A stretch of 32,972 bases of DNA, from IMG/VR virus record IMGVR_UViG_3300047546_000629, positions 1 to 32,972 of that record; one strand, given 5' to 3'. Positions 1 to 32,972 of the stretch are shown here, piece by piece; the first letter of the stretch is position 1; every line of letters begins with the position of its first letter. The notes below the pieces were generated by a model, which did not search any database, was not told the origin of the DNA, and saw only the letters and a list, made by a program, of their open reading frames with translations. The stretch is from a virus. The position numbers were made by a program, and so were the translations under genes.

Positions 1-2726
1 GCCGTCTCATCTAGGCCGCCATCCTTGGCGTAGCGCAGCATGGTTCTGCCGTAGCGATCAGCCTCGGCTTGAATCACGCGCACGAGATCGGCGATCTCAT
101 TTGGCGCATCCTTGAACGCTTCTTGCATGCGCATGAAGTTGACGTTCTTTGATGCCTCTAGCGCATCCACACCCATCTGAGCTTGAATAGCCTCCAGCTT
201 TTCGCTGAAAGAGCCAGACTTCGACAGAATCTTGTTGAATTCGTCGTTACGGGTGGTAACCATGCGCACGTCGAAGACGGCCATTGCGTCGTCCATGTAT
301 TGCGGCGACACATCCATCAGCTCCATCATCTTGCGGAACAGAGAGCGACTGCCTTGGAAGTTGCCCATGATCGGCTGGATGCTTTGCACGATGTCGTGCG
401 CAGTCAGGTTCACACGGTGAGCCTCAACAACGGCAGCCATGATCTCGCCCACGTCTTTGCCAGACGAACGGGCCAAGGTATACCAGCGGTTTACCTCCTG
501 AGCGGCGCGAGACTCGTCCATGCCCATGCGGCTTAGGGCGGTCATGGCTTCTGCGCGTGCAACGCCAGCGTCGCCTGAGCGAGCCACGTCATCAAAGGCG
601 TCAGAGATGGCCTTGCGGGAAGACATTCCTTCCTTCACATCGGGGCCGAACAAGCCAACCAGACGCTCAATCATTGAGTTCTGCTCAGCAGGGGTCGCCT
701 TCTCAAAGCCAGTGCGGATCATGTCGCGGACTGAAGCGATCAGCGCCTCTTGTGATCCTGCGCTGGGGTCGGTCTTGACGCGCTCAATGGCGGCCATGAG
801 CTTGGCCAGGTCTTCGGGAATCTGGGCCTGCTGCTTTTGCATGTCTTGAGCAAGCGCCTCGATCTCCTCTTTGCTGGACTTGCCAGTCTTGGACTGGATA
901 CCGTTTGCGTCAGCGGCGGGCGCAGGCGGCTCTCCGCCTGTCTTGGGCGCAGCATCGCCTGCTGCCATGAGGTCTTCGATGGACATTGCCCCATCAGGAG
1001 CATTCGCAGCGGGCTTGGTGTCAGCGACTCCTGTCTTGACATCGGTCGGGGTGGTGGCCGCTTTTGTTCCAGCCGTCCCTGCCGCCCCCTCCTGCGGGTT
1101 GAATGCGCCGCTCAGGAAGTCGTTGAGGTCAAGACTGGTGTTCTTGGCTGGAGCGCCAGCTGCCGCTGCTGCGGCAGGGTCAACAATGCTTCTAACCTGA
1201 GCGCCGTCTGGAGTGCCAGCTGGAACTGAAAGCGTGCCGTCAGGCAAGACAGTCACGTCAGCGCCAGGAGCGCCAGGAGCGCCACCAGCCAGTGGATCAG
1301 CGCCTGGTGTCTTGGCAGCGGCGGTCGCTGCTGGCGTGGCGGAAGGAGTTGCAGCTCCAGCTGCGGGCGCAGAGCCAGTGCCGCCCTGTGTCTTGGCTGC
1401 CTTCTGCGCCTCAATCGCGGCCAAGCGCTCATCGCCCAGGCGGGCGAGTTCTGCTGCGTAGTCGGCCGCAATCTTGTCGGCTGGCTCCGTGCTTTGCATG
1501 AGCTTGGTGTAGTAACGAGAAGCGGCATCTGCCCGACTTTGGTGGCTGATGGCATCAGCCTCATTGCCAGCCAATCGGGCTGCCTCCGCATCCTTGATGC
1601 GTGCCTGAATGTATTCAGGGGCGTCTTTGAGCAGGTTCAGATTCGCTCTGCTCTCGTTGAGCAAGTCCAGCTTAGGCTGAAGTTTGGGGTCGGCTGCCAC
1701 CTCACCTGGACGCAGCGCGTTAGGAGGGGCGAATGAATCTGCCAGCTTGCTGATCTCGTCGTCGAGCTTGCCAGTGATGCCAGCAAGTTTCGCATTCGTT
1801 AATGAGATGTTGCTGTTTGTAAAGAGCGGGTTAATGGACGTGTAGTCCACGGTAGCTCCAGCGCCGCCAGCACCGCCAGGAGGGACTGGATTGTTGGGGT
1901 CATACTGGGAAAACTTCGGGCCGAGAGAGCCGCCAGTGTCGTAGATGCCCTCCATCCGATTGAACTTGCCGCGCTCGGTGGCAGCGCCATAGCCGCCAAG
2001 GCCGCCGCCGAAGAAGCCGCCAAGCACGCCACCCATAACGCCGCCTTCTGCGGCAGCGCCTAGACCACGGGAGATTGAGTATCCGTTTTGCTGGCCAAGC
2101 TCGATGTCGCGAGCTTGCAGTGCGGCGTCAGTGATAGTGCTGGCGGCAGCGTTGGCAATGCCTTCCTTGATCGCACCTTCCTTTGCCCCAGTCTTAATCC
2201 CTTGCCAAACGACATCTTTGCCGACTTCTTTGCCAGCCTGCACTAGGCCACGCACTACAGATTGGCCAGCTGCTTTTCCGTATGCACCGCCAATCAGGTT
2301 GACGGGATCGAGCAAGACAGATGGAAGAATGTTTCCAAAGAAATGCTTCGCGCCGCCATACTCAGGATCACCCATGAAGTCTGCCGTCTCATAAAGACGC
2401 AGCATGCGAGAGAACATCTTCGCCTGAGGATCGGTCATCCTGTTCGCGGCGATTGCGTCTTTGATGGCTCCGACGGTGTTCAAGTTGCCACGGGTCATGT
2501 CCGTGATGAAGTAGTCTTGAACCTCTTTGGTGTTGGCAAATTGCTTGCCGTGCAGCTGTCCATACAACTGCGCCATGTCATCAAGGACATCTGCTCTATT
2601 GAAAAGTGTGCGCCAATTCCCCTTGTTGATGTCTGTGCCCCAATCAACATTAGGTGTTGGATTGGTAGCGCCAGAGAGGGTGGTGGTAGATGCTGCGGGG
2701 AATAGCTCGTTGAGATTGACGGGCAT
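1..2726 (-). CDS. Large virion/ejection-type protein, C-terminus beyond window
   Basis: The frame is open from an ATG at 2726 to the left edge: 908 complete codons and no stop, so the protein is longer than 908 aa. A GGAG ribosome binding site lies just upstream, inside a hairpin (2729-2779). Visible parts are a mixed N-terminal region with a DPVNLI motif near residue 141, a Gly-rich hydrophobic stretch at about 219-250 that could insert into membrane, a charged helical part at about 310-445, a long Ala/Pro/Gly/Thr-rich linker at about 446-610, and a helical C-terminal part. It is the last gene of the late block, after other large virion-type genes, a position usual for podovirus internal or ejected proteins. 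No transglycosylase or protease motif is seen in the visible part. The role is inferred from size, composition and position; no family is recognised. Confidence 0.75.
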   Translation of the reverse strand, partial: MPVNLNELFPAASTTTLSGATNPTPNVDWGTDINKGNWRTLFNRADVLDDMAQLYGQLHGKQFANTKEVQDYFITDMTRGNLNTVGAIKDAIAANRMTDPQAKMFSRMLRLYETADFMGDPEYGGAKHFFGNILPSVLLDPVNLIGGAYGKAAGQSVVRGLVQAGKEVGKDVVWQGIKTGAKEGAIKEGIANAAASTITDAALQARDIELGQQNGYSISRGLGAAAEGGVMGGVLGGFFGGGLGGYGAATERGKFNRMEGIYDTGGSLGPKFSQYDPNNPVPPGGAGGAGATVDYTSINPLFTNSNISLTNAKLAGITGKLDDEISKLADSFAPPNALRPGEVAADPKLQPKLDLLNESRANLNLLKDAPEYIQARIKDAEAARLAGNEADAISHQSRADAASRYYTKLMQSTEPADKIAADYAAELARLGDERLAAIEAQKAAKTQGGTGSAPAAGAATPSATPAATAAAKTPGADPLAGGAPGAPGADVTVLPDGTLSVPAGTPDGAQVRSIVDPAAAAAAGAPAKNTSLDLNDFLSGAFNPQEGAAGTAGTKAATTPTDVKTGVADTKPAANAPDGAMSIEDLMAAGDAAPKTGGEPPAPAADANGIQSKTGKSSKEEIEALAQDMQKQQAQIPEDLAKLMAAIERVKTDPSAGSQEALIASVRDMIRTGFEKATPAEQNSMIERLVGLFGPDVKEGMSSRKAISDAFDDVARSGDAGVARAEAMTALSRMGMDESRAAQEVNRWYTLARSSGKDVGEIMAAVVEAHRVNLTAHDIVQSIQPIMGNFQGSRSLFRKMMELMDVSPQYMDDAMAVFDVRMVTTRNDEFNKILSKSGSFSEKLEAIQAQMGVDALEASKNVNFMRMQEAFKDAPNEIADLVRVIQAEADRYGRTMLRYAKDGGLDET

Positions 2727-2728
2727 TA

Positions 2729-2779
2729 CGGTTCTCCAGTTTCCGAGTGGGCCAATACTCGGATTTTTCTGGAGAACCG
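2729..2779 (-). promoter_or_regulatory. Nested hairpin covering a ribosome binding site
   Basis: Two 11-nt arms, CGGTTCTCCAG (2729-2739) and CTGGAGAACCG (2769-2779), are perfect inverted copies. Inside them is a second 6-bp stem, CCGAGT (2743-2748) with ACTCGG (2757-2762). In the minus-strand transcript the 3' arm contains the GGAG ribosome binding site of the gene starting at 2726, two bases before its ATG. No U-tract follows, so it does not look like a terminator. It could control translation or be an RNase III-type processing site. Confidence 0.7.
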
Positions 2780-2824
2780 CGTCTCAGTCGTCCCGCATGA
2801 ACGACTTAGCGTGTAGCTTAATCG

Positions 2825-4744
2825 TTACTGAGCCGCACGACGACCTTGCGCAACGTCATAAATCCTCTGCGCTTGATCTGCTGGCAAGCTGCTGAAAAAT
2901 TTATTTGACAGCAATTGTCTGGCTTGCGTTTCGGTAAGGTTGGGCATCAGCGCATCAACTGAGGCGAAGAAATTCACCCGCTCTTGCGCCAAGCGCTCTC
3001 TCATAATGTCTTGCTGCGACTTGCCCTGGCGCAACTGCGGATCGTTCGGGTTGACGCGCAGAGTTGTGTTCTGCCCAGGGAAGTTCGCTGGCAGCTGACC
3101 GTTTGGCAGCGCACCAGTAACAACTGGCGCAGATGGCGTGCCAGCTTGGGCTGGTTGGACTGCTTCGGCAGGCGCTCCAATAACGGTCTTGCGCTCTGGC
3201 TGAACCTTGTCCAAGTCTGCAAGCATGATGTCAAGAGCGGTGTTGAGCTTGCCAAGTTCTTGAGCATAAAGCGCATCACGTTGAGACGCATTGATCGGCT
3301 TGCCATTTGCGTCAAACAGAGCGAACTGGTTCCTGTGCTTGACCTGAACATCGTTTGCAATGGCACGCTTATCGTCTTCAATCTCAGCCCTCATCTTGGC
3401 GATGATTGCAGCACGCTTTGCCTCAGTGTCTGGCCCGCCAATCAGCAGAGACTTGATCTCATTGGTTGCCTGACCAACTCGCTGCTGGATAGTCTGGGCG
3501 CGCGTTCCAATAAACTTGGATGCCGACCAATCTGCTGGCAGCGCTCCGCCAGCCCTGTCTTGTGCAGCAATAGCCCGCTGGTCTCGATACATCTGATGAG
3601 TCGGATATGCCCTGGCGATCTCAGCCATCATCTCAGACGCAATTTGATCGCGTTGCACTCCAGTTGTAGCCTTCTCCATTTTTTCGTAATAGCGTTTTAC
3701 GATGTCAATGGCCGCGCCAGATTGTTCTTTCGGAATATAAAAGCGTCCAGTAATCGTGCTGGCAATTTGCTTGAGGGACTCTGGAACTTCGTCAATCTTT
3801 GTCTTGCGAGCGACATCCGACGCAATTCTGGAATTGAAATAAACACCAGAGTCAGCAATTTCTTCTTTTGCTTGTGTGTCGGAGTTGGACATCACCGTGG
3901 CTCTTTGTGTTGCTCCTGCCGCATCAGCTTGCGACTTCACGATGTTGAACATGCGGTCAGACATTTCGATCATCGTTTTCTCGTCAACACCAGGAAGCCC
4001 AGCCTGTCTGATGGCAGTAATAATCATGCCCTTTGCGGCCGCATCTCCGCCAGGGGTTGTCATTGCCGCTGCAATCTTCCCCTTCATCTCTTCAGAGAAC
4101 ACGAGTTTTTCAGCAGACTGCATCCGCTCCCAGTTGTTCTTTTCTTTCAACGCCTTCCAATGATTGGACAAACGCTCGCGTAACGCTGGGTCTTTCTGGG
4201 CGTTAATCTTGTCCAGCATCACCTTGTCGGTGGTGTCGTTCACATACCAATTGCTGTCGAGCAAGTTCTTCATCTCGCCGACGATAGATGTGAATGCCGT
4301 ATCACGACGGCCAGCTTGGATTTCAGGAATGCGGTGCGCATACTTGTTGAAGAGCGCTTGACCCTGAGGCCCAAGCTCTCCAAACTGTTTTGCAATGTCT
4401 TCTGTAGACGCGTCTGTCGGCATCTGATTGACAACGACGTCAAAGTTGTTGCGTTGGTTCGCCTCAGCCTGTAATGTGGCATTCCTACGGTTCAGCAGGT
4501 TGGTCATTGCAGCTTCGTTCTGCGAACGCAGTTGTTGCTCTAACAGCTGACCTCGCGGAAACTCTGCACGCAAGAATAGATCGTTACCACCCATCTGATA
4601 GATCATGTTGTTGACGTCCTCAGGCGTCAACTCTCTTCCATCCTTGGTGGCTTGATCCATCATCCGCGCAATAATGTTGCGCTTTTCCGCACGCGAAGTT
4701 TGCTCCGCCTGTGCGAAATTATTTAGCATTCCCAAGTCGCTCAT
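2825..4744 (-). CDS. Large helical virion/ejection-type protein (639 aa)
   Basis: ATG at 4744 with a good AAGGAG site upstream. The protein is 639 aa, charged, mostly predicted helix and rich in Gln, Ala and Asn. Around residues 525-565 there is a Pro/Ala/Gly-rich linker, followed by a short helical tail. There is no signal peptide, membrane segment or catalytic motif. It sits 9 bases after the 272-aa gene and 98 bases before the large leftmost gene, in the block that in podoviruses encodes internal core proteins ejected with the DNA. I recognise no family, so the assignment is by context, size and composition. Confidence 0.7.
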   Translation of the reverse strand: MSDLGMLNNFAQAEQTSRAEKRNIIARMMDQATKDGRELTPEDVNNMIYQMGGNDLFLRAEFPRGQLLEQQLRSQNEAAMTNLLNRRNATLQAEANQRNNFDVVVNQMPTDASTEDIAKQFGELGPQGQALFNKYAHRIPEIQAGRRDTAFTSIVGEMKNLLDSNWYVNDTTDKVMLDKINAQKDPALRERLSNHWKALKEKNNWERMQSAEKLVFSEEMKGKIAAAMTTPGGDAAAKGMIITAIRQAGLPGVDEKTMIEMSDRMFNIVKSQADAAGATQRATVMSNSDTQAKEEIADSGVYFNSRIASDVARKTKIDEVPESLKQIASTITGRFYIPKEQSGAAIDIVKRYYEKMEKATTGVQRDQIASEMMAEIARAYPTHQMYRDQRAIAAQDRAGGALPADWSASKFIGTRAQTIQQRVGQATNEIKSLLIGGPDTEAKRAAIIAKMRAEIEDDKRAIANDVQVKHRNQFALFDANGKPINASQRDALYAQELGKLNTALDIMLADLDKVQPERKTVIGAPAEAVQPAQAGTPSAPVVTGALPNGQLPANFPGQNTTLRVNPNDPQLRQGKSQQDIMRERLAQERVNFFASVDALMPNLTETQARQLLSNKFFSSLPADQAQRIYDVAQGRRAAQ

Positions 4745-4753
4745 ACGATCTCC

Positions 4754-5572
4754 TTAAACCCAAGCCTTCGTGTTGTTTGTGGTTTTGTTCTTGTCAACAT
4801 AATCCTGCAACGCCTTCAAGACATCGCTTTGACTAGACTGCAACGTGCTTCCAGATGAAGACAGATTGGAGGCATTGATGAGACCCATGTCGCGAGTAGC
4901 GCCAGCAAGTGATCCAGAATACGTTTTGGTCGTATCAGCAGCACCGCTAAGCAGCGCGTTGTCCAGCGTAATCGGAGTGGCCAAGACATCTTTGTAGTTC
5001 GACAACACTGAAGTGTTTGCGTCGTTGATACCCTTTGCCCGTGTGGAGAAGTAGTTGCTTGCATCAATCTTCGCTTGCTGTCGAGCCTTCGCCATTTGAG
5101 GGGCAAAGTTATTCGTCAGTTCACGTCGGCGATCTGCCCCCATCGTCCCTTCTTCAAAGCCAGGACTCTTGGTGAGATTTGCATAGGACGTGCTATTTGC
5201 TCTGTCGAACAAGCGCTCGACGTCGCCAACGTATGTGTTCTCCAGGTCTCTTGCCATGTTGTTCACATCGCGAGCGGAGTAAACGGCTGGATTCATCTGC
5301 GAGAAAGCGGTGCGATAGTCTCGATTCAGATTGTTGATCTGGTCAATCAGCCGCTGACGCATCTGATTTTTGAACGCCATGTCATCTCGCAAGCCCTGCG
5401 AGTTGACGTCCAAAAAGTCTTGATACGCAGCCTGCGCCAACTGGTTTTGTGCGGCAGCAGCGGACTGAGTGTTGGACAAGTCCCAGAGGTCATACAACGA
5501 CCCAAGCGTGCTGCCCATCGAGCCACCAGAGAAGGTGTCTACAGCTTTGCCAATAAATGTTCCCCATGCCAT
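4754..5572 (-). CDS. Virion-type protein (272 aa), possible internal protein
   Basis: ATG at 5572, 272 aa, in a compact string with 11 bases to the lysozyme gene before it and 9 bases to the next. The N-terminus is Gly/Ser-rich and mildly hydrophobic (residues 1-30). It is followed by a long helical segment rich in Gln, Ala, Asn and Arg (about 35-190) and a Ser/Thr/Asn-rich tail. This layout resembles the small internal virion proteins that precede the larger ejected proteins in T7-like phages, but I see no specific family signature. The role is inferred from order only. Confidence 0.65.
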   Translation of the reverse strand: MAWGTFIGKAVDTFSGGSMGSTLGSLYDLWDLSNTQSAAAAQNQLAQAAYQDFLDVNSQGLRDDMAFKNQMRQRLIDQINNLNRDYRTAFSQMNPAVYSARDVNNMARDLENTYVGDVERLFDRANSTSYANLTKSPGFEEGTMGADRRRELTNNFAPQMAKARQQAKIDASNYFSTRAKGINDANTSVLSNYKDVLATPITLDNALLSGAADTTKTYSGSLAGATRDMGLINASNLSSSGSTLQSSQSDVLKALQDYVDKNKTTNNTKAWV

Positions 5573-5583
5573 GTGTGTTCTCC

Positions 5584-6552
5584 TTAGAAGTCATAGCCAG
5601 GAGTCTGGCCGTATGACTGACGAAATTGTCTGATTGCGGCAGCAAGTGCGCGAGGGTCTCCAGATACACCTGGCATAGCACCTCGTCTTTTCTCATCTTT
5701 CGGAGCATAGAACGAGGCGAACCCAGACTCCATTTCTGGAACTTGCGGTTGCTTCATCATTCTCTCCGCGTCAGCTGCACGCAAGGCGGGCAATGTCGCA
5801 ACCTGCCCACTTGCCAATGGGTTGGTTATAGGTGCTGCCCCAGGAGCCGCTGCGGAATCTGCTGGGCCTGCCGCCGCAGATGTTGGCGCAACCGCTGGCG
5901 GCATTGCTACTTGCGATGTTCTCACTACACTTTCTCCCGTAGTTGGTGCTGCCGCAGGCGCTGCCGCAGGAGCCGCTGCTGGCGCTGCGGCTGGAGCAGG
6001 AGCTGCTGCAACTGGCGCGGCCGCTGGCGCTCTTGCTGATGCAGCCTGCGCAGAAGGAATAACCGCAGACAAAGCCTTGTCTAGGGCCGCCACTATAGGA
6101 TTCTTCCTGTCTCCATCAGCCAACGCGAAAGCGCCTAGATCGCTCGTTCTGCGATTCCAGTTGTTTTTGTAGATGCCGTATTTCTTTGGGTCGGCAACGG
6201 TCAGATCATTCAAGAACTTGTGTCGCAGAGCAAGGTATTGTTGCGGGTCACCTTTGGACTCAGCCAAAATTCTCTTCGCTCTATCAGAACCACTCATCAC
6301 GGCCGTGTCAAAAAACATCACGGCCAAGGCGGGGTTCTGCGCATACATCCTGTCAAGATTGTTTCTGTCCCAGAATTCTTTTCTGTAGATGTCAATTGCA
6401 CCCTGCTTGGTCAATGACGCTACATCAACATTCGGGAAGCTGCCTTGATTGATGCCAAAGTTGGTGGGTGTTCCATTGGTATCAGCGCGGTTATACCCAC
6501 CCTCTTTCAAGAGGGTGAATTGAACCGCCTTGTCAAAACCAGCTGATGCCAT
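5584..6552 (-). CDS. GH108-type lysozyme with Ala/Pro-rich tail
   Basis: The start is placed at the ATG at 6552, ten bases after the previous stop and behind an AAGG site; a longer in-frame reading would run deep into the preceding gene. Residues 1 to about 165 match the glycoside hydrolase 108 plan: LLKEGGY near residues 14-20 with the expected catalytic Glu at 17, a TNFGIN motif at about 30-35, then AIDIYRKEFWDR and MFFDTAVMSG, typical of the C-terminal peptidoglycan-binding part. These enzymes cleave the glycan chain of murein. After the enzyme domain comes a long Ala/Pro linker (about 170-240) and a roughly 80-residue tail of unknown fold. Placement among ejection-type genes suggests a virion-borne murein hydrolase used at entry; since no other lysin is seen here, it could also be the endolysin. 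Confidence 0.82.
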   Translation of the reverse strand: MASAGFDKAVQFTLLKEGGYNRADTNGTPTNFGINQGSFPNVDVASLTKQGAIDIYRKEFWDRNNLDRMYAQNPALAVMFFDTAVMSGSDRAKRILAESKGDPQQYLALRHKFLNDLTVADPKKYGIYKNNWNRRTSDLGAFALADGDRKNPIVAALDKALSAVIPSAQAASARAPAAAPVAAAPAPAAAPAAAPAAAPAAAPTTGESVVRTSQVAMPPAVAPTSAAAGPADSAAAPGAAPITNPLASGQVATLPALRAADAERMMKQPQVPEMESGFASFYAPKDEKRRGAMPGVSGDPRALAAAIRQFRQSYGQTPGYDF

Positions 6553-6562
6553 GTCACAAACC

Positions 6563-7756
6563 TTAGTAAGTAAACATCTGGCTTCCCCATCCAGATGTCT
6601 GAGTGTTGTTTGAAGTTCCAGAGTTGATACTGCTACCAAAAGGACGCTGATCGAAATACTGGTTTGTATAACCAGTCGTCGAGGCAATCCTTCTGCCCAA
6701 GCGGACATTCGGGTCATAGTTGCCTCCGATTTGTCCAAGCCCGTAGTCCGTGCCACTGTCTGTGCCAGCAACAGAAACGGTGTCGCCAGTATCAGCATTC
6801 AATACTGGCAGTGCTGCCAAGTCGCTGGTTGAGTTTGTGCCAGAAGACGTGCTTGTGTTGATTGTCGTAGTGCCAGCAGAGCGGGACTGTCTTGCAGCCA
6901 TAGCTTGTTCAAGAGCTTTCTTCTGCTGATCTTCCATGTAGTTTTTGGCCATTACGCCACCAGCCACCATAGCGGCTGGGCTTGTGAGAACGCCTTTGAT
7001 GGTTGCCCAATTCAAGCCAGCGTCTGCTGCGCCAGCGCCAGCGGCAGTCCCAGACGATAGTTGCCAAGCATCTCCAAAGGGCGTAGACACCATGTCATAG
7101 GTGGCTCCATTGGGCATGGTGATCGTGCCTGAGTCAGACATAACCCCGCCTTGGCTCATCAGGCTTTCAGACGTCACCATTTTTTGACTGTTCGAGCCTA
7201 CTTGCGTGAGGTCTTCTACGTTACCGAACCCAGGGTCTGCCATTGTCCCAGCCTCAGTAGGCGCTCCAAGGCTACGAGTGCCTGAGCTGCCGCTTCCTGG
7301 CGCGACCTCAGAACCAACCTCAGTAGTCGTTTCGATTGGGGCGTTGCTTGCCTGTTCCAAGTATGACTTCGTGGAGTCCATCGCCCCTTCGCCAGTCACC
7401 TCAACAAGGCTCTCTTCTGGAACAAGCGTTTGAATTGCAGACTCGGAAATGCCTTCCTCAGCCAGACCAGTCGTAATGGTTTCGCTCATGTCAACGACCA
7501 AGGTTGGATCAATACCACTTTCGACAGCAGCTGTAACAATGTCTCCACTGGCGAGGACGCCATCCATTACGCTGAGCGACATGTCTGTCGCAGCAGCTGC
7601 TACCTCGGAGACAATAACGTCTGTTACCACTTCTCCAACGACAACGTCAGCGACTACGGTTTCGACCGCGCTTTCCACAATGGCGTCGATGATGATCTCA
7701 GTCGCCACCTCTTCCATGAAGATTTCCGCCAAGATAATTTCTGGGCCACCACACAT
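6563..7756 (-). CDS. Acidic virion-type protein (397 aa)
   Basis: ATG at 7756, one base after the acetyltransferase stop. The product begins MCGGPE, followed by a strongly acidic, Val/Ile/Ala-rich amphipathic region (residues about 8-125), then Gly/Ser/Thr-rich sequence, a hydrophobic Ala/Gly/Met segment near 250-270 (possible membrane-active helix), a Gln/Ala-rich helix and a Gly/Asn/Ser-rich disordered tail. A MCG- start followed by hydrophobic and then Gln/Ala-rich helices recalls small internal virion proteins of podoviruses, but the similarity is compositional only. The gene is in the block just before the lysozyme. Function unknown. Confidence 0.65.
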   Translation of the reverse strand: MCGGPEIILAEIFMEEVATEIIIDAIVESAVETVVADVVVGEVVTDVIVSEVAAAATDMSLSVMDGVLASGDIVTAAVESGIDPTLVVDMSETITTGLAEEGISESAIQTLVPEESLVEVTGEGAMDSTKSYLEQASNAPIETTTEVGSEVAPGSGSSGTRSLGAPTEAGTMADPGFGNVEDLTQVGSNSQKMVTSESLMSQGGVMSDSGTITMPNGATYDMVSTPFGDAWQLSSGTAAGAGAADAGLNWATIKGVLTSPAAMVAGGVMAKNYMEDQQKKALEQAMAARQSRSAGTTTINTSTSSGTNSTSDLAALPVLNADTGDTVSVAGTDSGTDYGLGQIGGNYDPNVRLGRRIASTTGYTNQYFDQRPFGSSINSGTSNNTQTSGWGSQMFTY

Positions 7757-7757
7757 A

Positions 7758-8204
7758 TCAAATCTCCTTTTTCGTTACGGCCCCGACAGTGTCAAAGCCC
7801 AATCGATTGAAAAACTTCACCGTCGCATCCGTCTTGGCTCCGATGGTCGTTCCAAGCCACGCTGTCTTGGCTCCATTGTCCCGCGCCCATGACACATAGT
7901 CGTCCACCAAAACCTTGGCAGCCTTGACTCCACGCAGGTCTTGAGAGACAAAGAGCGCCAAGTCTTTGCCTGACACTTCCGTGTCATACCAGTTTGGCGA
8001 AAGCAAAGACAGCATGAATCCAGCTGGCTGCTCGCCCTCATACACAAACACGCCACGCGACATCGGCAGCATGCACGTTTTGTAGATGCGCTCCCAGTCT
8101 ATTTTCACGCTCGCGTAGTGCGGAGCTTCTGAAAAGAAACTCAAACCGAGAGACTTTGCAGCCTCTCGGTGTTCTTGGGAGTTGTCGAATTCGACGACTT
8201 TCAT
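7758..8204 (-). CDS. GNAT-family N-acetyltransferase
   Basis: 148 aa, starting in a TAATG overlap with the fibre gene stop. The C-terminal half carries the GNAT pattern: a beta-strand with DLALFVSQD, then LRGVKAAKVLVDDYVSWA, which fits the acetyl-CoA pyrophosphate-binding loop and helix, and a late FFNRLGFDTVGAV segment typical of motif B. GNAT enzymes move an acetyl group from acetyl-CoA to an amine; the substrate is not visible. Its position between a fibre gene and ejection-type genes, with a coupled start, suggests it is made late and may act on a virion or lysis-stage protein. Such single GNAT genes are found in structural blocks of other podoviruses. Confidence 0.75.
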   Translation of the reverse strand: MKVVEFDNSQEHREAAKSLGLSFFSEAPHYASVKIDWERIYKTCMLPMSRGVFVYEGEQPAGFMLSLLSPNWYDTEVSGKDLALFVSQDLRGVKAAKVLVDDYVSWARDNGAKTAWLGTTIGAKTDATVKFFNRLGFDTVGAVTKKEI

Positions 8205-9760
8205 TACGCGCTCACCTCAACCAGCAAGCACCACTCAAGGTTGGTTGCTGCTGCATTGCTGGAGACCACCAATTCAATGCGCTTGGAGACGTTGCGAGCA
8301 TCAATCTCCACGAACGAGTTGTTCGTAAACAACGATTGCGTTTGAGTAGTGCCAGCTGAATAAGTGCCAAGCGCTGACTGAGTTGTGCCGTCAACGGCAA
8401 CCTGCACGCTACATGTGCCAGCACTTGTCTTGAGAGCAATACCGTAAATGCGGTAGATCACACCATAGATACGAGCAGCGTAGTAGCTCTGGTTTGCCAG
8501 CGCCCCAGACTGATAGCCAAAGATGGCATCACGCAGGGTAATGCTCGGCAGCTGCGCAGATGGCATCTTGCCAGTCGAGTCGAGCGATGCAACGCCGTTT
8601 GCAACACCGCGAGATGTCAGCGGGATAAGGCCAGATAGGTCAACAGTTCCATACTCCAAAGCCGTGCCAGTGCCGTTGACTTTCAAGACACGACCAGCTT
8701 GCGTGGTCGTGAAGTTGGGAACGATGGCGTCTGGGTTTGCAGCGAACCATTGGGTTCCGTCGTAGAACTTCAGAATAGCCGTTGTGCCAGATGCTCCGCT
8801 GGTGTCAATCCACAACTTCTTGTAGGTTGGATTCGCGGGAGCAGAAGACCCAAGGAACACTTGACCGCCGTCTGCAATGAAATTGGCCAAGCCGACAACC
8901 TTGTTTTGCGTGATCTCATCGTTGGCGACAAGAATCTTCGACCACAAAATCTTTCCAGCATTGTTGGTGTATTCGTCCTCAAGCATGAGGCCGCCAACGC
9001 TTTTGAGCTGGGTGTTCTCAACAGTCATAATCGTGATCTTGTCGTTCACGTTCATGGACAAGTTGAAGATCACCTGACCAGTGACTGTCGAGGTGGTGTA
9101 GTCATAGAGTGCGCCTTCGCGCTGCACCAAGCCGTTGCGGAAAACAAGCAGCTTTTCTTCAGCAGTATGAGAAAACGGGAACACCGACTGGTTCGATGTT
9201 GCCGATTGATCGCTGCGTCGGAAGTTGGCAACCGTTGTAGTGCGAAGACTGTAGATGGTGATCTTCTCGTTAGCAGTTGCTGCCGAGGCAAGAGTCACGG
9301 TGTTAGTTGACGGACTGGTCGTATAAGCCGTAGTTGCCTGCAAAGCGCCGCCACGGTAAACAACAACAGTGTCCGTGCTTGCATCGAAGTTGTATGTGAA
9401 GGCAGTTTGGCCAGCAGTTGCAACGTAATCAATGCGGTTGTAGAAGAACGGGCCAATCAGCTGGCCGACGTTTTGCCCACCTGGGCCACGCAGTGCGTTA
9501 ATGTCTGCGAGCGTTTGCCACCCCTCTTCAGCTTTCTCGTAGTTACCCACGCGAACCTGCAAGCCAGCAGAGTTGTCAACGCGGAACTCAATCGGCCCGT
9601 CCCAAACCCCGCTGGAATCAAAGAGTTGCGATAGGAGTTCAGCGATGGTTTTGTCGCCAAGCTCCGCTGTGTTTAAGTAGCGAATGACACTTTCAAACTC
9701 GTCATTGATACGAGAGTTGGTCGTGTAATTCGACGGATTCATTTGGCGAAGTCTTGCCAT
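8204..9760 (-). CDS. Second tail fibre/spike-like protein (518 aa)
   Basis: ATG at 9760 behind an AGGAA site. The N-terminal 95 residues match the N-terminus of the long fibre at 20039-23584: TI-x-ELL-x-Q-x-F-D (38-48), LQ-x-R-x-G-x-Y (67-74) and GW (80-81), with the same spacing from Y to GW. This is probably a shared virion-attachment domain. Next, at about 112-185, comes one copy of the YVATAGQTAF beta module that is repeated in the long fibre, then a related second module (about 186-255). The middle and C-terminus are Thr/Ser/Gly/Asn-rich beta-type sequence, probably the receptor-binding end. There is no Ala/Ser stalk, so this would be a shorter, spike-like fibre. It follows the tail-hub gene by 2 bases. 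Confidence 0.8.
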   Translation of the reverse strand: MARLRQMNPSNYTTNSRINDEFESVIRYLNTAELGDKTIAELLSQLFDSSGVWDGPIEFRVDNSAGLQVRVGNYEKAEEGWQTLADINALRGPGGQNVGQLIGPFFYNRIDYVATAGQTAFTYNFDASTDTVVVYRGGALQATTAYTTSPSTNTVTLASAATANEKITIYSLRTTTVANFRRSDQSATSNQSVFPFSHTAEEKLLVFRNGLVQREGALYDYTTSTVTGQVIFNLSMNVNDKITIMTVENTQLKSVGGLMLEDEYTNNAGKILWSKILVANDEITQNKVVGLANFIADGGQVFLGSSAPANPTYKKLWIDTSGASGTTAILKFYDGTQWFAANPDAIVPNFTTTQAGRVLKVNGTGTALEYGTVDLSGLIPLTSRGVANGVASLDSTGKMPSAQLPSITLRDAIFGYQSGALANQSYYAARIYGVIYRIYGIALKTSAGTCSVQVAVDGTTQSALGTYSAGTTQTQSLFTNNSFVEIDARNVSKRIELVVSSNAAATNLEWCLLVEVSA

Positions 9761-9762
9761 GA

Positions 9763-11253
9763 TTAGGTTCCTTTCCTCACTTGCACTGCAAAACCAATAA
9801 TTTTGAGAAGGCCAACTCCGTTGGTTTTGAAACGGAACTGCACCCCGCGATAGATGTGTTCAAACTTCCTGTCGTATTGAGCTACCAGTGGCACATCAGA
9901 GAAAGTGCCATCTGTTACTTCAGGTTCGATGTCAAACGTCATGTCGGAAAGCGCTCTGCCCTCCTCATCAAAAGCCTCAACAGTGATCGTTCCCTTGCCT
10001 GTAGCCTGCAAGATGAAAGAGACGCTTTGCTTTTGCTCTGTCATTTGACCTTGCCAAAGGATTGGCGTTACCACCACCATCTCTGGAGCAAGTTCCAATT
10101 CGTCTTCAATGTTCCGCTGCGTGTAGAGTCCGCCAGGAGTGCCAAGCACTGTGACGCCTCCCAACGAAGCCCCGCATCTACTGTTGAGGAAGTTGCCAAC
10201 AGAAAACTTGGACGGCTCATCTTGAACTGGAGACACGGTCATCGTCAGTCTCGTGGTCACATAGTCTGTCTGCGGGAAATACAAGTTGTATTGCCCGTTG
10301 TCCACGTCATAGAACGCGCTGATCTCTTCTGGGTTCGGACAGTTCTTGACGAGACTGCGATACAGCAAATCGATCTTCGATGAAAGCGGCACGTTGATGA
10401 TCTGGAGGCCGTTGCTGCTACGGCGCAACGAGTAGATACCGTTACGAGCAGCAAAGATTGTGTCTTGCCCAGCGCGAGTAATCGCATTGTGCGATACCAC
10501 ACCGACCTCGACGTGCGATTTGTCGTCAAGCGTCCAGCGCGTGTAGTCAGCGTCAAGCGAATAGACCCATGCGCGGTCATTTGTGAACACAACAAACTTG
10601 AAGTTCTCAAACGTGGCCAGACCTTTGATCTGGTCAGCAGTTCCGATGTAGTTCTTCAGATCGATGTAAACAGCTTTCGTCACCTCGGTTGACGTTGTGC
10701 TTTCGTCTTCTGGCCAAATGTTGAAGTTGTCCACACGGGAGAACAGCACTTGAGTTTCGCGGCCAGGGATACCAGCAACGGCTAGGCGTCGGTTCGTAGT
10801 GACTGCGTATGCTGGTTTGGGCGCATTCACGGTGTCGATTGCGTCCCATGCGTAACCATCAAACGCATACATGTTGTAGCCAGCTGTCGCCACGACAGTC
10901 TTCAAGTTGAACTGAGTTGAAGTGATGACGGCGTTACGGGGGTAAACGTCTTGCACGTTGATGTTGGTGTCGCTGCACAACGATGTGCCACCCTCATCTC
11001 GGCGCGCAAACACGGTTTTGTTTCTGCCAAAGAACGTGACGTGGCTCACGACGCCTTCAGATATTTCTCGGCGTTCTGCTGATGGATCACGATTGATGAC
11101 TCCACGCCAATCGCAGAAACCATTCTTCACGCTCACAAGGTGCAAGTTGTCGCCAGTGTCCATCGCCGCAGGGTCGCGTGATGAATCAATCCCCTGGAAA
11201 TGCTGGTAGGGGAAGATTTTGGCGTTGATGCCCTTGGGGCTATAAATACTCAT
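9763..11253 (-). CDS. Tail hub/nozzle protein, P22 gp10-like
   Basis: 496 aa, start overlapping the previous stop by 4 bases (ATGA). The sequence is beta-rich with a string of blade-like segments: an early FQGIDSSRDPAAMD, then VVATAGYNMYAFDGYAWDAI, RRLAVAGIPGRETQVLFSR, FVVFTNDRAWVYSLD and IFAARNGIYSLRRSSNG. They fit the beta-propeller of podovirus tail hub or nozzle proteins (P22 gp10 / T7 tubular B type). Position just after the gp4-like adaptor supports this. It would form the hexameric tail tube below the portal and adaptor. No catalytic motif is seen. Confidence 0.75.
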   Translation of the reverse strand: MSIYSPKGINAKIFPYQHFQGIDSSRDPAAMDTGDNLHLVSVKNGFCDWRGVINRDPSAERREISEGVVSHVTFFGRNKTVFARRDEGGTSLCSDTNINVQDVYPRNAVITSTQFNLKTVVATAGYNMYAFDGYAWDAIDTVNAPKPAYAVTTNRRLAVAGIPGRETQVLFSRVDNFNIWPEDESTTSTEVTKAVYIDLKNYIGTADQIKGLATFENFKFVVFTNDRAWVYSLDADYTRWTLDDKSHVEVGVVSHNAITRAGQDTIFAARNGIYSLRRSSNGLQIINVPLSSKIDLLYRSLVKNCPNPEEISAFYDVDNGQYNLYFPQTDYVTTRLTMTVSPVQDEPSKFSVGNFLNSRCGASLGGVTVLGTPGGLYTQRNIEDELELAPEMVVVTPILWQGQMTEQKQSVSFILQATGKGTITVEAFDEEGRALSDMTFDIEPEVTDGTFSDVPLVAQYDRKFEHIYRGVQFRFKTNGVGLLKIIGFAVQVRKGT

Positions 11254-11726
11254 TCGATGCCACTCCTGTATCGTGCAGCCACGACGGCAGCGGCGCGGCG
11301 CTCTGTGCGAGCGTCGTAATCGTTCTCGCCATCAAACTTGTTGATGATTGGGCGTGCGTTGCCAAACTGACGGTCATACAAGGTGGTGTTCATAATCTTG
11401 TAGTAGTTCGGCCCGTATGTCTTGGCCTTCTCGCTGGACTGTTGAATCGCATACTTGAACATCAAGCCAGTCACCATCAACAGATCAGGAATGGGACGAG
11501 TCTCTTCCTGGTGCGTGTAGTAATCGATTTGATCGCCCGTAAACAGAGGATGCGTGCGAACCTCTTCGACCACTTCGTTTGCGAAATCGATGAACATCGA
11601 GTAGGTAGCACCATCAATCGTGCCAGGGTTGAAATCACCATAACGGCGTAAGGCTCGCGTCATCAACGACTGAAGCGAGCCGTATGGGGTCTCTTTGTTC
11701 GGTGTTAGCCCGCTTCGTTCGGCCAT
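11250..11726 (-). CDS. Head-tail adaptor, P22 gp4-like
   Basis: 158 aa, ATG one base after the preceding stop, and overlapping the tail-hub start by 4 bases. It is helical, with SLQSLMTRALRRYGDF near the start, then FIDFANEVVEEVRTHPLF and LMVTGLMFKYAIQQSSEKA. Length and position (between a capsid-linked gene and the tail hub) fit the adaptor or neck proteins that bind the portal bottom. Assignment rests on size, helical content and gene order rather than a fixed motif. Confidence 0.65.
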   Translation of the reverse strand: MAERSGLTPNKETPYGSLQSLMTRALRRYGDFNPGTIDGATYSMFIDFANEVVEEVRTHPLFTGDQIDYYTHQEETRPIPDLLMVTGLMFKYAIQQSSEKAKTYGPNYYKIMNTTLYDRQFGNARPIINKFDGENDYDARTERRAAAVVAARYRSGIE

Positions 11727-11727
11727 A

Positions 11728-12009
11728 TCAAGCCTCCACTACTTTTCCGCTGATGATTAGATCGTGCGCTTTGAAACGATCAACCAAGTGAGACGGAACC
11801 TCAAACGTCACAATGCCATTGTTCGGATCGCGTGCGCCGTCAACATACTCGCCAGCCACAAGGACTTGGAACGAATACGGCTGAGATTCAACAGTTTTGA
11901 ACGTGGCATCTTTCTTAGATGCTCGCTTCTTCTCTGCTGGCTTTGCCTCTTCAACAACGGCAGGTTCTTGCACCTGCTCCACGGATTCAACTTTGGTCTC
12001 TTCTGACAT
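11728..12009 (-). CDS. Small capsid-associated protein of unknown role (93 aa)
   Basis: ATG at 12009. Residues 1-30 are acidic and Glu/Val/Pro-rich and look disordered, followed by a short Lys/Arg/Ser run, then a compact domain from about residue 38 to the end (SYSFQVLVAGEYV-like strands, ending ISGKVVEA). It is the first gene after the capsid terminator and before the neck adaptor. A head-completion or decoration role is possible; nothing in the sequence proves it. Confidence 0.6.
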   Translation of the reverse strand: MSEETKVESVEQVQEPAVVEEAKPAEKKRASKKDATFKTVESQPYSFQVLVAGEYVDGARDPNNGIVTFEVPSHLVDRFKAHDLIISGKVVEA

Positions 12010-12027
12010 ATCGGTTCCTTAATAAGT

Positions 12028-12064
12028 AAAAGGGGCCAACCTGGCTGATGGCCTGGTTGACCCC
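12028..12064 (-). terminator. Rho-independent terminator after the capsid gene
   Basis: In the minus-strand transcript, GGGGTCAACCAGGC (12064 to 12051) pairs with GCCAGGTTGGCCCC (12045 to 12032) around a 5-base loop, with one A-A mismatch and one G-U pair. UUUU follows at 12031-12028. It lies 19 bases past the capsid stop codon. Confidence 0.85.
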
Positions 12065-12082
12065 CGAATGACCACCTATCGA

Positions 12083-13270
12083 TTACTCGACAAGTGCCCA
12101 GTTCTTGATGATGCTATGCACCTTGCTCTGAGTCATTTCCAAACCACACTCGGTGATGTAGTAATGAACTGAGCCGTCCACATCGGGAGCCTGCACGTCA
12201 CGCTTCAGATTGGTATCGCGACCTTTCATGTAGCGGTAGTTCAGGTAAGGCAGGTCGAGAATAATCATCGAACTCTCCATACCAGCGATCTGACGGAACA
12301 TCGGATGCAGATGCACCAACAGGTCACCAGCGAAGGTGGAGTAGCGAGTCATGCTCACGCCATAAGAACCTTGAACAGCGGTGGGCTGCCAGCGGTTCTT
12401 GCCAATCTGCTGGAGGTGCGCAATCACTTTTGCACCGCAGAAGGCAACCTTCTCTTTCGAGCCATACGCGAACAGAGTTTCGATCAGGGTGCGATCAAAC
12501 TCTTTCTCGGTGAACTTGCCAGCGGTTGCGCCAGCAGTCGAGGCATCGATAGTGGTAGCGGCAGAGATTTGCGACAACAGACCGCCAGTGTAGCGAGTTG
12601 GTTGTGCAGTGTTGCCGTTGACTTCAGCACGCTTGCCGAAGAACATCGAACGCTCAATGTCGCTCATGTGGAGCTTGAGAGCCTTGGTCAGCATCTCTTG
12701 CTCTTTAGAGCCAGTGCGCAGATAGGTGTTCTTCAAGGTGTTGGTGATGCTCACGCTGGTCTTGAAGATTTGCGTGTAGTTGTAATCCATAGTGGGATCA
12801 AACGACACGGCAGCGGGAGCGCCAGAACCCTCTTGTGCAGCGAAGCCAGCAACAGCGAGCGTGTCGCCTGCAACCATTGCAACACCAGAGCCGCCAATAC
12901 CGCGAGTAACGGTAATGGTGTTCGTGCCAGTGTTGACAGCAGAAGCAGTCATCAGTTCGCCAGTGCGGACGTTGACAAGGGTAGTGCCAGCCACGATGAA
13001 CGGCAATACGCCAGCGGTCGCGGAAGTCACAACGATGCTGGTATCAGACGTGGTCTGAGTAGCGTTCGTTTTGACGTAGCGGTCAGGCATCTCGTCGCGG
13101 AAGTGGTTGAACTTGGGGTCATCAGTCTCGCTGGAGCCAGCCATCGAGAGCAATGCGTTCAGGGGTGCGGTTCCGTTCGGCTCAAGGAGCGTGAACAGTT
13201 CGCGATAGTTGGTCGGGCGGAAGTCAGTGGTGAACTCGCCCGAACCACGAAGACCAGTAATAGCGGCCAT
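12083..13270 (-). CDS. Major capsid protein, SU10/DUF5309-like
   Basis: The start is the ATG at 13270, behind GGAGAAAATC; a TTG four codons earlier is unlikely. The protein is 395 aa. The N-terminal TGLRGSGEFTTDFRPTNYRELF, split here by its family features of an early Gly-rich arm and aromatic turn, is followed by a beta domain rich in Thr/Val/Gly (about 65-150), then a helical and beta core with FKTSVSITNTLK, KALKLHMSDIERSMFFGKR and a C-terminal YYITECGLEMTQSKVHSII. This order is that of the DUF5309/SU10-type major head proteins, which adopt the HK97 fold. It follows the scaffold gene and is enclosed by terminators on both sides, which would allow separate and strong expression. Confidence 0.88.
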   Translation of the reverse strand: MAAITGLRGSGEFTTDFRPTNYRELFTLLEPNGTAPLNALLSMAGSSETDDPKFNHFRDEMPDRYVKTNATQTTSDTSIVVTSATAGVLPFIVAGTTLVNVRTGELMTASAVNTGTNTITVTRGIGGSGVAMVAGDTLAVAGFAAQEGSGAPAAVSFDPTMDYNYTQIFKTSVSITNTLKNTYLRTGSKEQEMLTKALKLHMSDIERSMFFGKRAEVNGNTAQPTRYTGGLLSQISAATTIDASTAGATAGKFTEKEFDRTLIETLFAYGSKEKVAFCGAKVIAHLQQIGKNRWQPTAVQGSYGVSMTRYSTFAGDLLVHLHPMFRQIAGMESSMIILDLPYLNYRYMKGRDTNLKRDVQAPDVDGSVHYYITECGLEMTQSKVHSIIKNWALVE

Positions 13271-13459
13271 GATTTTCTCCAAAAAAAGTTCGGTTCAAAA
13301 AAAAGTTCTTTTGCCCTGTGAGCAAACTGGCTCGTGGACGTTTAGGCGACTTCCCTGGCGATGCTATGTAAGCGCGACATGCGGGCTTGCATGGCCTGTC
13401 TTGTTGCCATGACCCAAATTCTGTAGTTGTCTTGCGTTCATTTCGTCCTTCAAGACAGC
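13271..13459 (-). promoter_or_regulatory. Capsid gene leader with T-rich direct repeats
   Basis: Non-coding stretch between the scaffold terminator and the capsid start. Next to the ribosome binding site the transcript has two direct copies of GAACUUUUUUU (13291-13281 and 13308-13298), 17 bases apart. U-rich leaders can bind ribosomal protein S1 and raise translation. A promoter is expected here because a terminator precedes it, but I see no convincing -35/-10 pair. Two very short frames (22-25 codons) are present; I do not call them genes. Confidence 0.45.
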
Positions 13460-13487
13460 AAAAAAAGCCCACCTTGCGGGTGGGCTT
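13460..13487 (-). terminator. Rho-independent terminator between scaffold and capsid genes
   Basis: In the minus strand, AAGCCCACC (13487-13479) pairs with GGTGGGCTT (13473-13465) around a 5-base loop, and the U-run continues to 13460. The stem is perfect and the T-tract long. It lies 31 bases after the scaffold stop, so most transcripts from the portal-scaffold operon would end before the capsid gene. Confidence 0.9.
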
Positions 13488-13518
13488 CAAGCTCCAAAGG
13501 AGACAGGCTGCTGCAAAT

Positions 13519-14628
13519 TTATGCGGAGCGGAACTTGTTCTGCATGGCGTTGTTAATCATCCCGTCCATGAACGCCTGATCTGGATTCACGCCAGGAGGA
13601 GTTCCGCCAGCGGAAGGAGACCCTTCCACGGAACCAGTCACGGCTGAGCGACGTTGCGCGATAGAGCGAAGGCGATCCATTTCTGGACTGTTCATGTTGT
13701 TCTTGAAGTCGGTCGCCACCATCATCGTCAGCTGAGGATCGATGAAATCCTCAATGGTGTAACCACGCTGCATGGCGAACTGCATGAAGTCGTTTTCTGC
13801 CTCATCGGGCAAGCCAAGCTGGCGCTGAGCCGTTTGCAAATTGTTGCCAATCTGCTGCTTGATGGCGCTGACTTGACCAGCCTGCGCCTGACTGGCCATA
13901 GCCGAGGAGGCGTCAACCACCCCGCCAGTAGCCTGAAGCAGCTTGTTAATCATTTGGTTCTGCTGGGCGATCATGTTCTTCATCGCCTGGATTTCTCCAG
14001 CTGCCTGCTTGTATCCAGGCGGCAAGCTGACCTGATTGTCTTTCTCCCACTGAGCCATCTCGCCATCAATGTTGCCGCCGAGCTTGGCTCCTTGCGGCTG
14101 GCTTTGGTTGCCCATCGTCGGGTTTTTGGCATACGCCTTGGCCGCCACCTCAAGGAACTGCGCAACGTCTTTGGCGTTGACCTTGTCGTTGCCAGCTTCT
14201 TTTGCGTCAGCAATGATCTTGTTCACAAAGTCCAGCACTGGCTTCATGGGCGCTACTTCGGTTTGATGCTGGTAGTTCAGCTTGGAGTAGCGGTCAAAGG
14301 TTGATCTGATTTGCTGGGGCGTGAGGTCGCGCATTTCGCCATCAAATTCAACCTGGAACGTGACGGCCGACTGGCCATCAGCCACACCCTCGTCGCGAGG
14401 AGCCAGGGCGGCGGACGCCTTTTCAGCGTCAGTCGGGACAATCTTGTCGGGAGCCACTTTCGCGGCCTGCTGATTGCCTTGTGGTGCTGCGCCTTGCGGT
14501 GCGGGGGCTGCCCCTTGCTGGGCCGCTCCACCTAGTTTGTCGGCAACAGCTTGCTGAACCTTGTCAGCAATCTGCTGTTTGGCATCACCCAGTTTTTGGG
14601 CGGCCAGTTGGTTAATCATGTCATCCAT
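13519..14628 (-). CDS. Capsid assembly scaffold protein
   Basis: 369 aa, ATG at 14628, with the AAGGAG site lying inside the last codons of the gene before it. The protein is rich in Gln, Ala, Asn and Met, mostly helical. The N-terminus (about 1-75) is Gln/Ala/Pro-rich and probably disordered; helical segments follow at about 105-180 and 200-310. The C-terminal quarter has a helix, a Gly/Pro/Ser-rich linker and a short terminal helix (about 350-369), the usual capsid-binding part of scaffolds. Its place directly before the major capsid gene supports the call. No protease motif is seen. Confidence 0.8.
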   Translation of the reverse strand: MDDMINQLAAQKLGDAKQQIADKVQQAVADKLGGAAQQGAAPAPQGAAPQGNQQAAKVAPDKIVPTDAEKASAALAPRDEGVADGQSAVTFQVEFDGEMRDLTPQQIRSTFDRYSKLNYQHQTEVAPMKPVLDFVNKIIADAKEAGNDKVNAKDVAQFLEVAAKAYAKNPTMGNQSQPQGAKLGGNIDGEMAQWEKDNQVSLPPGYKQAAGEIQAMKNMIAQQNQMINKLLQATGGVVDASSAMASQAQAGQVSAIKQQIGNNLQTAQRQLGLPDEAENDFMQFAMQRGYTIEDFIDPQLTMMVATDFKNNMNSPEMDRLRSIAQRRSAVTGSVEGSPSAGGTPPGVNPDQAFMDGMINNAMQNKFRSA

Positions 14629-14631
14629 ACG

Positions 14632-14943
14632 TTACTCCTTTTCAGCCGTAGCGGAAGTTTGGGGGGCGGCATTTCTGACGCTCTCCATTGCCCTCTCCAT
14701 AGTCAACTCAGACTCAAGTCGGGCAATTAGGTTGGCAGGCAGTTCTACAGTTCGTCGCGCTGCCCACATCGCGCCACGCTGGAATTCGACCTCATACTGG
14801 TCGATCTTTCTTTTCTCTGCCAGCGAGAACGCTGCCAGAACAATTTCGTTTTTCATCACCTCGGCCATGTGTTGCCAGCCTGGGTGATTGGCAAGTTCCT
14901 TCAGCTGTTTAAGGCGCTCGGCCTTTTGAGCTAAGTTTTCCAT
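14632..14943 (-). CDS. Small helical protein of unknown function (103 aa)
   Basis: The ATG at 14943 shares bases with the stop of the holin-like gene (TGATG), so translation is probably coupled; a TTG one codon earlier is a less likely start. The protein is charged and helical, with a likely coiled coil at about residues 1-25 and again at 65-90 and no membrane segment. Its C-terminus is Ala/Thr/Glu-rich. It is 3 bases before the scaffold gene, whose ribosome binding site overlaps its last codons. A head-assembly partner or lysis partner are both possible; I recognise no family. Confidence 0.65.
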   Translation of the reverse strand: MENLAQKAERLKQLKELANHPGWQHMAEVMKNEIVLAAFSLAEKRKIDQYEVEFQRGAMWAARRTVELPANLIARLESELTMERAMESVRNAAPQTSATAEKE

Positions 14944-15125
14944 CAATGCACCTTCATGGCTACCGCCAAAAGCGTTGCAATGATGAATGCTGCCGTGCCT
15001 ATCAAAATCTGCTCAAGCCTTTTCAAGCGAGCGCAAATCATGTCGTATCGCAACGCACAGAGTTCCTCGTGACTGCTCAGCCTGCTGTCAACGTGTTTAG
15101 CTTCAATCTCATCCTTCGCGGCCAT
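14943..15125 (-). CDS. Holin-like small membrane protein (60 aa)
   Basis: I place the start at the ATG at 15125, two bases after the radical SAM stop and with GGAG eight bases upstream; a longer 80-aa reading from 15185 overlaps the radical SAM gene by 58 bases. The protein has an N-terminal charged helix (SRLSSHEELCALRYDMICARLKRLE is its core, residues about 15-38, given here in part only as a landmark: starts SRLSSHEE) and one hydrophobic C-terminal helix at about 40-57 (ILIGTAAFIIATLLAVAM), ending in a short KVH tail. A coiled coil plus a single membrane helix fits small holins or pinholins, but a virion membrane role cannot be excluded. No endolysin is adjacent. Confidence 0.6.
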   Translation of the reverse strand: MAAKDEIEAKHVDSRLSSHEELCALRYDMICARLKRLEQILIGTAAFIIATLLAVAMKVH

Positions 15126-15127
15126 TC

Positions 15128-16525
15128 CTATGCTCCACAAGACTCTTGTTTCAACATAACGACTTTGGGTCTCTTCTTCATCCATGCTGCCTTACCCTGG
15201 TTGTGCATGATCGACGGATCGATGACTGAGACCTCTGTGCTGGATTCAAAACGAATTCCAGCTGGATTTTTAACCTTGACCAACACCATGTTGGTCGAGT
15301 GAAACAAACCAATGGCCAACAAGGCAAGGTTGTAAGCAAAGCTGTTGTCACATGCCTTCTCCCAAAGAGCGTCCTCAAGGAACATGCACGCCCCCTGGCA
15401 CAGCTGTAAGACTGGGCACTGCGGGCACTCCTTGCGGGTTGACCAGTGATGAACAGTATTGACTGACACGGCGTCCAAGTCGTCCATATTTCCCAACTTG
15501 TGGCGGGTCTCGCTGCTGGTGTTCTGGCATGTCAAGACATTGCCGCCCATGTCTACGGCCACGTTGTCTTGGCGATCCATCCCGCACTTCTGTCCCAAGA
15601 CATAGCTGGGCCTATGGTTGGTCACACTGGTGAGGAAGTCCTTGATTTTTCCTGCCAGAGACGGCATGGCGACACCCGTGATGCCCTCATAAAAGACCGT
15701 GTGCATCAGCATTGCGGCGTCCATCTCGTCTTGAAGACCGACGGAAACGGCGTTGTCGTCGTAGGCCAACAGGATTTCTTCCGTGGTCACGGGCACATCC
15801 TCTGGGGCCACGCCGAGATGATGGCCGATGTATTCCTTGACCTCCTTGATGGAGTAATGGCGACCAGTCAAGACACAGTTGAAGCCAATCTTCCCGCTTG
15901 GGTGCAGCTGATCGTAGGCGTATTTGACCCACGGCAGGATGTCTTTGTCTTTGAGCGGGTCTTGGCCTCGGTTCTCTTCGTAGCCAGGGCCGTCATGGCT
16001 GATGCCGACCTGAAACCCAAGCGAGACAAGCCAGTCCACCTTGTCTTTGTCGAACAGGCTGGCGTTGGTGATGATGTTGAACTCAGCCTTTGGGTAGGCT
16101 GCACGCACCTTCTCGGCCAGAGGCTTGAGGGTTTTCCAGTAGACAAACGGCTCGCCGCCCCAGAATTCGATGCGCTTGCCTTCGCCGTCGCCAAGGTTGA
16201 ACCACGTCTGAAACTTGTCAAAGAACGCGTCAACCTCCTTGGGGCTGCCATCGTAATCGTGCGGCTGCGCAGCCTGGTTGCAATAGGAGCAAGCGTAGTT
16301 GCACTTGAGGCCAAGCTGGATTTTGATGACCTTCGCATCACGCGACTTCTTCCCAGGCATGTCTGGCGACACGATGGTGGCAGCCTCCCAATTCATGTCT
16401 TGAGCAAACCTGAACTGATTCACTTGGAACTTCTCACCGTCGTCCCAATACATCTCGTTGAAGTGAGGCTCGTAATGAATGTGGCGGACTTGGCCTTCAG
16501 GGCCGACAAGTTCTAGTTCATACAT
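15128..16525 (-). CDS. Radical SAM/SPASM enzyme, anSME-like maturase
   Basis: The start is the ATG at 16525, overlapping the upstream stop by 8 bases; this gives 465 aa. The radical SAM cluster motif is C75-x3-C79-x2-C82, followed by GGEP at 123-126 (SAM amine contact) and a later GISHDGP at 174-180, as in anaerobic sulfatase-maturing and related peptide-modifying enzymes. The C-terminus has a complete SPASM pattern: C314-x13-G-x4-C333, then C367-x2-C370-x5-C376-x3-C380-x11-C392, which would hold two more Fe-S clusters. Such enzymes make radical changes to Cys, Ser or backbone positions in peptides and proteins (formylglycine, thioether bonds, epimers). The neighbouring Cys-rich Hint protein is the obvious candidate substrate. 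No small RiPP precursor, transporter or RRE domain is seen nearby. Confidence 0.9.
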   Translation of the reverse strand: MYELELVGPEGQVRHIHYEPHFNEMYWDDGEKFQVNQFRFAQDMNWEAATIVSPDMPGKKSRDAKVIKIQLGLKCNYACSYCNQAAQPHDYDGSPKEVDAFFDKFQTWFNLGDGEGKRIEFWGGEPFVYWKTLKPLAEKVRAAYPKAEFNIITNASLFDKDKVDWLVSLGFQVGISHDGPGYEENRGQDPLKDKDILPWVKYAYDQLHPSGKIGFNCVLTGRHYSIKEVKEYIGHHLGVAPEDVPVTTEEILLAYDDNAVSVGLQDEMDAAMLMHTVFYEGITGVAMPSLAGKIKDFLTSVTNHRPSYVLGQKCGMDRQDNVAVDMGGNVLTCQNTSSETRHKLGNMDDLDAVSVNTVHHWSTRKECPQCPVLQLCQGACMFLEDALWEKACDNSFAYNLALLAIGLFHSTNMVLVKVKNPAGIRFESSTEVSVIDPSIMHNQGKAAWMKKRPKVVMLKQESCGA

Positions 16526-17240
16526 AGTGTGTGGTGTAGAGAGTTTGGGAATCGTCACGCTGGCCAACAAACGAAGGTTGGCGGGCGCTACGGACAAATG
16601 GCAAATCGCCAAAGGCCATTCTATGTTCGTGCATCACGATGAATTCGCATGAAATCATCACGCGCTCACCGCCAGAAAAGAATGTTTCACTCTCATGCCA
16701 CACAGTAGCTGGGTGGCAATGCCACATCCCAGTTTCTGTTTGCAGTCGTTTGCTCTTGTTGTTGAACGGATATTGCTGCGCTGGGCGCGGGTCGATCACA
16801 ACAAAGCGGCCAGCCTCGTTGGTCTTGAAGTCTGGTTTCGCGCCGTCACCCATGTCAGCATAAAACGTGGAAACGAAATCGCAGCCGTGGTGGTAGTGCG
16901 GCCTGATACGCTGTCCGTAGTGATAGATGTTGGCAAACGCCCGCACCTTGACTGGCGTGTCCCAAATGAATGGGTCTTGGAATCCGCACCAAACATAGTC
17001 GCGGAATCTGGCGGCCACGATGTCTCTGAACTTGCACATAGTTTGATCCTCATTGAAGAGATCAAACATGTTGTAGTAGCCATTGCGCTCGTAGAAGTGG
17101 CCAGTTGGCGAGTGCAGCTTCTCAGCTTCTCTTGCCAACTCGCACAGTCGCGTTAGCTCTTCCTGGCTCAAGTCCAGGCGCTCAGACCACATTGGGGTCT
17201 CCCAATTGTGGGTCAAACACTCGTAAACGCTTTGCATCAC
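16518..17240 (-). CDS. 2OG-Fe(II) oxygenase-like protein (240 aa)
   Basis: ATG at 17240, overlapping the preceding stop by 4 bases. The region from about residue 100 to 200 fits a double-stranded beta-helix oxygenase of the TIGR02466-like, phage-common type: a His cluster RPHYHHGCDFVSTFYAD with H115, H117, H118 and D121 as candidate iron ligands, a FVVIDPR strand (146-152), and a distal WHESETFFSGGERVMIS with H182 as second iron His and R193 as the likely 2-oxoglutarate carboxylate contact. Such enzymes hydroxylate amino acid side chains or other substrates using oxygen and 2-oxoglutarate. It is coupled to the radical SAM gene, so both may act on the same protein. Assignment is by motif reading; the exact ligands are uncertain. 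Confidence 0.72.
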   Translation of the reverse strand: MMQSVYECLTHNWETPMWSERLDLSQEELTRLCELAREAEKLHSPTGHFYERNGYYNMFDLFNEDQTMCKFRDIVAARFRDYVWCGFQDPFIWDTPVKVRAFANIYHYGQRIRPHYHHGCDFVSTFYADMGDGAKPDFKTNEAGRFVVIDPRPAQQYPFNNKSKRLQTETGMWHCHPATVWHESETFFSGGERVMISCEFIVMHEHRMAFGDLPFVRSARQPSFVGQRDDSQTLYTTHYV

Positions 17241-18184
17241 GATACCGTGAAGTTTGCGTCTGCAAGACCAGTCATCAGTCGGAATCCGACTTTGACCTTG
17301 AATTGATCTCCAGTTTCTAAGCCAAGCGCCTTGACCTTGAACGACCCAGCGCCGTTTGTGATCGCCACGCGAGTCAACGGCAGGTATCCGCCAGTTGCCT
17401 CAAGGAACAGCTCACAATCTCTTGTCAACACTTCGTCCGTCTCAATGTTCACCACATTGACGGTGACGGTCGCAGTGCCGTCTGGGGCGATGGTCGCAGG
17501 ATGTTGCACAGTCACACCAGGTAACAGAATAGGCTCAACCAAGCAGGTGTAGTCAAGCGGCTCCCAGTCGGACAGATTGCTCGTGAAGCCAAGCATGGCG
17601 CTATGGCGCAGAACAATCGAGCATTTGGTGAAGTCGTCGCCAGCAAAAGGCTTGAACACGGTGACAATGGGTTGACCGTCCATGATGCTTGATGCGCGAT
17701 ATGAGATCGCCTTGCGGTTCATGTTCTCGACAGTCACGGTCATGGACGGGCGAGGATAGCCGTCGCGATCCATACCAATGACATAGATCAGGCAGTCACC
17801 GACTTCCCATCCGCCTTTGTTGGTGCGCTGTTGGTCGAATGTTCGATTCAAGAAAATGCGCGACGCGCCAATCTTTGCAAACACCTTCCCAGCGTGTTGA
17901 GGTGCAAGCGTGCCACCATCAACAATCAAGCGCTCACGGTCATAGCGCTCGATGTCGTGGGCATACATCGAAGTGTTGGTGTAGCCAGGGTTATCTTGAA
18001 CTTCAATGTCTGGGTTGTTGAACGCTTTGTTCAACGTCATCTCTCCAACCCACACACCATCAGACTCTAGGCGGCAGCGCTCATAAGAGTGGACGGTAAT
18101 GACTTCTGGTTGAACGTCGAGATGGTAGAAGATTGGATACTTCTCTCTCGGCATTGCATAGTGTTTGACGGGCATTTGGGCCAT
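17237..18184 (-). CDS. Virion-type protein with C-terminal Ig-like domain
   Basis: 315 aa, start in a one-base TAATG overlap with the Hint gene stop. Residues 1 to about 215 are mixed beta sequence without a recognised motif (landmarks VIYVIGMDRDGYPRPS-like strand near 140-155 and FKPFAGDDFTKCSIVLRHS near 190). From about 222 to the end the pattern of TVQHPATIAPDGTATVTVNV, a central TGGYLPLTRVAITNGAGSF and a final KVKVGFRLM strand fits an Ig-like beta-sandwich, as often found on phage surface proteins. It lies between the Hint protein and the two modifying enzymes and may be a virion surface partner or a second substrate. Function unknown. Confidence 0.65.
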   Translation of the reverse strand: MAQMPVKHYAMPREKYPIFYHLDVQPEVITVHSYERCRLESDGVWVGEMTLNKAFNNPDIEVQDNPGYTNTSMYAHDIERYDRERLIVDGGTLAPQHAGKVFAKIGASRIFLNRTFDQQRTNKGGWEVGDCLIYVIGMDRDGYPRPSMTVTVENMNRKAISYRASSIMDGQPIVTVFKPFAGDDFTKCSIVLRHSAMLGFTSNLSDWEPLDYTCLVEPILLPGVTVQHPATIAPDGTATVTVNVVNIETDEVLTRDCELFLEATGGYLPLTRVAITNGAGSFKVKALGLETGDQFKVKVGFRLMTGLADANFTVS

Positions 18185-19125
18185 TACTCGGCTCCTTTCT
18201 CAGTCATCGACTCCAAGACAACGCCGTTTGCGTGCCATGTCTTGTTGCCTCCAACATCAACCGTGTAGAGCGTCTCTTTGCCAGTCATCACAGAGTCGAT
18301 GAAGAACACGCGAGTCATTCGTCCATCGATCAAGATGGAGTCGCCGACATTAAGTTGTGCAAGACCTTCAACAGCTACGCTCGGCTCCTTGCCAGTGCGT
18401 TCTTTGTATTTCTCAGCAAACGCTTTGTAGCCATCAAGACTCACGGCCACCCAATTCTTGCCGTTGTAAACGAGGTGTTCGCCAGTAACTCTGATTTGAT
18501 TGTTGATGGTGTAGGTGACTTCATGTTCGCCAACATGGCACTCAACAACTCGAAGAATCTTGTTCTTCTTGTCATCAAGGCCAAGGACTACGTCGCCAGC
18601 TTTCAAGTCTTGAACATTGGATAGCGTTCCGTCACCGAGCTTGACTTTTGTTCCTTCAGGAACAGAGCATGTGCAATTACAAGCGCAGTTACAGTTGCAA
18701 TTCGTGTAGCAGTTCCATGATCCGCAGTTGCAGTTGCGCAAAGTGCGCTGATAGCGGTCAACCCCGTCACGCGTTTCGATCAAGCTGTATGAGCTGTAGA
18801 TGTATGACTGAGGCCAACCGAACGTGCAGTTGCCATACGATGCGCCAGACGCCCAGCTATACAAGTTGTTAGAACAGTTAGCGTTGCCAGCACCTTGCTG
18901 GCAATTGCCTCCAGGAACTCCACTGATGCCCCAAGTCCACCAGTTTCCATTGGGCATGTCCCAAAACACGTTGCCAGCGCAGTTGCCGTTTGGGATCGAG
19001 CCAGTGCAGTTTGCAACACGCACATCTTCATAGGTTGCGCGACGAGGACGGTTTCCCTGCTCCAACTCGTCCGCAACCCGAAACCCAAGACTGTCTTGGA
19101 TTACAGGGTTACGAATGATTGTCAT
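18184..19125 (-). CDS. Cys-rich protein with C-terminal Hint (hedgehog/intein) domain
   Basis: 313 aa, ATG at 19125 behind AAGGAG. Residues 1-152 are rich in Asn, Gly, Trp, Tyr and Cys (13 Cys before residue 153), ending in a tract where Cys alternates with Asn, Ala or Thr (132-153). C153 begins a Hint domain: CSVPEGTKV (block A, with C153 as the expected nucleophile), a DLKAGDVVLGLD turn (173-184), RVTGEHLVY (212-220, block B with T214 and H217), and YTVDVGGNKTWHANGVVLES (287-306, block F). The family's final His-Asn is replaced by Glu-Ser and no C-extein follows, so splicing is not expected, while N-terminal cleavage or ligation through a thioester at C153 remains possible, as in hedgehog proteins. 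Its downstream partners are coupled in one run. The biological role is unknown. Confidence 0.85.
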   Translation of the reverse strand: MTIIRNPVIQDSLGFRVADELEQGNRPRRATYEDVRVANCTGSIPNGNCAGNVFWDMPNGNWWTWGISGVPGGNCQQGAGNANCSNNLYSWASGASYGNCTFGWPQSYIYSSYSLIETRDGVDRYQRTLRNCNCGSWNCYTNCNCNCACNCTCSVPEGTKVKLGDGTLSNVQDLKAGDVVLGLDDKKNKILRVVECHVGEHEVTYTINNQIRVTGEHLVYNGKNWVAVSLDGYKAFAEKYKERTGKEPSVAVEGLAQLNVGDSILIDGRMTRVFFIDSVMTGKETLYTVDVGGNKTWHANGVVLESMTEKGAE

Positions 19126-19135
19126 CTATGACTCC

Positions 19136-19831
19136 TTACTCGTAGCTTGCGCCAAACAACGTGACTTCGATTTGGTTGCCATCAGTCAAGCCACCACTCA
19201 ATGCGCCGATCAGCACATCGCCAGCACCCAAAGTGATGTAGCGTCCAGGCGCTGCATCAAGAGCTGGCATCAAATCGTTGCGCAAGAAGTGAGTTGCTTG
19301 GTTGCTGCTGTTGATACCAGCGTTCGAGGGGACTTGCGGAGCGAACAGCTTGTAGCATTCGTAAATGATCGTGCCGTCAGGCAGCGTGTCGTTGGCGGTG
19401 AAGTTGCCAGTTGTCAGCAACTGACTGCCAGTCGCATTGTAAGAAGCGATGTTGTAGAAAGCTCCGTTACCCAAGGCGGCGGGAGAGTTGGAGCCAACAG
19501 CTGCAAGGCGCTTGATTGGGTATGCAATTAACAGGCGTGCTTTTGCTGGTTTGTCGGCAGTGCGCCAGTCGCCAACTGTGCGTTGCAGCGTGTTGCCAGA
19601 CAGGGTCACAGTGCCATAAGTTGCGGCAGCAGTAGTCCAGATGGGTTTGCCAATGTATAGGTGCATGTCAAACGTGGCGGCTTGGTTGTTCGACACGTTG
19701 ATTTGGTGGAAGCGCACGCCAGGAGAGTTGGCCGCAACCTGATACATGATGCGAGGGTTCGTGCCATCGACGTTTTGGAATTGGAAGCCAGCGGTGATGA
19801 GCTTTGAGTAGAAATTGGGTGTTTGTGCCAT
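19136..19831 (-). CDS. Virion-type protein of unknown function (231 aa)
   Basis: ATG at 19831, two bases after the 64-aa gene, ending 10 bases before the Hint gene. It is a soluble, beta-type protein rich in Asn, Ala, Thr and Gly, without Cys clusters, signal peptide or membrane helix. Composition and position after the long fibre suggest a surface or fibre-associated structural protein. I do not recognise a family. Confidence 0.65.
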   Translation of the reverse strand: MAQTPNFYSKLITAGFQFQNVDGTNPRIMYQVAANSPGVRFHQINVSNNQAATFDMHLYIGKPIWTTAAATYGTVTLSGNTLQRTVGDWRTADKPAKARLLIAYPIKRLAAVGSNSPAALGNGAFYNIASYNATGSQLLTTGNFTANDTLPDGTIIYECYKLFAPQVPSNAGINSSNQATHFLRNDLMPALDAAPGRYITLGAGDVLIGALSGGLTDGNQIEVTLFGASYE

Positions 19832-19833
19832 GA

Positions 19834-20028
19834 TTAGTATCCTTGTTGAATGAGCAGCATCGCGTTACCCTTGGTGTCAACAACCGTGGGGTCTAGCTGT
19901 GATTTGACTGGGGCTTGGTTGTCTGCCGTCGCAGGTTGCTGCGCAGCAATCTTTGCATTGATGGTCACGACGCCGTTGTTGACGTCAACCAGCCCTGCAA
20001 ATTCCGAGAGTTCTTTGGCTTTACTCAT
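19834..20028 (-). CDS. Small protein of unknown function (64 aa)
   Basis: ATG at 20028 with AAAGGTG upstream, 10 bases after the long fibre and 2 bases before the next gene. It has a short N-terminal helix (residues 1-12), a strand (GVVTINAKI, 19-27), and a Gln/Ala/Pro-rich middle, then a hydrophobic end (AMLLIQQGY). Good spacing and a ribosome binding site support it as a real gene. The role is unknown; a fibre chaperone or a small virion protein is possible from position. Confidence 0.6.
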   Translation of the reverse strand: MSKAKELSEFAGLVDVNNGVVTINAKIAAQQPATADNQAPVKSQLDPTVVDTKGNAMLLIQQGY

Positions 20029-20038
20029 AATTCACCTT

Positions 20039-23000
20039 TCAATGCGCAATCAGGACAACTTCGTCGCCCGAATTGAGTCCTGGGGACGGGAATACCACAT
20101 TGGAACCTGACGTTGCGGTGTAGTCGTCCTGATCCAGTAACACTCCGTTCACGTTTACGTTGAGTCTCCCAGCTGTGTAAGTGCAGGCAAATGTCGTCTG
20201 GCCAGCGGTGGCGACGATCTTGGTTCTGCTGTAGGTCGGAGCGTAGGTCGTGAACAGCTGCCACCCAGTGCTGGTGTATGCGTAGAGCTTATCTTGCCCA
20301 GTGTGGAAGAAGACCTGGCCAATGACTGGCGAAGCTGGGAACGATGTCCCGCGATTGATCCTGGTGAGGAGGTCGTTGTATGTCGAGACGACAGTTGCCT
20401 CCTTTGCCACTACGTTTGCGTTCGAGTTGCTGGCCGAGTTGGCCATTGCCGACGCCGTGTTGGCAGAGTTGGATGCGCTGGTCTCGCTGGCCGCTGCACT
20501 TGTTGCACTTGCGATTGCCTGATCCCTGTATTGACGAATCAACTGCTCATCTGACAGAGCAAGCGGCTGGAAGACGGTGATGCCAATCTCGTCCCCAGCG
20601 GTCAGGCCGTTGTTGAACGTGATCGCGTTTGTGCCAGCCGTGAAGTCTTGCGTCAGCAAGTTCTCGATACCGTTGACCGAAACCGTCAGCATGGATGCCG
20701 AACTGAAATCCAGCGTCTGGCCGTAGGAGTCAACCCCAGAGAAGGCAGTCTGTCCCGCAGTCGCTACATAGCGGAAGCGCTTGATAAACCCTTTGTTGTA
20801 GGAGGCCGCTTCCTTCCACTCAGTCGGGGTGCGGATGTAAAGAGTCTGCGCCGCGCTGTTATACCAAAGCATGCCAGTCTGGGGACTGGCTGGCGCTGTA
20901 GCGGACGACACAAACGAGTTCTGAAGCGCGGTCAGGGCGTTGTTGGCATTGGTGTTCGCGGTGTTGGCTGCGGTCATCGCCGCAGATGCCGACGAAGCGC
21001 TCGATGTTGCGCTCGCCGCGCTCGCACTTGCCGACGTTGCCGCCGACGTTGCGGTCGTTGCCGCCGCGACAGCGGTGTCGCGGGCGTTGTAAATCTGAGT
21101 CTCTTCTGTAAGACCAAGCGGGCTGAACGACCAGACCTGCAATTGGTCTCCAGCGGAGGCCGCCTCTACCAATGTGATGGCGTTTGACGCGGCGGTGTAG
21201 TCCACGCCAAGCATGATCTGGCTTCCGTTGAGGAACACCTGAACCATGCCCTGACTGTTGAAAGACAGTGTCTTGGCGTTGTCGTCTGCCCCACTGAAGG
21301 TGGTTTGGCCAGAGGTCGCAGTGTATTTGTGGACGTTGATGAAGCCCTTGTTGTAGCTCGCGGCCTCCTTCCACTCGGTTCCAGCACGCAGGTAGAGCGT
21401 GCCAGTCGTGGTGTCGTGCCACAACATCCCGTTGGTCGGGCTGGACGGGGCTGACGCTTGGCTTACAAAGCGACCGTTGAATGTGGATAAGCTGCCAGCG
21501 GCGCTGGTGGCGCTGCCAGCGGCAGCAGTGGCTGAACTGGCGGCAGAACTGGCCGATGCAGCAGCCTGCGGCACATAGGTGTTTTGCACCACCTGAGCGT
21601 AGGTCGCGGCGGCCTGAGCCTGATCGCGAGCAGTGTAGATTTGCTGCTCTTCTGTCAGACCCATCGGGTAGTAGCTGATGATGACCACGCGATCATCGGC
21701 CGCACACGCATTGCCCAGTGTGATGGTTGGTGGCGTCAAGCTGACGGTGTATTCCTCGGTGGGAATCAGCATCACGCCATTGACCACAACACTCACCGTG
21801 TTGACGGTGCGAGCCTCTAGCGCCTGACTGTTGATGTCGTTGCCAGTAAACGCGGTCTGCCCAGCAGTTGCGACATATTGATACTGCTTGATGAAGCCCT
21901 GGTTGTAAGGAACAGCGTTGACCCACGCACCGCTCATGTAAATCTTGAGGATGCTGGTGTTCGGGTCATACCACATCTGACCAGACTGAGGGCTTGCTGG
22001 CGCTGTAGTTCCAACGTGGATCAAGCCAGACACGGTGTTGACTGCGGCAGCCGCATTGGTGGCGCTGGTTGCAGCAGAGGTCGCCGAGTTGGCTGCGTTC
22101 GTTGCACTTGTGGCTGCGTTGGTCGCGCTCGTTGCTGCGGCGCTGGCCGAGTTTGCGGCGTTTGTCGCCTGCGTGGTGGCGGCAGACGCCTGATTGCTTG
22201 ACGTGGTCGCAGAAGTCGCTGCGTTTGTCTCGCTTGTCGCGGCAGCAGTAGCGCTTGCGGCGGCGGCATTCTTGCTGGCCAATGCAGCTGCTGCGCTTGC
22301 GGCGCTGTTGGCCTCTGCGTTTCCAATGTTGGTGGCGCTTGTGGCCGCTGCGGTCGCGCTACTTGCTGCGGCAGATGCAGAGCTTGCCGCCGCAGTCTGG
22401 CTCGCGGCCGCTGCGGTCGCGGAGTTGGCAGCATTGTTTGCCGCTTGTGTTGCAGCGTAATTCGGACGCTCCCAAGTTGCCCCGTTGTAGAAGCGGATGT
22501 CTTGGGTCGTGCTGTTGTAATAGAGAGTGCCAGCAACGAGTGCGTTGCCGTCATTGTCCAGCGTCGGGTCTGCTGTCTTGGAGCCAAGGAAGCGGTCGTC
22601 GAAGTTGTCGAACAGGTTTTCGACGGCCGTCTTGGATGCCAAAGCGCTGGATGCGCTGGACGCTGCGCTGGTGGCAGAGCTTGCCGCGCTTGTTGCTGAA
22701 GCGGCGGCCTGGCTCACCTGATTGTTCAAGCTGTTGAGCGAGTTCTGCGCAGAGGTCGCACTGGTGGCGGCAGCAGTAGCACTGTTTGCCGCTTGCGTTG
22801 CGCTGTTGGCGCTGGCTGTGGCTGAGTTGGCGCTGTTGGTGGCGCTCGTCGCAGCACTTGTTGCCTGTGTGGTCGCGGTAGTTGCGCTTGTTGCAGCACC
22901 AGTTGCACTGTTGGCGGCATTGGTCGCGCTGGTCGCGGCGTCTTGGCTGTATTTCTTCGCCCCGTAACCCTGGCCAACAACGACCTCGGCGCTTGTCTTG

Positions 23001-23584
23001 GTTGCCCAGTCCTGGCTCAGCGTTGCGCTGGTGGCCGCTGCGGATTGGCTTGACGCGGCGGCGGTGGCCGACGCGGCAGCAGCAGTCTGACTTGCGGCAG
23101 CAGCCGCAGCAGAGGCTGAGCTGTTGGTGACTGCGGTATTGATCGCAGTGCCATCGACAATGATGCCCCACTTGGTTGCATCAAAAGTGCTGGTGCTGGT
23201 GTGAGCCTCTTTGGCGTAGTAGAAGCTGTTGTTGTATGTGATGAAGTCGCTTGCCGCGTATGCGGTGCTGGCAGCCCATGCTCCGCGCTGGCGGAAGATG
23301 TAGCTGCCTGTGTCGCGCCAGCCAGCATTGGGGTCTACATATAGACCGCTGCGGATTTGCAGCTTTTGATCTGGCTGAAGAATACGCAGTTGAATGAACG
23401 TCTGATTGATCGCGCCAGTGTTGTCAAACACCTGGTCGAGCAATTCGGGAATAGTGAGAACACCACGCTCGCAGGCTTCCAGGTAATCGTCAAGAATATG
23501 ACGACCAGTCTTTGCTGAATCAAAGACTAGCTGTTCGCCTACTGGCCTTGTGATGTCTGGGCCGCTATGCGTGTATTGAGTCAC
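20039..23584 (-). CDS. Long modular tail fibre (1181 aa)
   Basis: ATG at 23584, 3 bases after the preceding stop. Residues 1-145 form an N-terminal attachment region; 44-89 share a spaced motif with the second fibre (TI-x-ELL, LQ-x-R-x-G-x-Y, GW). Long Ala/Ser/Thr/Asn stretches at about 150-320 and 376-516, with smaller ones at 655-700, 838-890 and 1020-1070, have a 7-residue rhythm and probably make trimeric coiled-coil stalks. Four related beta modules lie at about 520-650, 705-835, 893-1020 and 1078-1181, each with an APASP...GMLWY-type turn, a YVATAGQTAF-type strand, a VNG turn and an AGDE-type end. There is no separate tip domain: the protein ends in the last module (LNSGDEVVLIAH). It would be a long flexible receptor-contact fibre. 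Confidence 0.85.
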   Translation of the reverse strand: MTQYTHSGPDITRPVGEQLVFDSAKTGRHILDDYLEACERGVLTIPELLDQVFDNTGAINQTFIQLRILQPDQKLQIRSGLYVDPNAGWRDTGSYIFRQRGAWAASTAYAASDFITYNNSFYYAKEAHTSTSTFDATKWGIIVDGTAINTAVTNSSASAAAAAASQTAAAASATAAASSQSAAATSATLSQDWATKTSAEVVVGQGYGAKKYSQDAATSATNAANSATGAATSATTATTQATSAATSATNSANSATASANSATQAANSATAAATSATSAQNSLNSLNNQVSQAAASATSAASSATSAASSASSALASKTAVENLFDNFDDRFLGSKTADPTLDNDGNALVAGTLYYNSTTQDIRFYNGATWERPNYAATQAANNAANSATAAAASQTAAASSASAAASSATAAATSATNIGNAEANSAASAAAALASKNAAAASATAAATSETNAATSATTSSNQASAATTQATNAANSASAAATSATNAATSATNAANSATSAATSATNAAAAVNTVSGLIHVGTTAPASPQSGQMWYDPNTSILKIYMSGAWVNAVPYNQGFIKQYQYVATAGQTAFTGNDINSQALEARTVNTVSVVVNGVMLIPTEEYTVSLTPPTITLGNACAADDRVVIISYYPMGLTEEQQIYTARDQAQAAATYAQVVQNTYVPQAAASASSAASSATAAAGSATSAAGSLSTFNGRFVSQASAPSSPTNGMLWHDTTTGTLYLRAGTEWKEAASYNKGFINVHKYTATSGQTTFSGADDNAKTLSFNSQGMVQVFLNGSQIMLGVDYTAASNAITLVEAASAGDQLQVWSFSPLGLTEETQIYNARDTAVAAATTATSAATSASASAASATSSASSASAAMTAANTANTNANNALTALQNSFVSSATAPASPQTGMLWYNSAAQTLYIRTPTEWKEAASYNKGFIKRFRYVATAGQTAFSGVDSYGQTLDFSSASMLTVSVNGIENLLTQDFTAGTNAITFNNGLTAGDEIGITVFQPLALSDEQLIRQYRDQAIASATSAAASETSASNSANTASAMANSASNSNANVVAKEATVVSTYNDLLTRINRGTSFPASPVIGQVFFHTGQDKLYAYTSTGWQLFTTYAPTYSRTKIVATAGQTTFACTYTAGRLNVNVNGVLLDQDDYTATSGSNVVFPSPGLNSGDEVVLIAH
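20042..22027 (-). repeat. Four tandem fibre beta modules
   Basis: Four related units of about 105-140 codons encode the beta modules of the long fibre (residues about 520-1181), separated by short Ala/Ser stalks. Each has the strand pattern Y-x-ATAGQT-x-F, a VNG turn and a GD-x-[VI] strand; the first three also end in a P-x-[GA]-L-[TS]-[ED]-E segment. The fourth is shortened and ends the protein. A single copy of the same strand is also in the second fibre (8204-9760). Confidence 0.75.
22037..23137 (-). repeat. Low-complexity Ala/Ser/Thr stalk coding region
   Basis: Codons for residues about 150-516 of the long fibre are dominated by Ala, Ser, Thr and Asn in a roughly seven-residue pattern (SAATSAT-like), interrupted at about 320-376 by a small globular piece with FYNGATW. 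The DNA is correspondingly GCN/AGC/ACC-repetitive, which invites recombination and length change. Opposite-strand frames here are shadows of this bias. Confidence 0.75.
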
Positions 23585-23587
23585 TTG

Positions 23588-23872
23588 TTACTCCAATCCC
23601 ATTGCTTTCATCAACTCGATGATCTTGAGTTTGGTGATTCGATGATCTTGGTTGGTGTTGATGGTGTTCTCCATAGAGGAAAGACGCGCTTGTGTTTCCA
23701 GTTGCACGTCTTTGCTCTGCTGGCGAAGCCACTTTATTTCTTCAAGAGAGCTTTGAATTTGAGGCAGCACTTCTGCCAAAAGCTCGCCAAGCCTTGCTTC
23801 AATGTAGTCACGAATGAGTGGATCAATGTTGCCTCCTATGGCGGTTGAGTCAAGTCCAGGTCTGATCGGCAT
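23588..23872 (-). CDS. Small coiled-coil protein (94 aa)
   Basis: ATG at 23872 behind a GGAG site, 9 bases after the portal stop. Residues 1-18 are Gly/Pro-rich; the rest is charged and helical with heptad-like spacing (ARLGELLAEVLPQIQ, SSLEEIKWLRQQ, and ITKLKIIELMKAM at the end). It lies between portal and long fibre. A fibre-attachment or head-assembly helper is possible, but nothing specific is recognised. Confidence 0.65.
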   Translation of the reverse strand: MPIRPGLDSTAIGGNIDPLIRDYIEARLGELLAEVLPQIQSSLEEIKWLRQQSKDVQLETQARLSSMENTINTNQDHRITKLKIIELMKAMGLE

Positions 23873-23881
23873 TTCTTACTC

Positions 23882-25777
23882 CTACGCAGCTTGCCGCATC
23901 GGGATCAGGTTGCCCTTCTCCACTTCACGGCTGAGTTGTTCTTGCGGCATCACGTTTGCGCCACGCATCTTTTCCATCAACGACAGTTGCTGGCTTGGCG
24001 TCATGCCCTGCTTGCGCTCTTCTTCGCTGATCTTGAACTGGTCAAGGTCAGACAAGCCCATTGCGCGGATTGCTTCTTCAACCATCTTGCCCGCCTTGTA
24101 TTCCATCTGTAGGCCAGATTGGTTGAGGATTTGCAGGATGTTCATCCACGTCTCTGGGCTGCGCGTAGGTTCTACTGGCAACGTGCCATCGACGATCAGG
24201 TAATCGATGTTGCCCTGCAAATCATTGACGTTGAAGTCGATGTAGCCATCTTTGACCACATCGGCCAACAAGCCAGGTGTGTCTGCCTTGTCCATGCGGA
24301 TTGCGCCGCTGTATTCAAGTGCATCTTGAATGTTTGAGAGCATCATGCGAACCAGCGGACGCATGGTGGTTGCAGACATCACGCGAGCCAACACACCGAG
24401 GCGTTGACTGCCCATCTGGCTCAGGCGTTGAATCTCAGTTGCTGTGCGCACGCCGTCAACTGTCGGCATGCCTTGCTGCGCATCGCTTGCTGCTGAGAGC
24501 CGCTGCTTCAACTCGTGCATTTGTGCGATGTCGTTCCAATGACCTTTGGTGACATCGGGCACGTTGGCAATGTAGACGCCATCCCCTGGCTTTGTGCCAG
24601 GGAGTGTGCGCACCACGCCCCACGGATTGCGGTCAATCAAATCTGGAATGGAGACCTGCGTTGGGTCTACGAAGATCAGATTCGATAGCGCGGCTTGGAC
24701 GTTGTCGATGCGACTGCGCAGCAGCCAAGTGGCGATGTCGTGCAGAGGCAGCAAGAGATCGTAGAGCGATTGGCTGAACGTCTTGTGCTTGTCGAAGAAC
24801 AGACCGCCCAACACGGTTGGGAATTGTCGGCCGTATGGATTGAGCTGGAAGCGCAGGCAGACTTGCTCGTCGATGATTGCAACGATCAACCAAATCTGAT
24901 CGATGCTCGGCACGCCGATCTCGTATCCAGACATGCGAATCCATGCCTCGTCCAAAACGCGAGCGCTGTCTAAGCTGAAGCGATAGTTGCCAGTGGACTC
25001 GTGCGGGTCTTGCGGGTTGATCGATAGACCCTTGCCCTCTTCGCGTGCCCACTCGTGCGCTTCCCACGAATGATTACGAGCAACCTTGCGGTGGCGACGC
25101 AGTGCTGGGTATTTCTGAAACTTCGGATACAGACCGCTTGCAAGAATCTGATTGGTGGACTGGTAGTCAACAAAGCAGATGTATTGCATTTTTTCCCAGT
25201 CACCCCAAGACACGCGTGGGTCTGGGAAGACTCGGCGCGGATCAAAGTTGATGATGTGATTGGTGTTGTCCTTCGGAGACCACACAATTTTTGTGGGCGC
25301 GAAGCCGTAGCGGATGCTGTCAAGTGTGAGCTGAGCAATGCGTGCTTCACCTGCCGTGCGACGCATTTGCTGATGCAAGAGTCGTTCGAGAATTGCTGAG
25401 ACCTTGCGGCTCTTGCGGTCAAGACCTTCAAGCTGGAACATGGGATTGCGCCCAGTCAGCGCAGCCATCATGTAAGTGAGGACGGTGTCGCTGATTGCGC
25501 GTGTGTCGGCAATGACAGCTTTTTCGCGGAACTTGGTTGCGTCTGGAGGAACCCACACATCATGTGCGCGGTCTGCCTCCTGCCAATGCTGATAGCGGCG
25601 GGAAATGCGTGAGTGCGACATCTTTAGGATGGCACGCACATAGTCAACGATGCGGTTCTCTTGCTCTTCACTGAGCAAGTCGCTGATGTCTTGATAGTTC
25701 ATCAGCGGCTCGATCAGGTTCGAGAGATCAACGACTACATCATTGGGTGTTGTGGATTCATTTTTATACCAGGACAT
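23882..25777 (-). CDS. Portal protein
   Basis: 631 aa, ATG at 25777, 60 bases after the large terminase stop. The first part has acidic helices (residues about 20-60) and the RRYQHWQEADRAHDVWVPPD segment near 61-80; the middle has QLTLDSIRYGFAPTKIVW and the FDPRRVFPDPRV loop typical of podovirus portals (about 148-190), and the end is helical with a GMPTVDGVRTATEIQRL region (about 435) and a Gln/Met-rich tail. Length, order after TerL and these landmarks fit the P22/SU10-type portal family. It would form the 12-fold ring at the head vertex, bind the terminase during packaging and the gp4-like adaptor later. The following scaffold gene is unusually distant (over 9 kb). Confidence 0.85.
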   Translation of the reverse strand: MSWYKNESTTPNDVVVDLSNLIEPLMNYQDISDLLSEEQENRIVDYVRAILKMSHSRISRRYQHWQEADRAHDVWVPPDATKFREKAVIADTRAISDTVLTYMMAALTGRNPMFQLEGLDRKSRKVSAILERLLHQQMRRTAGEARIAQLTLDSIRYGFAPTKIVWSPKDNTNHIINFDPRRVFPDPRVSWGDWEKMQYICFVDYQSTNQILASGLYPKFQKYPALRRHRKVARNHSWEAHEWAREEGKGLSINPQDPHESTGNYRFSLDSARVLDEAWIRMSGYEIGVPSIDQIWLIVAIIDEQVCLRFQLNPYGRQFPTVLGGLFFDKHKTFSQSLYDLLLPLHDIATWLLRSRIDNVQAALSNLIFVDPTQVSIPDLIDRNPWGVVRTLPGTKPGDGVYIANVPDVTKGHWNDIAQMHELKQRLSAASDAQQGMPTVDGVRTATEIQRLSQMGSQRLGVLARVMSATTMRPLVRMMLSNIQDALEYSGAIRMDKADTPGLLADVVKDGYIDFNVNDLQGNIDYLIVDGTLPVEPTRSPETWMNILQILNQSGLQMEYKAGKMVEEAIRAMGLSDLDQFKISEEERKQGMTPSQQLSLMEKMRGANVMPQEQLSREVEKGNLIPMRQAA

Positions 25778-25837
25778 CCCAATCTCTCTGAGTAGGTGTT
25801 GTCATGGATTTTGGACTTAACACGCGTTCGTATCGTC

Positions 25838-27475
25838 CTATTCTCCCCACCCAGCAATTCCAGAAGAAAGTTTTTTGGAGTGGATGTTCTGTGCGCTCAT
25901 GGAGTCAAAGATTTTCCTGTTGAGCGACAGGCTGGCATCAAACGCTCCGTTCAGGGCGTCGTCGTTTGGCAAGACAACACGAGAGAGAATGTCCACCGCC
26001 ATGACCAGGGCATCAACCTGGTCGTCGTGCTTGCTGCTTGGGAACTGCTGCATCTCAGTCATAAAGTCGTCCAGCCACGGGGCAGTCTGCGGCAAATAGA
26101 CTCGCCCACCCTCAATGATCGGCGTGACAGAGTTGGCGCGGCTGACCTTGTCTCCAGGCGGCAGCTTGTAAGGAATGATGGCAATCCCAGACTCCATGCG
26201 CAGTTCTTGGATCAGAGACTGGCCGCTGGCCTTGTCTTCAACGTAGAGGCCACGCAGGCCACGACCGCGCCATTTGGTGTTGACCTGGGTCGAGATGCGC
26301 TTGAGTTCTGGGAAGTTGTATTTGCCACGGATGACATCGAGGATGTAGATGTCTCCTGTGTAAGACACACCAGCCACGAGAAGGACTGAGTAGTCGGCTG
26401 ACTCGGTTTTCTTGAAAGCCGTGTCGGACGTGATGATGAGCGAGTGAAAGCGCTCTGGCAGCTCGTCCCAGAAGCGCCACCATCCACTCTTGATGACGTT
26501 ACCGCCAGCAACGTAGGGCGACTGCATATAAAGAGAGGCGAACTCTCTTGGGTTCATGCGCTCGATACGCTCCAGCTCTTCTAGTGGGAAGCGCTCTGGC
26601 CACAGGGCGGTGGTGGTCTCAATGTTCTTGAAGCGGCGACTCTCGGTGATCGTCGAGAGCATGAATGAGGGTGGTAGGTATTCGGGGTCGTCCTCTGGCA
26701 GTTCCTTGCGGCTGACCTTGCGGACGTGTGTCTTGCGGGCCTCAAAGTTGACGTGCATCCACTCGCCACGCTTCCATTCCTCCGTCTCCATGATGCGGCC
26801 AGCCAGGTCGTCGGGATGCCAGCGCGTGAGGATCACGATCTCAAGCGCGGGCTGGCGATCTCTGTCTGGTTGCTTACGGGTGAGCAGCGCAGAGACGTAG
26901 TAAGACCAAACCGTGTTGCGGACGGTGGGAGACTCCGCTTCCTGACGGGCTTTGATTGGGTCGTCCACGATCAGCAGGTTTGCGCCACGACCCGTCGTCG
27001 TGCCGCCGAGGCCAACGCCGTAATAGACACCGCCGACGGTTGTCTTCCAGACGTCTACGGCGCGTGACTCCTCGGATAGTGTGAACTCTGGGAACGACTG
27101 CTTGATGACGGAACTGCGCGTGTATTCGCGCACGTTGCGGCCGAATGTCTTGGCCAGTTCGGCGTTGTATGAAACAGACATGATCTCGCGGTAGGCTTTG
27201 CGAGCGATGTAGTAGGAGGGAAAGAGTTCCGTGGCAAATGTCGATTTACCGTGACGCGGCGGCATGTTGACCAGGATGCGGCGCACCTTCTTGCCGTGGT
27301 CGTTGTAAAGCTCGTCGCGCTCAGCGCGATCCAGAATCTCGATCAGCTCGCGCTGGAAGTCTGGGATCACAATCCCAGGGCGCATGGCTTTGACGTAGCC
27401 CATGAAACTCTCGCTTGCCTCGCGGACTGTCAGGAGGCGCTGGGCAACTTCCGCCAAGTCATATTCATTGCTCAT
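25838..27475 (-). CDS. Terminase large subunit
   Basis: 545 aa; ATG at 27475 overlaps the TerS stop by 11 bases and has an AAGGAG site. ATPase part: Walker A PPRHGKST at 72-79, Walker B LLIVDD at 167-172, and a coupling-type TRWHPDD at 216-222. Nuclease part: D350 in TSDTAFK, ED at 412-413 in YVEDKAS, and HDDQVDA at 482-488, giving the acidic residues of the RNase H-like fold. All expected motifs are intact. It packages DNA into the prohead through the portal and cuts concatemers. The packaging strategy cannot be told from this window. Confidence 0.95.
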   Translation of the reverse strand: MSNEYDLAEVAQRLLTVREASESFMGYVKAMRPGIVIPDFQRELIEILDRAERDELYNDHGKKVRRILVNMPPRHGKSTFATELFPSYYIARKAYREIMSVSYNAELAKTFGRNVREYTRSSVIKQSFPEFTLSEESRAVDVWKTTVGGVYYGVGLGGTTTGRGANLLIVDDPIKARQEAESPTVRNTVWSYYVSALLTRKQPDRDRQPALEIVILTRWHPDDLAGRIMETEEWKRGEWMHVNFEARKTHVRKVSRKELPEDDPEYLPPSFMLSTITESRRFKNIETTTALWPERFPLEELERIERMNPREFASLYMQSPYVAGGNVIKSGWWRFWDELPERFHSLIITSDTAFKKTESADYSVLLVAGVSYTGDIYILDVIRGKYNFPELKRISTQVNTKWRGRGLRGLYVEDKASGQSLIQELRMESGIAIIPYKLPPGDKVSRANSVTPIIEGGRVYLPQTAPWLDDFMTEMQQFPSSKHDDQVDALVMAVDILSRVVLPNDDALNGAFDASLSLNRKIFDSMSAQNIHSKKLSSGIAGWGE

Positions 27476-27968
27476 CGCCAGTCTCCTTGGGTTCTACGTC
27501 GATTACCTCGCCAGACTTCTTCTTCTCGCTCATGGCGTCGCGGATGATGCCCTCAAGCTCTTCGCGTGTGAGGTCGTCGAGCTTCTTCTTCTGCACTGAG
27601 ACCTCGCTGTAAGAATGGTGCAAGTCTGGGACGACCTTGTTTAGTAGCACGGAGAAGACACGCACCTGGGCGTTTGTCCAAACCTCCGTTCCCTCAAGCA
27701 CTTGTTGTGCGCGGCCCACGTTGTCTTCCACCACGTCCATGATGCGGCGGCGAAAAGCCTGCACGTCCTGCGGGGTGACGGGCATCTTCCTGGCGCGAGC
27801 CAACTCTTTGCGGCCTTCTTCCAGCGTGCGCTGCTTGGCGGCTGCCGCCGATGCTAGGCCAGCCAGCCGATTGGCCTGCTGTTGCACAACCCGCGACTCG
27901 GGATCGTTGTATGTGTGCATGCCGCGAGCGTTGCCTGCGCGGTTCAGGAGCTTTTCGTTGTCACTCAT
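27465..27968 (-). CDS. Terminase small subunit (putative)
   Basis: I place the start at ATG 27968 (MSDNEK), behind AAGG with a six-base spacer; an earlier start would add 18 residues without a ribosome site. The product is 167 aa, charged and largely helical: an N-terminal region with RVVQQQANRLAGLASAAA and a helical centre with RRRIMDVVEDNVGRAQQVLEGTE-like sequence, then a basic and acidic tail (VDVEPKETGDEQ). Call rests on its place directly before, and overlapping, TerL, on size and on helical content. It would recognise the phage DNA and recruit TerL. Confidence 0.7.
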   Translation of the reverse strand: MSDNEKLLNRAGNARGMHTYNDPESRVVQQQANRLAGLASAAAAKQRTLEEGRKELARARKMPVTPQDVQAFRRRIMDVVEDNVGRAQQVLEGTEVWTNAQVRVFSVLLNKVVPDLHHSYSEVSVQKKKLDDLTREELEGIIRDAMSEKKKSGEVIDVEPKETGDEQ

Positions 27969-28139
27969 AGAAGACCTTGGTTTTGAAAAATTGCTGCGAA
28001 TTTTTGGAGTGCTGGGGATCACAGATCAGGCGCGCGTCGGCGGGTCGGCCCCCACCGCCCCCCTCGCCGCCGTCACGCGCGAGCGTCGCGACACGCGTCT
28101 GCCAACTTTCACCGTAAGGTGTTGATTCGTAAGGGATTG

Positions 28140-28160
28140 CATCACCCTGATAGGGTGATG
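28140..28160. promoter_or_regulatory. Operator-like palindrome
   Basis: CATCACCCT and AGGGTGATG are perfect inverted 9-base arms with a GAT spacer. The short spacer and lack of a T-tract fit a dimeric DNA-binding site better than a terminator. It lies 69-72 bases before the first promoter-like box. No regulator gene is recognised in this window. Confidence 0.5.
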
Positions 28161-28211
28161 TGCTTCCTGCGCGACACACGCGTGTTTGCGGTGCGCGCTG
28201 AAAGGTCGGCA

Positions 28212-28234
28212 GTCTAAGCCTCCCTATAGGGGAA
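28212..28234 (+). promoter_or_regulatory. T7-promoter-like box
   Basis: The segment ends CCTCCCTATAGGGG. Aligned by hand to the T7 consensus from -17 to +6 it agrees at 16 of 23 positions, with +1 at G28229 and the CTATAGGG core intact. The core CCCTATAGGG is also a palindrome, so an operator is possible. Reading rightward it would serve the early genes; the reverse strand also has CTATAGGGAG but poor upstream match. Confidence 0.4.
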
Positions 28235-28282
28235 AAGTCCGTCATGTCTCGCATACGCGAAGGTTATGCGCAGGAGGCAACG

Positions 28283-28305
28283 GTGTCGTCCCCCCTAAAG
28301 GGGGA
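28283..28305 (+). promoter_or_regulatory. Second promoter-like box, T3-like core
   Basis: CCCCCCTAAAGGGGGA lies 71 bases after the first box, with +1 at G28300 if aligned. It agrees with the T3 promoter consensus at 14 of 23 positions, mostly in the CTAAAGGG core. Part of the match comes from runs of C and G. It shares the form GT-x-T-x3-CC-x-CCCTA-[AT]-AGGGG with the first box. Confidence 0.33.
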
Positions 28306-28383
28306 AGGGGGGAATTTGGTCGCTGATTTTGCTTCAGCGCCCCACGCACGGGATGTGCGGATGCTCTCACACAGGAGAAAACC

Positions 28384-28713
28384 ATGAGCATCAATCTCAC
28401 CCTCGCGTCCGTGAAGGACATCGCCCAAGCCGTGACCCAAGGTCACATCACCCGCGAGCAGGCGCTCGCACGTTGCGACTCTGTCATCGCACGCGAGCCT
28501 GCGGACTCCCGCAAGGCCAAGCGTTGGACTGCCCTGCGCACGCAGATCGTGGGCGGCGGTGCGGTCTCGCACGAGACAGCGTTCGCAGTCGCCTACAGCG
28601 ACATCGCACGCAAGCCTGCGACCCCCAAGGTCGCCGTGCCTAGCGCGTCTGCGCTCGGCCGCATGAAGAAGGCCGACCTCGTCGCCGCCTTGCTCGCACT
28701 CGCCAGCAAGTAA
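28384..28713 (+). CDS. Early-type protein of unknown function (109 aa)
   Basis: First gene of the rightward arm, ATG at 28384 with AGGAGA upstream; a terminator follows 20 bases after the stop. The protein is basic, Ala/Arg-rich and helical. Two stretches look related (ITREQALARCDSVIAREPAD and VSHETAFAVAYSDIARKPAT, about residues 22-41 and 61-80), so it may be an internal duplication. The end (LGRMKKADLVAALLALASK) resembles a short SAP/Rho-N-like helix pair. A nucleic-acid-binding early regulator is possible; this is inference only. Confidence 0.7.
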   Translation: MSINLTLASVKDIAQAVTQGHITREQALARCDSVIAREPADSRKAKRWTALRTQIVGGGAVSHETAFAVAYSDIARKPATPKVAVPSASALGRMKKADLVAALLALASK

Positions 28714-28732
28714 GCCTCGCCCGCACGTCATC

Positions 28733-28753
28733 AGCCCGCACACGCGGGCTTTT
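28733..28753 (+). terminator. Rho-independent terminator
   Basis: AGCCCGC (28733-28739) and GCGGGCT (28744-28750) form a perfect 7-bp stem with an ACAC loop, followed by TTTT. It ends the first early gene's transcript. Confidence 0.85.
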
Positions 28754-28799
28754 GGCGTTTGTGGCAATCCCGTCACGCATACATGAACAGGAGGTTCGT

Positions 28800-29009
28800 A
28801 TGGCACTCACGCCTATGCAATTCAAATCCGTGCGAGGGCATCGCACATACACGGCAAATCCCGTGGCAACGCAAGACACACCCGACCACGAGCCGATGGT
28901 CTGGGCATGGCAAGTCTTCGGCAACGACGGCTCACGCGCCCTCGTGACCACGCAAGACATCGACGACTTCGTCGATGACCTCAACGCGCACGGCATCTCA
29001 CTCGCCTAA
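28800..29009 (+). CDS. Small protein of unknown function (69 aa)
   Basis: Start at ATG 28800, five bases after a perfect AGGAGG. A longer upstream reading has no ribosome site. The protein is beta-type at first (MQFKSVRGHRTYTANPVA), then acidic with IDDFVDDLNAHG near the end. No Cys cluster or membrane segment. It is the first of five closely spaced small genes. Confidence 0.7.
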   Translation: MALTPMQFKSVRGHRTYTANPVATQDTPDHEPMVWAWQVFGNDGSRALVTTQDIDDFVDDLNAHGISLA

Positions 29010-29019
29010 GGAGACACAC

Positions 29020-29223
29020 ATGAACGACCACTCACTCTGGCAAGACCTCGTCAAGTGCGAGCAGTCACGCGCCATGCTCAACCACAAGGACTGCCCACGC
29101 TACATGCGGTGCAACGCGCCCAAGTGTCCTGCGGCGGCCAACTACAAGACAGCCACACGCCTGCAAGGCGAGCCTGTCTGCTTCTACTTCACCGCTGCGC
29201 TGCTGCGCCCGAAGGCCAAGTGA
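29020..29223 (+). CDS. Small Cys-cluster protein (67 aa)
   Basis: Start at ATG 29020 behind AAGGAG, 10 bases after the previous stop. Five Cys: one near residue 12, then CPRYMRCNAPKCP (about 25-37) and a final GEPVCFY (about 52-58). This arrangement resembles a small zinc-binding family seen in phages and bacteria (CP-x-[YF]-x-x-C-[NS]-AP-x-CP ... GE-x-VCFY). The function of that family is not known to me. Its stop and the next start share bases (TGATG). Confidence 0.7.
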   Translation: MNDHSLWQDLVKCEQSRAMLNHKDCPRYMRCNAPKCPAAANYKTATRLQGEPVCFYFTAALLRPKAK

Positions 29224-29435
29224 TGCGCAAGCAGATGACGCTTGACCTGCCCGACCCGATCTCGCACGAGCAGGCCATGCAAGACAGGGACGACGCACGC
29301 ACGGTCTTCCGCAAGGATGGATTCGCCGCGTGTGTCTACTTCCTACGACACCGAGGTTGGTTGTGGCCACGCGCCTTAGTCGTGGCAGCGCACTACATGC
29401 AGGAGGAATCATGCGCAAAGTCTTCTCAACGGTAG
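29223..29435 (+). CDS. Small protein of unknown function (70 aa)
   Basis: ATG at 29223 in a TGATG overlap with the gene before. The protein begins MRKQMTLDLPDPISHEQAM, then a charged helix and FAACVYFLRHRGWLWPRALVVAAHYM, and a short Cys/Ser/Lys/Gln-rich end. Its last 25 bases overlap the next gene's start in another frame. No family recognised. Confidence 0.6.
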   Translation: MRKQMTLDLPDPISHEQAMQDRDDARTVFRKDGFAACVYFLRHRGWLWPRALVVAAHYMQEESCAKSSQR

Positions 29436-29596
29436 TCACGGGCGTGTTCCTGCTCGTGTTCGGCATTGGCATGGCCGTTGTCATGCTCGACTGGATGGGT
29501 GGGTGTGGCGAGACCTACGTCAACGCTCAGGGGCAACGCATCCCTGGCGAATGTGTTGGTCGTGACATCGTGTCTGACCTGTTCGCACGGAGGTGA
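29411..29596 (+). CDS. Small membrane protein (61 aa)
   Basis: ATG at 29411, three bases after AGGAGG with the spacing slightly short but strong. Residues 1-7 are basic, 8-27 form a hydrophobic helix (TVVTGVFLLVFGIGMAVVML), and the rest is polar with two Cys (32 and 48) that could form a disulfide if outside. Orientation with the N-terminus in the cytoplasm is likely. It overlaps the end of the previous gene by 25 bases. It may act at the host membrane (superinfection or host takeover), which is inference. Confidence 0.65.
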   Translation: MRKVFSTVVTGVFLLVFGIGMAVVMLDWMGGCGETYVNAQGQRIPGECVGRDIVSDLFARR

Positions 29597-29599
29597 CAC

Positions 29600-29974
29600 A
29601 TGGGACTCGATCAATACGCGTTTGCTGTCCCGTGTGATGATGCCAAGGGCTTGCCAGACGTGGAGGCCAAGATGCCTGACACGGCTGAGAAGGTGTGGCA
29701 ATGGCGCAAGCACGCCAACTTGCATGGGTGGATGGAGCATCTGTATCGCACACGAGGCGGCGGCGGTGACTTCAACTGCCAGACGGTGCGCTTGGCATTG
29801 CATGACCTAGACCAGCTCGAACTGGACATCATCAGCCACGCCCTCCCCTATACGGAGGGCTTCTTCTTCGGTGAGTCCTCGCCAGAGGATGACGCCGACA
29901 CGCTGGCGTTCGTCAAGGCTGCGCGGCAGCGCATCCAAGACAACTGCGTCATCTACTACGACTCATGGTGGTGA
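29600..29974 (+). CDS. MGLD-family conserved phage protein (124 aa)
   Basis: ATG at 29600 behind a near-perfect GGAGGTGA. The protein starts MGLDQYAF, has WQWRKHANLHGWMEHLY near residues 33-49 and ends YYDSWW. This pattern marks a widespread small phage and bacterial protein family; some databases label it phosphoglycerate kinase, which neither length nor motif supports. The function is unknown. A strong terminator follows 19 bases after its stop, ending the five-gene group that starts at 28800. Confidence 0.75.
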   Translation: MGLDQYAFAVPCDDAKGLPDVEAKMPDTAEKVWQWRKHANLHGWMEHLYRTRGGGGDFNCQTVRLALHDLDQLELDIISHALPYTEGFFFGESSPEDDADTLAFVKAARQRIQDNCVIYYDSWW

Positions 29975-29993
29975 CTCATGCCACCCAAACCAC

Positions 29994-30019
29994 AGCCCGC
30001 GCAAGCGGGCTTTTTTTTT
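29994..30019 (+). terminator. Strong Rho-independent terminator
   Basis: AGCCCGC (29994-30000), loop GCAA, GCGGGCT (30005-30011), then a run of T to 30019. Stem, loop and tract are near ideal. Confidence 0.92.
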
Positions 30020-30045
30020 CCACCAACCGCTCGAAAGGAGCAACC

Positions 30046-30360
30046 ATGACTGCAAAGAAACCCATCAACATGCTATCGACCGAACTCGTTGAAGCTGCGT
30101 CCGCAGCCAAGACGACAGGCGACGACGCCACATTCCTCGCTGTCTTGGCGGAACTCAAACGCCGCGTCGAGAAGGGTGGCACGCGCTTCGCCAAGAAGGC
30201 ATTGAAGTTGGTCGAGGGCATGACCCCACCCGTGGCAGCGCCCACCATCGTGGTCGAGACCCCGCCTACGGCGGTCTCGACGGCAACGCCTGTGCCTGCC
30301 CCTGCGATGTCGTTCATCGCCCCTGCTCCCGCCCGTGTGCGCAAGCCCACGATAGTCTGA
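30046..30360 (+). CDS. Small helical protein with Pro/Ala-rich tail (104 aa)
   Basis: ATG at 30046 with AAAGGAG upstream, 26 bases after the terminator's last T, so it must have its own promoter or readthrough. Residues 1-60 are helical and charged (LSTELVEAASAAKTTG, AVLAELKRRVEKGGTRFAKK, a possible nucleic-acid-binding region). From 63 to the end it is rich in Pro, Ala, Thr and Val and looks disordered, ending RVRKPTIV. No family recognised. Inverted repeats follow immediately. Confidence 0.65.
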   Translation: MTAKKPINMLSTELVEAASAAKTTGDDATFLAVLAELKRRVEKGGTRFAKKALKLVEGMTPPVAAPTIVVETPPTAVSTATPVPAPAMSFIAPAPARVRKPTIV

Positions 30361-30442
30361 CACATCGTGTCACCGATGTGATACTTCGTGTATCATAGAC
30401 GTGACATTATGTGTTCCACATGAAACATACGAAAGGAACCAC
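30361..30442 (+). promoter_or_regulatory. Regulatory leader of the CobS-like gene
   Basis: Two adjacent inverted repeats: CACATCG/CGATGTG (30361-30367, 30374-30380) and TGATAC/GTATCA (30379-30384, 30390-30395). A TGTATCAT stretch (30389-30396) could be an extended -10 element, with a weak -35 candidate upstream. The ribosome site AAAGGAA lies before the ATG at 30443. There is no T-tract, so operator or promoter is more likely than terminator. Confidence 0.45.
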
Positions 30443-32344
30443 ATGACACGACGCTTATCAGCGTTGCGCTGGAAGGTATGGCTCAACATGGAATCCGCAT
30501 CCGAGCGACGCAAGTCGATGCGTGCGTGGCTCCATGAGATGAGCGCAGACGAGGACTTGGAGGCGCTCGCCGTCAAATACCTCGTCCAACAAGGCACGTC
30601 AGGTCGCAAGACATGGCGTGGCCTGATCGACTCGATGACCATGAGTGACTTGGTCTCGTGTCTTTGCATGGTCGGCTCACTCAAGCCGTTGCTCACACAC
30701 GCAACCGATACCACGCAAACCATCGCTTCATCCATCGGCATCGCTGACTCGCAGGGCGCAATCAACCTTGAGTTGCGCTACATGCCATCACACAAAGTCG
30801 ATGACCTCGTCATTTCGGAGATCACAAACATGAACATGGAACAAACATTCAAGGATGACATCCTGCCTGTCGCTCAGGCGATGTTCTCTGGCGCGTCAGA
30901 CTCATTCGGCAACGACGTATCCACGCCAGTCAATGCCTGTCTCGTTGCGGCCAAGGCGCACAGCTTCATGGATGTCTCATCGCGTGATGCGATGTTGGCT
31001 TACATCGAACTCAACGCAATCGCAGGCCAAATCGACACCCACTTTGCAGGCGTGACATCAGCGTCTGCCCGTGCCGTTGCCGAGGCAATGGGCGAAACAG
31101 ATTCATCAACCATCACTACGGAGGAACCCGCACACATGTCCGCAACTACCGCCACCGCACCCACCATCACCATCGACCCCAACCTGAGCAAAGCCATCGA
31201 CGCATTGCTTGGCCCCGCAACTGGGGGCAAGTTCGCCACGCTCTCAGACATGGTGCGTCAGATGGGCGAGGCAACCACCGCAGCTGCCGATGCGCAGCGC
31301 AAGGCCACCGAGCTTGCCTCTCGCTTGGCCAAGACACCGAGCGTTCCGATGCCGACCACCATCCCAGGTGACGGCAAGCTACCCAACGGCAAGATCGAGA
31401 TGGTGCGTGCCATCGATGTCTTCAGCGGGCCTCGTGGCAAGAAAGCCAAGGCGCTTGAGTTCGAGATTCCCAAGTTCGTATGGGATGCACCTCACCCGCT
31501 TGTGCCTACGATTGACCCCAACTACAAGTTCCGTCTCAAGCACTTGCTCAAGGTGCTGTGGGCGTTGAGCAACCGCCAGAACATCTGGCTTTACGGTCAC
31601 TCTGGCACGGGCAAGACCACGCTGATCGAACAGATCGCCGCCTATCTGCAATGGCCTGTCATGCGCATCAACTTGGACTCAGGCATTGAGCGTTCTGACA
31701 TCGTCGGTCACACGGGTCTTGTCTCCGAGGCAGGCACTACCGTATCCAAGTTCATCGAGGGTATCGCTCCCAAGGCGATGGCGCAGGGTGCAATCCTGCT
31801 CGTTGACGAGTGCGACTACGGCCGACCCGACGTGATGTATGCGATTCAGCGCGTCTTGGAACACAAGGGTTTGCTCTTGACTGAAGACAACGCTCGTGTC
31901 GTGACGCCTCACCCCTACTTCCGCATCGTTGCCACCGCCAACACGCGTGGTCAGGGCGATGAGTTCGGTGTCTACCCTGGCGCACGGGTGCAGTCGATTG
32001 CGTTCCGTAACCGCTTCAACGTGTGGGTTGAGGTCGAGTATCTCGACGAGGCTGAAGAGCAACAGCTTCTGCTCGACAACTACCCGACCATCGACAAGAA
32101 CGATGCAGGCTTGTTCGTCAAGCTCGCCAACGAGATTCGCACGGCGTTCAAGGGTGGCGAGATCATGGAGACTGCCTCGCCTCGTGACCTGCTTGCGTTA
32201 GGCCACATGTTCGTGGACTTCCACTCTCTCATCGGTGACCGCAAGGCCGCCGTCGAGCTTGCGATTGACACCGTCATCGTGAGCAAGGTGACGGGCGACG
32301 CGCAAGCCAAGGTGCGTGAGATTTACAAACGTGTCTTCGCATAA
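30443..32344 (+). CDS. CobS-like AAA+ ATPase with long N-terminal extension
   Basis: 633 aa from ATG 30443 (AAAGGAA upstream). The C-terminal 400 residues are a MoxR/CobS-type AAA+ ATPase: Walker A GHSGTGKTT at 385-393, a SDIVGHTGL region at about 418-426, Walker B ILLVDE at 451-456, ATANT sensor 1 at 497-501, and an FRNRF arginine-finger-type motif at 521-525. CobS proper is the ATPase of cobaltochelatase; phage homologues usually have no cobalamin pathway and the substrate is unknown. Residues 1 to about 230 are an extension with no recognised domain. Two internal Met codons have ribosome-like sites (30830 and 31136); the second would give a 402-aa product of usual phage CobS length. It is paired with the CobT-like gene downstream. 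Confidence 0.88.
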   Translation: MTRRLSALRWKVWLNMESASERRKSMRAWLHEMSADEDLEALAVKYLVQQGTSGRKTWRGLIDSMTMSDLVSCLCMVGSLKPLLTHATDTTQTIASSIGIADSQGAINLELRYMPSHKVDDLVISEITNMNMEQTFKDDILPVAQAMFSGASDSFGNDVSTPVNACLVAAKAHSFMDVSSRDAMLAYIELNAIAGQIDTHFAGVTSASARAVAEAMGETDSSTITTEEPAHMSATTATAPTITIDPNLSKAIDALLGPATGGKFATLSDMVRQMGEATTAAADAQRKATELASRLAKTPSVPMPTTIPGDGKLPNGKIEMVRAIDVFSGPRGKKAKALEFEIPKFVWDAPHPLVPTIDPNYKFRLKHLLKVLWALSNRQNIWLYGHSGTGKTTLIEQIAAYLQWPVMRINLDSGIERSDIVGHTGLVSEAGTTVSKFIEGIAPKAMAQGAILLVDECDYGRPDVMYAIQRVLEHKGLLLTEDNARVVTPHPYFRIVATANTRGQGDEFGVYPGARVQSIAFRNRFNVWVEVEYLDEAEEQQLLLDNYPTIDKNDAGLFVKLANEIRTAFKGGEIMETASPRDLLALGHMFVDFHSLIGDRKAAVELAIDTVIVSKVTGDAQAKVREIYKRVFA

Positions 32345-32353
32345 GGAGGAGTT

Positions 32354-32593
32354 ATGCCAGCAACACTTACCTTCGAGGACGGTGTGGTGCGCTTGAGTGG
32401 AGTCGCTGATGACAGCGATGACTTCAAGCTCGCAGCAGCCATCCAACTGGCGCTGTCTTCGCCGAACTACGTCAACCTGACGTTCGAGTTCGCAAGCATC
32501 TTCGCCAACTACAAGCCGTCGATGACCGACGTTGCGAGCAACACGCAACAGGAACTCACCGATCAACTCAACCAACTCAAGGAGAAGCCATGA
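32354..32593 (+). CDS. Small protein between CobS- and CobT-like genes (79 aa)
   Basis: ATG at 32354 with AAGGAGGAG upstream, 9 bases after the CobS-like stop. It is acidic, with an early beta part (LTFEDGVVRLSGVADD), a helix with DDFKLAAAIQLAL, and a Gln/Leu-rich C-terminal helix. Its stop overlaps the next start (ATGA). It probably belongs to the same functional unit, perhaps as an adaptor; no family recognised. Confidence 0.7.
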   Translation: MPATLTFEDGVVRLSGVADDSDDFKLAAAIQLALSSPNYVNLTFEFASIFANYKPSMTDVASNTQQELTDQLNQLKEKP

Positions 32594-32972
32594 GCCTAGC
32601 GCATCGAGCGATGGACACTCGCTCATTCGAGGATGCAACCGCATCCACCGCACGCACGCTTTCCCGTGACCACAAGATTGAGGTTGTCTTCGCAGGCGAG
32701 ATGGCCTGCACGAACAACGCTCAGATCATCCTGCCCAAGCTGCCTGACAACAAGACATTGTCCAAGGAGCAGGTTGCGATTGGCAGGGGTTACGTTGACC
32801 ACGAGATCGGCCACAAGCTGATGACTGACTTCGCATACGGCGAGAAGAACAAGGCTGTCTTCATGTCCGACCCGCTCGTCAAAGCGTTGAGCAATGCGAT
32901 GGAGGATGTGCGCATCGAGCGTGGTCTTGGCGACCTCTACCCAGGTATGCCTGAGAACATCGTGTCCACGGC
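32590..32972 (+). CDS. CobT-like metalloprotein, N-terminal part (partial)
   Basis: ATG at 32590 in a 4-base overlap with the gene before; the frame is open to the right edge (127 codons visible). It has a VDHEIGHKLMTDF segment (HEIGH at 71-75), which fits a zinc-peptidase-like HExxH, and then ALSNAMEDVRIERGL (about 99-113), as in the CobT/VWA-type proteins that pair with CobS-like AAA+ ATPases. The VWA domain expected at the C-terminus is beyond the window. The pair likely works as an ATP-driven remodelling or metal/protein-handling machine; the phage substrate is unknown. Confidence 0.8.
   Translation, partial: MSLAHRAMDTRSFEDATASTARTLSRDHKIEVVFAGEMACTNNAQIILPKLPDNKTLSKEQVAIGRGYVDHEIGHKLMTDFAYGEKNKAVFMSDPLVKALSNAMEDVRIERGLGDLYPGMPENIVST

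Follow-up and report, generated by a model that had tools for sequence, protein, structure and literature searches.

A C-terminal cysteine ladder on phage fibre-type proteins and the radical SAM/SPASM enzyme encoded beside it

What would a phage do with a radical SAM/SPASM enzyme, a 2OG-Fe(II) oxygenase and an Ig-like protein encoded in one run with a cysteine-rich protein that carries a Hint domain? The comparisons reported here suggest that the cassette probably matures a structural protein of the phage, with the SPASM enzyme modifying a ladder of alternating cysteines and the Hint domain, where there is one, cutting itself off. The matured protein would most likely be the tip of a tail fibre or spike.

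A four-gene cassette among structural genes

The window, meaning the whole 32,972-base IMG/VR virus record that was analysed, encodes the cassette on its minus strand. The proposed substrate, a 313-aa NC-ladder protein with a C-terminal Hint domain (18184..19125; identified from its ORF, relatives and a structural model), is followed by an Ig-like protein of 315 aa (17237..18184; relatives, model and fold match), a 2OG-Fe(II) oxygenase of 240 aa (16518..17240) and the radical SAM/SPASM enzyme (phrog_1802, 15128..16525; family matches). The first two genes overlap by 1 base, and the Ig-like and oxygenase genes by 4. The ORF of the radical SAM gene begins with a TTG (16612) and relatives align from Met30, so the start was set at the ATG at 16525, which gives an 8-base overlap with the oxygenase gene. 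The gene order and the overlaps of 1, 4 and 8 bases in the preliminary description were thus confirmed, as were the four families it had named, through profile scores and fold matches.

The cassette sits inside phage structural genes, all on the same strand. On one side, beyond a 231-aa protein directly upstream with no family match (19136..19831), lie a 1181-aa Ala/Ser/Thr-rich protein with tail-fibre matches (20039..23584; phrog_38058 tail fiber, 6.6e-56), a portal or head-tail adaptor protein (23882..25777; phrog_332, phrog_1216) and the terminase large subunit (25838..27475; phrog_38, 1.2e-109); on the other side lies the major head protein (12083..13282; phrog_1328, 2.2e-35). This context supports the structural, fibre-type setting suggested earlier, and because of it and of the fibre modules described below we infer that the ladder protein is incorporated into the virion. 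Outside the cassette, a 647-aa ATPase-like protein (30401-32344, plus strand) matches phrog_249 'porphyrin biosynthesis' (2.7e-61).

A cysteine ladder and its enzyme partner

The common element of this system is not the Hint domain, which only 11 of 119 ladder proteins possess (the window's included) and which was rejected as the core on that ground, but a C-terminal (Asn/Asp/Ala)-Cys ladder on a phage fibre-type protein. In the window it reads NCNCNCACNCTC (residues 142-153; 18667..18702, minus strand), its last cysteine being residue 153, and the ladder pattern gives two overlapping matches against none expected. Ladders comprise about 3-11 alternating units, and the residue in front of cysteine, in 57 distinct ladders, is most often Asn (211), Ala (64) or Asp (49). 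A DNA repeat or microsatellite was ruled out, since both codons of Cys and of Asn are used within the ladder at about the same rates as elsewhere. In 107 of the 119 proteins no more than 8 residues separate the end of the ladder from the stop codon; L133, which has an Asp/Gly-rich end, is the sole one that is neither stop-proximal nor Hint-bearing. Both arrangements can be seen in the 138-aa Hint-free protein of one viral contig, which ends CNCDCACACDCACACDCG just upstream of the enzyme, and in the ladder protein of Achromobacter phage JWF, where NCNCDCNCNCSC is followed by a Hint domain.

A profile built from four of the enzymes retrieved 80 viral and 79 bacterial-genome loci, and those with at least 3.5 kb of upstream DNA were scored for an ORF encoding C[NDAQ]C[NDAQ]C within 4 kb upstream. 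Such an ORF was found in 109 of 125 loci, at a density (123 in 539 kb near the enzyme against 13 in 4403 kb of the rest of the same loci) about 77 times background; gene calls outside the window were mechanical, and some of these counts may err by a few loci. With the loci dereplicated at 70% identity, a ladder accompanies 32 of 38 clusters, and in 2 of the other 6 it is present and was missed by the distance limit or the gene call. In the reciprocal direction, DNA that could encode NCNCNCNC was sought in IMG/VR, with the enzyme not used as a criterion. Among the matches listed, 40 C-terminal ladder ORFs have at least 2.5 kb of downstream sequence, and the enzyme lies within 4 kb of 39 of them, the single exception having just 2.7 kb downstream; counted by distinct C-termini among the same matches, the enzyme accompanies 28 of 29. 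A further 18 of the listed pattern matches, mostly short or non-genic frames and one of them with the enzyme nearby, were set aside.

The co-conservation on which the preliminary description staked its reading is therefore seen in many relatives, with a narrower unit than had been drawn: the radical SAM/SPASM enzyme and the Cys-rich protein stay together, while the Hint domain is optional and the 2OG or Ig-like gene can be absent. A two-way association across many unrelated carriers makes action of the enzyme on the ladder the best explanation, and the Cys-rich protein, one of the two targets first suggested, its likely substrate. The ladder was not found near the enzyme in a few relatives, namely those of Variovorax and Bacteriovorax (L146, L147, L149, L139 and L142) and one of Phaeospirillum; the enzyme family may have other substrates in the first two. 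In a Polynucleobacter locus (L161:7541-11215), possibly a decaying copy, the radical SAM ORF is shortened to 191 aa and the ladder is irregular (NCNCDRNCGC).

The arrangement resembles a RiPP system, in which a ribosomal precursor is encoded beside its modifying enzyme, as the ladder ORF lies near the enzyme in both directions of search. At or near the C-terminus, the ladder would work like a RiPP core peptide. A separate leader with a short core is not seen, and most ladders end long proteins of varied make-up. The earlier statement that the locus has no RiPP precursor must be qualified accordingly: the ladder itself resembles a core peptide, and what stands is that it lies at the C-terminal end of a virion-type protein and not in a small peptide.

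The ladder carriers form 14 clusters, which show no relationship to one another at the threshold applied. Some carriers contain collagen repeats, and collagen or Peptidase_S74 fibre modules adjoin or join some of them; in the Rhodobacterales and L025 a small gene of its own encodes the ladder, close to a fibre gene whose product ends in Peptidase_S74, and in L115, as in L025, S74 fibre genes adjoin the separate ladder genes. A maturase next to a Cys-rich precursor is also the usual RiPP layout, and a few carriers are short (67-138 aa), as would suit a phage moron gene for a secreted, bacteriocin-like RiPP. Most ladders, however, are the C-termini of fibre-type proteins of 200-700 aa among structural genes, which makes a secreted product highly improbable. 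Transporter genes were not noticed. Large-phage-like contigs hold up to four radical SAM genes; L169, L175, L208 and L232 encode ladder proteins of 67-79 aa, ending for example CNCNCNCNCTRGIL, and L169 and L208 have three or four radical SAM family matches in tandem.

The radical SAM/SPASM enzyme and its proposed ladder chemistry

The enzyme contains the CX3CX2C cluster motif (C104-X3-C108-X2-C111) and a complete SPASM motif, CX9-15GX4C ... CX2CX5CX3C ... C (C343, G357, C362, C396, C399, C405, C409 and C421), and four relatives preserve the cluster motif and all seven SPASM cysteines without change. The SPASM model TIGR04085 gives 36.2 bits (cut-off 27). Assignment to a curated maturase family was rejected, since the enzyme falls far below the cut-off of each one compared; the model of PapB-type ranthipeptide maturases, for instance, gives 58.9 bits for the window and 80.3 for L004 against a cut-off of 340. 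Achromobacter phages JWF and 2-1 encode an enzyme about 39-40% identical to that of the window, again beside a ladder protein, and the database entry for the JWF homologue names it 'anaerobic sulfatase-maturating enzyme'. The radical SAM enzymes of Campylobacter phages (PMC2853527) were considered as the same system and set aside, with a weak partial match and no CXCXC ORF in the region examined.

SPASM enzymes modify Cys-rich peptides and some full-size proteins, and their Cys-rich substrates usually end up with thioethers. It is for this one reason that we favour thioether cross-links, from the ladder cysteines to neighbouring residues, as the most likely product of the enzyme encoded just downstream. 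Against this, the CX3D spacing of PapB cannot occur in a strict NCNC ladder. The enzyme could instead make formylglycine from Cys, the reaction of anaerobic sulfatase maturases, epimerise every second residue in the manner of proteusin epimerases, or form C-C links. The models of sulfatase, nif11 and cyclophane maturases all match it at similarly weak levels, and solved sulfatase maturases are among its best profile matches; none of these family matches reaches its curated cut-off, however, and such chemistry is put forward tentatively, as less likely than thioethers.

A reading without covalent modification was also weighed, in which the ladder would run along the axis of a trimeric fibre tip as a metal-binding zipper and the radical SAM enzyme would serve elsewhere or help with metal loading. 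The tip of T4 gp37 has His-x-His iron sites, the alternation would put all the cysteines on one face of a strand, and fibre modules do occur in ladder carriers. Plain metal binding, however, needs neither a near-obligate radical SAM partner (39 of 40 among the matches listed) nor the second enzyme that appears repeatedly, and we consider a zipper of this kind decidedly unlikely.

Modification by the SPASM enzyme, the preferred reading, has partial precedents. The PapB/ranthipeptide, SCIFF, CcpM, geopeptide and nif11-type maturases share the superfamily, the full SPASM motif and a Cys-rich substrate encoded adjacent, whereas here the substrate would be the C-terminal NC ladder of a phage structural-type protein that has no separate leader peptide. 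Anaerobic sulfatase maturases and QhpD-type enzymes are SPASM enzymes that act on full-size proteins, with the difference that here neither a sulfatase nor an amine dehydrogenase subunit was noticed in the vicinity, and the partner is the ladder protein. A search of the open literature found no description of the pair of ladder and radical SAM enzyme. The logic of enzyme and precursor is familiar from RiPPs; apparently new are its application to fibre-type proteins of phages, the ladder, and the Hint variant.

If this reading is correct, phages would finish a structural protein, probably the part that contacts the host, with the chemistry of peptide natural products; this would be a new kind of virion maturation and would place a RiPP-like structure on the virus particle. 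It would also offer a new source of radical SAM enzymes that work on the ends of large proteins, and a function for many phage and prophage proteins whose present annotation goes no further than 'radical SAM' or 'hypothetical'. Ladder-bearing phages are many, and infect bacteria of water and soil. For the more specific proposal, that the fibre tip in several unrelated phage groups is a Cys ladder cross-linked by a phage radical SAM enzyme and that in some lineages a Hint cap removes itself, we judge the case to be evenly poised.

The Hint domain and the other genes of the cassette

The Hint domain of the window spans residues 154-309 (18199..18666, minus strand), as delimited by alignment, the confident part of the model and the fold match. 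Residues ~150-311 of the model adopt a Hint fold, with Z 19.6 and rmsd 2.0 over 140 residues against the bacterial-intein-like 6y75 and Z 15.3 against Hedgehog 1at0; the match at the sequence level is weak, and the model outside the Hint domain is of low confidence. A single-sequence search of IMG/VR with the Hint protein returned no relative, and the relatives came through the enzyme profile. The phage domain shares with bacterial intein-like and Hedgehog Hint domains the fold and the catalytic features of a cleaving Hint, namely a position-1 nucleophile (Ser or Cys) and the His of a TxxH block, which is TGEH with His217 in the window and whose His is invariant in the 11 Hint proteins. It differs from them in following an NC ladder, in its lack of a C-terminal His-Asn and in the Ser found at position 1 in the window and L029, where the nine others have Cys. 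The cleavage at an N-terminal Cys first described thus does not apply to the window, in which alignment with relatives puts Ser154 at that position.

The domain ends HANGVVLES..., and a C-terminal His-Asn plus nucleophile is absent from that place in all 11 aligned proteins; an intein was therefore rejected, and release is likelier than splicing. Of the two fates first offered for the Cys-rich protein, release or attachment by the Hint domain, the former is retained, and the latter is neither backed nor contradicted by the data. In the window and ten relatives, the Hint domain would cleave itself off through its position-1 residue, with no splicing.

In 11 of 11 Hint proteins the domain starts 0-2 residues past the last ladder cysteine. 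On a tree of the enzymes, which has long branches and some unsure placements, the distribution of Hint requires six changes, of which well supported branches demand at least four, and the nearest relatives of the window (L005 and L006) are without Hint. The domain would accordingly have been gained or lost about six times, and at least four. Its repeated placement at the exact point where relatives end argues for self-removal that would expose the same terminus, leaving a mature protein with the ladder at its end, as in the Hint-free relatives. The Hint domain could also ligate the ladder C-terminus to a nucleophile such as an amine, a neighbouring Cys or a small alcohol; Hedgehog-type Hint domains, which the window's resembles in fold (Z 15.3), use an alcohol as acceptor for an acyl group. 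Hint-free relatives, however, simply end in the ladder (107 of 119), so that no general need for a ligated partner is apparent, and ligation seems unlikely. Self-cleavage, the favoured course, has a parallel in the Peptidase_S74 fibre chaperones, which are likewise self-removing C-terminal domains on fibre proteins; here the chemistry would be that of Hint, and a chaperone role found no support. If the proposal holds, a Hint domain has repeatedly been placed at one exact site, and its role there is directly testable.

The usual gene order is ladder protein, Ig-like protein, 2OG oxygenase or second radical SAM enzyme, and radical SAM/SPASM enzyme. With neighbour families defined as single-linkage clusters, which makes the counts approximate, members of the Ig-like family occur in 93 of 118 ladder loci and in 83 immediately follow the ladder gene; a 2OG-cluster gene occurs in 72, being absent from many, and two radical SAM-cluster genes in 14. 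The Ig-like protein of the window (model pLDDT 84) has an intimin/invasin-type Ig-like fold at residues 221-315, with Z 11.1 to intimin 1f00 and Z 11.3 to the phage Chi neck chain 8vhx_H, and is probably a fibre partner or cap, or an assembly factor.

The 2OG oxygenase matches PF13759 (29.1 bits against a cut-off of 27) and phrog_81. Its presumed metal site comprises His115-x-His117 and His182; both outer histidines are invariant in 18 relatives, and the middle position is His in the window and Asp or Glu in about six others. This enzyme, or the second radical SAM enzyme, probably adds a further modification, for example Asn/Asp hydroxylation. The 240-aa middle protein of JWF and 2-1 was considered as a 2OG oxygenase; it resembles one in length alone and has no family match. 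In L005, L006, L009, L012, L016, L017, L021, L028, L043 and L053, the position between Ig-like gene and main enzyme is occupied by a second, shorter radical SAM enzyme (~294-362 aa) instead of the oxygenase. In L035, L038 and some 17 further loci, a conserved gene of 61-77 aa (c9) directly precedes the radical SAM gene. That it is a split-off N-terminal part of the enzyme was rejected, given no profile match, and it is a possible substrate-recognition partner.

What the first reader, a model, noticed from the sequence alone, without database searches (positions are those of the whole stretch)
18184..18669. Hint domain without the terminal His-Asn or C-extein
C153, T214 and H217 of the N-terminal cleavage half are present, but the usual terminal HN is replaced by ES within a short tail. 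Splicing and C-terminal cleavage are therefore unlikely, while thioester formation at C153 and release or transfer of the N-terminal domain (as in hedgehog) are still possible. The Hint domain begins at the last Cys of the Asn-Cys tract, so cleavage would free that tract with an activated C-terminus that could be joined to a nucleophile on the virion or host.
Basis: partly seen in the sequence, partly recalled or inferred. Interest (0 to 1): 0.72.

Follow-up and report, generated by a model that had tools for sequence, protein, structure and literature searches.

The report
Self-cleaving cap on phage fibre tip
A phage protein whose end is a chain of alternating asparagine and cysteine carries an intein-like domain that looks able to cut itself off but not to splice; related phage fibres lack this domain and simply stop after the chain, which suggests the domain is a removable cap on a fibre tip that neighbouring enzymes probably modify chemically.

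Summary
The finding is real, with one correction. Window 18184-19125 (minus strand, 313 aa) ends in a Hint domain: AlphaFold pLDDT 85.8; intein, BIL and hedgehog structures match at Z 15-20. T214 and H217 are in place and the terminal His-Asn is E305-S306. But C153 is not the nucleophile: spacing to the GT motif and structural superposition put SER154 at the Cys1 position. The nearest relative also has Ser; 14 of 16 aligned members have Cys.

The Asn-Cys tract belongs to a widespread, apparently undescribed phage module: fibre-type proteins ending in CNCNCN tracts next to a radical SAM/SPASM enzyme (phrog_1802), often with an unnamed ~315-aa gene and a 2OG oxygenase or second radical SAM. The domain before the window's tract occurs in 30 non-redundant proteins: 22 stop at the tract, 8 carry the Hint. 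All 16 aligned Hints lack the terminal HN.

Best explanation: an N-cleavage-only Hint acting as a self-removing C-terminal cap; its acyl shift exposes the tract as C-terminus, as in uncapped homologues. Cleavage, tract chemistry and any ligation are inferred. Transfer to a virion or host nucleophile is possible but unsupported.

The parts
18184..19125 (-). Gene of the 313-aa protein: fibre-tip-type domain, Asn-Cys tract, Hint cap
   Evidence: ORF and translation
18667..19092 (-). Residues 12-153: domain shared with the C-terminal part of fibre-type proteins, ending in the tract
   Evidence: phmmer matches, 30 non-redundant proteins of 66 ORFs; alignment A5
18667..18735 (-). Asn-Cys tract, residues 131-153 (NCNCGSWNCYTNCNCNCACNCTC)
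   Evidence: translation; family composition
18208..18666 (-). Hint domain, residues 154-306, followed by a 7-residue tail
   Evidence: AlphaFold model, structure comparison, alignment A4
18664..18666 (-). Ser154 codon: residue at the Cys1 (nucleophile) position
   Evidence: superposition on 1at0 residue 258 and intein residue 1; spacing to GT
18475..18486 (-). Block B, T214-G-E-H217
   Evidence: His in 16 of 16 aligned members
18208..18213 (-). E305-S306 in place of the terminal His-Asn
   Evidence: HN absent in 16 of 16
17237..18184 (-). Gene X, 315 aa, no Pfam or PHROGs family; overlaps the stop of the Hint gene
   Evidence: present between tract gene and enzyme in 89 of 167 loci
16518..17240 (-). 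2OG-Fe(II) oxygenase (PF13759, phrog_81)
15128..16612 (-). Radical SAM/SPASM protein (phrog_1802); first ATG (M30, MYEL) at 16525
   Evidence: CNYACSYC and the full SPASM cysteine pattern

Best explanation
The domain is a Hint (hedgehog/intein) autoprocessing domain reduced to the N-terminal half-reaction, and it serves as a self-removing C-terminal cap on an Asn-Cys tract at the tip of a phage fibre-type protein. The residue at position 1 (Ser154 here, Cys in most relatives), helped by the T-x-x-H block, would attack the peptide bond after C153; the resulting (thio)ester would be hydrolysed or captured by a small nucleophile, so that the tract becomes the chain's C-terminus, as in homologues encoded without a cap. 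The tract is most likely the substrate of the adjacent radical SAM/SPASM enzyme, and here perhaps of the 2OG oxygenase; the cap would cover the tract until modification or assembly is done. Shown here: fold, residue positions, loss of HN, tract-cap junction, capped and uncapped homologues, gene neighbourhood, purifying selection on the Hint in relatives. Inferred: cleavage, its timing, the chemistry on the tract, and the tip location.
For: Hint fold with position 1 and block B placed as in inteins and hedgehog. HN missing in 16 of 16 aligned members, block-B His kept in 16 of 16. Control: of CFPAGT Hints found by DNA pattern, 6 of 6 preceded by a tract lack HN, 79 of 90 without a tract have it (Fisher p 1.3e-5). 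The Hint starts directly at the tract in 15 of 16. The same domain before the tract: 22 of 30 proteins end at the tract (at most 22 residues beyond the matched region), 8 of 30 have the Hint; three other fibre types also have capped and uncapped members. The capped state needs at least 4 changes on the domain tree and one capped clade is rejected (AU p 0.0045). dN/dS over the Hint 0.08-0.31 in the six groups of closer pairs. Tract-pattern loci with >= 4.5 kb downstream carry the radical SAM gene in 34 of 36.
Against: No cleavage has been observed. The window has Ser, not Cys, at position 1, and lacks the NX-motif His that PMC10189870 (passages) reports for Ser1 inteins: its extra His residues (197, 201) are not after Arg/Lys and L153, the other Ser member, has no His in the Hint besides block B. 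So this copy may be slow or dead. In four members block B reads AGAH or AGGH without Thr. An HN-less Hint also ends a Providencia phage protein with no tract and no radical SAM annotated in the 12.5 kb seen, and L099 has a Hint without a tract before it, so the Hint is not tied to the tract in every case. Tip location rests on homology to fibre proteins; the tip-domain model was poor. Tree result has long branches, and starred branches alone force only one change.
Confidence: 0.5

Rival explanations
1. Hedgehog-like transfer: the (thio)ester is not hydrolysed but passed to a nucleophile (an amine or thiol of another virion protein, a lipid, or a cysteine within the tract, giving a macro-thiolactone), so the cap is an acyl-transfer device.
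For: Hedgehog is a close structural match (Z 15); the activated C-terminus would lie next to many tract cysteines.
Against: No sterol-recognition or other acceptor-binding extension: only 7 residues follow the Hint in the window. Uncapped homologues reach the same end without an activated intermediate.
Confidence: 0.17
2. The Hint is a non-cleaving relic or a folding/recognition domain, for instance a docking handle for the radical SAM enzyme, kept for binding rather than for chemistry.
For: Ser at position 1 without an NX His in the window pair; Thr of block B lost in 8 of 16 members (Ser in 4, Ala in 4).
Against: Position 1 is always Cys or Ser and block-B His is invariant in 16 of 16; most tract proteins beside the same enzyme family have no Hint (111 of 140 tracts end within 10 residues of the C-terminus), so it is not needed for recognition.
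Confidence: 0.2
3. C153 itself is the nucleophile, with S154 as an inserted residue.
For: C153 is present and MAFFT leaves the gap placement around C153/S154 open.
Against: Spacing to the GT motif and structural superposition on inteins and hedgehog place S154 at position 1.
Confidence: 0.06
4. An ordinary intein or split-intein half that still splices with a partner elsewhere.
For: Inteins are the largest group of structural matches.
Against: No C-extein and no terminal Asn; the model covers the complete fold to the end; homologues lack any sequence that a C-extein would supply.
Confidence: 0.02

Closest known systems
Hedgehog C-terminal autoprocessing domain (Hog; 1at0)
   Same: Hint fold, T-x-x-H block, no terminal Asn step, domain at the C-terminus of a secreted-type substrate (hedgehog features recalled)
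   Different: Ser at position 1 in this copy; no sterol-binding extension; the substrate is a phage fibre-type protein with an Asn-Cys end
Bacterial intein-like (BIL) domains and the Tetrahymena BUBL BIL2 (6y75)
   Same: Closest solved structure (Z 19.7); BILs mainly cleave because they lack the +1 nucleophile (PMC7664689, passages)
   Different: BIL2 (described as C1A-N143A) has a terminal Asn; here HN is gone in 16 of 16
Ser1 inteins (e.g. PolB16, Aes PolB1 9hth)
   Same: Ser at position 1 (title of 9hth)
   Different: They splice and have the NX His; the window pair does not
Intramolecular chaperone autocleavage domains of phage tailspikes (peptidase S74)
   Same: Self-removing C-terminal domain of a phage fibre (abstracts; role recalled)
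   Different: Unrelated fold and chemistry; works like it at most, not a member
Achromobacter phage JWF gp28, annotated Hom_end-associated Hint family protein
   Same: Fibre-type protein with NCNCDCNCNC tract, Hint without HN, gene next to phrog_1802 radical SAM
   Different: Cys at position 1; a different 240-aa gene in between; different fibre N-terminal domain
His-Xaa-Ser and ranthipeptide (PapB) radical SAM systems
   Same: Repeat- or Cys-rich substrate next to a SPASM radical SAM; such maturases are the enzyme's best NCBIfam relatives; some loci have two radical SAM genes
   Different: All matches far below NCBIfam equivalog cut-offs; the substrate is a phage fibre-type protein with Asn-Cys repeats

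Membership tests
Hint superfamily | HINT fold | tested here: met
   pLDDT 85.8 model; Z 12-20 to inteins, BIL, hedgehog
Hint superfamily | Nucleophile (Cys/Ser) at position 1 and block-B His | tested here: met
   S154, H217; Cys 14 and Ser 2 of 16, His 16 of 16
Hint superfamily | N-terminal acyl shift activity | not testable with these tools
   needs protein
Intein (class 1) | Terminal His-Asn and +1 nucleophile with a C-extein | tested here: not met
   E305-S306, 7-residue tail, 16 of 16 members lack HN
Hedgehog (Hog) domain | Cys at position 1 | tested here: not met
   Ser154 in the window; Cys in 14 of 16 relatives
Hedgehog (Hog) domain | Sterol-recognition region after the Hint | tested here: not met
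   7 residues follow S306
Bacterial intein-like domain (type A/B) | Terminal Asn | tested here: not met
   that BILs have it is recalled and from the BIL2 title
Radical SAM/SPASM enzyme (the neighbour) | CxxxCxxC and SPASM cysteines | tested here: met
   window has both; CxxxCxxC in 187 of 187 distinct full-length relatives, SPASM pattern in 177 of 187
A named RiPP maturase family (PapB, HxsB, CcpM, geopeptide) | NCBIfam curated cut-off | tested here: not met
   best scores 65 bits (window) and 80 bits (L003) against equivalog-type cut-offs of 340-520; only the SPASM domain model TIGR04085 is passed
Peptidase S74 / ICA cap | S74 Pfam match | tested here: not met
   no such family listed for the protein

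The most novel reading that the evidence does not exclude
Phage fibre tips are made by a RiPP-like pathway: a SPASM radical SAM enzyme (with a 2OG oxygenase or a second radical SAM) rewrites the Asn-Cys tip while the Hint cap holds the C-terminus as a C-terminal 'leader'; the cap then leaves by handing its acyl group to a tract cysteine or a neighbouring fibre chain, closing the tip covalently.
Probability: 0.13. Interest if true: 0.9.

Novelty: new variant of a known kind. Interest (0 to 1): 0.68.

Why it matters
Hint domains are known from inteins, hedgehog and BIL proteins. Capped and uncapped homologues make the purpose of the Asn-Cys end directly testable, and cultured examples exist (Achromobacter phages JWF and 2-1; the Burkholderia paludis MSh1 genome) for virion proteomics.

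Tried and rejected
Close relatives of P0001 in viral contigs by peptide pattern: none confirmed; tblastn in phages gave one weak hit, which led to the Achromobacter phages. True intein in a fibre gene: rejected, no C-extein and no HN. Split-intein half: rejected, the model covers the whole fold. Fold of the fibre-tip domain (A5): model too poor to use (pLDDT 46.6). Cys-to-formylglycine by an anaerobic-sulfatase-maturase-type enzyme: considered; the enzyme matches that family far below cut-off; undecided.

Caveats on counts. The regex for HN also fires on a CHN in L217, L219, L220 and L222, but that lies in the turn before the last strand, not at the end. In the Fisher count ORFs with under 110 aa after CFPAGT, open-ended ORFs without HN, and repeats of the same first 60 residues were dropped. 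The NC-pattern scan gave 120 stretches; 86 had the motif NCNCxCNC in an ORF of >= 50 aa and 65 of these 86 showed a radical SAM gene; 34 of 36 is for those with >= 4.5 kb downstream, the 2 misses being 53- and 61-aa ORFs. In genome contigs 54 of 80 radical SAM loci showed a CxCxCxC ORF nearby, a looser test that also counts a few Cys-rich ORFs without Asn. In one search, 63 of 230 loci showed no tract upstream in view. In one search, 36 of 66 ORFs were dropped as near-copies. Alignment A5 holds 28 of the 30 (L219 and L220 left out, added back for the tree). A4 holds 16 Hints; L002 and L008 (annotated phages) and L437 were left out of A4 but show the same features.

Literature: ten searches listed no paper whose title or abstract start describes this module; subscription papers and most preprints are not held, so 'undescribed' means only not found there. 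Of PMC10189870, PMC7664689, PMC3556154 and PMC10783043 I read found passages; all other papers only as search listings.

Full report
1. What is there. The window is a virus record of 32,972 bases with an SU10-type major capsid protein and portal. The gene at 18184-19125 (minus) encodes 313 aa: an N-terminal region with Asn-Cys motifs, a tract ending NCNCNCACNCTC at C153, then 160 residues. Its stop overlaps the start of a 315-aa gene; a 2OG-Fe(II) oxygenase and a radical SAM/SPASM protein of phrog_1802 follow on the same strand, closely packed.

2. The Hint domain is real. Pfam scores for the window alone are under their cut-offs. But 15 of 16 aligned relatives match Hom_end_hint at E <= 0.01, the profile finds PI-SceI, Prp8 and BIL2 sequences in the PDB, and AlphaFold gives pLDDT 85.8, pTM 0.79. 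Structure comparison returns BIL2 6y75 (Z 19.7, rmsd 1.9, 141 residues), gp41-1 intein 6riz (Z 16.5, 1.7, 122) and hedgehog 1at0 (Z 15.0, 1.9, 123). Viral models matched include several named Hint proteins of uncultured Caudovirales phages and one named for collagen repeats.

3. Register. Model residue 1 is C143, so 12 is S154. Alignments to 1at0 and 6tyy run 12..165 on 258..401, and to the RecA inteins 12..164 on 1..440; Cys258 of hedgehog, and Cys1 and Asn440 of the RecA intein, are the catalytic residues (recalled). Hence S154 holds position 1, E305-S306 replace His-Asn, and C153 is residue -1. Sequence spacing agrees: C-FPAGT and C-VPAGT in homologues, S-VPEGT and S-LAKGT in the window and L153. 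Ser1 inteins exist and work (passages of PMC10189870), but their NX histidine is not found here.

4. Family. Sixteen Hints were aligned (A4): Cys at position 1 in 14, Ser in 2; block-B His in 16; the residue three before it is Thr in 8, Ser in 4, Ala in 4; terminal HN in none. Fifteen have a Cys-rich tract directly before the Hint; L099 does not. In two DNA-pattern scans for CFPAGT Hints, tract-preceded ones lacked HN in 6 of 6, and others had it in 79 of 90. Omega over the Hint coding region (NG86) is 0.08 (L238/L418), 0.10 (L442/L002), 0.09-0.17 (L217, L219, L220, L222), 0.19 (L430/L437; L238/L429), 0.25 (L418/L429) and 0.31 (L008/L002, L442/L008); more distant pairs reach 0.71 with high synonymous divergence; window/L153 is 0.27 at dS 2.0. 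So the domain is under selection in relatives; for the window itself that is weak evidence.

5. Capped and uncapped homologues. Residues 12-153 of the window match the C-terminal part of 66 ORFs (E <= 1e-5; two of them are copies of the window's own), 30 after removing near-copies: 22 have at most 22 residues after the matched region, most 0-8; 8 (window included) carry the Hint there, 157-214 residues long from position 1 (alignment A5). One uncapped member, L129, starts with a T7 tail-fibre N-terminal domain and collagen repeats. Three other fibre types have capped and uncapped members: the JWF type, the L430 type (L248 aligns through its tract and stops) and the L050 type (neighbouring genes). 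On the domain tree the capped state needs at least 4 changes (bootstrap 3-4) and a single capped clade is rejected (AU p 0.0045), with the caveats that the window, L275 and L131 are long branches and that starred branches alone force only one change.

6. The module. Scanning by the enzyme confirmed 547 relatives in viral contigs, 80 kept, and 90 in genomes, 80 kept, titles including Limnohabitans, Rhodobacteraceae and Burkholderia. In 140 distinct tracts beside the enzyme the residues between cysteines are Asn 66%, Ala 14%, Asp 13% of 602, and 111 of 140 tracts end within 10 residues of the C-terminus. Between tract gene and enzyme: gene X in 89, 2OG oxygenase in 31, a second radical SAM in 19, the JWF gp29 type in 7, and none of these in 59 of 167 loci (the second-radical-SAM profile also cross-matches the main enzyme, so that count rests on position).

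7. Mechanism. The residues for the first Hint step are present in a conserved form, those for later steps are gone, and homologues show what the chain looks like without the domain: it ends at the tract. The simplest reading is a self-removing cap. Why a cap is useful is unknown; holding the tract until the radical SAM enzyme has acted, or until the fibre has assembled, are the natural guesses. Transfer of the acyl group is possible but nothing here points to an acceptor. The chemistry on the tract is inferred only from the neighbour's family: its best NCBIfam relatives are peptide maturases, all below cut-off. The window's own copy may be slow or inactive because it has Ser without the helper His of Ser1 inteins.

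8. Novelty. The fold and half-reaction are known; I found no description of this use (searches listed in Tried and rejected). JWF gp28 is annotated 'Hom_end-associated Hint family protein', so the domain has been noticed there, though its link to the tract and enzyme is not in that annotation.

Noticed in passing
L016, L025, L034, L059, L067, L087, L095, L105, L120, L121 (coordinates): Another C-terminal extension of about 165-175 aa (SKIICAKL...), not Hint-like by eye and without a Pfam hit for L087, follows the tract in these loci; possibly an alternative cap or anchor.
   Followed up: partly
window 17237-18184: Gene X, 315 aa, has no Pfam or PHROGs match but relatives lie between tract gene and radical SAM gene in 89 of 167 loci.
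   Followed up: partly
L129 6980-7987; L275 6907-7977: A second, shorter radical SAM gene precedes the main one in these and other loci (19 of 167), reminiscent of the two-enzyme His-Xaa-Ser systems (recalled).
   Followed up: partly
L086, L089, L126, L185, L202: Three consecutive short genes (about 92-115 aa), each ending in an Asn-Cys tract.
   Followed up: no
L204 5551-6504 (Providencia phage PSTNGR1): HN-less Hint at the C-terminus of a 317-aa protein without tract and without an annotated radical SAM neighbour in the stretch seen.
   Followed up: partly
L003 9395-9811: Free-standing 138-aa Asn-Cys protein 16 bp before the radical SAM gene, with no Hint: a minimal form of the system.
   Followed up: partly
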